Shown: positions 1 to 47,437, counted from the stretch's first letter. The stretch: 47,437 nt of DNA from Bacillota bacterium (GCA_021797825.1 JAJZZA010000021.1:1-47437); one strand, 5' to 3'. Numbers and translations are program-made. Notes: generated by a model not told the origin, from the sequence alone.

Positions 1-438
<438 letters not shown>

Positions 439-439
439 T

Positions 440-1354
440 ATGGACCAGATATTTTGGGGAGTGGTGGTGGCGTGGGTCGCCACCCTGGTGGCGGTGGTGG
501 TATGGCGGCGCGACGTGGCCGGGGTGCACTCGGTTCGCCATCATCTGTACGGGTTGACCGGCACCACCGCCGATTCCGGTTCGTTCATCCGTCGTGTCAC
601 CGGCAAAACACGCGGCCGCTGGGCGCGGCGCCCGACTGCCGCTTCGCTGCGCTTGCGGATGTCCGAATATGGGCTGATCCGGGTCGGCAGCGTGCTGGTG
701 CCGGGGCTGGCGGGTTTTCTTGTCCGCGGCCCCATTGGCGGCCTGCTGCTGGCGGTGGTGGGATTTGTGGCGGTCACGCTGTTTCTGCGCTATAAACAGT
801 CGTCGTGGCTGCGCTCGATTGAAAAGGATCTGCCGGATTTTCTGCGCGGCGTGGCGGGGGCGATGCGGGCCGGCATCTCGTTCCAACAGGCGATGGTGGC
901 GGTGGGGCGGGAGACGCCGGGCCCTTTGGGCCTGGAAGTGGTGCGCATGATGCGCCGGGAGACGCTCGGCTATACCATGGAGCAGGTTTTGACCGAGTTT
1001 GCCGAACGGGTGCCTTCCCGCGACATTGAACTGGCGGTCACCGCCATCCTCATTCAACGCGAGATTGGGGGGGCGCTCTCAGCCATTCTGGAGAATATCG
1101 TGACAACCATGTCGGAGCGGCAGCGCGTAAAACACGAGGTCAAGACGCTGACGGCGCAGGGACGGATGAGCGGCTGGGTGCTGACGATGCTGCCGGTCGG
1201 GGTGGGGATTATGGTGTGGTTTACCAATCCGCACTACTTGTCCCCGCTGTTTCATACCACGATCGGCTTGATGATGGCCGGGACCGGGTTGGTGTCGCTC
1301 GCTATTGGCACCTTTGTGATTCAAAAAATGGTCGGGTCGATTGAGGTTGATTAG
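440..1354 (+). CDS. tadB: TadB inner-membrane platform protein (type II secretion F family)
   Basis: Polytopic membrane protein of 304 aa that forms, with TadC, the platform for Tad pilus assembly. Two N-terminal hydrophobic segments, a central T2SSF domain (LPDFLRGVAGAMRAGISFQQAM, then RRETLGYTMEQVL, ILIQREIGGALSAILENI) and two C-terminal membrane helices are visible. I chose the ATG at 440 because GGAGG (430-434) sits a proper distance upstream; a TTG 12 bases earlier has no better site. Lies directly between cpaF and tadC. Confidence 0.92.
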   Translation: MDQIFWGVVVAWVATLVAVVVWRRDVAGVHSVRHHLYGLTGTTADSGSFIRRVTGKTRGRWARRPTAASLRLRMSEYGLIRVGSVLVPGLAGFLVRGPIGGLLLAVVGFVAVTLFLRYKQSSWLRSIEKDLPDFLRGVAGAMRAGISFQQAMVAVGRETPGPLGLEVVRMMRRETLGYTMEQVLTEFAERVPSRDIELAVTAILIQREIGGALSAILENIVTTMSERQRVKHEVKTLTAQGRMSGWVLTMLPVGVGIMVWFTNPHYLSPLFHTTIGLMMAGTGLVSLAIGTFVIQKMVGSIEVD

Positions 1355-1381
1355 CGCGGGCGCGCGGCAAGGAGGAGTCGG

Positions 1382-2311
1382 ATGCAGATCTTGTTGCTGG
1401 CGGCACTCGGTGGACTAAGTGTGTATGCCTTCGGTCTCTGGATTATCGACCGCCGCGCGTTTCAACGCCAAGAGCGCATCCGCAAGCGGATGGGCATCGG
1501 CCCGGTGATGCGATGGGCGGGAGTCGAGGACGAACTCGACATCCCGTTTGTCGACCGGATTGTGCGGCCGCTCATTGCGAAATTGTGGGAGCGGCTGGGC
1601 GATCAGTTGGTGCCGCAACGGGTTCGCAAGGAACTGGCCCGCGAGTTGCGGCTGGCGGGGTCGAAAATTTCCCCGGAGATTTTTGTGGTGATCCGGGTAT
1701 TGGTAACCGTTGCGCTGGCTTCGGTCGCCATCGTGGGAGGGACGATGGTGCCGACCCTGACGCGAACCGAGAGGCTGGGATTTCCCATTCTGATGGCGGT
1801 CATTGGGTATGTCTTTATGGGTGCGCGGCTAAAATCCCAGGGCAAAAAACGACTGCACGAGCTGGAAAAAAATTTGCCCGAACTGTTCGATTTTCTGAGT
1901 GTCGCCGTGGAGGCGGGGCTGGCCTTTGACGCCGCCTTGCGCCGCTTGGTGCAAAAGACCAAAGGCATTGTGCAAGAGGAATTCGGGCGGGTGCTGTCGG
2001 ACATTCAGGTGGGGCTGACGCGGGAGGAGGCCTTGCGGGGTCTGGCTGACCGCACCAAGCTCATCGAATTGGCGCGTTTCGCGGCGTTGGTCACCCAGTC
2101 CGACCGGACCGGAGCGGGGATCGCCAACACGCTCAAGGTGCAAGGTCAGCGGCTTAAAGAACTGCGGGTATTCCGCGCGCGGGAGCAGGCCGCCACCCTG
2201 CCGGTGAAATTGCTGTTTCCCATGGCATTTTTCATCTTTCCCACCCTGTTCATTGTCATTTTGGGTCCTGGGGTGTTGAGCATGATAAAAGCGTTTTCGC
2301 ATCATCCGTAA
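1382..2311 (+). CDS. tadC: TadC inner-membrane platform protein (type II secretion F family)
   Basis: Second platform protein of the Tad pilus machine, 309 aa. An N-terminal membrane helix, a cytoplasmic stretch, two helices around residues 100-145, the T2SSF domain (LPELFDFLSVAVEAGLAFDAAL, LADRTKLIELARFAALVTQSD, LRVFRAREQAATLPVKLLFP) and a final hydrophobic helix are seen. ATG preceded by AAGGAGGAG. The order cpaF-tadB-tadC is that of known tad loci; the pilin, prepilin peptidase and CpaE-type genes would lie left of the window. Confidence 0.92.
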   Translation: MQILLLAALGGLSVYAFGLWIIDRRAFQRQERIRKRMGIGPVMRWAGVEDELDIPFVDRIVRPLIAKLWERLGDQLVPQRVRKELARELRLAGSKISPEIFVVIRVLVTVALASVAIVGGTMVPTLTRTERLGFPILMAVIGYVFMGARLKSQGKKRLHELEKNLPELFDFLSVAVEAGLAFDAALRRLVQKTKGIVQEEFGRVLSDIQVGLTREEALRGLADRTKLIELARFAALVTQSDRTGAGIANTLKVQGQRLKELRVFRAREQAATLPVKLLFPMAFFIFPTLFIVILGPGVLSMIKAFSHHP

Positions 2312-2315
2312 GCCG

Positions 2316-2666
2316 ATGCGACCATGGACTGCGCGGGAAGGGGCGCTGCGCTTGTCTGACGGCCGGGTGCTGGCGGAACACGCCACCCTGGCCAATACTT
2401 TTTGGAGCCGCTTCCGCGGTCTCATGGGCCGTAGCACGCTGTTGCCCGGAACCGCGTTTGTTTTTCCGCGCACCAATGCCATCCATACCTTCTTTATGCG
2501 GTTTCCCATTGACGTGGTGTTTGTCGACCGCGAAGGCCGCATCGTGCGGATCGTTAAACGGGTTCCGCCTTGGCGGATGGGGCCTGTGGCGTGGTCCGCG
2601 GCTTGGACCGTTGAACTGCCTGCGGGCACCTTGGTCGGGGACGAAGTCGACGGCGTGTTCGAGTAA
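2316..2666 (+). CDS. DUF192 family protein
   Basis: Small 116-aa protein matching DUF192 (COG1430): LANTFWSRFRGLMGRSTL, then the conserved core NAIHTFFMRFPIDVVFVDREG and the C-terminal ELPAGT segment. The function of the family is not established; many members are exported but no signal peptide is seen here. It starts 5 bases after the tadC stop without a clear ribosome binding site, so it probably depends on translation of tadC. It is the last gene before an intrinsic terminator. Confidence 0.85.
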   Translation: MRPWTAREGALRLSDGRVLAEHATLANTFWSRFRGLMGRSTLLPGTAFVFPRTNAIHTFFMRFPIDVVFVDREGRIVRIVKRVPPWRMGPVAWSAAWTVELPAGTLVGDEVDGVFE

Positions 2667-2694
2667 TGTCGGCAAGGATCTCATCCCGGCGGCC

Positions 2695-2744
2695 CCAGCC
2701 GCCAGCGCAAGGCCGCTGGCGGCTGGCCCCTGGGAGGGGTTTTT
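2695..2744 (+). terminator. Intrinsic terminator of the tad-DUF192 operon
   Basis: A 13-bp perfect stem (2695-2707 with 2714-2726, loop CAAGGC) is followed at once by CCCCT-GGG-AGGGG (2727-2739) and TTTTT (2740-2744). The second hairpin plus T-run has the form of a rho-independent terminator; the first is an additional strong hairpin. It sits 28 bases after the DUF192 stop. Confidence 0.8.
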
Positions 2745-2970
2745 GGACTGGGGACGGCATGGCGGCGGTGTCTGGCCAGGCACCGGGCCTGCGCCGGCAG
2801 GCGGAACGGGGCGATGGCGCGGTGGGCGCCGACGGCTTGGTGGTCCGTCGGGCAGCAATTCTTCCCCCGGGGGCCATATTCGCCAGGGAATGGCATAGCC
2901 CGCCATTTCAGTTGATGTCGACCAATTGGCACGGTACAATGGGAGCATGGTGTAAAAGGGAGGACCGTTC
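2745..2970. other. Intergenic region between tad operon and glycosylation/exporter operon
   Basis: GC-rich with no convincing gene. An open frame on the + strand here lacks family signals and a plausible ribosome binding site. Its right end carries the promoter listed separately. Confidence 0.6.
2912..2940 (+). promoter_or_regulatory. Sigma-A-type promoter for the GNAT-mannosyltransferase-exporter operon
   Basis: TTGATG (2912-2917), 17-base spacer, TACAAT (2935-2940), about 30 bases before the first gene's start and just after the preceding terminator. It could drive all six genes to 7364, since their junctions are tight or overlapping. Confidence 0.7.
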
Positions 2971-3846
2971 TTGGTTAGGTATGCGCTGGCAAAGGCGGAG
3001 GATCAGTCCAAAGTCGAGCAGTTTTTGTCCCAGTTTGTCAATGATTATTTGGTGTCTCAGATCTCCGACTACATAGCGCAACGGACCGGCGGCTTGTATT
3101 TGGCGTATCAAAGCGATGAATTGATCGGGACGGCGGTGGTCTCGTTGCCCAAAGCCCATGAAGCCTGTCTGGGCGGGATGCGGGTAACGCCGTCTTTTCA
3201 AGGGACGGGTCTGGAGCGGGAGATTGCGCAATTTCAAATTGAAGAGGCCCGGCGCCTGGGGGCGCAGATTATCCGGGCCGTTCGGGGGGCGGACAATCAG
3301 GCGGAGCAGGAGTTGTGGGAAGGTCAGCTGGGATTTCAGCCGGTAGTCGAATGGGTGGTGGGGCGCATCGAAGGCGCCTCGAAGGCAGAGGGTCCAACTT
3401 TTGCTCCGGCTACCGCGGGACCGGCTTGGGCGGTGGACCGCGACCGGCTGCTGACCTTTTGGGGTCGGCACCAGGATGACGTGTGGGCCGGGCAAAACCT
3501 GTGGGCCCCCCATGGATTTAGTGGGGAGGACGTCTTGACCCAGCTCGAACGCGGCAGCGTGGGCATGGCCCCGCAAGCGGATGGCATTGAGGTCGACAGC
3601 ATGGCGATCTTTCGCGTGGCGAATAAAGCCCTCCGCTTGCACTATCTTCGATCAGCAGGCGCCTATTTGAAAGATCTCATCGCCTATCTGGGGGTGGAGG
3701 CCCGGGCGTGGGGGGTGACCGCCATTCGATTTGGCCTGACCCGGGATGCGGCCGACCAGTTGTTGGCGGTGGCGACGGGAGAAATTACGGAAGAGTGGCG
3801 AGGCGTGGTGTTGGAGGCCGTGGCCAACCCGACCGCGCGCTCTTAG
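2971..3846 (+). CDS. GNAT-family acetyltransferase-like protein with extra C-terminal domain
   Basis: 291 aa. The N-terminal half has a GNAT fold pattern: strand GTAVVSLPKAHEACLGGMRV, then VTPSFQGTGLEREIAQFQIEEA in place of the usual R/QxxGxG/A acetyl-CoA loop, and ELWEGQLGFQPVVEW as the terminal GNAT strand. The remaining ~150 residues (from about position 150) match nothing I recognise. A TTG start is chosen because GGGAGG lies 8 or so bases upstream and the promoter ends just before. Substrate unknown. The stop is one base from the next start. Confidence 0.75.
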   Translation: MVRYALAKAEDQSKVEQFLSQFVNDYLVSQISDYIAQRTGGLYLAYQSDELIGTAVVSLPKAHEACLGGMRVTPSFQGTGLEREIAQFQIEEARRLGAQIIRAVRGADNQAEQELWEGQLGFQPVVEWVVGRIEGASKAEGPTFAPATAGPAWAVDRDRLLTFWGRHQDDVWAGQNLWAPHGFSGEDVLTQLERGSVGMAPQADGIEVDSMAIFRVANKALRLHYLRSAGAYLKDLIAYLGVEARAWGVTAIRFGLTRDAADQLLAVATGEITEEWRGVVLEAVANPTARS

Positions 3847-3847
3847 G

Positions 3848-5005
3848 ATGTGGCCCCGAATAGCCACCGCACTGCGGCACTGGTGGCCCGATGGAGCGGA
3901 TGGCCGTGAGATTGCGGAAGTGCTCATTTTCAGCCGGTTCGCGCTATTGGCGGTTGGCTGGATTGGCTTGGCGCGATTTGCCTGGGGATACTACTCGCCG
4001 ACCTTCAACCCGTCCAATGACCCGTTGGTGCTCATGTGGATGCGATGGGACGCGATGTGGTACACCGGGATCGCGGTGCACGGGTACTGGACGCAGGCTC
4101 TGGCTTTTTTTCCGTTGTATCCGCTGTTGATTGCAGCCGTGCACTGGACGACATTTCTTCCCGTAACGGTGGCCGCGCTGCTGGTGTCCAACGTGGCCTT
4201 GGCGGGGTTTGCCGCCGTGTTTTACCGCCTGGTGCGCGACGCCTACAATGGTACGGTGGCTCGGCAGGCGGTGACCATGGCGATTTTGTTTCCCACCGCC
4301 TTTTTTTTGTCGGCAGCCTATACCGAGTCGGTGTTTTTGTTTTTAAGTGTGTCTGCTTTTTGGGCCGCCCGGCGGGAACGATTTGTCTGGGCGGCCATTT
4401 GGGCGATGTTGGGCACACTGACCAGGAATGAAGGGGTATTTCTGGCAATACCGTGGCTGTGGGCGTATTATAAGAGGTACGGACTAAAATGGTCCAAGAC
4501 GCTTTGGGTGTTTTTCGTGATTCCGCTCGGTATCGGGGCGTTCATGGTCTACCAGTGGATAGATTTCGGGACCCCGTTCGCGTTCATCAATGCCCAGGCA
4601 TACTGGGGACGGCACATTACCTGGCCATGGGTCGGGATGGGGTTGGCTCTTCAGGTAATCTTGAACGGAAGTCCATTGCAAGCCGGAGCCGTCCTCAGTA
4701 TGATAGACTTGGTGGCGGCGTTGACCTCGCTAGCGTTGCTGTGGAGCGGCTGGCGCAGGAAATTGCCGTTAGACTGGCTGGCTTACTGGGGGCTGTTGTT
4801 GCTTGTCGACATCTCAGCTCCGGATCCGTCCGGCCGGAGTCCGTTGTTGAGCATGTCCCGGCTCGTCTTGATTCTTTTTCCCGCCTATGTGGTGATGGCG
4901 CAAATGGCGCGGCACCCGAGTTGGCAACGGTTGTTCCAATGGATGCTGCCGGCGTTGCAGGTGACATTTTTTCTGATGTTCGCCACCTGGCACTGGATAG
5001 CGTAA
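3848..5005 (+). CDS. PIG-V-like integral membrane mannosyltransferase family protein
   Basis: 385 aa, about nine to ten membrane helices. Motifs of the COG5542/PIG-V group of polyprenyl-phosphate-sugar-dependent glycosyltransferases: RWDAMWYTGIAVHGY, AFFPLYPLLIAAVH, LFPTAFFLSAAYTESVFLF, and TLTRNEGVFL. These enzymes transfer mannose from a lipid carrier to acceptors on the outer face of the membrane. The ATG at 3848 follows the previous stop by one base. The next gene makes the likely lipid donor, which supports the assignment; the acceptor is unknown. Confidence 0.82.
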   Translation: MWPRIATALRHWWPDGADGREIAEVLIFSRFALLAVGWIGLARFAWGYYSPTFNPSNDPLVLMWMRWDAMWYTGIAVHGYWTQALAFFPLYPLLIAAVHWTTFLPVTVAALLVSNVALAGFAAVFYRLVRDAYNGTVARQAVTMAILFPTAFFLSAAYTESVFLFLSVSAFWAARRERFVWAAIWAMLGTLTRNEGVFLAIPWLWAYYKRYGLKWSKTLWVFFVIPLGIGAFMVYQWIDFGTPFAFINAQAYWGRHITWPWVGMGLALQVILNGSPLQAGAVLSMIDLVAALTSLALLWSGWRRKLPLDWLAYWGLLLLVDISAPDPSGRSPLLSMSRLVLILFPAYVVMAQMARHPSWQRLFQWMLPALQVTFFLMFATWHWIA

Positions 5006-5022
5006 ATGGTTGGAGGAGGCAC

Positions 5023-5778
5023 ATGATGCAGGCCCTGGTGATTTTACCCACTTATAATGAGGTGGGGAACTTGGCCCCGATGGTTGAGGCGATTCTGGAA
5101 CAAGGCGATATGTTTGACGTGCTGGTTATTGATGACGGCTCTCCGGACGGCACGGGACTTCTCGCTGAGCACTTGAAGGGACTCTATCACGGACGGGTCG
5201 AGGTGATTCACCGCCAAGGCAAGCTGGGACTCGCCACCGCGTATTTAACCGGATTTCGGTATGGCCTCGTCAAGGGTTATGACTATCTCTTCGAGATGGA
5301 CGCTGACTTCTCACACAATCCGCTTTACCTTCCACGGTTCATTCAAGCCATTCAGCAGCAAAATGCCGATGTCGTGCTGGGCTCGCGGTACGTTGAGGGC
5401 GGCGGCGTGGTGCGCTGGTCGTGGCATCGACGGCTCATCTCCCGCGGCGGATCGTTATATGCGGGGCTTATGCTTAATCTTCCGGTGCGGGACGTGACGG
5501 GTGGATTTAAGTGCTTTCGGCGACGCGTGCTCGAATCGGTAGACCTGGAAACGGTCGAATCGAGCGGGTACGGTTTCCAAATTGAAATGACTTATCGCGC
5601 GGTGGATGCCGGGTTTCGGGTGGTAGAGGTTCCGATTGTGTTTGAAGAGCGTCGGGAAGGTGTCAGCAAAATGTCTCCGGGCATATTTGCGGAGGCATTT
5701 TGGATGGTCGCCAAAATGCGCCTGGCTCAGTCGCTCCGGCGGGATCGGCAACCCGCCGGGAATCGTCTGCGCCCCTGA
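5023..5778 (+). CDS. Polyprenyl-phosphate mannose synthase (GT2, Dpm1-like)
   Basis: 251-aa cytoplasmic GT2 enzyme expected to move a sugar (mannose by family) from a GDP-sugar to polyprenyl phosphate. Motifs in order: VILPTYNE, VIDDGSPDGTG, FEMDADFSHNP (metal-binding DAD), VVLGSRYVEGGGV, DVTGGFKCFRR, GYGFQIEM, all characteristic of Dpm1/Ppm1. No C-terminal membrane domain. The ATG at 5023 (with another at 5026) is chosen for the strong GGAGGAGG at 5012-5019. Sits between a PIG-V-like transferase and GtrA, a coherent lipid-linked sugar unit. Confidence 0.9.
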   Translation: MMQALVILPTYNEVGNLAPMVEAILEQGDMFDVLVIDDGSPDGTGLLAEHLKGLYHGRVEVIHRQGKLGLATAYLTGFRYGLVKGYDYLFEMDADFSHNPLYLPRFIQAIQQQNADVVLGSRYVEGGGVVRWSWHRRLISRGGSLYAGLMLNLPVRDVTGGFKCFRRRVLESVDLETVESSGYGFQIEMTYRAVDAGFRVVEVPIVFEERREGVSKMSPGIFAEAFWMVAKMRLAQSLRRDRQPAGNRLRP

Positions 5779-6212
5779 TGGCGGGGCGGATTTTCCGTTA
5801 CGGATTGGTTGGCCTCAGCGGGGTGGGGGTCAACCTCGTGATTTTGACGGTGGCCCGCTTTCTGTGGCCCCATTGGGTTACCGTGACCTATCTGCTGGCG
5901 GTCGAGGCATCGATTGTGACCAACTACCTCTTAAACGCCCGCTTTACCTTTCGCCAGCCATCCAACCTGCGAGGATTAGGGCAATACAACGCGGTGTCCG
6001 CCGCTGGCGGCCTCCTGCAAACGGCCGTATACCGGATGTTGTTGCACTGGGGTTGGCTGTATATTCCGGCCGACTTGGTGGCGATTCCGTTCGCCACCGC
6101 CTTTGGATTCCTTCTTGCCAATGTATGGGTCTTTCGCACCCGGGAGGTTCAACATGGATCCCACGCGGTCCACTCCGTACGAACCAAGCAACGTACTGGC
6201 AGTGATCGCTGA
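5778..6212 (+). CDS. GtrA-family membrane protein (candidate lipid-linked sugar flippase)
   Basis: 144 aa, four membrane helices. The first helix FRYGLVGLSGVGVNLVILTV and the motif TNYLLNARFTFR are diagnostic of the GtrA/DPMS-like family, often encoded beside Dpm1-type synthases and thought to flip or present polyprenyl-phosphate sugars. The ATG overlaps the stop of the previous gene (ATGA). Its last ~59 bases overlap the next gene. The helix near residues 85-95 is followed by a typical AxxFGFLLANVWVFR end. Confidence 0.85.
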   Translation: MAGRIFRYGLVGLSGVGVNLVILTVARFLWPHWVTVTYLLAVEASIVTNYLLNARFTFRQPSNLRGLGQYNAVSAAGGLLQTAVYRMLLHWGWLYIPADLVAIPFATAFGFLLANVWVFRTREVQHGSHAVHSVRTKQRTGSDR

Positions 6213-6933
6213 CGCTGGCGTGGCGTTGTTGAGCAGCGGGGCGGAGGTCTCGCGGGTCGAGGACACCATGGAGCGTCTGGCTGGAGCTTACCAAATCGGC
6301 CATCTGGAAGCCGTCGTGTTGCCGACGGCCCTGTTTGTTTATGCTCCCGACGGGCAGACCATCCTACGCCGGGTTCGGCGGCGATCGGTGAACCTGGCGG
6401 TGCTGGCGGCGGTAAATCAACTCTCCCGCGACGTGGCGCGGACCCCGATTCCCGTCGACGAACTGAAAGGCCGCATCGGGCAGGCGGTAGCCAGGGTCCG
6501 CTATCCCGCCTGGAGCCATCCCCTGTTCGCGGCGGCCGGCGCCGCCTTCATCAGCCAGTTGATGGGAGGCACCCGGATTGATCTAGCGCCCGCCGCGGTG
6601 GCCGGGGCGATTACCCAACTTGTTCGGCAACGTCTGCGAACGAGCGGCGTGCCCGGCAGTGTGGCTGACCTGCTGTCCGCCGTGCTGGCCGTGATGCCGG
6701 CCTTGGCCGCGGCTTGGGCCGGAATTCCCAACCCGGGGGCCATCTTGGTGGGAGCCGTGATGGTGTTGACGCCGGGGTTGCTGATGACCACGGCCGTGCG
6801 TGATGGCATCGCGGGCGATTTGTTATCAGCTGCCGCCCGCTTGCTGGAGGCTTTTTTGTCTGGCGCCGCGATTGCCGCCGGGGCCAGCCTGTCGCTGTAT
6901 GTCTATTTGGCACTAGGGGGCCGCTGGCCGTGA
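6154..6933 (+). CDS. ThrE/YjjP-type exporter subunit, N-terminal half
   Basis: 259 aa, COG2966 (ThrE N-terminal part, YjjP). An N-terminal soluble domain (LLSSGAEVSRVEDTMERL, then VVLPTALFV) is followed by about five membrane helices. The family exports threonine/serine in Corynebacterium (ThrE) or takes part in dicarboxylate export (YjjPB in E. coli); the substrate here is unknown. ATG at 6154 has GGGAGG at 6142-6147 and overlaps the GtrA gene in another frame. The partner half follows with a GTGA overlap. Confidence 0.88.
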   Translation: MDPTRSTPYEPSNVLAVIADAGVALLSSGAEVSRVEDTMERLAGAYQIGHLEAVVLPTALFVYAPDGQTILRRVRRRSVNLAVLAAVNQLSRDVARTPIPVDELKGRIGQAVARVRYPAWSHPLFAAAGAAFISQLMGGTRIDLAPAAVAGAITQLVRQRLRTSGVPGSVADLLSAVLAVMPALAAAWAGIPNPGAILVGAVMVLTPGLLMTTAVRDGIAGDLLSAAARLLEAFLSGAAIAAGASLSLYVYLALGGRWP

Positions 6934-7364
6934 GCACGGTTCTGGGAGAGGCCGTGTTGTCCGCGTTGACTGCGGCGTCCTTTGGACTCTTGTACCAGGT
7001 GTCGGGTTCCAATTTGCTGATCGCCAGCGGCATCGGCGGGGTGGCCTGGCTGCTGGCGCATGGGATGGGCAACGCCACCCTGCTGAGCGATGCGGTCGGT
7101 GCGCTGGTGGTGGGCGGACTGGCGGAGTTTGCCGCCCACTGGCGGCGGGAGCCGGTCTCCGTCTTCGTGGTTCCGGCGATCATCGTCTTTGTTCCGGGCT
7201 ATCTGGTCTATCAAAGCATGGTGGCCTTCTTGAAAGGCCACTTTGTGGCCGGACTGCAGACGGGATTGACGGCGATCATGGCGGCCGGCGCTTTGGGAAT
7301 CGGCCTGGCTTTGGCCACCGCCATTATCCGTCCGCTGGTCCGCGGCCGCCAGTGGCTGCACTAG
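6930..7364 (+). CDS. ThrE/YjjB-type exporter subunit, C-terminal half
   Basis: 144 aa, COG3610/DUF3815 (YjjB), four to five helices, with the conserved stretches FGLLYQVSGSNLLIASGIGG and FVVPAIIVFVPGYLVYQSM. The GTG start overlaps the stop of the first half (GTGA), so the two subunits are coupled. In ThrE both halves are fused; here they are separate, as in E. coli YjjPB. Last gene of the operon. Confidence 0.88.
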   Translation: MSTVLGEAVLSALTAASFGLLYQVSGSNLLIASGIGGVAWLLAHGMGNATLLSDAVGALVVGGLAEFAAHWRREPVSVFVVPAIIVFVPGYLVYQSMVAFLKGHFVAGLQTGLTAIMAAGALGIGLALATAIIRPLVRGRQWLH

Positions 7365-7612
7365 CCCAGGCAGACCCGGCCACGGGTGTCAAGTGACTTG
7401 GGCGCCGGTGATAGCCGCAGCCGACCAAAACGCGCGCCGATCCCGACCACGACCGGTGGCGAAACCGGAACGCTACTCTTGGCGGTTGATTTTTGATGGG
7501 TTCCCTTAGCAATGCTCGCGGGTCTTTCCATGGGCTAAACAAAAGGTTCCTGCTCGTTGACGCGCGATGGGGACGTGGAAGTTTCCCATCGACCACGAGG
7601 AGGACGAGTATC

Positions 7613-8475
7613 CGATCCGGATTGCGATTCCCCCCCGCGGACCTGGCGATACCCCGGGCAGAGCCGTATCCCCATCCGCATCCCCGCGTGCAGCAAAAAC
7701 TGCACACGCTCTATTGGGTGGGCCTCGGCTACCCGCGCCACGAGGTGGCGCGCATTATCGGCGTCTCTGAAGGCACCGTGCGGAGTGCCCTTCACGCCTA
7801 CCAGGCCGGAGGCCTCGCGGCCCTCCGACAGTTTAACCCCCATCCCCACACGGCAGCCTGGGATCGCCAGGCCACCACCCTGCGGGAAGCCTTTACCGCC
7901 CAACCGCCCCACACCGGGCAAGAGGCCGGGGACCGGATCGCAGCCCTGACCGGCGTCCGCCGGAGCCCGACCCCCTCCGGGCGTCAACGCGTTAACGGGC
8001 TCGGGTCCTTACCCGCGATCACACCACCGGCCATCCCGGTCACCCATGACACCACCATCAACCGGGAGAGCGTGGTCACGCTCCGGAAAAAATGGGCGGC
8101 CCAGTTCACGGACCGGCCGATCCCCTCGTGCTCGATAACGCCCGGTATCCACGCCATGTCTCGGTGAGGGCCGAGACGGCACGCCTCGCGATGACCTGGC
8201 TCTGGTTGCCGACCTGTTCCCCCCACCGCAACCTCATCGCACGGCCCGGGACGTTGGTGCAGGCGGACGAGCTATACAGCGAGTACGGGTGGTGCCTCCC
8301 TGGACGGTATGATCCGACGTGTGGGCCGTTCAAACCGGCGATCAGCGACTGTTTGGTCGATCCCAGCGGCCGCCATCAAGCCCAGCTCAACACCCTCCTG
8401 ACACGCAATTTCCCCATCTTCAAGTCGGCCGCCTCAACCATCCATTGTCAGACGCGAGGAGTATATGCCCCATAA
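7613..8475 (+). pseudogene. IS630-family transposase, internally deleted and frameshifted
   Basis: The N-terminal part keeps the helix-turn-helix region (GYPRHEVARIIGVSEGTVRS) and DRIAALTGVRRSPT. Near 7974 it jumps to PSGRQRVNGLGSLPAIT, the part after the first catalytic Asp in intact enzymes, so about 70-80 residues including that Asp are missing. Around 8118-8125 the frame shifts; the new frame reads PLVLDNARYPRH (second Asp) and LPTCSPHRNLIARPG, where the usual NLIERxW catalytic Glu is Ala. The C-terminal FKPAISDCL and LNTLLTRNFPIFKSA end the remnant. Three independent lesions make it inactive. Terminal inverted repeats were not identified. Confidence 0.85.
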
Positions 8476-8629
8476 TCCCGGCACTGTTCGCGTCATTGAT
8501 GTTGCAACATTAGGTGCTCCCGCCTCCCTCAGCAAACTTGGCAGCACAGCCTTATTTCAATAAGACGTGTGTGGCGGCGGGACTTAGGTCGCATGCCTAT
8601 TTGACCGCCATGGTTCCCCGAAAGAAAAG

Positions 8630-9390
8630 ATGAGCCGGTCGGGGAGAAAAAACCACAAGCGGGCTTACTGGCTGCGCGGCCAAATCGTGCAGTGGGTGCG
8701 TGACCTCGCGTTTCGCGAGGGGATTGTGACCGTGGCGCGCCATCCCGCCTATCCATCGCCAATGTGCCCGCACTGCCAACCTGAATACCGCTGGGTACAC
8801 GCCTTCAGCACACCTTCACGTGCTCGAGTCCGCACCATTCCTACATCGCCGATGCGGATTTTGTCGGCATGATAAACCTGTACCGTAAGTGGAGCGGTAT
8901 ATTTACGTATCCTTCCCGGAACAAGACGGATGTACCGGAACGCATCGCGGAGGACTGGCGGTATCTGCCCGCTGAACGCCTGGCCGAGCGCACCCGTGAC
9001 GGGGATCGCGGCGTGGCCAAGCCGCTGATGCCCGCAGACGGGCAACCCTTCGATCGCCCGCCTGGGCAAAAAGAGCGGATCGAAAAATCCCGCCGACAGC
9101 GTAAAAACTGGTAACGGCCAGCGGCGTGCCGCAAGCCAGGGTCGAAGAACCAACGGAAAGCGCAGCGACAAGCCGCTCGTTCCCCGCAACACGACAAGAA
9201 CGTCCGAGAGGACTCTGCGCATCAAACCAGTCATTGTCTGGTCGCCGATGACACGCCTGATTTGTTGGTATTCGAAGCCCTGCGGATCCCAGACATGACG
9301 AAGCGGCCGAAGGCGAAAAAGGTTTGGGTGTCTCCTCTTCTCGGCGTGTGGGGGATCCCCTCGTCCGGCAAGCCGGCACCTGCCTGATCC
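8630..9390 (+). pseudogene. TnpB (IS605 OrfB-type) remnants in shuffled order
   Basis: 8630-8872 reads GRKNHKRAYWLRGQIVQWV and FREGIVTVARHPAYPSPMCPHC, the region up to the first Cys pair of the TnpB zinc ribbon. After a frame change the end of TnpB follows (YIADADFVGMINLYRKW, final RuvC Asp region, ~8845-8900). The same frame then continues into DRGVAKPLMPADGQPFDRPP (~9000), the N-proximal RuvC-I-like region, past one in-frame TAA (9112, probably CAA mutated) into KPGSKNQRKAQRQAARS and DLLVFEALRIPDMTKR (RuvC-II-like, ~9270). Normal order would put this middle part before the zinc ribbon, so two fragments of one or two copies have been joined. Not functional. Confidence 0.75.
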
Positions 9391-9695
9391 CCCCTCAGCA
9401 ACGTCCCCCACTACAGGGCACTCGCATGGAGTCGATGGCTCGCGACGAGACCTGCGCGATATTGGGCCCTGACCAGCGCAGGCTTTGGTCAAATCGGAAC
9501 CTTGCGGAATCCCTGAGGCAACCGCCAAATGCAGCTGACGAACCGCGCATACGACGCAACTGGAGCTTGCCTGAAATTGCCTTTCGCCGGCGGCTCGCAG
9601 CAATATTCCCATCGCTCAAGCCATGGAGTTGTTGCGTGTGGACGGCGCGATCACGAACACTCCCTGGGGTCTTCACCGTGGCAAAATTCCCCTCG
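9391..9695. other. Non-coding remnant region
   Basis: No supported gene. A short stretch near 9530 (MQLTNRAY) faintly recalls a TnpB N-terminus but is too short to call. Probably transposon debris between the TnpB remnant and the convergent acyl-CoA ligase gene. Confidence 0.4.
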
Positions 9696-11288
9696 TCATG
9701 GGTTGCGCAACAGGTAGCGCTGGATTTTGCCGCTGGGCGTCTTGGGCAGCGTACCGACAAATTCGATCTCCCGCGGATAAGCGGTTTTGGCCAATCGCTG
9801 GCGAACCCACTCCTTGAGTTCAGCGGCTAGCGGCTCGCTGGCCGCGTGCGTGTTTCGCAAGACAATGTAGGCCTTAACCGATTCGCCGCGCAGGTCGTCA
9901 GGTACCCCAATGACGGCGCACTCCGCCACGGAAGGATGCGTCATGAGGATGTTTTCCACTTCGAAGGGACCAATGCGGTATCCGGCCGATAGGATAATAT
10001 CGTCGGAACGCCCTGAAAAATAGAAATGGCCTTCGTCATCGCGGCTGGCGTCGTCTCCGGTAAGATAGTAGCGGTTGTCTGGGGTGAACCGTTGCCGTGT
10101 GCGTTCCGGAGCATGAAAATATCTGGTAAACCAGCATAAAGGCGAACCCTGGGTGTCTATTGCCAGGTGTCCTTCTCGCCCATCGGCGAGTTCAACGCCC
10201 TCATCGTCCACCACGACCGGACGAAAACCCGGCAAGGCCACACCCATGGAACCGGGTTTGACCGGCCGGTCTTGTTCCGGATGGTGGTGGTTGTTAATCA
10301 CCATGCCCAGCTCCGTCTGACCATAATGGTCATAGATGGGGACTCCCAAGACGGACTGAGACCATTGACTAACCTCGGGGTTTAATGGTTCCCCGGCGCT
10401 GGAAATGACCCTTAGCGACGTTTTCTTGGGGGTGGGACTGGTGGCGCGGATCGCGCGAAAGGCGGTGGGTGCTGCCGCAAAGTTGGTAATCTGATAGTGC
10501 TCCAAGAGATGTAAAATCCGTTCGGGCTCAAATGCTCCGAGATAAGCCAGGGTTGCTTGGCCCAGCAAAAGTGGTCCGATTAATCCGTAATAGAGGCCAT
10601 AGGCCCAGCCTGGATCGGCCAGATTCCAAAATCGGTCGTTTGGCCGAAGATCTAGCCCTAAGCGCATGTAAGCTTCGAAGGAGGCCAACGCCCAAATCGG
10701 CACCACAACGCCTTTCGGCTGTCCGGTCGTGCCCGACGTATAGAGCAGCACCATGGCGTCATCTCCGTTGCGGGCAATCCAATCGGTTCGCGCAGGCGAT
10801 GCCATTAAACTCTCAAAAGAGATATCGCCGCGCTCGACGCTGCCTCCCGTGGTCACGACCACCAGGCTTGCCTGGGCCGGAGCGACGGGAAGCTTCGAGC
10901 GGTTGGGACCGTCGGTCACGACAAGCTTGGTGGCGCTGTCGGTCAAACGGTAACTCACCGCCTCGGTGCCAAAAGCCGTAAAGAGCGGCACATAGACCGC
11001 CCCCAACCGCCAGGCGGCCAACGCGGTCACCGTTAATTCGAGACCTTTGGGAAGCAGGGCGGCAACGCGGTCTCCCGGTTGCACCCCGAGTGCGCTCAAC
11101 CCGTGCGCCAGCCGAGCGCTCAAAGCGTCCAATTCGGAAAATGTGTATGCGTTGTCGTGACCCGGCGCCGTTACGACCCGGAGTGCCATGTCCCGCGGCC
11201 TTTCGGCGCTATGCCGGCCGATCAAAAACCACGCTGCGTTGACTCCCGCGACGCGATATTGCGATAACCCAGACGGTATGGTGTCCAT
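9696..11288 (-). CDS. AMP-forming acyl-CoA synthetase (acetyl/medium-chain type)
   Basis: 530-aa cytoplasmic adenylate-forming enzyme activating a carboxylic acid with ATP and CoA. Visible motifs: P-loop-like MVLLYTSGTTGQPKGVV, YDHYGQTELGM (A5), YYLTGDDASRDDEGHFYF with GRSDDIILSAGYRIGP (hinge), and LPKTPSGKIQRYLLR with the C-terminal catalytic Lys. Length and motifs fit the Acs/medium-chain acyl-CoA ligase group; the acid is not predictable. ATG 11288 is preferred over a TTG at 11294 because AAGGAGG is 9 bases upstream of the ATG but only 3 from the TTG. Stands alone. Confidence 0.88.
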   Translation of the reverse strand: MDTIPSGLSQYRVAGVNAAWFLIGRHSAERPRDMALRVVTAPGHDNAYTFSELDALSARLAHGLSALGVQPGDRVAALLPKGLELTVTALAAWRLGAVYVPLFTAFGTEAVSYRLTDSATKLVVTDGPNRSKLPVAPAQASLVVVTTGGSVERGDISFESLMASPARTDWIARNGDDAMVLLYTSGTTGQPKGVVVPIWALASFEAYMRLGLDLRPNDRFWNLADPGWAYGLYYGLIGPLLLGQATLAYLGAFEPERILHLLEHYQITNFAAAPTAFRAIRATSPTPKKTSLRVISSAGEPLNPEVSQWSQSVLGVPIYDHYGQTELGMVINNHHHPEQDRPVKPGSMGVALPGFRPVVVDDEGVELADGREGHLAIDTQGSPLCWFTRYFHAPERTRQRFTPDNRYYLTGDDASRDDEGHFYFSGRSDDIILSAGYRIGPFEVENILMTHPSVAECAVIGVPDDLRGESVKAYIVLRNTHAASEPLAAELKEWVRQRLAKTAYPREIEFVGTLPKTPSGKIQRYLLRNP

Positions 11289-11655
11289 GACCAATGGCCT
11301 CCTTATGGCGGCAGCGGGGATGGCGGTTGCGGTACCGCCATCCCGGCGGCATGGACCGCGGTTGCTGCCAGCACGCTTTTGCTCAAGTATTGCACAGGGG
11401 CGTCAGGCTAGCCAGAAGTCCGGGTAAGCCCCGTCAACAATTCCCCGAAAAGCGAGTGCGAGGCGGCATTTTGGGGCGGATTGCCAAACTGCCAAGCCGA
11501 GCCGGACGGCGACTGGATAGACGGGGCCTAAGATGTGCGCGCGGAGCGTGACCAGACCCCCGCTCTTTTCGGCTCTCGACAGGCCGACTGCTATGCCCGG
11601 ATCACTCAGTACTCGCACGTCGACGACGCGGTCACAACGATCGGCTGTGGGGAAC
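11289..11655. other. Intergenic region upstream of the acyl-CoA ligase
   Basis: About 365 bases between two minus-strand genes. It holds the ligase ribosome binding site and a strong hairpin (listed separately). No convincing -35/-10 pair or gene was found. Confidence 0.5.
11317..11344 (-). promoter_or_regulatory. Perfect inverted repeat in the acyl-CoA ligase leader
   Basis: GGGATGGCGGT (11317-11327) and ACCGCCATCCC (11334-11344) form an 11-bp stem with a 6-base loop, 29 bases upstream of the ligase start. No T-run follows on either strand, so it is not a simple terminator. It may be an operator or an mRNA 5' hairpin. Confidence 0.45.
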
Positions 11656-13518
11656 TTAACTGGACCACGTTCTCCCGCCATTGGTTGTGTGATAGAGGGG
11701 GGCTTGGCCCCCGGGAGTCAACCATCCTTCTGTGGGGGATACAAAGTTCACCCATTGGATGGTGATGTTAGGCGGCACGGTTTCCGTATGCCAGCTTTTG
11801 CCCCCGTCCTGAGTGATAAAGATCGTACGCTGATACCAAAGATAGCCAAACTGCCGGTTAAGAAAGTTCAAGCCCAGAGGATATCCGTTATTAGCCCGCT
11901 GGGCCGATGGCAATTGATAACGCAGCCAAGTTTGACCATTGACCGTATGGTAGAGATAGGGGGTCAGGGGATGCCCCGCCTCGTAGCGTTTGATGGCTGC
12001 CGGATCATGGGCGTGATGCTCGTCAAAAGCATGTTGCGCACCCACCGCTGTGGACGACATCCCGATCGCCCATAGGTCATCGGGAGCGGGACTTGTCAGC
12101 AGACGTGGAGCAAAGGGCAGGGCCAGCCTTTGCCAATGCTGTCCGCCGTGGTTGCTGACCCAGGCCCGGGTTCCCTGCGGAGAATCCGTCACCATAACCC
12201 CCCGACCCGATGCGGTCATGGACAAGCTTTGGGCACGCTGCCGGCCCGGCACAGAAATCGCCTGGAAATGATGGCCAAGGTCGGAACTCATATACACCGC
12301 GCCGTTTTGGCCCACAACCCATATGGTGTGGCCCTCGCCCCATTGGAGGGCTGCGATATTGATGGCGGGACCGACCGCCTCGCGCCAGGTTTGCCCTCCG
12401 TTTTGGGTGATGAGGATGGACGAAGAACTTCCCCCCATTCCCATCCCCAATCCGGGCGTGGCGAAGCTGACGGAGCCGGTTGGGGTTGCCGGAGGATACC
12501 GTCTGGACCAGTGGCGTCCGCCGTCGGTCGTCGCCCACAAAATGCTTCCCCCGCCCTCTGTCAGGATGAATCCGGTATGGGCAGCGGGAAACGCCAGGCT
12601 GTCCACCATGACGCTGTCGGGTGGGAAATGGTTGGCCCATACCACGTTCCAATGCAGTCCGCCGTCGGTTGTCCGGTAGACGGCACCGCGGGCCAAGGCC
12701 ATATAGCCCAACTGGCTGTTGACGAAATGCAAGACATCTACGTAGCCACCCACAGATAGACTGCCGGCGGCGGACGACGCGCCCAGGGGTGCCGATTGGG
12801 CAATCTCGGTCCAAAATTGCCCCCCGTTAGTTGTTTGATACAACGCTTTCATCTGTTCTCCCGCCCCGGGTTCGCTTCCCGCCAAAAGCCAGCCGGTGGT
12901 GGCGTTGAGAAAATCCACGGAGCTGCCCAACGCGCCGGGAAACAGAGGGACCGCACCTGTCGGCATCCATGTGCTTCCCCCGTCGGTGGTGCGATAGAGG
13001 CGGGATTGAGCCGTTTGCGAATTCGATTCGACCATCCAACCGGTGGTGGCACTGACGAAGTCGGGGGGGCTTAAAGAGGTGTTGGCGGGTGCGTCAAATA
13101 TGGTGGTCCAGGACCGCCCGCCATCGGTAGTCCGGGCCAGGCTGGTGGCCAGCTGGCATCCGGTCTGGGGGCATGCGGTCATCCAGCCCGTTTGGGCGTT
13201 TATCATCGTCAACCCCAAGAGGCTGGGGAACAGATGCCGGGGCTGCCAGGTGCGTCCTCCGTTGGTCGTTTGCAGAACCGCGGCAACCTGTCCTAGCGAA
13301 CCCATTGCAAATCCGACGCGGTCCGATACGAATTGAATTTGGGAGAGCGTTGCCGGGGTGTTGGGGAGCGTGTTAAATTGCGGCGTGCTCTGTTGGTCCA
13401 CCCTCAGCCGGGTGATGGCCGACACCGTTGGGGAAGAGGCGTTCGGTCCCCCCGGACCACAGCCCGCGGAACCCAAAACGGCCAAAAACCCTAGTCCGAC
13501 CCACTGTCGAGGCAACAC
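11656..13518 (-). CDS. BNR-repeat beta-propeller lipoprotein
   Basis: 620-aa exported protein. The N-terminus (MLPRQWVGLGFLAVLGSAGC) looks like a lipoprotein signal with Cys at about residue 20, although the -3 residue is Ser rather than Leu. The rest contains about twelve BNR/Ycf48-like repeats with cores such as TTNGGRTW, TTDGGRSW, TTDGGLHW, TQDGGKSW, which build beta-propellers. GTG start with GGAGGGAA five bases upstream. Such proteins can bind sugars or help assemble membrane complexes; no catalytic residues can be assigned. It lies just downstream of the surface-glycan cluster on the same strand. Confidence 0.8.
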   Translation of the reverse strand: MLPRQWVGLGFLAVLGSAGCGPGGPNASSPTVSAITRLRVDQQSTPQFNTLPNTPATLSQIQFVSDRVGFAMGSLGQVAAVLQTTNGGRTWQPRHLFPSLLGLTMINAQTGWMTACPQTGCQLATSLARTTDGGRSWTTIFDAPANTSLSPPDFVSATTGWMVESNSQTAQSRLYRTTDGGSTWMPTGAVPLFPGALGSSVDFLNATTGWLLAGSEPGAGEQMKALYQTTNGGQFWTEIAQSAPLGASSAAGSLSVGGYVDVLHFVNSQLGYMALARGAVYRTTDGGLHWNVVWANHFPPDSVMVDSLAFPAAHTGFILTEGGGSILWATTDGGRHWSRRYPPATPTGSVSFATPGLGMGMGGSSSSILITQNGGQTWREAVGPAINIAALQWGEGHTIWVVGQNGAVYMSSDLGHHFQAISVPGRQRAQSLSMTASGRGVMVTDSPQGTRAWVSNHGGQHWQRLALPFAPRLLTSPAPDDLWAIGMSSTAVGAQHAFDEHHAHDPAAIKRYEAGHPLTPYLYHTVNGQTWLRYQLPSAQRANNGYPLGLNFLNRQFGYLWYQRTIFITQDGGKSWHTETVPPNITIQWVNFVSPTEGWLTPGGQAPLYHTTNGGRTWSS

Positions 13519-13736
13519 CTAAGTTCCCTCCCCGCTGACTCCTGCTGATAATAACGCCGCGGGCGAGGAAAAGGTTGCTGAACCAAGCCGCCGGCCGCCA
13601 GGGGGCATGTGCCGCCCGGGACCGCAGCGGACAAGGCCCGCACGGCAAGCAATGGATTGATGACCCGCTCGTTCTTGGGTTCCGACCGGACGGTGGGTCC
13701 CAGAGGACGATGGCGGTAACGTCCCGGCCGAGCGCG

Positions 13737-14837
13737 TCAAGCACTGCCGTCGCGGTCACTCAGGTCATGCAGCAGATGGGAGACGATTCGCCGGGATGCC
13801 TGCCCGTCACCGTAAGGGCTTCCTGTTGCAAAGGTCAGGCGGCCGGCCAGAATGTCGGTGGCCAGGGCTACAATGCGCTGGGGGTCGTGCCCCGCCAACA
13901 CCCCATAGCCTCCGCTGACTACTTCCGGGCGCTCGGTGTGGTCGCGAGTGATGAGGAGCGGAATGCCCAGAATCGAGGCTTCTTCCTGCAGGCCGCCGGA
14001 ATCGCTGATGATGAGGTGCGCAGTTTTAAGAAACGCGATCCAGGTGTCATATTCCATGGGATCGATAATCTGCACGGGGCCAGGGCGCAATAGCTGGCGG
14101 GCGGCCGCAACGATGCGGGGATTGGGATGAAGCGGCAGAAATAGTTCGATGTGGGACTGGCGGGCCAATGTGTTGAGCGCCCCAAAAATGTCCGTTAGGT
14201 GCCGATAGTTCTCCCGACGGTGGATGGTGGCAACAATTCTCCGGGGTCTTTGCCGGGGGGGAAGAGTGAACTCTCCCGGCAATCCCCAGCGGATGACTTG
14301 GGCCAGAGCATCGACCACGGGGTTGCCCGTTACGAAAATTTTGCCGGGGGCCGATTCTTGCCGAAGATTGGCGGCCGCCGTGTCGGATGGAGCGAAATTC
14401 CATTGGCTAAAGGTGGCGATGGTGCGGCGGAAGGTTTCCTCCGGAAACGGCGATCGGGGGCGATAGGTGCGCAGGCCGGCTTCCACATGGGCCACCGCGA
14501 ACCCCTCATGGAAAGCGGCCCAGGCCGCCATTACCGCGGTGGCGGTGTCGCCCAAAACCATGACGACGTCCGGCGCCAGCGTTCGCAGGAGCCGGGGGAG
14601 ACGGGTAAGGATGCGGGCTTCCAGCTCGACCAGGGTCTGGCGTGGTTGGAGCAGATTCAGGTGATAGGCGACGGGGACCCCAAAACGTTCCATGATGGAC
14701 GGCATCAGACGATCATGTTGGCCCGTGTCGACGCCAAAGTAGGAGACTTGCGGGCAATGGAGCAGAGCCTGGGATACCGGCGCCAGTTTAATCGCCTCCG
14801 GACGGGTTCCGAACACCACGGCTACCGTTATCGCCAT
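13737..14837 (-). CDS. wecB: UDP-N-acetylglucosamine 2-epimerase (non-hydrolysing)
   Basis: 366 aa, cytoplasmic. Converts UDP-GlcNAc to UDP-ManNAc for surface polymers. Family motifs: FGTRPEAIKLAPV, TGQHDRLM, VMVLGDTATAVMAAWAAF, VAHVEAGLRTYRPRSPFPEE, GNPVVDAL, TIHRRENY, LPLHPNP, SDSGGLQEEASILGIP, RDHTERPEVV. ATG overlaps the end of the upstream methyltransferase gene by ten bases. Length is normal. Last gene of the glycan cluster; no ManNAc dehydrogenase (wecC) is present in the window. Confidence 0.93.
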   Translation of the reverse strand: MAITVAVVFGTRPEAIKLAPVSQALLHCPQVSYFGVDTGQHDRLMPSIMERFGVPVAYHLNLLQPRQTLVELEARILTRLPRLLRTLAPDVVMVLGDTATAVMAAWAAFHEGFAVAHVEAGLRTYRPRSPFPEETFRRTIATFSQWNFAPSDTAAANLRQESAPGKIFVTGNPVVDALAQVIRWGLPGEFTLPPRQRPRRIVATIHRRENYRHLTDIFGALNTLARQSHIELFLPLHPNPRIVAAARQLLRPGPVQIIDPMEYDTWIAFLKTAHLIISDSGGLQEEASILGIPLLITRDHTERPEVVSGGYGVLAGHDPQRIVALATDILAGRLTFATGSPYGDGQASRRIVSHLLHDLSDRDGSA

Positions 14838-15493
14838 GATTCAGTTCCCCGGCGCCGTAATACGGCGCGAAAACAGCGGAGCGCACCGTCCGGCGATGCG
14901 AGACTCTCGGCCGGCAGCGAAAAATCGACCGGGCCGGCGAACGCCAGGCCGGCCGCTACCACGGCGTGGTGAAAAAAGGCGAGATCGACCGTGGGGTAGT
15001 CCAGGCTTACGACGATTAGACCATTATCGGCCAGAGCCCGCTCAAATTCCGCCAAGGTTCTGTGCTGACCATCTTCCGACAAATGCTCCAAGACCGACAG
15101 ACAAAAAATGCGGTCAAACGATTTCGCCGCATACGGGAGATCGAAAATGGAGGCCAGGACTAAGGCCAGACGCGGCAGATAGGCGCGGATTAGCCGGTCG
15201 GCCACTTCCGGCCCGAAATCGTCGGCAATTCCCTGCCGCAGAGCGTCAGCGGTGAGCAGACGCGGATCATGGTCACACGCGTGGGCGGTTTGGCAGTGCG
15301 CCGCTAGCCAGAACTTGAAGGGATGCGACACCCCTGCCGCCGCATCCAGCACCGTGGCCTGAGCGTCGGCGAATTCTTGTGCCCAGCGGTATTCGTAAGG
15401 CCGGCTCCACCAGGTCTGGGGCAACGGCGCCAGCACCACGTCGGTTTGCGGGTCCGAGGCCAGAACGAAACGGCTGACCCATTTTTCATCCAT
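14828..15493 (-). CDS. SAM-dependent methyltransferase
   Basis: 221 aa class I methyltransferase-like protein. Motif I is degenerate (TVLDAAAGVSHPF), motif II Asp is in ACDHDPRLL, and the later part reads SFDRIFCLSVLEHL and ALADNGLIVVSLD, typical of methyltransferase type 11/23 proteins. ATG 15493 is chosen for GGGAGG 9-10 bases upstream; it overlaps the end of the preceding glycosyltransferase gene. Probably modifies a sugar or the glycan made by its neighbours; the substrate is inferred only from context. Confidence 0.78.
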   Translation of the reverse strand: MDEKWVSRFVLASDPQTDVVLAPLPQTWWSRPYEYRWAQEFADAQATVLDAAAGVSHPFKFWLAAHCQTAHACDHDPRLLTADALRQGIADDFGPEVADRLIRAYLPRLALVLASIFDLPYAAKSFDRIFCLSVLEHLSEDGQHRTLAEFERALADNGLIVVSLDYPTVDLAFFHHAVVAAGLAFAGPVDFSLPAESLASPDGALRCFRAVLRRRGTESWR

Positions 15494-16589
15494 TTTGTCC
15501 GCCTCCCGACGCGGGCCGGCCATAGACGCTAAACAGGGCGTTGGTCCACGATGCCTGCCACTGTTCCAAGCCAAAGCACACGGCCGACCGCCGGGCGTTG
15601 TCCGCCAGTTCCCGCCGCCAAGCCGGTCTGGCCAAAAGATCGGCGATGGCATCGCGCACTGCACCCGCACGCGGCGGCACCAGTAACCCGTTAAATCCCG
15701 ACAGGATCAGATTGGTCAATCCTCCAATATTGGTGGCCACGACCGCAGAGCCGGATGCCATCGCTTCCAGGCAAGCCAGCGAGGTTCCCTCGCTGTAAGT
15801 CGATGGGATCACGACGATGTCGGCTTGACGGTACAATTGCGGCATCTCATCAAACGGCGTGCTGACCAACTGCACGCGGTCGGAAAACGGGAAGGCCTCC
15901 AACTGGCGGTCGAACCGTTCGTTCCACGGGCGGTTGTTGCGATCGACGCTCATGGTGACGCGCAGGCTGCGGTCCGCGGCAATCAGCGGAGCGACGGCCT
16001 CCAGAAAGAGGCTGATGCCGCGGGCGGGGTCGATCCGGCGGGGGAACAGGATAAGCGGCGGGTCCGGGCGCGGTACGGATGGGGGCGTGAATTGGCGCGT
16101 GTCCACGCAATTGGGAATCACCGTAATCTTGTCGGCGAGGCTTGGGTAGACCGCACGCATCACATTGAGGAAATTGTAATCGACCGACACGATGGCCTCG
16201 GCCTGCTGCAACGCAGAGCGACAGGCCTGGAACTGAACGTCGGCGTCCATTCCCGGCGCGTCCCACCAAACGCCGTGGGAGACCACCAGCGAGTGCGGAC
16301 GGTAGGCCATCGGCTCCTGCATGATCGAGAGGTACAATGACTGCGTGGTGTGGTGATGGATCGATTCCAACGCGGCCAACAGACTGAGACGGGCGAGCCC
16401 GTGGCCGCGAATGGGGATGCCGTCGATGGTCCGCGTCCAGTCGGACGATCCGTTTTGGTGCACATCGACCGTGTACCCCGCCCGTCGGGCAGTTCGGATC
16501 AAGGCCCAGGCCATCCGCTCGAGGCCCCCTAAGACAGGACGGTCGCCGTCCCAGGTCAGGAGGTTCGGCAAGATAAAAGACAGCGTCAT
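15486..16589 (-). CDS. GT4-family glycosyltransferase
   Basis: 367 aa, GT-B fold retaining glycosyltransferase. N-terminal acceptor domain with the glycine-rich PVLGGLERMAWAL; C-terminal Glycos_transf_1 domain from about residue 170 (ILFPRRIDPARGISLFLEA, then EGTSLACLEAMASGSAVV with the EX7E motif, and IGGLTNLILSGFNGLL). GAGGAG precedes the ATG by about 9 bases. Shares arrangement and motifs with the other GT4 at 18484-19602, so the two look like paralogues. Acceptor and donor unknown. Confidence 0.87.
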   Translation of the reverse strand: MTLSFILPNLLTWDGDRPVLGGLERMAWALIRTARRAGYTVDVHQNGSSDWTRTIDGIPIRGHGLARLSLLAALESIHHHTTQSLYLSIMQEPMAYRPHSLVVSHGVWWDAPGMDADVQFQACRSALQQAEAIVSVDYNFLNVMRAVYPSLADKITVIPNCVDTRQFTPPSVPRPDPPLILFPRRIDPARGISLFLEAVAPLIAADRSLRVTMSVDRNNRPWNERFDRQLEAFPFSDRVQLVSTPFDEMPQLYRQADIVVIPSTYSEGTSLACLEAMASGSAVVATNIGGLTNLILSGFNGLLVPPRAGAVRDAIADLLARPAWRRELADNARRSAVCFGLEQWQASWTNALFSVYGRPASGGGQNG

Positions 16590-16815
16590 GGCGCATTCTC
16601 CTCATCACAAAGATTGTCTGGCGGGATCTGGCCCCGGTTTGGGTTCGGGCCGGCGGGCTGGCGTGGGCGGGACCGGAGCCGCGGCCACAACGCATGGCAG
16701 ACGGCATCCGGCGAACGGCTCGACAACAACTCCTGCGCCGCGTTGCCCCACGTTCCCCAGAGGGGAATGGTGGGCGGCGGCGACCGGATTTCGGACGGAA
16801 ATGGCCGCTTGCCGC

Positions 16816-17547
16816 CTAAACGCCGGTGTTCTGGCGCAACCAACCGGGGCTTGGCAACTCAATCCAGGGTTCCAGGGTGACGGTGCTGGCCAACACGCTT
16901 TCGGTATGCGGCTGGACTTTGCCGTAGGTGGTCAGGTCGTGGTGGCGATAAAACAGGTATTTCCGCAGATGTTCGTCGCCGCGGGCCCAACCGTAATGGC
17001 GGACGCGAAGCGGGCTGTAAAAAGTTACGCGATCGCGATACGCCAAGGGGAACCGGCCGCAGTGAATGGGCTGTTGCAGCCAGCCGGAGGGGAGATCGGG
17101 GTCAAAACGTACCAACAGCGGAGAAAAACGATTCCAGGGATGCCAGGCCCCATCGATGCGGATCAGCTCGGTGCTCTTCCAGAAATCGAAAATGCGAAAC
17201 GCCACCGCGTCGTAGTCGTGTTGCTCCAAGAGCCGCGGCAACTCGGCCAGCGCCCGGTCTTCAAAACACTCGTCCGCATCTAAGGCCAGCACCCAGTCGG
17301 GCCTCTGCAACGCCGTCAATTTCCACAGATGATGGCGCAGTTCCGCTTCGTTTCGTTCAAACCACGCGAAGTCACCGCGATAATAGCGCACGGCGGGATA
17401 GCTCCGGCATATGCGGGAGGTTTCATCGTCAGAGGCGTCATCATAGACCACCACCGCGTCGCTGAACGCGGTCAACTGGTCCAGAACTCGGCCCAGCCAG
17501 CGCTGGGCTTCATTACGCACGGGCAACATGGCTACCAGCCGCGCCAT
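16816..17547 (-). CDS. GT2-family glycosyltransferase
   Basis: 243 aa, GT-A fold. Motifs: LPVRNEAQRWL, VYDDASDDETSRIC, WVLALDADECFEDRAL (DAD metal site), ending in RVRHYGWARGDEHLRKYLFYR. This last element is common in WaaE-like and SPBc2-type GT2 enzymes adding sugars to surface glycans or proteins. ATG 17547 is selected because AAAGGAGGAG lies just upstream; a longer frame has no such signal. Separated from neighbours by ~230-base gaps that hold no gene I can support. Confidence 0.85.
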   Translation of the reverse strand: MARLVAMLPVRNEAQRWLGRVLDQLTAFSDAVVVYDDASDDETSRICRSYPAVRYYRGDFAWFERNEAELRHHLWKLTALQRPDWVLALDADECFEDRALAELPRLLEQHDYDAVAFRIFDFWKSTELIRIDGAWHPWNRFSPLLVRFDPDLPSGWLQQPIHCGRFPLAYRDRVTFYSPLRVRHYGWARGDEHLRKYLFYRHHDLTTYGKVQPHTESVLASTVTLEPWIELPSPGWLRQNTGV

Positions 17548-17778
17548 GGCTTGCTCCTCCTTTCTTTCCGAGGCCACTGGTTTGGTCAATCCGTCACGGG
17601 TGGCTTTTTCCAACAAGTGTCGGAGCATTCTGCAGTAAAATATGGAAACGGAGCGCGAGGAGTGTCAGTATCACCGAAAAAAATTGGGTGCGCCGCAAAA
17701 CGTCGGGTGCGACCATCGGGCATCGCAACGTGATCGGGAAAGGGAGGGGATGGTGATACCGGTTGGCCGGGAGGGTTG

Positions 17779-18474
17779 TCATCGCCGGAGTTCGGTGGAT
17801 GTTGCGCGATGGCGCCACAGAGCGGCCAAGCCGGGCCGGTTTTGCCAAGGCGGCCGCGGCGCGGTGAGGACCGCCGATGGCGGCAGATTGAGGCTGTTGC
17901 CGGTGATTTGGGATAGGGCGGAAAATTGGTTGGCATGGCCGGCGGGCGCCGGGGAGGGGGCGGTCCCTACCGCGACGCACCCAAAACACGCCGAAGTGAC
18001 ACAGGCCTGCCACTGGCCGAGTTCGGGACCGTTTGCCGCCAGATAGCGCACCACCGGCGAGGCGGTGGCCACCACCTGCGTGACGACTCCCGAAGTTTGC
18101 AAGGCAAAGACCCCGGTCATTTGCCCAATGATGGTCAGGAAGCTGGGGTTGGCCGCGATGGTCACCGCTACGTCGAACTGGCCGCAAGCGACCGGTTGGG
18201 GGAATGGACCGGCCAGAGGCACAGGTCCTTCGGGTGTGAAAGCGAGGGTTAGCGATTCCGCAAGACAGAGATTTTGCAGCACCCGTTCCGTTTTCACACA
18301 GGTCAACTCAAAAACCGGCTGCGGATCGGCCAGGGCTGCCAGCACGATCAGGTCGGCTGGCGCGGTCTGGGCCAGTTCGACACAGAGGCCAAGAGAACAC
18401 AGGAATTGAAGGGTTCCGGTTTGGATGCGGTTGGATGATATTTGGGCCATATTCGAAAAGGGCATGACTTGCAC
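17779..18474 (-). CDS. Unrecognised Cys-containing protein within the glycan cluster
   Basis: 231 aa, no signal peptide and no membrane helix. The start is a GTG close to AAAGGT; an ATG at 18465 is equally possible. The first ~170 residues are rich in V, A, L, T with spaced Cys (FLCSLGLCVELAQ, LTCVKTERVLQNLCLAESL, VACGQFDVAVTI, ACVTSACFGCVAVG); the tail is basic and Pro-rich. The CVKTERV-x3-C pattern recalls some uncharacterised spore-surface proteins of Bacillota, but this is only a resemblance. It begins 9 bases after the GT4 gene stop, suggesting co-expression. No function is assigned. Confidence 0.6.
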   Translation of the reverse strand: MQVMPFSNMAQISSNRIQTGTLQFLCSLGLCVELAQTAPADLIVLAALADPQPVFELTCVKTERVLQNLCLAESLTLAFTPEGPVPLAGPFPQPVACGQFDVAVTIAANPSFLTIIGQMTGVFALQTSGVVTQVVATASPVVRYLAANGPELGQWQACVTSACFGCVAVGTAPSPAPAGHANQFSALSQITGNSLNLPPSAVLTAPRPPWQNRPGLAALWRHRATSTELRR

Positions 18475-18483
18475 CGACCTTTG

Positions 18484-19602
18484 CTAAAGGGTGTCGGCTA
18501 TCACCCGCGACCACCGCGCGCGCCATCGCTCCAAACTGAAGGTTTCCGCCACTTCGCGGGCATGGCTGCCCAAACGCCGGCGCCCAGCCGGATCGTTGAT
18601 TAACCGCTCGGTGGCATCGCGCAACGCCTGTGCGGTGGGTTCAATCAAAAGACCGCTATAGCCGTCTTGAATGAGGTCGGAGAGGCCGCCGACCCAGGTG
18701 GTAATGACGGCGGCGCCGCTGGCCATCGCCTCCAGGCACGACAGCGAGGTGCCCTCGCTGGACTTGGTCGGGATCCACACAATATCCGAAAAGCGATAGA
18801 GCTCAGGCATGAGGTGGGGGGGAAGCCAGTAATAAAAGACGCGGTCGTGCGAGGCAGCCCAGGCGGTGAGCGTCCGTTCCATCGCGTCGTCGTGGGCGCG
18901 TCCGACAAAATGGACTTCGGCGTCGGGATGGGCTTCGGTAACCCAAAGGGCCGCCTTGCCCGCCTCATTGATTCCCCGCACCGTGGTAGCCCGCCGCGGG
19001 AAGACGATGCGGATTCTCTCATGGGGACTTTGGTTGGCCGTATGCTTCGGCGCGAAGGCGGCGGCGTCAACGAAATTAGGGATATAATGGAATTTTTGCG
19101 CCAGAATGGGCCAGGTCGCTCGCGCCCAGTTAATCGTCGCGGTGTCAACCGAAACGACCGACTTGACGCCTCCGATCGCCAACTGCAGGCGGCGCAGCCA
19201 TTCTTCACGGTCTGGTTGGCCGGGAAGAAATTTGTCGACCCCGGGGTGGTCCCAGTAGATCCCGTGCGATACGGAGATGCTGTTGGCAAATACCGTGGGG
19301 TAGGCCAGATACATCACGAAGTAAATGGCGCCGTCGGCGTCGACCGCCTGTTCAAAGAAGACCTGGTTCAGATGCGGCATGGTCTGATAGGGGGTTTCGG
19401 TTTCCGGAACGCCACGAATGGGCACCCCCGGGATAATTTCCTTCCGCCAGTTATCCCCGACCTGCCACCATTCCACGCCGTAGTCCATGTCCAACAAGAG
19501 TCTGGTGAGTTCGGCCCCGTAGCGCTCGGCTCCGCCGTACACCTGCCGGGCGCCCGAGGGTTCAAAATGGTTTGATGTCAAAATCGCAATCCGCTTTTTC
19601 AT
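18484..19602 (-). CDS. GT4-family glycosyltransferase
   Basis: 372 aa, GT-B fold. N-terminus MKKRIAILTSNHFEPSGARQ leads into VYGGAERYGAELTRLL, the nucleotide-sugar/acceptor loop of GT4 enzymes; the C-terminal domain has RIRIVFPRRATTVRGINEA, EGTSLSCLEAMASGAAVIT (EX7E) and VGGLSDLIQDGYSGLL. The ATG at 19602 has AAAGGAG about ten bases upstream; the longer frame is not supported. Lies between the TasA/CalY-like gene and the unrecognised Cys-containing protein. Confidence 0.87.
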   Translation of the reverse strand: MKKRIAILTSNHFEPSGARQVYGGAERYGAELTRLLLDMDYGVEWWQVGDNWRKEIIPGVPIRGVPETETPYQTMPHLNQVFFEQAVDADGAIYFVMYLAYPTVFANSISVSHGIYWDHPGVDKFLPGQPDREEWLRRLQLAIGGVKSVVSVDTATINWARATWPILAQKFHYIPNFVDAAAFAPKHTANQSPHERIRIVFPRRATTVRGINEAGKAALWVTEAHPDAEVHFVGRAHDDAMERTLTAWAASHDRVFYYWLPPHLMPELYRFSDIVWIPTKSSEGTSLSCLEAMASGAAVITTWVGGLSDLIQDGYSGLLIEPTAQALRDATERLINDPAGRRRLGSHAREVAETFSLERWRARWSRVIADTL

Positions 19603-19647
19603 CGACACAACACTCCTTTGGGCGGGAATCCCTAACAGCCAATCACT

Positions 19648-19673
19648 AGGGGAGGCACGCACGCGCCTCCCCT
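19648..19673 (-). terminator. Hairpin after the TasA/CalY-like gene (weak terminator or attenuator)
   Basis: AGGGGAGGC (19648-19656) pairs with GCCTCCCCT (19665-19673) around an 8-base loop, about 50 bases past the stop of the TasA/CalY-like gene and before the glycosyltransferase start. On the minus strand no long T-run follows, so read-through is likely. It could set a high first-gene to low downstream-gene expression ratio. Confidence 0.5.
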
Positions 19674-19723
19674 CCCTTGGTTGGAACCCTTCGTTCGATT
19701 CGCGAGCGGCAAAGTGCGCCCGG

Positions 19724-20191
19724 CTACGAAAGCCCCACGAATACGATGTCGAATCCCACGTCGATACCTTGGTAGGTAGACGACGCCGAGGACGGGAGAT
19801 TAACCGCGAACTGAACGTTTTCGTTGCCGGTGGCCAGCGTGAGCGACTGCCCGGGACTGGTGGGTTGATCGATCAGGTTGTACATGCTGCCGGCAAAAAC
19901 CGGGGAGGCCGTGGCACTGGGAGACCCAGCGGTGACACTGACCACCAATTCTTTGACCAGGCGAGTGGCGGCCGCGGTGGTCGTGGTCGCTGTCGGCGAC
20001 CAGTTGATGGTGACTTGATAGAACTCATCGACGGTGCCCGTGTTCGACACGTTGGCCACCCCGGTGACACTGGATCCGGGGGTGAAATTGGACGCGGTGA
20101 TGATCGCGCTGACCGGCGATACCGTCAGCGAGGTGGTGGCGGTGCTGGTGGTATTGCCGGACGGGTCGACCGTTGCGAACGAAAAAGCCAT
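19724..20191 (-). CDS. CalY/TasA-like surface protein without signal peptide
   Basis: 155 aa, low in charged residues and rich in S, T, V, A, with beta-strand patterns. The segment ASNFTPGSSVTGVANVSNTGTVDEFY and the ending LPSSASSTYQGIDVGFDIVF match the layout of the camelysin/TasA fibre family (N-proximal SNTGT-type strand, C-terminal Y/QG-x-D-V-F strand). Unlike TasA or CalY, it begins MAFSFATVDPSG with no signal peptide, so it would remain in the cell or mother cell unless released otherwise. Very strong AAAGGAGG before the ATG suggests high expression. First gene of the minus-strand glycan cluster. Confidence 0.65.
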   Translation of the reverse strand: MAFSFATVDPSGNTTSTATTSLTVSPVSAIITASNFTPGSSVTGVANVSNTGTVDEFYQVTINWSPTATTTTAAATRLVKELVVSVTAGSPSATASPVFAGSMYNLIDQPTSPGQSLTLATGNENVQFAVNLPSSASSTYQGIDVGFDIVFVGLS

Positions 20192-20661
20192 GGATACACC
20201 TCCTTTGCTGTGGCAAATAGTGGAACCCTATCCACTAACCTATCAGTATGAGATTGTCGTCCCCCGTGTGAATGGAACCGAGGATTGGCGTCACACATGT
20301 TTTCGCGGAGGCGTCGAGAACGCTTGCGGGTTCAACGCGGTCCCACAATGAGCCTGGTGGGCGCCAGGCGACGGGAAGGCCGGTTTGCCGTGCTGTTCGC
20401 TGTCCGAAAATCGCGGGCCGCCGGTTGGCAGCCCGCTCAGCGGCCGCACGCCGAAATTCCCGTCGGCCCCTTTTGCGGTGGATAAGGCGGGGCGAAGCGG
20501 CTAACCGGTCGATCCCACCACCGGGGCGGAGATTGGCCTGAAGTGCGACGTTGTCCGCGGGCCGAAGGGTTGCGGGCAGAACGAACGGCGCCCAACTGCC
20601 GGGGAACCTGGTGGCACCCGCCTTACCAGGTTAAAGGCCTGGTCGTCCCAACCCGGCAGCC
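20192..20661. other. Intergenic region upstream of the TasA/CalY-like gene
   Basis: Roughly 470 bases with no supported gene. The left end is the leader of the TasA/CalY-like gene and contains the dyad at 20218-20237. A sequence CATACTGATA on the minus strand around 20245 could be a -10 of a sporulation sigma factor, but no matching -35 is evident. Confidence 0.45.
20218..20237 (-). promoter_or_regulatory. Dyad in the leader of the TasA/CalY-like gene
   Basis: TAGTGGA (20218-20224) and TCCACTA (20231-20237) form a 7-bp perfect dyad with a 6-base centre, 26 bases ahead of the start codon and upstream of the ribosome binding site. Could be an operator or a 5' stabilising hairpin of a highly expressed mRNA. 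Confidence 0.45.
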
Positions 20662-21185
20662 TGTGCAGAATTGCGGGGAATGAACGTCGGTGGGCGCCAC
20701 ATCAAGATGGACTGGCTCCAAGAGGTTTTTGTGGAGTCGGGGTTGACTAAGCCAAAAACCGTGCCGGCCGGGGCAACGGGCTTGTTGCCGCTGCGGGCGC
20801 CGGGCCGGCACGCTAAACGCCATCATCGACCGCAGGTTTCCCGAGCCGCCCGGATGAGGCATTGGGATTTTGCTCAGCACGGCCGCGATCCCCCAGGCGC
20901 TAGTCGATACCTAGCCCTTTACGGACACGGCCGTGACCTTCCCCGCGCGGTTCTAGGTGACCTTTTTGGGAGACGCCCCCACCCTTCGCCGAAACCGGCG
21001 ATTCCCCGCCGGGTGCCAGTTTTTCCGTTGTCCGGGTTATGGATCGCGAAGCGTGCAGCGTCCTCGGCTAGGGCTCGGGTGTGGAAGCCCCCAACTCATG
21101 GGATTTCTCAGCAAGCGGTTCGGTCAAGATTTCACCACCATAAAATGGCATAACCGGAAAAAATGGTCGGGTATCGCTAATTTGG
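20662..21185 (+). pseudogene. Broken DUF1697 gene
   Basis: The N-terminal signature of DUF1697 (ELRGMNVGGRHIKMDWLQEVF) is readable from about 20662. Further on, in another frame from about 20945, the later family parts VTFLGDAPTL and FLSKRFGQDFTTIKWHNRKK (the TTRNW-like motif region) appear. The middle is eroded and the two parts are in different frames, so the gene has at least one indel and divergent sequence. No intact protein is possible. Confidence 0.7.
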
Positions 21186-21251
21186 ATTCCCCCGCGCCGC
21201 TCGCCCAACGGGCTCTCGCGCGGGCAAGCTCAACGCCGCAGGCAACCCGGC

Positions 21252-21536
21252 TTAAGGGATGAGACCGCTGTCGCGAAGTCTTCCGAGCACGGCCGCGCTG
21301 TCGCCGGTAATCACAAATATCTCTTGGGCCGCGCCGCTAGAGCGTCCGATCAGCTTAAACCCGCTGGCGGTGATATATTGAAAGCTAAAGCCCATGGATG
21401 ACCCCGCCTTGGGATTGATGGTTCCCGGGATGATCCCGTCGACCATATCCAGATTGGCCAAAAAGGCCAGCCCGGGCTCGAGCTCTTTGAGCACGTGGTG
21501 CCGCCGTTTGATCTTGGAGTGCCGGAATTTCGCCAT
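21252..21536 (-). CDS. DUF2103 family protein (predicted metal-binding)
   Basis: 94 aa, small basic-to-neutral cytoplasmic protein. Begins MAKFRHSKIKRRHHVLKELE, and continues with VDGIIPGTINPKAG, typical of COG4031/DUF2103, whose function is unknown. The ATG at 21536 was chosen on family length; AGGTGAG precedes it. A TACAAT -10 element (21556-21561, minus strand) lies 19 bases upstream of the start with no good -35, implying a very short leader. Confidence 0.78.
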   Translation of the reverse strand: MAKFRHSKIKRRHHVLKELEPGLAFLANLDMVDGIIPGTINPKAGSSMGFSFQYITASGFKLIGRSSGAAQEIFVITGDSAAVLGRLRDSGLIP

Positions 21537-21866
21537 CCGTCTCTCACCTAAGCAAATTGTATCATGGCGCGGCAGATCGGAACGGGCGGGAAGTTTGCGA
21601 TTGGGGCGGCACCGTCGGGTTTGCACGCGGCGGGGAGATCGAGAACGTCAGTGTCCGCATTGTTCGGGGCTGCATGCGCCCCGCATCGCTTGGTCGCCGG
21701 GGACCGCAATCAGCCCCGTGTTTGACCGCCGAGGGGGGCACGCGAGACGTCGACCCCAATCAAGCCAAACCGGCACGGTGGCAAGTCAAGGCGGGTTGCT
21801 TGGCGGGGAGCTAGGGGTTCTGCCTGCGTGCGCTCGGCGCGCGTCTCCCGTGGGGACGGGCCGCGG

Positions 21867-22544
21867 TTACGACAAGTTGGACAAGTGGGCAAAGCGTTCG
21901 CGCCATCCGCGCGGCTCGTGGGTGACGGCCTCGGGCAGGCGAATGTCTTCCCAACTGTCAACCACCAGACTTCCATTTTCCACGCGTGCATATTCCGGGG
22001 CATCGTCGCGACTTTCGTCACCGAGCGCCATGATGCTGCCCACGCGAATTTGGGTGGGTTGAAAGCGGAGCGCGTAAATAGCCCGGGTGATGTCATCCGG
22101 TTGACCAGCCAGCACCAATCCGCGAAGCCAACCAAATACCATCACGTCGCCTCCCGCGACGACCGTGGCCCCGGGGTTGACGTCGCCAATGATGATCACG
22201 TCGCCGTTGTGGGTAACGCGTTGACCGGAGCGAATGGTATGCCGGATGATTTGGGGCGCCTCTGGGGGCGTTTGACGCGGTTCCAGCGCCAATAGCGTAT
22301 TGGCTTTGTCCGTCTGTTCAATCCCTCGCAGGGTAAGCGCGGGGAATCCCGCGAAAACCTCGGCGATATTCTGAAACAACGCGGCGCTTAAGGGAATGCC
22401 GTCAATCTCCACCAGCAGCCCGGACTGGCCCAAAAACTCGGCCCGCTCAGCCAGCGTGCGTCTTAAATCGACTAAGAGCGCTTCCTCACTTTTAGCCCCG
22501 CGCGCGATGATGCGCAAACCGCGTCGATCGCCTTTTATTTCCAC
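21867..22544 (-). CDS. minC: Septum site-determining protein MinC
   Basis: 225 aa. Inhibitor of FtsZ ring assembly that, with MinD, keeps division at mid-cell. The N-terminal domain (VEIKGDRRGLRIIARG to FLGQSGLLVEIDG) is followed by the C-terminal beta-helix: HTIRSGQRVTHNGDVIIIGD, VNPGATVVAGGDVMVFGWLRG, then RVGSIMALGDE. GTG at 22544 is chosen for AGGAGGGG just upstream; the longer frame runs into the neighbouring gene. No minD or minE adjoins it in the window, which is unusual. Confidence 0.92.
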   Translation of the reverse strand: MEIKGDRRGLRIIARGAKSEEALLVDLRRTLAERAEFLGQSGLLVEIDGIPLSAALFQNIAEVFAGFPALTLRGIEQTDKANTLLALEPRQTPPEAPQIIRHTIRSGQRVTHNGDVIIIGDVNPGATVVAGGDVMVFGWLRGLVLAGQPDDITRAIYALRFQPTQIRVGSIMALGDESRDDAPEYARVENGSLVVDSWEDIRLPEAVTHEPRGWRERFAHLSNLS

Positions 22545-22671
22545 GTTGTGCCCCTCCTGCTGACAGCGTGTTGCCCGAAACCGTACGGTCCGACAAGTAA
22601 CGGATAATTCTACAGCAATGCCAGATATTCCTGCCGACGGGTCGCAGGAGTTTGCGGGCCTTGTGCGACCA

Positions 22672-23379
22672 TTAGCGACGGCGGGGACCCGGCGTTTTAT
22701 CCGGCAGCAGATGCCGCACATCGTAGCCCGCCCGAATTTCTCGCGCTCCCCAGTGGGACCTGGGGCAGGTTTCCGTCCAAGAACCGTCGGCTCTTAGGTA
22801 CCGAATCGGTCGACTCTCCGCCTCCCCCCGGGAACGGACAACGGTCGCCGGCAGGGTTCCCGCCCAGGTGCGCAGCATTTTGGCGTCGGAGGCCAAACCT
22901 CGCGCTGGGCGGCATTGGATCGGGAACTCCAGCCCGGACTGTTCGCACCAGGCCTGGATTCGCGCCAGCCGCAGCGACTGGCCTTGCGCCACCACGATGA
23001 GGCCGGGCGGCGGGTCGCCGCGATAACCGTCAAGCTTGGCCAGCCATTGCCGGCGGTTTTCTTTACCGGTATCCACCTCGATCGGGATGGCACGGTCTGT
23101 CCCGGCGAACAACACCAGCGCATCGGCTTGCACGCGACCGGCGGGGACGGTATGCCAGGCGGCCAACTCGGGCCGCAAATCAAGATAGGTCTGGCTGACT
23201 GCCACCCGGTGCCCCATGCGGGCTCCCCGGCCAAAGCGCGCGCGGTCCCAAATCGCTCCCTGATAGACGACCACATCGGCGGTTTGTTGAATCTCGGCGA
23301 TTGTTGTGCGCCAGCCCGTAAACAACTGATCGTCGGTAAGCACGCCCACCAGCCGCAGCACATCCTGCCAAGGCGGCAT
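22672..23379 (-). CDS. Replication-relaxation-like protein
   Basis: 235 aa. Resembles the replication-relaxation family (PF13814), small proteins beside conjugation ATPases on plasmids and integrative elements. A short N-terminal helix-turn-helix-like part (LRLVGVLTDDQLFTGW) is followed by HRVAVSQTYLDLRPELAAW, RVQADALVLF and the family's IPIEVDTGKENRRQWLAKLDGY core. The C-terminus is Arg-rich. The ATG overlaps nothing but starts 2 bases after the coupling-protein stop; GGAGGA lies inside that gene. Probably made from the same mRNA. Role inferred from the family only. Confidence 0.68.
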   Translation of the reverse strand: MPPWQDVLRLVGVLTDDQLFTGWRTTIAEIQQTADVVVYQGAIWDRARFGRGARMGHRVAVSQTYLDLRPELAAWHTVPAGRVQADALVLFAGTDRAIPIEVDTGKENRRQWLAKLDGYRGDPPPGLIVVAQGQSLRLARIQAWCEQSGLEFPIQCRPARGLASDAKMLRTWAGTLPATVVRSRGEAESRPIRYLRADGSWTETCPRSHWGAREIRAGYDVRHLLPDKTPGPRRR

Positions 23380-23381
23380 GG

Positions 23382-24818
23382 TCAGGATTCCTCCAGCGAA
23401 TGGTAGGGCAAGCGCACGACGGTGGGCCGGCGAAGGTGCCCGCCGCGGGTCGTTTGGACGATGGCGCGGCCTCGGCGCAGTGTCCGCAGATCGGCAGGGA
23501 GAAGGTAGGGCGCCGCTTGCCGGCTGAATACCTCCGTGTCCTGCGCCGACAGGCCTCCCAGCAGGATGCGCTGGCGGGCATTGCTCAAAATTGCCGCGGA
23601 GAGGGTGGGGGAGAGTTGGCCCAGGTCTTGATGGGCCAAGACCAAACCCGTCCGATACCCGCGCGCCAAAGCCAAAAAATCGCTGAGATCAGGAGTCACA
23701 TACTGGTGAAACTCGTCCAGGTACAAAAAGGCCGGAGGGGTGTGTTGATGAAGCGGCCGTCGATAAACCGCCATGGCCAGACCGTGCCACAGCAGGGTTC
23801 CCAAAATGCGCGCCGACTCACCGAGACGGGCCAGCGACAGCGGGGCGATCACAACCCATCCGTATTGCAGCACGGTATCCCAGTCAAAATCCGGGGGCCC
23901 GACAATGGCCCGCCGGATCGACGGGTTGAGGAGCAACAATTCCAGCCGGTTCAGCAGGCCCTGGCGTTGCTCTTGCGCGGTGCGGGCGGAGAGCTGGCCG
24001 ACTTGGTCGCGAAAATATGCTAAGGCGCGCTCATCGTGCAATTGCGCTAAAATATCGCGGCGAAACCCTTCCCGTCGCAGGAAATCCACCACGGAGGTTA
24101 AGTCGGCGTCGGCGCCCAGGACGTCTTTGACGGCCAAAACCGCGTAAATCAGCTGGACCCGGGAGGTGACCGCATAGAAGGGATGCCCGGCCTCGCTGAC
24201 TTGGTTCAAGGCCCAAGCCAGGCCCTCCGCCGCCACTGCGCCCGGACCGCTTAACGGATTATAGCGCGGGCAATCCGGGCGGTCCGGGTCGAAGAAAACC
24301 ACGGTGCGCCGGCTGGCGAGCGCCTGTTGGTAAGCAGCCCGGCTCAAATCCCCTTTGGGTTCGATAAGAATGACCCCGTGGTCATTTGACAAGTCGTGTG
24401 CGAGCATGGGCATCAACACACTGGAGGATTTCCCGGAACCGGTTGGGCCGACCACGTGGGTATGAAGAAACCGGTCGGACAGGGGCAGGGTGAGGACGGG
24501 CAGCGAGTGACGCAAAAAAGGCCAGAGGACCAGGATAGACATCCCCCCGCAGGCCATGGCCAGCGCCAGGGGGTGCCGATAGGTTAAAACCAGGCTGGCG
24601 GCTCCCAGCCCCAGCGAACGGCGCCACCCGGTGAATGCGGCACCCGCCAAGGCGGTGATCGCACCGCCGATTTCTAGCGGCGGCGAAATCAAAGGCCCCC
24701 CGCCGGGGCCGGCTAACGCCCCGGCAATGGTGGCGGCCACGGAGACGATCGCCAAATAGGAAATGGTGAGGGCCCAGAACGCCTGGGCCGCCCACAGCCG
24801 TGCTTGCCTGTTACCCAT
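23382..24818 (-). CDS. VirD4/TraG-type coupling ATPase (conjugation-type)
   Basis: 478 aa membrane-anchored ATPase. Four N-terminal hydrophobic segments, then HTHVVGPTGSGKSSSVLMPML (Walker A), VILIEPKGDLSRAAYQQAL, PRYNPLSG, FLYLDEFHQYVTP (Walker B, ELDEF-like), and GLVLAHQDLGQLSPTLS with the C-terminal ILLGGLSAQDTEVFS. This is the layout of TraG/TraD/VirD4 proteins that feed DNA or proteins into type IV secretion. No relaxase, channel genes, integrase or oriT are seen nearby, so it may be a relic or a chromosomal two-gene unit. Confidence 0.85.
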   Translation of the reverse strand: MGNRQARLWAAQAFWALTISYLAIVSVAATIAGALAGPGGGPLISPPLEIGGAITALAGAAFTGWRRSLGLGAASLVLTYRHPLALAMACGGMSILVLWPFLRHSLPVLTLPLSDRFLHTHVVGPTGSGKSSSVLMPMLAHDLSNDHGVILIEPKGDLSRAAYQQALASRRTVVFFDPDRPDCPRYNPLSGPGAVAAEGLAWALNQVSEAGHPFYAVTSRVQLIYAVLAVKDVLGADADLTSVVDFLRREGFRRDILAQLHDERALAYFRDQVGQLSARTAQEQRQGLLNRLELLLLNPSIRRAIVGPPDFDWDTVLQYGWVVIAPLSLARLGESARILGTLLWHGLAMAVYRRPLHQHTPPAFLYLDEFHQYVTPDLSDFLALARGYRTGLVLAHQDLGQLSPTLSAAILSNARQRILLGGLSAQDTEVFSRQAAPYLLPADLRTLRRGRAIVQTTRGGHLRRPTVVRLPYHSLEES

Positions 24819-24914
24819 CGCTATTCCCCCCGCCTCCGTTTTGTTGGGTCCGCAGCCAGGACCGTCGCGGGATTCGAGCCGGATGGGAAAAATCTGTTCG
24901 ACTGGAGACTTCGG

Positions 24915-26297
24915 TTATTCTCCGTTCCAGTTAACGGCAGGGAGATACGAAAAGGCGCCGAGACGCGCGGTAAGATCCTGGATAATCTCCCGAAGATGCT
25001 CCGGGGTGTCGGCCTCCGCCCGTGCCACCAGAGCGGGCTGGGTGTTGGAGGCGCGCACCAGGCCCCATCCGTGCGGGAAATTGGCGCGAACCCCATCAAT
25101 GTCGATGACGGACACGTCCGGTTGCGCTCGGTAAGCGCTTTGCAGGGCCGACACCACTTCCTGTTTCTTGTCGTCGGGACAGTCAATCCGGATCTCCGGG
25201 GTCGCGGGCATCACCGGAACGTCGGAGAGTAATTGCGACAACGTTTGGTCGGTGTGCGACAAAATCCGAAACAGGCGCCCGGCGGCATAAAACGCGTCGT
25301 CATAGCCGAAATACTCGTCCGCGAAGAACATATGGCCGGACATTTCCCCGGTAAACACGGCGTTCAACTCCCGCATGCGAGCCTTGATGAGGGAGTGTCC
25401 GGTTTTGAAAAATTCGGGACGGCCACCCAAGCGGGAGACCTCGTCGACCAAAGTCTTGGAGCACTTGACCTCGATGATGGCCGAAGTGCCGGGGTAGCGG
25501 GCCAGTATTTCGCGCCAGTACAACACCATCAGGCGGTCTCCCCAGACAATCGTCCCGTGTTCGTCCACCACCCCGATGCGATCGCCGTCCCCGTCGAAGG
25601 CGACCCCGAGGTCGGCTTGATGCTGTTTCACGGCCGCGATGAGGTCGGCGAGATTCTTGGCCACGACCGGATCGGGATGATGATTGGGGAAGGTCGCGTC
25701 GGACGTGCAATACAGGGGAATCGCTTCGACCCCAAAGGCTTGCATGACCTCCTGGGCAAAGAGGCTGGGGGTGCCGTTGCCGCAGTCTACCACCACTTTC
25801 AGCGGGTGGGGCCCCAAATGGATCTTTTCGCGCAGCATGGTGAGATACGCCGGGACCGGATTGGCTTGCTTGACCTGGCCCGATCCGGAATGAAAGCGCC
25901 CGGTTTCCATGATGGCCCGCACTTCTTGAATCTCGTCGCCGAAAATGGTGGATTTGCCGCGGGCCAGCTTAAAGCCGTTATATTCCGCCGGGTTATGGCT
26001 GGCGGTAATCATGACGCCGCCGTCAATGGCCAAATGAATCCGGGAGAAATAAAAGATGGGCGTGGTGACTTCTCCCACATCGGTGACATTGATGCCGGTA
26101 GCGGTTAAGCCGGCGATGATGGCCTGGCGGTACGCGGGTGAGGATTCCCGGCTGTCCCATCCCACCACCGCCTCGTGGACGTCATGATTTTGCAAATAGG
26201 TGCCGAAGGCACGGCCGAGGCGTTGCACTTCCGGTTCAAGCAGGTCGATGCCGACGAGACCCCGAATATCATACTCGCGAAAAATGCTGGGATTCAC
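24915..26297 (-). CDS. Phosphomannomutase/phosphoglucomutase
   Basis: 460 aa. Interconverts hexose 6- and 1-phosphates for GDP-mannose or UDP-glucose synthesis. Motifs: FREYDIRGLVG, the phosphoserine loop MITASHNPAEYNGFK (Ser about 100), Mg-binding AFDGDGDRIGV, sugar loop GEMSGHMFF, and phosphate-binding RASNTQPALV. GTG at 26297 is favoured: AAAGGA is 9 bases upstream, whereas an in-frame ATG at 26351 overlaps the -10 of the promoter. Likely supplies precursors for the window's glycosyltransferases. Confidence 0.9.
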   Translation of the reverse strand: MNPSIFREYDIRGLVGIDLLEPEVQRLGRAFGTYLQNHDVHEAVVGWDSRESSPAYRQAIIAGLTATGINVTDVGEVTTPIFYFSRIHLAIDGGVMITASHNPAEYNGFKLARGKSTIFGDEIQEVRAIMETGRFHSGSGQVKQANPVPAYLTMLREKIHLGPHPLKVVVDCGNGTPSLFAQEVMQAFGVEAIPLYCTSDATFPNHHPDPVVAKNLADLIAAVKQHQADLGVAFDGDGDRIGVVDEHGTIVWGDRLMVLYWREILARYPGTSAIIEVKCSKTLVDEVSRLGGRPEFFKTGHSLIKARMRELNAVFTGEMSGHMFFADEYFGYDDAFYAAGRLFRILSHTDQTLSQLLSDVPVMPATPEIRIDCPDDKKQEVVSALQSAYRAQPDVSVIDIDGVRANFPHGWGLVRASNTQPALVARAEADTPEHLREIIQDLTARLGAFSYLPAVNWNGE

Positions 26298-26346
26298 CGC
26301 ACCCCATCCTTTCTCAGGCGTATCGTTGTCGACGCGAGAGGAATGT

Positions 26347-26374
26347 TCCATATTGGGCGGGGAGCACCTGTCAA
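26347..26374 (-). promoter_or_regulatory. Promoter of the phosphohexomutase gene
   Basis: On the minus strand TTGACA (26369-26374), 16-base spacer, TATGGA (26347-26352). The -35 is perfect and the -10 is moderate. The expected start of transcription is 40-45 bases before the GTG start. Confidence 0.55.
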
Positions 26375-26620
26375 TCCATTGGTGATGCCCGTAATCGTCC
26401 CCACGTGTTCGCCTTGATTATAGTGGTTTCGCCGTCCGCACGGAAATGGGATCGGGGCTGGCGGGTGTGGTTCGCCTTGAAAAAAGCTCGGCAAAACCCT
26501 TGCTGGCGCTGCCACCGAGAAGCCGCGATGCTGCCGGTCTTCGGAGACTCACGTGTTGCCGGTCGCTCCCGCCTTGCACGGCCCGCCCTATCGACCGGGC
26601 ATTTCGGGTCCGCGGCGCGT

Positions 26621-26655
26621 CGGTGCCCCCCTTCGCGCGGGTCGGGGGGGCACCG
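26621..26655. other. Long GC hairpin, no T-run
   Basis: CGGTGCCCCCC (26621-26631) is complementary to GGGGGGCACCG (26645-26655), an 11-bp GC-rich stem with a 13-base loop, located after the stop of the minus-strand propeller's upstream neighbour region. Neither strand shows a T-run, so an ordinary terminator is unlikely. Confidence 0.45.
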
Positions 26656-26777
26656 GAGTCCGGGATGGGGGATGCTCACCGCCAGCAGGCTGACCCATCG
26701 CCCTGCCCAGGGCGCCAGGCTGGCTGTGGCCGCGGAGGGTGGCGCCTGGTGGACGCGACCGGCCTCACCCGGTTCTC

Positions 26778-27818
26778 TCAGCGAATGAGCAGCCAACGGT
26801 TGCTGGCGAATTGAGGAATTGTTTTCATAATGGAACCGTTGGCCAAATTCACCACGACGCTGGCGTGCAGATTTTCTACCGTAACCAACGCCAGGTTTCC
26901 TCCCGGCAGGATGGCCAACCCACTAAGTTGGTTGGCTCCTTGGGGGTTGGCGTTGACGGACACTTCCCCCAGATAGGTGTCTTGGGTTGCCGAGAATTTG
27001 AGAATGTGACCGGAGAATCCCGCTGCGTATACGGTGTTGTGATGCGGTCCGACGGCCACCTGCATAAAGCCCGCGGTGGCTCCGGGGATATTGCTGTAGC
27101 TGAATTGGGGATCGACTTCCGGCGTGCTTATGGGGACGATGGTGCCGGTTTGCGGGTTTAACGCCGTCATCACCCCGGTCTTAATGTCAGCGGCGAAGAT
27201 CTGGCCATGCGCCCAAACCATGTCGCCGATTTGGGGAACGGGATAGGTGCGCAGCACCTTGCCGGTGCTCACATTGACGGCGGTGATGACGGAATCCATA
27301 TTGCCGGCTACGTAAGCGATCTTCCCGTTAGGACTCGTGATCAGCGCGTTGCCGCCCACTGCCGAATCGTAAAACCGTTGTTGGTGGGTGTTAAGCCCGT
27401 AAGCCGCCAGGCCATTGCCGGCGAGAACGAGCAGGAGATGGCGGTTGGGCACCACGCGGCCGATGCGACCGCCGGGGAGGGAGGGGAAGGTCCCGGTGGT
27501 TTGCAGGGTGGAACCGTTGAGAATATAGGTGGTGCCAGCCGCGGTTGGGGCGTAGATACTGTGGGTGGCTGCGGAATAGCCTACATAGAAACTGTTTCCG
27601 GAAGCGGTGCCCGGTTGACCGTAGTTACCCACCCGGGTGGTGGAGGGATGAAGCGACCAGGCCGCCAATGTGCCAGGGCCGGCACCCGTAGGCGGGGCCG
27701 GGAATGCCCCAACCACCTCGGTGCCTGGGGCGACGCTGGCCGGATGCGCGACCGGCGCCATGATGGACAGCGTGGACAAGGCGAGCAGGGAAGCGGGCAG
27801 AGAACGTCCTAACAACAC
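26778..27818 (-). CDS. Secreted YVTN-like beta-propeller protein
   Basis: 346 aa. N-terminal signal peptide (LLGRSLPASLLALSTLSIM, then APVAHPASV with a likely Ala-x-Ala cleavage) and a mature part with repeated NHL/YVTN-type blades, for example NGKIAYVAGNMDSVITAVNV, STGKVLRTYPVP, HNTVYAAGFSGHILKF, GGNLALVTVENLHASVVV. Such propellers bind partners or ligands outside the cell; no catalytic motif is seen. GTG start with AAGGAGG seven bases upstream. Transcribed from the near-consensus promoter at 27920-27948. Confidence 0.75.
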   Translation of the reverse strand: MLLGRSLPASLLALSTLSIMAPVAHPASVAPGTEVVGAFPAPPTGAGPGTLAAWSLHPSTTRVGNYGQPGTASGNSFYVGYSAATHSIYAPTAAGTTYILNGSTLQTTGTFPSLPGGRIGRVVPNRHLLLVLAGNGLAAYGLNTHQQRFYDSAVGGNALITSPNGKIAYVAGNMDSVITAVNVSTGKVLRTYPVPQIGDMVWAHGQIFAADIKTGVMTALNPQTGTIVPISTPEVDPQFSYSNIPGATAGFMQVAVGPHHNTVYAAGFSGHILKFSATQDTYLGEVSVNANPQGANQLSGLAILPGGNLALVTVENLHASVVVNLANGSIMKTIPQFASNRWLLIR

Positions 27819-27907
27819 ATAAATTCCTCCTTGTCGTGAAGCGCGTAGTATCCCCATGGGGGCAATCGGCCGCCGCTCACGCCAATCCGCGCTGAGCCGC
27901 CACATAA

Positions 27908-27922
27908 ACTACAGACCGTAGT
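27908..27922 (-). promoter_or_regulatory. Dyad overlapping the start of transcription of the propeller gene
   Basis: ACTAC (27908-27912) and GTAGT (27918-27922) flank AGACC, a 5-5-5 dyad that overlaps the promoter -10 and the predicted +1. The outer TAC/GTA halves loosely resemble BlaI/CopY-type operators (TACA-N2-TGTA), but spacing differs. A repressor site is plausible, not shown. Confidence 0.4.
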
Positions 27923-27948
27923 ATATTGTGCGGCCTGGCGCTTGTCAA
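27920..27948 (-). promoter_or_regulatory. Near-consensus sigma-A promoter of the propeller gene
   Basis: Minus strand TTGACA (27943-27948), exactly 17 bases, TATACT (27920-27925). Best promoter in the window, about 100 bases upstream of the propeller start. Confidence 0.75.
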
Positions 27949-28363
27949 CACATCATCCCGCTCCGCGAACGGTTTTGTGCCCGAGGGAAGGAGGCCCGTT
28001 TAACCGGATATTCGACCCGGTCGGGAGAGGCGTCGACTTACGCCCTTTTCCCAGGGACGTCCCATTCGTCGGCCCCGTTGACCGTTAACGGCAGCGATAC
28101 GGGTAACGGCCCCCGGCCATTCCCACACCGGGATCACTCTGCACGTGGATCTTCAAGCACCATCGCGGGGGTGCCACCGTCATCCGCCGGGACCGCGTTT
28201 TTTGGCATGCGGTCCGCTCCGCCGCGCGCTTTGGCACCTTGCGCTCCCATCCGCATACTTTTTCGTATAATGTGTTTCTAGATGGTGGGAGTGGTATGGC
28301 ATTTGCGTCGCAGGGGCTTGACCAGTCTTTGGCCGAGCGCCGCAAGGGAGGGCCAGACGGCTC

Positions 28364-28828
28364 ATGGAGGTGCGCGCATATCGGCCCCAACTGGATTACC
28401 GAGCCATTTTGGGGGCCCAATGCGATTTATATCAAATCAATTTTCCGCGATTTCTCTGCTCGCCGGCATTCTTGGCGGACCAGGCCCAGCGCTTGCGGAT
28501 TGCCGCCCGGCGTCCGTTTGAAAACGGCATTTTCGTCTTAGCCGATGAGGCTGCGCTGGCGGGGTTCATTTGGGTGTCGGTGCGATCGGACTTGCAGGGA
28601 CCGTATGGATCGGTGGATCAAGTCTATCTTTGGCCGTTATACCGGCACCGCGGGCTGGGCGTCCTGTTGATGGACGCGGCCCATGCGTATATCCGGCAAC
28701 AGGGTCTTGAATTGGCGAGACTCTACGTAACCCGTGACAACGACGACGCGGTGCGGCTCTATGAGCGCCAAGGCTATCGCGTGACGCGCTACGAAATGGA
28801 ACGCGCGGAAAGCCGACCCGAATCATGA
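28364..28828 (+). CDS. GNAT-family N-acetyltransferase
   Basis: 154 aa. Core motif YLWPLYRHRGLGVLLMDAA contains the acetyl-CoA pyrophosphate loop (RHRGLG), followed by ARLYVTRDNDDAVRLYERQGYR, the typical RimI-like end (NxxAxxLYxxxGF). ATG at 28364 has GGGAGG about 12 bases upstream. Acetyl acceptor unknown. Convergent with the HtrA gene across a hairpin terminator. Confidence 0.83.
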   Translation: MEVRAYRPQLDYRAILGAQCDLYQINFPRFLCSPAFLADQAQRLRIAARRPFENGIFVLADEAALAGFIWVSVRSDLQGPYGSVDQVYLWPLYRHRGLGVLLMDAAHAYIRQQGLELARLYVTRDNDDAVRLYERQGYRVTRYEMERAESRPES

Positions 28829-28829
28829 C

Positions 28830-28858
28830 AACAGGTCCGGCGCGAATCCGGACCTGTT
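28830..28858. terminator. Hairpin terminator between convergent GNAT and htrA genes
   Basis: AACAGGTCCGG (28830-28840) and CCGGACCTGTT (28848-28858) make an 11-bp perfect stem with a 7-base loop. ATCTCTT follows on the + strand. It sits two bases past the GNAT stop and 12 bases from the htrA stop, so it may serve both genes. Confidence 0.7.
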
Positions 28859-28869
28859 ATCTCTTGGGT

Positions 28870-30069
28870 TTAGCCCGCCGATGGCATCGAAACCGGGCCG
28901 TTGGGCTCTTGGGCCAGGGTGATGGTTTTTTGGATGGTGCGCCCTTGGTCATTAATGGTCAGCGTGACCGTACCGCCGACTTTCTGCGACTGAATGATTT
29001 GTTCTAGCGCCGTGTCGGTAGTTACGGTTTTCCCGTTGACGGCGGTGATCACCTCGCCGGCAGCCAGACCCGCGGCTTTAGCCGGACTGTTGGGGACCAC
29101 ATAAGCGATGACAACGCCGTTTGCAGTGGGCAGACTATAGGCTTGTGCCAGCCGACGGCTGTCAGTGGTGATGAATACCCCGATCCAGGGTCGTGATACT
29201 TTCCCGTACTTCATCAATTGGGGGAGGATCTGGTCAACCGTGGAGGTCGGGATGGCAAATCCAATACCCTGGCCCTGCGTGGAGACGGCCGTGTTGATGC
29301 CCACGACCTGGCCAGCCAAATTGAGCAGCGGCCCTCCACTGTTGCCGGGGTTGATGGCGGCCGAGGTTTGCAGCAAATTGGTGTAGTTGCGCTGACCAAT
29401 GGTCAGTGGCCGCCCTTTGGCGCTGATGACCCCAACCGTAACCGTGTCGCTGAGATTGTAGGGATTGCCGATGGCAATCACCCATCCCCCGACCTGCGCG
29501 TTATTGGAATTGCCGAGCGTTAACGTGGGCATTGGCTTGGGCGCGTTGATTTTGATAATCGCCAAATCAGTGGCGTAATCGGTGCCGACCCGGGTGGCGG
29601 TAAAGGGTTTGGAATAGCCCTTGACGTAGACTTGAATTTTGTCGGCGCCGTGAATGACATGATCGTTGGTCAGGATATCCCCTTGGCTGTTGAAGAAAAA
29701 CCCGGTTCCGAGGTCGGTTTGGATTTGAGACTGCTGAGGGATGATGTTCTGGCCAAACAACGATCCGAAAAACGGATTGAAGTACGGCGACGAACTGATC
29801 GATGTCTGCGGCACGGTAGCCACAATTTTCACGATGGCGGGACTGACCCGTTTAACCACGTTGGAAATCGTCTCCGGGCCTAATGGCAACGTGGTGGAGG
29901 TCGACGCCACCGTGGCGTACTGGGAGGTGCTGGGCGTTCGGGAGCTGTTGGCTTGAGTGGTGGCGGCGGGCCGCAATTGGGTAAACGTATAAACGCCACC
30001 GCTGACGGCACCGGCTCCTACAGCAAATCCTACCACCGCCGCGGTGATGGTTTTAGGTAGCGCACGCAT
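28870..30069 (-). CDS. htrA: HtrA/DegP-like serine protease with PDZ domain
   Basis: 399 aa envelope protease. One N-terminal membrane anchor (TITAAVVGFAVGAGAVSGG), a Ser/Thr-rich linker, the trypsin-like domain with catalytic His (NDHVIHG, about H137), Asp (ATDLAIIKI, about D168) and Ser (NPGNSGGPLL, about S244), then one PDZ domain (from about residue 290, GVVIAYVVPNSPAKAAGL). ATG at 30069 is set by GAGGAGGAATT upstream. Family members degrade or refold damaged envelope proteins under stress. Confidence 0.93.
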   Translation of the reverse strand: MRALPKTITAAVVGFAVGAGAVSGGVYTFTQLRPAATTQANSSRTPSTSQYATVASTSTTLPLGPETISNVVKRVSPAIVKIVATVPQTSISSSPYFNPFFGSLFGQNIIPQQSQIQTDLGTGFFFNSQGDILTNDHVIHGADKIQVYVKGYSKPFTATRVGTDYATDLAIIKINAPKPMPTLTLGNSNNAQVGGWVIAIGNPYNLSDTVTVGVISAKGRPLTIGQRNYTNLLQTSAAINPGNSGGPLLNLAGQVVGINTAVSTQGQGIGFAIPTSTVDQILPQLMKYGKVSRPWIGVFITTDSRRLAQAYSLPTANGVVIAYVVPNSPAKAAGLAAGEVITAVNGKTVTTDTALEQIIQSQKVGGTVTLTINDQGRTIQKTITLAQEPNGPVSMPSAG

Positions 30070-30286
30070 TGGAATTCCTCCTCTAGCCGAACGTGTCGGC
30101 GACCGGCCATAATGTCTGTTCGCGGTTAGTGTATCCCGGAATTGTTTCAAAATCGTTACGAGCAGAAAAGGATTTGCTGAAGAAGCCGGGCCAATCGGGC
30201 CCCCCGCAGTTTGCGGGCGAGGTGAGCGCACCCGGGGTGGGGCAGCCGCCGCCGCAGGATGGCCAGGTCGCAGGTCGCGCTCGTGC

Positions 30287-30315
30287 TTGCAGCCTGTGCA
30301 AAGATGTGGTAGGAT
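30287..30315 (+). promoter_or_regulatory. Candidate promoter of the glpX-rho operon
   Basis: TTGCAG (30287-30292), 17-base spacer, TAGGAT (30310-30315). If used, the leader would be about 210 bases and would include the palindrome at 30359-30370. Moderate match only. Confidence 0.4.
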
Positions 30316-30358
30316 GCGAATGACTATTGGTTGCCCAGTTGTTGCGGGTTCCGTCCTT

Positions 30359-30370
30359 GTTACCGGTAAC
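30359..30370. promoter_or_regulatory. 12-bp perfect palindrome in the glpX leader
   Basis: GTTACCGGTAAC reads identically on both strands, placed 159 bases before the glpX start and downstream of the candidate promoter. Fits a dimeric regulator site such as a LacI-type operator. No regulator gene is close by. Confidence 0.4.
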
Positions 30371-30528
30371 GATCCAAACGGCTCCCTTGAGGTCATGAAG
30401 ATATGTACGGCCATTCGGCTAGGGTCCTGGTAGGCGGGATATCTTAGTCGTTGTGCGCGTCCTGCAGGTAGCCTTCTTTCCCATTTCTTTCCCCATATTT
30501 TACCATATTAACCCTGTTGGAGGATATT

Positions 30529-31524
30529 ATGGAGCGCGAACTGGCGCTGGAATTTGTGCGAGTTACCGAAGCCGCAGCGATTGCGGCTGGGCGTCTTATG
30601 GGGCGCGGCGACAAAACCGGCGCAGACCAAGTGGCAGTGGATGCCATGCGAAATATGTTGGACAGCGTCAATATCCGCGGCACGGTGGTTATTGGCGAGG
30701 GCGAGATGGATGAAGCCCCTATGCTTTATATCGGGGAAGCGATTGGCACGGGCGACGGCGTGCCGGTGGACATAGCGGTCGATCCGCTGGAGGGAACCAA
30801 TTTAGTCTCGAAGGGAATGCCCGGGGCGATCGCGGTGATGGCGGTGGCACCCGCCGGACATTTGTTGCATGCTCCCGATATGTACATGGAAAAGATCATT
30901 ACGGGCCCAGCCGGCCGCGGCGTTATTGATCTGGACTCGCCAATCGAGGACAATCTGGATCGGTTGGCCAAATCTTCGGGGAAGTCCATCAGCGATCTGA
31001 CCGCCGTGGTGTTGGATCGCGAACGTCACTATGACGTGATTCGTCGGATGCGGCAAAAAGGCGCCCGTATTAAGCTGATTACCGATGGTGATGTCTCCCC
31101 GGCGATTGCGACGGGTTTTCCGGAATCGGGAGTCGACCTGTTGATTGGGATCGGAGGAGCCCCGGAAGGCGTCATTGCCGCCGCTGCGATAAAATGCTTG
31201 GGCGGCGAGATGCAAGCCCGTTTGATGCCGGATGATGATGAACAGCGCGCGCGTATGCAGGCCATGGGTCTGGTGGAAGGGGCGCTGTTGGGTCTGGACG
31301 ATTTGGTCAAGGGCCAGGATGTGCTGTACGTTGCCACCGCGATTACGGATGGCGACATCATGCACGGTGTGCGATACGGTCCGGTATACTGCACCACACA
31401 TTCCATTGTGATGCGTTCGCGGACGGGGACGATTCGGTTTGTCAAGGCAATGCACCGTCTTGATCTTAAGGAAGGTGCGCACGGCAACGTGCGCGATGAG
31501 GAGGAACAGGCAATTCATGGCTGA
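30529..31524 (+). CDS. glpX: Fructose-1,6-bisphosphatase class II
   Basis: 331 aa. Gluconeogenic enzyme hydrolysing fructose-1,6-bisphosphate; GlpX class. Signatures: GRGDKTGADQVAVDAMR, VVIGEGEMDEAPMLYIGE, the metal/phosphate motif VDPLEGTNL, ITDGDVSPAIA, GIGGAPEGVIAAAA, ATAITDGDIMHGV. TGGAGGA precedes the ATG by about 5 bases. Last bases overlap the rho start. Together with rho this is a common Bacillota gene pair. Confidence 0.95.
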   Translation: MERELALEFVRVTEAAAIAAGRLMGRGDKTGADQVAVDAMRNMLDSVNIRGTVVIGEGEMDEAPMLYIGEAIGTGDGVPVDIAVDPLEGTNLVSKGMPGAIAVMAVAPAGHLLHAPDMYMEKIITGPAGRGVIDLDSPIEDNLDRLAKSSGKSISDLTAVVLDRERHYDVIRRMRQKGARIKLITDGDVSPAIATGFPESGVDLLIGIGGAPEGVIAAAAIKCLGGEMQARLMPDDDEQRARMQAMGLVEGALLGLDDLVKGQDVLYVATAITDGDIMHGVRYGPVYCTTHSIVMRSRTGTIRFVKAMHRLDLKEGAHGNVRDEEEQAIHG

Positions 31525-33517
31525 TGAAGAGATTCGGGAAGGGGTTCTTGTGGAAGAGGCCCCAAAACCCCGAACGCGCCGCAAGAAAGTGGCGGAAGCC
31601 ACCCCGGAGGGGTTGGAATCCCCGCAACCGACGGCTGTGCGTCGCCCCCGCAAGTCGAAAGCGTCTGCAGAAATGTCAACGGATTCGCCGGTCGCCGAGG
31701 CTCCCAAGCGGAAGCCGCGCACCAAGCCCCCGGTCCCGGAGGAACCTTCCGGGGAACTTCCCGGCGTCGGCCCGCTGCCGGCTGAACCGCCAAAAACGAC
31801 TCGCAAGCCGCGGGCGAAGAAGCCGCTTCCGGTGGAGCCCCCCGCCGTGGCGAGTGAAGAGCAGTTGCCCCCGCCCTCACCGCCTCCGGCGGTCCCAGTC
31901 CCAGCTGCTCCCGCTGAACCAACGCCGGCGGCGCGGCCAGCAGCCGACTCCCCGCCCGTGGTCGGCGAACACCGGCCGGTGGCCGGCGAACAAAAGCCCG
32001 CACCCGATATTGAATCCCCCGGGGCAAAGACCCCGGAACCGGAGGAAGAACGGTCCCCGGAGACCTCCGTGGTGCCCGCCGTGCCGGATGTCCCCCGTGA
32101 ACAACGTTGGAAAGATCGCGCGGAACGACCGGAACGCAGCGGAACCATGGAATCTCGGGGCCCCGTCCGGACCGAGCGGAGGTTCGGGACCGACCCCCGC
32201 GATCCCCGTACCGCCCAGGCGGCGCGCCGGGACATTCCCCGACAACGGGAGCAGCCGCTCACCATGGCCCAACTTGATGCCATGACGCTGTTGGATCTCT
32301 ATAAGCTGGCACGGTCCCTCAATATTGAAAATTTCCGCCAGTACCGCAAGGCGGAACTTATTTGGGAAATTCTTCGCGCCCGCACCCATAAAGATGGGTT
32401 TATTTTCGTGCAAGGACTGCTGGATATTGTCGGTGACTACGGCTTTCTGCGGCCCACCGACTATCAGCGGAGCCGTGAAGACGTCTACGTCTCCGCCTCG
32501 CAAATCCGCCGATTTGATCTGCGGGCGGGCGATCAAGTTTTTGGACAAGCCCGCCCCCCCAAAGATGGCGAACGGTATTTTGCGTTGCTGCGGGTGGAAG
32601 CCGTCAATGGGCTGTCTTCCGAAAAATCCTCGGAGCGACCCGACTTCGACGGGTTGACGCCAATCTTTCCCAATGCCCGGTTTCTGTTGGAAACCAGCCG
32701 CGAGGATCTGGCCAGCCGGTTGGTGGATATCGTGGCCCCTATCGGGAAAGGGCAACGCGGTCTCATTGTCGCGCCGCCTAAAGCCGGAAAGACCGTGTTG
32801 CTGAAGAAAATTGCCAACGCGATCGCGCGAAACTCGCCGGACAGTCACCTGATGGTGCTGTTGATTGACGAGCGGCCGGAAGAAGTGACCGATATGGAAC
32901 GCTCAGTGCGGGGAGAGGTGGCCAGCTCCACCTTCGACGAACCTCCTGAGGATCATATCCGGGTGGCGGAAATGGTGTTGGAACGGGCCAAACGGCTAGT
33001 CGAAATGGGTCGCGACGTGGTCATCCTGATGGATTCCATTACCCGTTTGGCGCGAGCCTATAACTTGACGATCCCCGCCTCCGGCCGCACGCTGTCGGGA
33101 GGGATGGACCCGGCCGCGCTCCATAAGCCCAAGAGATTTTTCGGGGCGGCGCGTAAGGTTGAAAACGGGGGCAGCCTGACCATTCTGGCGACCGCGCTGG
33201 TCGATACCGGGTCGCGGATGGACGACGTGATTTACGAGGAGTTTAAAGGAACCGGCAACATGGAACTCCACTTGGATCGCAAGTTGGCGGAGCGCAGAAC
33301 CTTTCCCGCCGTCGACATCAAACGGTCGGGTACCCGGCGCGAAGATTTGTTGCTGACCTCGGAAGAGCTCGATGTGATTTGGCAAGTGCGCAAGGCGATT
33401 CATAACCTGGGCAATCAGGAAGCCACCGAGTTGTTGTTGCAAAACCTCAAACGAACGCGGTCCAACGCAGAGTTCTTCAAACTCTTTATGGCCAGCCAGG
33501 GGGGATCCAATGGATGA
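31517..33517 (+). CDS. rho: Transcription termination factor Rho with a long charged N-terminal extension
   Basis: 666 aa; ordinary Rho is about 420. Residues 1 to ~250 are a Pro/Glu/Lys/Arg/Ala-rich stretch likely disordered. Then comes the Rho_N part (about 250-290, [17 protein letters not shown]), the cold-shock RNA-binding domain ([19 protein letters not shown] to GQARPP), Walker A APPKAGKT at ~419, [16 protein letters not shown], Walker [15 protein letters not shown], and the R/Q-loop segment [23 protein letters not shown] at 31517 overlaps glpX; GAGGAGGAA precedes it. Confidence 0.95.
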
Positions 33518-34239
33518 CCTCGGAGGTTGCAGCGGGATCGGTCGTTTTGGTTGTCGATGACGACGCCCATATTCGCGAGTTGTGCCGGCTTTACCTAGAG
33601 GATAGCGGGTTCTCGGTGGTGGAGGCGGGCGATGGGCCGGCGGCCCTGGATTTGCTGGCCCAGCAGGCGGTTGACCTGGTGGTACTCGATTGGATGTTGC
33701 CGGGAATCGACGGGTTTGGCGTTTTGGAGCGCATTCGCCAGCGTGAACAATGGTTGGCGGTGGTCATGCTGACGGCTCTGGGCACGGAAGAAGACCGCAT
33801 CGCCGGTCTGGAAATGGGCGCTGACGATTATCTCACCAAACCCTTCAGTCCCAAAGAGCTGGTCGCGCGGGTGCGCGCCGTCTTGCGGCGTGCCTCGCTG
33901 ACGGCCACCGTTTCCGAAGACCAGGTGGTGCGTCCGCCTGGCTTGGTGATTGATGCCGGCCGCCGCCGGGCGGTGGCTGGCGGCGTGGCATTGACCCTGA
34001 CTCCCCGCGAGTTTGATCTCTTGTGGTTTTTTGCCAGGAACCCGGATCAAGTGCTGCAGCGGGACCTTTTGCTGGACCGGGTCTGGGGATTTGATTATGA
34101 AGGGGATGGCCGCACGGTGGACGTGCATGTCACCCGGCTCCGCCAAAAACTGTTGAAATCGCCCGCGCCCTACGAGTATTTGGAAACGGTTTGGGGCCAA
34201 GGATACCGGTTTCATCCCCGGGAACGGACGCGGCCGTGA
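33514..34239 (+). CDS. OmpR/PhoB-family response regulator
   Basis: 241 aa. Receiver domain with the acidic pocket VVDDDAHI, phosphoacceptor Asp in LVVLDWMLPGIDG (about D59), conserved Thr in VVMLTALG and Lys in DDYLTKPFSP; C-terminal winged-helix DNA-binding domain with LTPREFDLLWFF and DGRTVDVHVTRLRQKL. ATG overlaps the rho stop, and GGGGGATCC lies upstream. Forms a two-component pair with the next gene. Confidence 0.93.
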   Translation: MTSEVAAGSVVLVVDDDAHIRELCRLYLEDSGFSVVEAGDGPAALDLLAQQAVDLVVLDWMLPGIDGFGVLERIRQREQWLAVVMLTALGTEEDRIAGLEMGADDYLTKPFSPKELVARVRAVLRRASLTATVSEDQVVRPPGLVIDAGRRRAVAGGVALTLTPREFDLLWFFARNPDQVLQRDLLLDRVWGFDYEGDGRTVDVHVTRLRQKLLKSPAPYEYLETVWGQGYRFHPRERTRP

Positions 34240-35696
34240 TCGGCCGGCGGTGGCGAGACCGGTTGTTTGGTCCCTTGGCGGCACGATTGGTCTGGAGCCA
34301 TGTGCTGGTCGCGGTATTGGGTCTCGGGGTCGCGTTGGGAGTATCACGGATCGCGTTTGAGCGATATCTGGTATCCACCGAGTTGACGACGCTCGAAGTG
34401 CGCGGTCAGCAGATTGCCCGGGTCATGCACGGGTACTTTGCGGGCTCGCTCTACGGCTCGACGGCCGCCTACTTGGTGCGGGTGTTGCAGGGAACCCTGG
34501 CCGATCGCGTGTACGTCGTGGACAATACCGGCCAAGTCCTGCTCACCGCGGGATCATCTTTTGTGCCGCCGGCGCCTTTTCCGACCACGGTGCTGCATCA
34601 GGTGCTCGTGTCCGGCGTGCTTTATAAAGGCACACTGAAGGATCGCAGCGGGCATGAAGTGGCCGCTGCCGGGGTGCCGGTTACTGAGGGGAACAACGTG
34701 GCGGGCGGGGTATTCCTGGAAGCCCCGGTTTCGGCGTCGAGCCAGCGGGCCAACTCCCTCACCGTGCTGCTCTTGGCGGGGGAAGGGGTTGCGGTGGTCT
34801 TGGCCGGGATCTTGGCCTACGCGTTTGGCCGGCAGTTGGCCAAACCGTTGGAAGCGTTAAGACGGTCGGTCGGTGAAATGGGTGAAGGCGACTCCTCGGC
34901 GCGGGCTCCGGTCGGAGGGCCCCAAGAGGTGGCGGCGGTGGCCCGCGAATTTAATCGCATGGCCGATCGGCTCGAGGCGCAAATGGCCCAGCTGGCCCGT
35001 GAGGCGGAGTCGCGGGAGGCGCTGATGGCGCATGTGGCCCACGATTTGCGCACGCCGCTGACCTCCATCCGGGGATTTTTGGAAGCCGTGCGCGATGGGT
35101 TGGTGCAGGGACCGCGCCGAAACCGGGCGATCGATGTGGCGTGGGAAGAGACGCTCCGGTTGCAGCGTCTGGTGGAACGGCTGTTGGTCGCCGCTCGCAT
35201 CCGCAGCGGGGGCGGCGAACACCGGCCGGTGGAGGTGGCCGACTGGGTTAAAGCCGCGGTGGAGCGGATGGAACCCATCGCCGCCCGTCGCGGGCAGCAT
35301 CTGATTTGGCGGCAACAGGAGACGGGATCGGTTTGGGGAATTGAAGATCATCTGCTGGAGGCGCTGCTTAACGTGTTGGACAATGCGCTGAAGTGGTCAC
35401 CCGACGGTGCCGACGTGTTCATCGACTCGCAGGTGAACGCGGAGGACGGCATGATGGCGGTGGCGGTTTCGGATGGCGGGCCGGGAATCCATCCCGATGT
35501 GCTGCCCCATATTTTTGACCGGTTTGTGACGGGAGACCCCGCCCGCCGTGAGGCAACGGGGCTCGGCCTGACGATTGTCGACGACGTTTTGCGCCAGCAT
35601 GCGGGCCGGGTGCAAGCCGAGAATCTGCCGGAGGGCGGCGCCCGGATTACCCTGTGGTTGCCTTTGCTCAACCATGTGGATGCCAACCGCAGTTGA
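34236..35696 (+). CDS. Membrane sensor histidine kinase
   Basis: 486 aa. Membrane helix near residues 20-40, an extracellular sensing region of about 140 residues with no recognised fold, a second helix (VLLLAGEGVAVVLAGILAYAFG), HAMP, HisKA with phosphorylated His in HVAHDLRTPLTSIRGF, then HATPase_c with N-box LNVLDNALKWSPDG, G1 VSDGGPGIHPDVLPHIF, and TGLGLTIVDDVLRQHAG. GTG at 34236 overlaps the response regulator stop (GTGA). Signal unknown. Confidence 0.92.
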   Translation: MIGRRWRDRLFGPLAARLVWSHVLVAVLGLGVALGVSRIAFERYLVSTELTTLEVRGQQIARVMHGYFAGSLYGSTAAYLVRVLQGTLADRVYVVDNTGQVLLTAGSSFVPPAPFPTTVLHQVLVSGVLYKGTLKDRSGHEVAAAGVPVTEGNNVAGGVFLEAPVSASSQRANSLTVLLLAGEGVAVVLAGILAYAFGRQLAKPLEALRRSVGEMGEGDSSARAPVGGPQEVAAVAREFNRMADRLEAQMAQLAREAESREALMAHVAHDLRTPLTSIRGFLEAVRDGLVQGPRRNRAIDVAWEETLRLQRLVERLLVAARIRSGGGEHRPVEVADWVKAAVERMEPIAARRGQHLIWRQQETGSVWGIEDHLLEALLNVLDNALKWSPDGADVFIDSQVNAEDGMMAVAVSDGGPGIHPDVLPHIFDRFVTGDPARREATGLGLTIVDDVLRQHAGRVQAENLPEGGARITLWLPLLNHVDANRS

Positions 35697-35729
35697 TGTT
35701 CGCCATCTAGGGTTTGAACCGATTGGGAA

Positions 35730-35752
35730 AAGGGCCACGCTGCAAGGCCCTT
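35730..35752 (+). terminator. Weak terminator after the histidine kinase gene
   Basis: AAGGGCC (35730-35736) pairs with GGCCCTT (35746-35752) across a 9-base loop, 34 bases after the stop. The T-run is short (CTTCG), so termination may be partial. Confidence 0.45.
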
Positions 35753-36062
35753 CGTGCCAGACGGTGTGAAAGCCGGGCAAAACCGGTTTGCGGGATCGAG
35801 TTTGACGGACTTGCCATCCCCGCGCGGCAAACACCCCGCCGTCTCACCGACGCCGAGGGTTATCACCCCGCTTGTCACGGTTCCCGCCGACAAGACTCCG
35901 CGCGGACCAAGTCCGCGCGGACGCGGTAGCCCTGGCCATTTCCTGTCGGAGCCGGGTGGGACGCCGGACGCGGTGCCGTACCCGGGGTTGGCGGCAGTCC
36001 GGGGCTTGTTCGGCGAACGGCCTTTCGTCCGGAAAAAATGGGGTCGAATGACCCTATCGAAT

Positions 36063-36081
36063 AATAATGAGTATCATTATC
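36063..36081 (+). promoter_or_regulatory. Fur-type box upstream of the Nramp gene
   Basis: AATAATGAGTATCATTATC matches the classic Fur box GATAATGATAATCATTATC at 16 of 19 positions, and contains the perfect dyad ATAATGA-GTA-TCATTAT. It lies 45 bases before the start at 36126 (12 before an alternative start at 36093). Suggests control by Fur or a relative (PerR/Zur); it does not resemble a typical MntR site. Confidence 0.75.
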
Positions 36082-36125
36082 GTCATACGCAAATGGATCG
36101 AGACCAAGGGAAGCGAGAGACCGTT

Positions 36126-37379
36126 ATGCGCTCCAACAAGCCATCGCAAGATTTGGTATCAGTGGCCTGGGTTATGCCGCTGCTGGCGATTTGGGGTCCG
36201 GGCCTAATGGTGATGTTGGCCGATACCGACGCCGGCAGTTTGATTACCGCGGCACAGTCCGGCGCCGTTTGGGGCTACCGTATGGTCCTTCCCCAGTTAA
36301 TTTTGATTCCCATACTGTATATGGTGCAAGAAATCACCATCCGTCTCGGTATCGTCACCGGCGAAGGCCATGGCAGCCTGATCCGCCGCAAATTCGGCCG
36401 CGGCTGGGCGCTGGTGTCGGCCAGCACCCTCTTTGTGTCGGCGGTGGGGGCACTGATCACGGAATTCAGCGGGGTGGCCGGGGTCGGCGCCCTCGTGGGT
36501 CTTCCCCCGGTGGTCAGTGTGGGACTGGCCACGCTCGCCCTGATTGCGGTTGGTTGGTCGGGCAGCTATCTTCGGGTCGAGCGCATTGGCATTATCTTGG
36601 GTTTGTTTGAACTGGCTTTTGTCGGCGTCGCCATCTCTGTCCATCCGGCACCGTCCCAATGGTCGCACGCCTTTTCTTCGCTGCCACTGGCCAATTCCCG
36701 GTATCTATACTTGCTGGCAGCCAACGTTGGCGCCGTCATTATGCCGTGGATGATTTTCTACCAACAGGGGGCGGTGATTGACAAGGGACTCACCGGTCGC
36801 TGGCGTGCGCTGGGGCATGCCCGCTGGGATACGGTCGCTGGCGCGGTGGTGACGCAATTAATCATGGCATCCATGGTCGTCGTGGTAGCTGCCACCGTGG
36901 GGCGGGGTCATCCGTCCCATCCCCTGAACACGGTGCAGCAAATCTCGGAAAGCCTGGTTCCTTTTTTGGGTCCACGCATCGGCATCTGGGTGTTCGGACT
37001 GGGCATGCTGGGCGCGAGCCTAATCGCCGCCTTGGTGGTATCAATCGCCGGGGCCTGGGGGCTGGGCGAGGTGTTGGGGTTTTCCCACAGCCTAAACCAC
37101 TCGCCTCGTCAGGCTCCCATCTTTTATGCAGTGTACACGCTGGCCCATGTTGTCGGCGCGCTGGTTGTCATCTTGAGCAAGAACCTGGTGTCGCTTAGCA
37201 TCGGGGTGGAAATCATGAACGCCATGTTGCTTCCGATCGTTTTGGGTTTTCTCTTGGTGCTCGAGGCCCGGGCTTTGCCGGCGCGCTGGCGCATGCGCGG
37301 GCTATACCGCTATCTGGTCTGGGGAGCGAGTGCGGCGGTGATGGGCTTGGGGCTCTTGACCATTGTTCTTATCTGGTAA
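36126..37379 (+). CDS. Nramp-family divalent metal transporter with variant motifs
   Basis: 417 aa, about eleven membrane helices. The N-terminal segment GPGLMVMLADTDAGSLITAA corresponds to the first helix with its metal-binding motif, but DPGN is replaced by DTDAGS; the sixth-helix MPH motif is replaced by MPW in AVIMPWMIFYQQGAV. This places it in a divergent Nramp-like clade; related Nramp-like proteins in other bacteria carry Mg or Mn instead of Fe. Start is uncertain: ATG 36126 or ATG 36093, neither with a strong ribosome site. Preceded by the Fur-like box. Confidence 0.85.
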   Translation: MRSNKPSQDLVSVAWVMPLLAIWGPGLMVMLADTDAGSLITAAQSGAVWGYRMVLPQLILIPILYMVQEITIRLGIVTGEGHGSLIRRKFGRGWALVSASTLFVSAVGALITEFSGVAGVGALVGLPPVVSVGLATLALIAVGWSGSYLRVERIGIILGLFELAFVGVAISVHPAPSQWSHAFSSLPLANSRYLYLLAANVGAVIMPWMIFYQQGAVIDKGLTGRWRALGHARWDTVAGAVVTQLIMASMVVVVAATVGRGHPSHPLNTVQQISESLVPFLGPRIGIWVFGLGMLGASLIAALVVSIAGAWGLGEVLGFSHSLNHSPRQAPIFYAVYTLAHVVGALVVILSKNLVSLSIGVEIMNAMLLPIVLGFLLVLEARALPARWRMRGLYRYLVWGASAAVMGLGLLTIVLIW

Positions 37380-38024
37380 GCATGCCCGGGATCTGCGAAC
37401 ACGCCAAACGTCGGGATTGCCTCTTTTTGTCCCATTCGGTGACTAAAATCGCAGCCAACGGAGTAGCAAACCCTTTGTTGACAGGGAAAATTTCTTGTTC
37501 ATGAATGCTCCACGAGGGGCTCAGGCGAGTGTTATCACATACCGCATCGGCGAAACGGACAAGGACCATGGCCTTAATCTACAGACCTGCCTCAATATTT
37601 ATTTGAGGAGCACCCAAACCGTAATCTCACGGATCCGCAACCTGGGGAGGAAGTGTTGCCGTAGTTTCCGCAACTCCCAGAGTATGCGAAGTCACCCGTG
37701 CCCACCCTGCGGTAGCCATCATGGGGTCTCCGTCAAGGTGGAAGCTATTTTCCACTTACAACGTTTCCCGATAGATTGTGGGACCGTGTCTCGATCATAG
37801 GGGGTAGGTCGGTGAGCATGTGAGATCCGGCACGGATTCCTGTGGAGGCCGAGACGACGGATGCCATGTCCGGGAACGCCGAAATGCAGGGTTCTTCGCA
37901 AGAATCCGCCAGGATCCCGTATGGCAGCAAGCCGCATTGTCGGCAGGCTGACGGGCAATCGGCCTAAATCGCCGGATTGGCCGCTAATTGCGGTTAAGTT
38001 TGTATTCTTAGCAACGCCGTGTGT
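37380..38024. other. Gene-poor intergenic region
   Basis: About 645 bases. A + strand open frame (37495-37800) includes PCPPCGSHHG and a stretch that faintly recalls an ISL3 transposase N-terminal zinc motif, but it is too short and lacks a ribosome site. I see no tRNA, terminator with T-run, or clear promoter here. Confidence 0.4.
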
Positions 38025-38855
38025 CTATTCCGGTTTCTTCAGCAAGAAGTATCCACTTGCGGAGTGGACCTCAAACACACCGTCACGCATGATTCGCTCC
38101 CGAATGCGCTCATCGAGCCGTTTCAGGGCGCGGGCGGTCAGATCCGGATCATCGGCCGCCTTGCCCAGGTGGAGCAGAATGGGCCCCGAGGCCATGTAGC
38201 GCACGGCGGGTTCGGCCCGGTGGAAGCGAAACCCACCTGGCACGCTATGCACCAGCGGGCGTTCCGGAAAGAACGCTGCGCCATTAGCCAAATTAAAGCG
38301 CTCGGACATCGGGGGGGCGAGATCCGGCAAACCCAGGTCACGGGCGACCTGCTCGCCCAGTTCCCATAGCTCGCGATACGGATGATGATCGTTGGTACAC
38401 GCGGTCAGGACTCCTCCCGACTGCAATACGCGATAGGCTTCCGATAAAGCCCGCGCGATGTCCGAAACATGGTACAACATGAAGTGCAGACCCACCCAGG
38501 CAAAGGTGGCGTCTTGCCAGGGAAGCGCCTGGGCATCGCCAAGTAGGGCCTCGCCACGCGGATCGTCCTCCATCATCCGGCTCAACCTGGCGAGCATTCC
38601 CTCCGATTGATCCAACCCGCTATAGGAAGGCCCAGAACCCAGTTCGCTTCGAATCACCCGATACCAGTTGCCGTTCCCAGCACCCACATCCAAAATCCGT
38701 TCGGGATGCGCGCGCACCTGAGCCATGGCTTGCGTCACCTGGCCGAAAATATCGCGACCGTGGCCGATTCCATACCGGCAATGGGTGTCGATCCGAGTCT
38801 GGAGATTCTTATCGGTTGCGTACTGAGCGGCCTCCGCAGCCTCACGAGACGCCAC
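38025..38855 (-). CDS. SAM-dependent methyltransferase (methyltransferase type 11)
   Basis: 276 aa. Motif I ERILDVGAGNGNWYRV, Asp of motif II in YSGLDQSEGMLARL, motif III ALPWQDATFAWVGLHFMLYHV, and AYRVLQSGGVLTACT are all clear Methyltransf_11 features. The substrate is unknown. GTG start with GAGGGGGAT upstream. Transcribed from the minus-strand promoter at 38904-38933. The neighbourhood is decayed, so the gene may be an isolated survivor. Confidence 0.85.
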   Translation of the reverse strand: MASREAAEAAQYATDKNLQTRIDTHCRYGIGHGRDIFGQVTQAMAQVRAHPERILDVGAGNGNWYRVIRSELGSGPSYSGLDQSEGMLARLSRMMEDDPRGEALLGDAQALPWQDATFAWVGLHFMLYHVSDIARALSEAYRVLQSGGVLTACTNDHHPYRELWELGEQVARDLGLPDLAPPMSERFNLANGAAFFPERPLVHSVPGGFRFHRAEPAVRYMASGPILLHLGKAADDPDLTARALKRLDERIRERIMRDGVFEVHSASGYFLLKKPE

Positions 38856-39235
38856 AGGCTATCCCCCTCGTAAGCTAATGCAGTCGTCGTAAAATCCAAG
38901 TATATTATACCGGGCCAACCGCCTACTCGCCAATCCCGGCGTGCCTCTGAGTCCCGAGTGGTCGCCTTCTAGCCTCTGTTGTGCCCCTTATCAGCGCAGT
39001 CCTATAACTCTGTGCCACCCTGCGTCCCTGCGGTGTTGATAACCATCGTTACGCCGCCGTTAACCATAAGACCCCTCTTGCTGCGGTTCCGGCCGACCAG
39101 TCTTTCTCCTCATATCGTCCCGATCACATCAAACCCCGGGCCGGGCAAAAGCAGATTTCCAACCAGCCTGCGCAACCGTGTTGCGCGGTGGCTGCCAAAC
39201 GCACACCATGCTCATTGAGCATGTGAGGTTTCGCG
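38856..39235. other. Intergenic region upstream of the methyltransferase
   Basis: Contains the methyltransferase promoter; otherwise nothing I recognise between 38934 and 39235. Confidence 0.5.
38904..38933 (-). promoter_or_regulatory. Promoter of the methyltransferase gene
   Basis: Minus strand TTGGCG (38928-38933), 18-base spacer, TATAAT (38904-38909), roughly 50 bases before the GTG start. The -10 is perfect. Confidence 0.65.
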
Positions 39236-39481
39236 TTATCTCCGCGAAACCACCCGGAGTTTGCGCCGTTTCCACCTCCGCAGAAGATTGCGGTGCCAGG
39301 GGTATTCGATGGACAGCAGAATGGCTAGGGGAGAAATGCCGAACAACCCGAGAATACCCAGCGGTAGCCAGTACCGTGCGTTTTCCACGGCCTTCGCATT
39401 CCACCAGAGAACGATGGCCAGGCCTCCGTTAGCAATGAGAGGAATGCACAAAATCATCGGTCGTAACCGTCGACCCCACAT
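39236..39481 (-). CDS. Small two-helix membrane protein (possibly truncated)
   Basis: 81 aa. Two hydrophobic segments, PMILCIPLIANGGLAIVLWW and YWLPLGILGLFGISPLAIL, followed by a strongly basic tail (RRWKRRKLRVVSRR). No family recognised. The ATG lacks a ribosome binding site. A good GGAGGTGATGG lies 60 bases upstream and points to a TTG in the -1 related frame that reads LSVINQKDGDPLPQCG, so the true gene may be frameshifted near 39470-39480. Reported with low certainty. Confidence 0.45.
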   Translation of the reverse strand: MWGRRLRPMILCIPLIANGGLAIVLWWNAKAVENARYWLPLGILGLFGISPLAILLSIEYPWHRNLLRRWKRRKLRVVSRR

Positions 39482-40233
39482 TGTGGCAGGGGGTCGCCGT
39501 CTTTCTGATTGATGACGCTCAACGTCCGTACCATCACCTCCCTTCTCGAGGGATCGAACCCTTAGGTTAAGGACAGCCAACGGGCATCGGGGTTCGAACC
39601 ATCTGCGTCCTTCCCCTGTTCCGGGGCGGGCGTGGACGTGGCCCGCGCCTAAACCAAGCAGTTGTCCGCTGCCCAGTCGACACTCCCATCGCGGCACCGC
39701 TTCCCGAGCAGCGAATAGAGTGCGCGGCCGAAACGTTGACGGTGCGGAGAAAGGCGAAAAGGATAATGCAACCAACAACACTTCGATCGCAAAAAATGCC
39801 CCCCGGAACCTTAACGAAATCACCAAACAACACCACTGCGATCCGTACGGCGGCCGATTTTTTGGGGTCCGCCAGATTTTCCGGGCAGGGGTTCAACCTG
39901 CAGAAAATGGTTGGCCCGACGCTTAAAGTCGGGATGGGGCCGCTCGATATTGACACACGTAGAGCACACGACGTCCGCTTCATCGACACAAACTGCGCGG
40001 ACAGACGGGGCGCTGGGGTTGCCGGTTTGGCGCCCAAACCGGGCGAATATTCTCCGGGCGGCTGGCCGACCAAAAACCGGGGTGACAGGGTTCCCACCGC
40101 AGCGACAGTTCTGGCAGTGGCTGTTCCCAGGCCGGCTTGGTGCGGACTGAGTGGCCGGGTCGGATGGGTTAATGTCATGGTGCACCGCCTTCAAGAATGC
40201 CCGCACATTAAGGATCGAGGACAGGGTATCCCG
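39482..40233. other. Region without a supported gene
   Basis: Long frames exist on both strands (for example minus 39567-40178) but show no family motif, no ribosome site and mixed codon use. Probably decayed or non-coding. Confidence 0.4.
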
Positions 40234-40690
40234 TTACTCTCTTAGCGTAGTGACCAAACGCGTGGGACTAAGCAACAGCGTTAACGCGTTTTCGATTGAG
40301 CTCACCACGATGTCGGCCGCGACCAAAGTGGAAATCACCGCCCCTTCCGGTCCCACCACGCCAATCGCTAATTCTGCGTCATGAAACATCTGCTGGTCAT
40401 TGAGGCCATTGCCCACGACCACCAAGCCGCCACCCAATGGCTGGACAAGTTTTTTGTTCTCCTCGCCGTTTTGACCAGGTGCCAGGCGATACCCAACTCA
40501 TTCGCCCATTTAGCGACGGTCCCGAAAGTGTCGGCCGTAACAATGGCAACGTGGTATAAGCGAGCCACCTCTTTTAGAAGGCGAACCGTTTCGGCGGCCA
40601 CTTGGGCCTCTGCGGCCAACGTCCCATTGAAGTTATGTGGTTCATAGCTAAAACCCGTATCCCGGCGCGTCAATGACTACTGACGCGGTC
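40234..40690 (-). pseudogene. Frameshifted COG4087-type HAD phosphatase (soluble P-type-ATPase-like)
   Basis: N-terminal part: NFNGTLA (HAD motif I, normally DxNGTLA; the preceding Asp is lost), then VAIVTADTFGTVAKWANELG. The frame then changes near 40470-40490; the second frame reads GQNGEENKKLVQPLGGG, VVVGNGLNDQQMFHDAELAIGV (HAD motif IV) and LVAADIVVSSIENALTLLLS. Upstream, IDAPGYGF is also in a different frame from NFNGTLA. At least two indels plus loss of the nucleophile make it inactive, though the remaining sequence is well kept, so the decay is recent. Confidence 0.8.
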
Positions 40691-40945
40691 TCCATTGCGT
40701 GAAAGGTGGGAGCACATGCCGGGGCTGGCCCGGCAACTCTAGGCAACCGGCATCACCCCCGCCAACGCCTGCCATGACCTGCTTGGTGCGCTGACGTCGT
40801 CCCGTGAAGTGCGAGGGTTGGCCACGACCCGGGCGAAGTCCTGACCTTAACCACGCTCCGTCCCCCGGGGATGTCCACCCGCGCTCGACCATTAGCGCGG
40901 ACCCCGCCCATGGCAAGTGAGCAAAGACCAGCGGCAATGACAGGT
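40691..40945. other. Short gap between pseudogene and ppa
   Basis: GC-rich, no gene or regulatory element recognised. Confidence 0.4.
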
Positions 40946-41452
40946 TTAGACACGAGAATTTCCGGTGTCCGCATGGGTTTGGCGATAACGCTGACGGGCC
41001 GCGGTGATCAGGTCGACGGCGGTGTTAACGTTCTGATAATTCCCGACCACGGTCGTTAATCCCTGCAGATTCTTATATTTTGCAAAGAAGTGGCGGACCT
41101 CGCGTAAGCGGTGTGTCCCCAGATCGTCCACTGCGGAGATGTGATTATACCGGGGATCCCGATCGACGACGCCGACGACTTTTGCGTCCGGTCCGTGTTC
41201 ATCCTTCATCAACAGAGCGCCTATGACTCGCACGTCCACTTCCACTAGCGGATGAATCGCCGTCGACCCGAATACCAGCACGTCAAGCGGGTCGTCGTCT
41301 TCCGCCCAGGTTTCGGGGATAAACCCATAGTTAACGGGATAATGCATGGCCGCATACAAGACCCGGTCGAGGCGGGTCAATCCGGTAGCCTGGTTGTACT
41401 CGTACTTATTTTGCGAACCTTGGGGAATTTCGATGACCGTTTGAACTATCAA
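40946..41452 (-). CDS. ppa: Inorganic pyrophosphatase
   Basis: 168 aa, family I soluble pyrophosphatase hydrolysing PPi. Motifs: VIEIPQGSQNKYEYN, YAAMHYPVNYGFIPET, DDDPLDVLVFG (metal-binding Asp cluster), DAKVVGVVDRDPRY, and FFAKYKNLQG. Start choice: GGAGG at 41461-41465 is only 2 bases from the ATG at 41458 but 8 bases from the TTG at 41452, so TTG is preferred; the proteins differ by two residues. About 70 bases upstream lies a terminator-like hairpin. Confidence 0.9.
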   Translation of the reverse strand: MIVQTVIEIPQGSQNKYEYNQATGLTRLDRVLYAAMHYPVNYGFIPETWAEDDDPLDVLVFGSTAIHPLVEVDVRVIGALLMKDEHGPDAKVVGVVDRDPRYNHISAVDDLGTHRLREVRHFFAKYKNLQGLTTVVGNYQNVNTAVDLITAARQRYRQTHADTGNSRV

Positions 41453-41522
41453 CCCCATCGCCTCCGTATCATTAGTCAGAGGCGGGCATCACGCTGTCGT
41501 TTGCATAGGCTCATCGACCCGC

Positions 41523-41551
41523 AAAAAGACACCCGCCATACGGTAGGTGTC
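41523..41551 (-). terminator. Terminator-like hairpin in the ppa upstream region
   Basis: On the minus strand GACACC (from 41551) and GGTGTC (to 41528) form a stem with an inner CC/GG pair, followed by TTTTT (41527-41523). It lies about 70 bases before the ppa start. Could be an attenuator of ppa or the terminator of a transcript from further right. Confidence 0.55.
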
Positions 41552-41896
41552 ATCATCCTGTCGAGAACCAGGCCTTTATAACCGCAACTAGGGCCAACAC
41601 CATGACCCTATACGTCAGTATCATATCATTTAGACGAAAGAAAGTCATTCGCCATCAATTATTTTTGTTGTGAATCGCGGCGACGCCCGAGGCAGTGCCG
41701 ACTCACCGGTCCCGCCGCATGCGCCCGTGCATCCCGGCGGCCTTGGTCAAATGTCAAACGGTTTCATCAACTCTAACGGCATTTATTTTGATTAACCGGA
41801 AAGCCTTGTGTGCCATAGTCGACCTGTGGCAGAATACGGCTATGACTTCACGGCCATGGTGTTGGCCGCGTGACGAAACTGCCGCAGCGGGCGGCT

Positions 41897-41928
41897 AATA
41901 ACACCTACCGATAGCGGTAGGTGTTATT
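41897..41928. repeat. 14-bp perfect hairpin sharing an arm with the ppa hairpin
   Basis: AATAACACCTACCG (41897-41910), loop ATAG, CGGTAGGTGTTATT (41915-41928). The core ACACCTACCG occurs again (minus strand) in the 41523-41551 hairpin. No T-run follows on either strand. Confidence 0.6.
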
Positions 41929-41954
41929 CGTGTGCGCAAAGAGAGGAATGTCTG

Positions 41955-42137
41955 ATGGCGATTAAGCACGCCGTGCGGGGCACTGGGAGGACGGGTTTTT
42001 GGCGGTGCGCCGCAGGGCGTGGCGGAGTGGGCGTCCGGAAGAAAGAGCCGGCGGACGGGAAAACGAAGCAAGGGGGCGGGTCGCCCCAAGCGCAGCGCTT
42101 TAGCGTGACGTTTACCCCCAGCGAGAGGCACAAATAG
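41955..42137 (+). CDS. Small basic ORF ahead of enolase
   Basis: 60 aa, Gly/Arg/Lys-rich with no recognised domain. The ATG is preceded by GAGAGGAA and its stop (42135-42137) sits inside the enolase ribosome binding site, so it could be a leader peptide or a real small protein, or simply an open frame. Low certainty. Confidence 0.35.
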   Translation: MAIKHAVRGTGRTGFWRCAAGRGGVGVRKKEPADGKTKQGGGSPQAQRFSVTFTPSERHK

Positions 42138-42149
42138 GGAGGGCATAAG

Positions 42150-43436
42150 GTGGCATCAGCACAAATCGCCAACATCACAGGTTATCGCATACTGGATTCC
42201 CGGGGGGTTCCTACGGTTCGCGTCGAAGTTGTTTTGACGAGCGGCGAGGTCGGAGTGGCGGCGGTTCCGTCGGGGGCGTCCACCGGAGCCCGGGAATCGG
42301 TGGAAATCCGGGATCACACCGCGCGCTACGGAGGACGGGACATTCAGACGGTATTGAACAATATCGAGCGAGAGGTTGCCCCGGGCCTTATCGGGCGCGA
42401 TGTGCGCCGCCAGCAGGATATCGACCGGTGGCTGATTGAGCGCGACGGAACGCCGAATAAATCGCGCTGGGGAGCCAACACGATCCTGGGGGTGTCCCTG
42501 GCGGTGGCTCAAGCCGCCGCGCAAGCCGCCGGCGAGCCGTTGTACCGCCTGTGGTTGGCGGGACAGGCGGGCGAGCTGCCAACACCCCAATTCAATGTGG
42601 TCAATGGGGGAGCGCATGCCGACAACAAGTTGGCGGTGCAGGAGTTCCTGCTTATTCCCGGCGGAGCCCCTACCGTCGCAGAAGCCATCCGCATGGGATC
42701 GGAGAGCTATCAGGCGCTCAAAGCGGAACTGCGCCAGCGGGGGTTTCGTACCGCGGTGGGAGACGAAGGCGGGTTCGCGCCGGGCATTAGCCATCCGGAA
42801 GAAATTTTTGAATTGCTGCTGCGCGCGATCGAGCGGGCGGGGCTAGCGGCCGGCAGGGATGTGGCTTTGGGGATCGATGTGGCCGCCAACAGTCTTTGGC
42901 AAGCCGGCCGCTACCACTGGGAAGACGGGGTGGTGGACTACGCGTCCCTCATCGCAAGCTATGCGAAATGGGTTCGGGATTATCCCTTGATATCGATTGA
43001 AGACGGGCTGGCGGAGGATGACTGGGAAGGGTGGGCCGCGTTGACCCGGACCCTGGGCGGTTCCTGTCAGATTGTCGGCGACGATATCTTTGTCACCCAT
43101 GCCAACCTGGTGGAGCGCGGCATTCGGGAACGCTCGGCCAACGCGGTGCTGATCAAACTGAACCAGGTGGGTACGGTGACGGAAACGCGGGACGTGTTGA
43201 ATTTGGCCCAGACGGCCGGATGGAATACGGTGGTGTCGCATCGCTCGGGGGAAACCGACGACACCGCGATGGTGGATTTGGCAGTAGCCCACCGAGCCGG
43301 CCAAATCAAAGCCGGCGCCCCGCAACGGGGGGAGCGGACTGCGAAATATAACCGCCTGTTGCTCATCGAGGCCAAAGACCCGCGGTTGCCGTTCGCCGGA
43401 TGGCGAGGGCTGCCGTCGCGCCCTGAAAGGGGGTAA
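42150..43436 (+). CDS. eno: Enolase
   Basis: 428 aa glycolytic enzyme converting 2-phosphoglycerate to phosphoenolpyruvate. Signatures: PSGASTGARESVEIRD, NVVNGGAHADN, AVGDEGGFAPG, SIEDGLAEDDWEGW, IVGDDIFVTH, ANAVLIKLNQVGTVTET, VVSHRSGETDD, and KAGAPQRGERTAKYNRLL. The usual DSRGNPTVEV near the N-terminus is DSRGVPTVRV, and the GAPSRSER motif is GAPQRGER; the catalytic Lys and metal ligands are kept. GTG start with GGGAGGG six bases upstream. Unlike many genomes, no gpmI/tpiA/pgk neighbours. Confidence 0.95.
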   Translation: MASAQIANITGYRILDSRGVPTVRVEVVLTSGEVGVAAVPSGASTGARESVEIRDHTARYGGRDIQTVLNNIEREVAPGLIGRDVRRQQDIDRWLIERDGTPNKSRWGANTILGVSLAVAQAAAQAAGEPLYRLWLAGQAGELPTPQFNVVNGGAHADNKLAVQEFLLIPGGAPTVAEAIRMGSESYQALKAELRQRGFRTAVGDEGGFAPGISHPEEIFELLLRAIERAGLAAGRDVALGIDVAANSLWQAGRYHWEDGVVDYASLIASYAKWVRDYPLISIEDGLAEDDWEGWAALTRTLGGSCQIVGDDIFVTHANLVERGIRERSANAVLIKLNQVGTVTETRDVLNLAQTAGWNTVVSHRSGETDDTAMVDLAVAHRAGQIKAGAPQRGERTAKYNRLLLIEAKDPRLPFAGWRGLPSRPERG

Positions 43437-43808
43437 ACCAGCGAGGCGACCGTCTGCTGGCCGGGTCAAGCTGCCACTGGCAACAACCGGCTTGCGGTCG
43501 CGGGCGCCGGACCCGGTATCCTTGGGGCGGTGGTGGCCCGATATTGGTCGGACAAGTTGCGATGCCCAACGGCGGCGCGAATGCTGGCGGTCCCGGGAAT
43601 TTTAACCCCGGCGCCGGGGCCAGTTGGGCCGACAGCGCGACTCCGGGGCCGGGCCGGTTCCGGATAGGGTCGATGGCGGAACCGGGCAAAAAACCGGGAG
43701 GTATTTTCAGGGTTGGGTTATCCCACACCCGACGACTCTCTCGGGGACAGGCCTGTTGGGGTGGCGGCGCCGGGCCGCAACCCGGCACAAACATGAAAGG
43801 GTGGCGGT
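43437..43808. other. Intergenic region between enolase and MFS gene
   Basis: No gene or regulatory element I can support. Open frames on both strands here are shadows with GC-driven composition. Confidence 0.45.
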
Positions 43809-45029
43809 GTGATGCCTGTGAAGACATCCCGCCAGGGGATCTGGCGGACCCGCAATGTCTGGGGACTGTCGTTGGCCTCGCTGTTTTCCGACATGGGCCA
43901 CGAACTGGTCACCGCGCTGATGCCCGCAATCCTCACAACGTTGAGCGCTCCGGTATTTGCTCTGGGATTTATCGAAGGCATCTCAAATCTCGGGCAGGCT
44001 TGGGCAGGCATCTGGGGCGGGAAGCAGGCGGATAGCAACGTCCATCGTCGGGAAATCCTGGTTTTGGGCTATATTTTGACGGGATTAAAAGCGGCCATGG
44101 CGGTGGTGACCGTCTGGCCCTGGTTGATCCTGATCCGCACCGTCGCCTGGCTGGGGCGGGGCGCGCGGGGACCAATCCGCAATACCTTCATTGCAGAAGA
44201 TGTGGCCCCGGAACATCTCGGCAAAGCCTATGGGTTCCGCGAGGCGTTCGATACGGCTGGAGCCATTGCCGGTCCGCTGGCCGCCGCCCTGCTGACCTCG
44301 CTGCTGGGCATCCGGCGCTTAATCGCCTGGAGTCTGCTGCCAGCCGGTTTGACTGTGTTGGCGGTACTGTATTGGGTACGCGATCCCAAGCCGCGTTTGC
44401 AACGCGAACAGCAGTCGCGCCTGTCGGCCGCGCAGGCCAAAATGCCTTTACCGGGTTACTTCGACCGGTTTTTGTGGGCGGTGGGCATCTTCTCCGCCGG
44501 GTTCCTGGCGCCAACCTTTTTCATTCTGCGGGTGTGGACCAGCCACCAGTCGTTCCTGGGCGTTTCCGCTCAGGTGGCCGCGCTGCTCTTGTACACCGTG
44601 CACAATGTCGTGTACGCGATCGGTTCGTTCCCGGCGGGGGCGATGGTCGACAACCGGGGTCCGAAACCATTGCTCATGACCGGGTACGTGATATGGACCT
44701 TGGTGCTGGTGGGGTTTGCGGTGGACCATGCCTCGTTGGGGGGATGGATCGTGCTCTTTGGCGGATCCGGACTGGCCACCGCCCTGCTTGAAACGTCCCA
44801 GAAAGCGTGGGCCGCCCGCATGTTGCCCGGGAAAGTCCGAGGCACCGGACTGGGCCGGATGGTGGCCACGGTGGGGGTGGGTCAGCTTGTCGCCAATGGC
44901 GTCGCGGGTCTTTTGTGGGCGGAGGCGTCGCCCTCGGCGAGTTTTCTCGCGGCGGCCCTGCTGGCCGCCCTCGGCGCGGTTTTGATGGCGCGTTTCGAGC
45001 CCCTGCGCGCGGTCGGCCAGGACCGGTGA
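43809..45029 (+). CDS. Major facilitator superfamily transporter
   Basis: 406 aa, about twelve membrane helices. MFS signature loop RTVAWLGRGARGPIRNTFIAED after helix 4 and YGFREAFDTAGAIAGPLAAALL after helix 5; a second-half loop AMVDNRGPKPLLMTGYV mirrors the loop after helix 2 (GGKQADSNVHRREILVLGY). Substrate unknown. GTG at 43809 has AAAGGGTGG nearby; an ATG three bases later is equally possible. Followed by an unknown protein. Confidence 0.87.
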   Translation: MMPVKTSRQGIWRTRNVWGLSLASLFSDMGHELVTALMPAILTTLSAPVFALGFIEGISNLGQAWAGIWGGKQADSNVHRREILVLGYILTGLKAAMAVVTVWPWLILIRTVAWLGRGARGPIRNTFIAEDVAPEHLGKAYGFREAFDTAGAIAGPLAAALLTSLLGIRRLIAWSLLPAGLTVLAVLYWVRDPKPRLQREQQSRLSAAQAKMPLPGYFDRFLWAVGIFSAGFLAPTFFILRVWTSHQSFLGVSAQVAALLLYTVHNVVYAIGSFPAGAMVDNRGPKPLLMTGYVIWTLVLVGFAVDHASLGGWIVLFGGSGLATALLETSQKAWAARMLPGKVRGTGLGRMVATVGVGQLVANGVAGLLWAEASPSASFLAAALLAALGAVLMARFEPLRAVGQDR

Positions 45030-45122
45030 CGGGGAGCCGGCCCCAGCCTGGTCGAACCCGGCGGAGTCAACACCATCCCGGATCTGGGGAATGGCAGCCG
45101 GGTGGATGGGGGAGGGAACGCA

Positions 45123-46025
45123 GTGGCTAGCTATGACAGCCGGATGGGCCGCTTGCTGCAACTGTTGGAGGGGCCCGCGGACGAGCGCCGTCTGCAGGCG
45201 GGGTGGATTCTGGGGCGCCACCGGGTACACCGCGCGATGCCCCGGCTGGCCGCACTGATTCGTCAGGAGCCGTTAGCAACGGCCGAGCGGCAGCACTATC
45301 TTCGGGCTTGGCTCGAGCTGGCGACGTGGCAGGAAGCGCGCGAGCTGCTGATGGACGACACGCTGGCGGACGACCTCCGGGTGACCGTGGCGCGGGAATA
45401 TGAGGCCGACCAGGTTCCCCAATGGCACGCCAGCCTCGGGATCGCGGCCGGCAGCGGGCTCCAGGCCGATGGCCTGGTGGAGGCGGCAGGATGGGTCGGG
45501 CAAGAGGTTCCGGCCGTATTCCTGCCGCAGGAGAGTCTGGCGCGATGTCACATCGCGCGATTACCCGCTTGGCCCCAGGTCATGGCCGCGGGCGGGAAGC
45601 GGATGGCGGGACCGCGCAGGGGATTTGAAGAATTTTGGACGGGGCATATTCAACGCTGGGCCTCCCGTTGGCTCCAACAGGACCGGCTGAGCAGCCAATA
45701 TGCCCAGGCTTTGGCTAGCGAACGACAACTCCAGCGATGGCTGGGACGAGCCGAAACGGAGGCCGTAGCGCCGGTGGCGGCAAAAATTAAAATTGCCTTA
45801 ACGCCCGCGTTGCCCGCCGAAGAGGCGCTCGAGCGGCTTGCCTGGGGTTTGGCCGAGGTGACCGAAAGATCCCGGGCCGATACCTTCGCCGCGTGGTGGG
45901 ACAGTATCTGGAGCAGTTGGGCAGCGGCGCTGCAATATGACCTCTATCAATTGGATTCCAACTGGCAAATCACCAAGTGGCACCTGGGGGGCCTGACCGC
46001 AGACCTGTTGCTCGCCATGACGTAG
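45123..46025 (+). CDS. Unrecognised 300-aa soluble protein
   Basis: 300 aa, alpha-helical and rich in Trp, Ala, Leu, Glu, no membrane segment. The first ~80 residues (SRMGRLLQLLEGPADERRLQ, MPRLAALIRQEP) look like helical repeats of HEAT type, but I can not assign a family. GTG at 45123 is chosen for GGGGGAGGG about 6 bases upstream. About 90 bases after the MFS gene and 180 before crcB; co-transcription with either is possible. No function assigned. Confidence 0.7.
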   Translation: MASYDSRMGRLLQLLEGPADERRLQAGWILGRHRVHRAMPRLAALIRQEPLATAERQHYLRAWLELATWQEARELLMDDTLADDLRVTVAREYEADQVPQWHASLGIAAGSGLQADGLVEAAGWVGQEVPAVFLPQESLARCHIARLPAWPQVMAAGGKRMAGPRRGFEEFWTGHIQRWASRWLQQDRLSSQYAQALASERQLQRWLGRAETEAVAPVAAKIKIALTPALPAEEALERLAWGLAEVTERSRADTFAAWWDSIWSSWAAALQYDLYQLDSNWQITKWHLGGLTADLLLAMT

Positions 46026-46206
46026 GCGCCATCGGAACTCGCCGGGGTCATTCCGCTGGCCTGGCCGCCAGCAGACCGGGTATCATAAAAGCCGTGGTGT
46101 CGACGCGTCACCGGCGCAGGGTGGCGATGGCGGCGGCCGCCGGGCACGAGCGGGCTGACTTGGGCCGCGCCGGAAGGGCAATCGACGTGACAATGGGGAC
46201 TGGTTG

Positions 46207-46578
46207 ATGGGATGGTCATGGGCGCTGGTTTTCACCGGCGGAGGGTGCGGGGCGGCGGCGCGTTTTCTGTTGAGCCGCTGGATAGGGATGCGAACCGGGG
46301 CGGTGTTTCCCCTCGGGACCATGGTGATAAACGTGTCGGGATCGTTTTTGATGGGGCTTTGGATGGGACTGGGGCAGGCGCTGGGCGGGCATGGTCTGCT
46401 GTTGCTGGACGTGGGGTTTACGGGAGCCTATACGACGTTTTCCACGTTCAGCTTCGAAACCGGCCGGCTGCTGGAGCAGCGCCTGCTGGCGGAAGCGGTG
46501 GCGTACCAGGTGGGCTCGGTGTCGCTCGGGCTTTTGGCCGTCATGCTTGGTCACTGGACAGGAGGGGCGATCGCGTAA
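46207..46578 (+). CDS. crcB: CrcB/FluC fluoride channel subunit 1
   Basis: 123 aa, four membrane helices. CrcB/Fluc proteins expel fluoride. Signatures: GGGCGAAARFLLSR, PLGTMVINVSGSFLMGL, and the central YTTFSTFSFETGRLL containing the Phe-box and Na site region. ATG 46207 is preferred over a TTG three bases earlier. Followed by a second crcB with its ATG beginning in the TAAATG overlap, as in B. subtilis-type paired subunits that may build a heterodimeric channel. Confidence 0.9.
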   Translation: MGWSWALVFTGGGCGAAARFLLSRWIGMRTGAVFPLGTMVINVSGSFLMGLWMGLGQALGGHGLLLLDVGFTGAYTTFSTFSFETGRLLEQRLLAEAVAYQVGSVSLGLLAVMLGHWTGGAIA

Positions 46579-46989
46579 ATGGGACGCAATCTGGTGCTGG
46601 TCGCGATCGGCGGAGGTGCGCGGGCTCTGCTGCGCTACGGGGTGATGCTCTGGATTCCGGCGGGAACCGTTCCCTGGAGCGTCATGCTGATCAATATCTC
46701 GGGCAGTTTCGCGATCGGCGCCGTCATGGCTCTGACCGAGGAATTCGGAGTGATGACGGAAGCGGGCCGCCTGTTTGTGGCGGTCGGGATTTTGGGTGGG
46801 TATACCACGTTTTCCACCTATATCAACGGTGTGTATCGGCTGCTGGCAGCCGACCGTTGGCTGCCAGCCTATGGGTATGGGGTGGCGGTCCCCGGGCTGG
46901 GCCTTTTGGCCGCGTGGGGCGCGATTGTTGCCGTGCGCGCGCTGTATTCCGCGCGCCGCGCGGACAGCGGGGAATTTGAGGAGGGATAG
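46579..46989 (+). CDS. crcB: CrcB/FluC fluoride channel subunit 2
   Basis: 136 aa, four helices. GGGARALLRYG, SVMLINISGSFAIGAV and GGYTTFSTYINGVYRLL mark a second Fluc protein. It diverges from subunit 1 (for instance TYINGVYRLL in place of TFSFETGRLL), which suggests a heterodimer rather than redundant copies. The ATG abuts the preceding stop; GGAGGGG is about 13 bases upstream. Upstream of the DUF190 gene. Confidence 0.9.
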   Translation: MGRNLVLVAIGGGARALLRYGVMLWIPAGTVPWSVMLINISGSFAIGAVMALTEEFGVMTEAGRLFVAVGILGGYTTFSTYINGVYRLLAADRWLPAYGYGVAVPGLGLLAAWGAIVAVRALYSARRADSGEFEEG

Positions 46990-46992
46990 CGG

Positions 46993-47373
46993 GTGGAGGC
47001 GAAAATTACCGGGGAGGCGGTGCGGCTGAGGATTTTTGTCGGCGAGACCGCGCACTGCCATGGCAAACCGCTGTATCATGCCATTGTGCTCAAAGCGCGC
47101 CAAATGGGTATGGCGGGGGCGACGGTGATGCGCGCGTTCGAGGGCTTTGGTCCCTCGAGCCGCATCCACACGACGAATATTCTCGACTTATCGAGTGATT
47201 TGCCCATTGTGATAGAAATTGTGGATAGCCGGGAATATATCGAACAGTTCCTGCCGGAACTCGACAGCCTGGTCGATTCGGGCCTGATAACCATGGATTC
47301 CGTCCATGTTGTGAAGTATAGCCACAAATCCGGACCGGACCGTCACGTTGATCCGCCCGAGATGAACGGGTAA
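46993..47373 (+). CDS. DUF190 family protein
   Basis: 126 aa. COG1993/DUF190, a PII-like fold protein: RLRIFVGETAHCHGKPLYHAIVLKARQMGMAGATVMRAFEGFG, then LSSDLPIVIEIVDS. GTG start with GAGGGAT upstream, 3 bases from the crcB2 stop region. Family members are often next to crcB genes and are suspected to regulate or assist fluoride resistance. The operon likely ends near here. Confidence 0.88.
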   Translation: MEAKITGEAVRLRIFVGETAHCHGKPLYHAIVLKARQMGMAGATVMRAFEGFGPSSRIHTTNILDLSSDLPIVIEIVDSREYIEQFLPELDSLVDSGLITMDSVHVVKYSHKSGPDRHVDPPEMNG

Positions 47374-47437
47374 GATAACGCTAGACAATTTCATCATGGC
47401 GATGGAATCCGCCGCGGGGCAACCCGAAACCGCCGTC

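Follow-up and report, generated by a model that had tools for sequence, protein, structure and literature searches.

A block of genes that recurs in many spore formers behind late-sporulation promoters was found in a Bacillota genome, and this recurrence indicates that it most likely encodes a sugar-coated spore-surface protein. The window, i.e. the whole stretch of 47,437 nucleotides analysed here, is contig C132 of an assembly of 3.59 Mb that is 97% complete. We think it rather probable that the locus is a sigma-K-dependent mother-cell locus, making a spore-surface protein to which dedicated enzymes add sugars in the cytosol. At its centre is P1, a small protein of TasA-like character that lies beside glycosyltransferase genes in genomes across the phylum.

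All seven open reading frames are present on the minus strand (Table 1), and the coordinates and gene types read in a first-pass annotation are correct. That annotation had listed, and Pfam assigns, two paralogous family-4 glycosyltransferases (GT4a and GT4b, ~33% identical), one family-2 enzyme (GT2), a methyltransferase and wecB. The Cys-rich protein, CysP, described there as unrecognised, receives no family from Pfam. The wecB gene matches Pfam Epimerase_2 (1e-80) and lies above the equivalog cut-off of NCBIfam TIGR00236 (319 bits against 210), and its product serves synthesis of the donor UDP-ManNAc. GT4a carries a largely invariant EGTSLSCLE motif, and GT2 aligns with 15 P1-linked homologues and has DDAS and DADE motifs; the methyltransferase likely acts on the glycan. 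The mechanical reading frames of four genes begin earlier than the conserved starts and were corrected by alignment with relatives, to 19602 for GT4a (whose mechanical frame reaches 19662), 18465 for CysP, 17547 for GT2 and 15493 for the methyltransferase.

Table 1. Features of the block, listed in the direction of transcription; coordinates count from the first nucleotide of the window.
Feature	Position	Strand	Basis
Sigma-K-type promoter before P1: AC (20269-20268), 17 nt, CATACTGAT (20250-20242)	20242..20269	-	sequence
Ribosome-binding site AAAGGAGGTG before P1	20196..20205	-	sequence
P1: 155-aa TasA/camelysin-like, structural-type protein without signal peptide	19724..20191	-	sub-threshold Pfam PF12389, family alignment A5, composition
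GT4a: family-4 glycosyltransferase	18484..19602	-	Pfam Glycos_transf_1, co-occurrence with P1
CysP: Cys-rich protein, second structural-type protein	17779..18465	-	homologues in the corresponding position of three genomes
Sigma-K-type promoter AC-N17-CATATTTTA between CysP and GT2	17637..17663	-	sequence match
GT2: family-2 glycosyltransferase	16816..17547	-	Pfam PF00535, alignment with P1-linked homologues
GT4b: second GT4 enzyme, GT4a paralogue	15486..16589	-	Pfam
SAM methyltransferase	14828..15493	-	Pfam Methyltransf_11, four relatives
wecB: UDP-GlcNAc 2-epimerase	13737..14837	-	TIGR00236 above cut-off

The block is a conserved unit and not a chance mixture. Its seven genes stand in the same order in three genomes from other genera of the family (G010, G001 and G018), at identities of 79-87% for P1, 65-85% for the glycosyltransferases and 36-39% for CysP; one close relative with the block is a Bacillota metagenome-assembled genome (JAJYHT010000100.1). 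Two more distant genomes have it rearranged: an order-level relative (G026) carries a divergent block with GT2-GT4b-methyltransferase-wecB on one side and P1-GT4a-CysP-like on the other, and a class-level relative (G035) has P1-GT2-GT4a-GT4b. On a wider scale, the P1 profile (A1) finds 12 of 154 genomes of the class and 46 of 398 of the phylum. When the same 398 genomes were searched for strong members of the GT4a subfamily, set at a score of at least 498 bits with profile A6, 38 carried one and 36 of these also carried P1, every pair lying on one contig, 35 of the 36 within 4.2 kb and at a median distance of ~0.9 kb. The co-occurrence has a Fisher p of 1e-39 across the 398 genomes, uncorrected for phylogeny, and since the genomes counted are related, the p-values given here overstate independence. 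At a looser cut for GT4a (E up to 1e-60), P1 is present in 36 of 50 GT4a genomes; the sequences behind the GT4a profile were all P1-linked, the genome search itself being blind to P1. The first-pass annotation had taken its reading to be lost if the structural proteins never lay beside glycosyltransferases elsewhere; given the P1-GT4a linkage in 36 genomes, the idea clearly survives.

Around P1 genes one meets the same subfamilies of GT4 and GT2 again and again, with GT2 at most of the loci that pair P1 with GT4a, and GT2 and GT4a joined into one fused protein at three loci (L079, L080 and L084). GT4b is a frequent, not a constant, neighbour, and four relatives have the methyltransferase and wecB in the block. 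P1, GT4a and GT2 make up the conserved core, which wecB and the methyltransferase join in close relatives only; we presume that GT4a is a dedicated partner of P1 and GT2 a core partner, and the constancy of the three suggests a two-step glycan on P1. P1 is not always dependent on GT4a, as 10 of the 46 P1 genomes are without that subfamily, nor is it phage- or plasmid-borne in the phage and plasmid collections that were searched, in which it had no match.

P1 of the window is 31% Ser+Thr, compared with 9-12% in the enzymes of the block, and contains no Cys; the family mean is 22%, falling to 11% in some members, and few Ser/Thr positions are conserved. Its start, M(A/P)F(S/T), falls on the same residue across 37 aligned homologues and leaves no room for a signal peptide, so that the absence of one, as originally read, is a property of the family and not a missed start. 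CysP, too, begins at a conserved MPFS. An exceptionally strong ribosome site had also been claimed for P1, and AAAGGAGGTG is indeed a long anti-Shine-Dalgarno match; similar AGGAGGTG sites precede many P1 homologues. As for the CalY/TasA-like label, the resemblance is real but remote. The only Pfam lead of the window's P1, Peptidase_M73/camelysin (PF12389), stays below the cut-off (14.5 bits against 22.5), but the same model, at E up to 0.1, reaches 18 of the 37 family members, with 1.9e-5 as the best value, and the NCBIfam relatives (camelysin; SipW-dependent matrix protein) are likewise below cut-off. TasA (8aur, 5of1) takes the first two places among the PDB matches of the P1 family profile, at E ~0.4 with 47 residues covered by the top match, and the alignment begins near the start of the mature TasA chain. 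Judged by its sequence, P1 is most aptly described as a remote TasA-like protein whose first residue corresponds to the point at which secreted TasA starts once cleaved, and we infer a beta-type protein that would be a spore-surface subunit and a substrate of glycosylation. An AlphaFold model of P1 from a two-row alignment was unusable (pLDDT 44). PF12389 has no member in the genome of the window or in 12 relatives, and general Pfam scans of the neighbours recognised no sipW.

Homologues of CysP that are 36-39% identical occupy the same place in three close relatives, and weaker ones occur at four further loci (L029 and L089-L091). Near GT4a or P1 elsewhere, a second family, B (seven loci), consists of remote CysP homologues (hhalign probability 92%), whereas comparison gives no support to homology between CysP and a third family, A, which follows GT4a together with a SPOCS/SipL protein in L073 and related loci. 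CysP is not itself a SPOCS protein, PF12673 having no match in the window's CysP or its homologues, and an AlphaFold model from a two-row alignment was again unusable (pLDDT 41). What P1, CysP, A and B share is an N-terminal pattern, M-x-F-(S/T)-x(4-8)-(G/N)-N, chosen after inspection of the sequences; written as M-x-F-(S/T)-x(4-8)-G-N, it occurs in 20 of 37 P1 and 6 of 7 CysP sequences, in 4 of the 7 sequences of family B and in 4 of the 6 of family A, against 2 of 533 other N-termini. It is repeated near the C terminus of CysP in the close relatives. Full-length homology between P1 and CysP is unsupported, as only the N-terminal stretch aligns, and with low probability.

The link to sporulation, originally offered as an inference, gains from three lines of evidence. 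Each of the 55 genomes with P1 that were tested has the spoIVA gene, which in the sample as a whole is found in 336 of 398 genomes (p = 2e-4 for the 46 sampled P1 genomes). A sigma-K-type pattern, defined as AC-N16/17-CATAnnnT (the consensus reported for C. difficile is AC and CATATAAT; PMC3789822), lies upstream of P1 at 19 of 37 loci, about half of the P1 loci being without the box; dinucleotide shuffles gave 0.64 expected and a maximum of 3 in 300, and other nearby ORFs are preceded by the box in 16 of 366 cases (4%; p = 2e-13 versus P1). The box of P1 in the window, CATACTGAT, is one position off the CATAnnnTA consensus, and AC-N17-CATA precedes P1 in three close relatives as well. The box before GT2, CATATTTTA, is the only full match in the window, with 1.7 expected by chance, and the same box precedes GT2 in L026 and L028; as one or two chance matches are expected in the window, the weight rests on recurrence across loci. 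Finally, a gene for a SPOCS/SipL protein (PF12673, 9e-51) belongs to the same gene run in some relatives and adjoins the block in L073. Sporulation and sigma-K control of the locus, as predicted from these patterns, are strongly supported, while the location of the product on the spore keeps the standing of a proposal.

Sigma-K acts in the mother cell, the cytosol of which surrounds the forming spore, and hence a coat or exosporium protein made there requires no export. We propose that sigma-K RNA polymerase would read the locus in the mother cell and that P1, a small beta-rich TasA-like protein, would be made in large amounts and remain in the cytosol in which the spore is coated, so that no signal peptide would be needed. 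By analogy with SgtA acting on BclA3, soluble nucleotide-sugar glycosyltransferases could act on P1 in this compartment: GT2 and GT4a would place a sugar chain on Ser/Thr residues of P1, and possibly of CysP too, and lengthen it. In this lineage, wecB would supply UDP-ManNAc, GT4b would add a further sugar and the methyltransferase would cap the glycan. P1 and CysP, with their similar short N-terminal sequence, would then assemble onto the spore surface. The dedicated system suggested by the first-pass annotation finds partial support, conserved linkage being demonstrated and the connection with sporulation well backed; that P1 is the substrate, as well as the order of sugar addition, the spore-surface location and co-assembly, is what we infer, as is a glycan on CysP.

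The main rival is that the glycosyltransferases build a crust-like polysaccharide of the spore surface, with P1 and CysP unmodified and either carrying or anchoring it or merely co-regulated. Several glycosyltransferases together with wecB and a methyltransferase do resemble a small polysaccharide cluster, and the ten P1 genomes without GT4a are readily accommodated; however, the seven genes include no polymerase, flippase or lipid-carrier initiating enzyme, and with a constant core of only P1 and two glycosyltransferases, one pair even fused, stepwise modification of a protein fits better. We regard this alternative as unlikely, if worth serious attention. The mixed gene content could at first sight also suggest the chance insertion of two unrelated genes into an otherwise ordinary cluster for a surface polysaccharide, but the phylum-wide association (p ~1e-39), mostly within ~1 kb, refutes such an insertion unless it is a sampling artefact, and we give it hardly any credence.

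The remote similarity to TasA and camelysin raises two further readings. P1 might be a TasA-like biofilm matrix protein released non-classically from vegetative cells, with its neighbours making a surface glycan, which we consider very improbable given that the signal peptide is absent throughout the family, that neither the window's genome nor any of 12 relatives has a camelysin-family match, and that P1 has sigma-K-type promoters and is restricted to spoIVA genomes. Or, as the nearest Pfam family is named a metallo-endopeptidase, it might be an enzyme or another cytosolic protein (e.g. a camelysin-like peptidase or a parasporal storage protein) instead of a surface subunit. The similarity is confined to an N-terminal TasA-like stretch of ~50 residues, however, the nearest solved structures are those of the fibre protein TasA, and the invariant residues of P1 show no obvious metal-binding set, making this a very improbable reading too.

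Beyond Bacillus and Clostridioides, almost nothing is known of spore surfaces, and P1 is a candidate, defined by its sequence, for a major glycosylated protein of that surface in about one-ninth of the sampled genomes of the phylum, accompanied by enzymes presumed to be dedicated to it. The locus suggests that spores have adopted a TasA-like design through loss of the export signal, and the putative compact two-enzyme system for cytosolic protein glycosylation could be rebuilt in E. coli. More tentatively, and with the odds against it, we speculate that P1 represents a new class of fibre or layer on the spore surface, spread across the phylum, in which signal-less TasA-like subunits would be glycosylated in the mother-cell cytosol and polymerise, perhaps by TasA-type donor-strand exchange via an exposed N-terminal strand, with CysP and families A and B joining through the shared N-terminal motif. 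No description of the block was found in the literature, the search lying largely outside subscription papers; within the libraries and literature covered, the P1 family, its signal-less TasA likeness, the GT2-GT4 partnership and its spread appear undescribed.

In B. subtilis, the sps and cge genes of the mother cell place sugars on the spore surface, and the block would resemble them in this proposed role, although its gene content differs from that of these spore-crust glycan genes (PMC7439481) and includes no legionaminic-acid pathway. F-ENA endospore appendages (DUF4183) consist of beta proteins that the mother cell makes without a signal peptide, with O-glycosylation suspected in one (PMC11952670). 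P1 likewise has no signal peptide and would be a beta-type protein, as in F-ENA and S-ENA (DUF3992), with mother-cell synthesis proposed; however, no anchor or collagen-like tip gene was recognised at the window's block, and there was no Pfam match to DUF4183 or DUF3992 (E up to 1 for P1 and CysP of the window, up to 0.1 for the 37 P1 members and up to 5 for the CysP homologues). With TasA and camelysin (PF12389; 8aur, 5of1), P1 shares an N-terminal pattern that aligns from the start of mature TasA, and it would be of similar beta-rich design, but it differs in having no cleavable SipW-type signal peptide, in falling below the family cut-offs (P1 of the window) and in being linked to glycosyltransferases and a late-sporulation promoter.

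Genes for a spore protein and its own glycosyltransferase are already known to lie side by side in C. difficile, where SgtA is an O-GlcNAc transferase encoded beside its spore-surface substrate BclA3 (PMC7157674). The P1 locus agrees with this arrangement in the conserved placement of a structural protein gene beside glycosyltransferase genes (GT4a and GT2), in glycosylation without export, here proposed from the genes alone, and in putative mother-cell sigma control, as judged by the sigma-K-type box at 19 of 37 loci. P1 is not a BclA homologue, and collagen-like Gly-X-Y repeats are absent from the P1 and CysP alignments. Unlike the BclA3/SgtA pair, P1 is accompanied by two glycosyltransferase families, GT2 and GT4, which are sometimes fused, and in this lineage by wecB and a methyltransferase.

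L026 and L092, two further loci that carry the block, have relatives of the acyl-CoA synthetase-like gene close to it as well, so the shared gene order may reach further than the seven genes. The replication-relaxation and coupling-protein-like genes, which lie a short way from the block, are likely a remnant of a conjugative element.

Features of the window, of locus L099 and of the sigK loci
Feature	Position	Strand	Remark
AMP-binding acyl-CoA synthetase-like gene	9696-11294	-	
YCF48/BNR-repeat protein	11656-13518	-	lipoprotein-like N terminus; immediately downstream of wecB
Replication-relaxation protein and adjoining type IV secretion coupling-protein-like gene	22672-24818	-	
Inorganic pyrophosphatase	40946-41458	-	near riboswitch, opposite strand
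Fluoride riboswitch (RF01734)	41843-41914	+	upstream of enolase gene
Enolase gene	42150-43436	+	
CIEVLKVYDQC protein	L099:6731-7360	+	upstream of GT2-P1-GT4a block
Split sigK, window's genome (G000)	L107, G000:C101:29500-34500; L108, G000:C131:29000-34000		
sigK insert, G003	L113		only ~2.7 kb; Dps-like and Fur-like genes, recombinase
sigK insert, G010	L114		~14 kb

The Cys-motif protein of L099, another locus with the block, has a separate sigma-K-type box of its own, and its motif recalls spore-coat-type Cys proteins.

sigK is uninterrupted in 15 of the 25 relatives. The insert in G003 and G010 is a skin-like element, phage-free and unusually small; that of G010 holds metabolic genes in place of phage genes. 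The window's genome likewise carries sigK in two parts, with a large serine recombinase adjoining the N-terminal half, and the interruption falls at the same sigK site as the insertion of the B. subtilis skin element.
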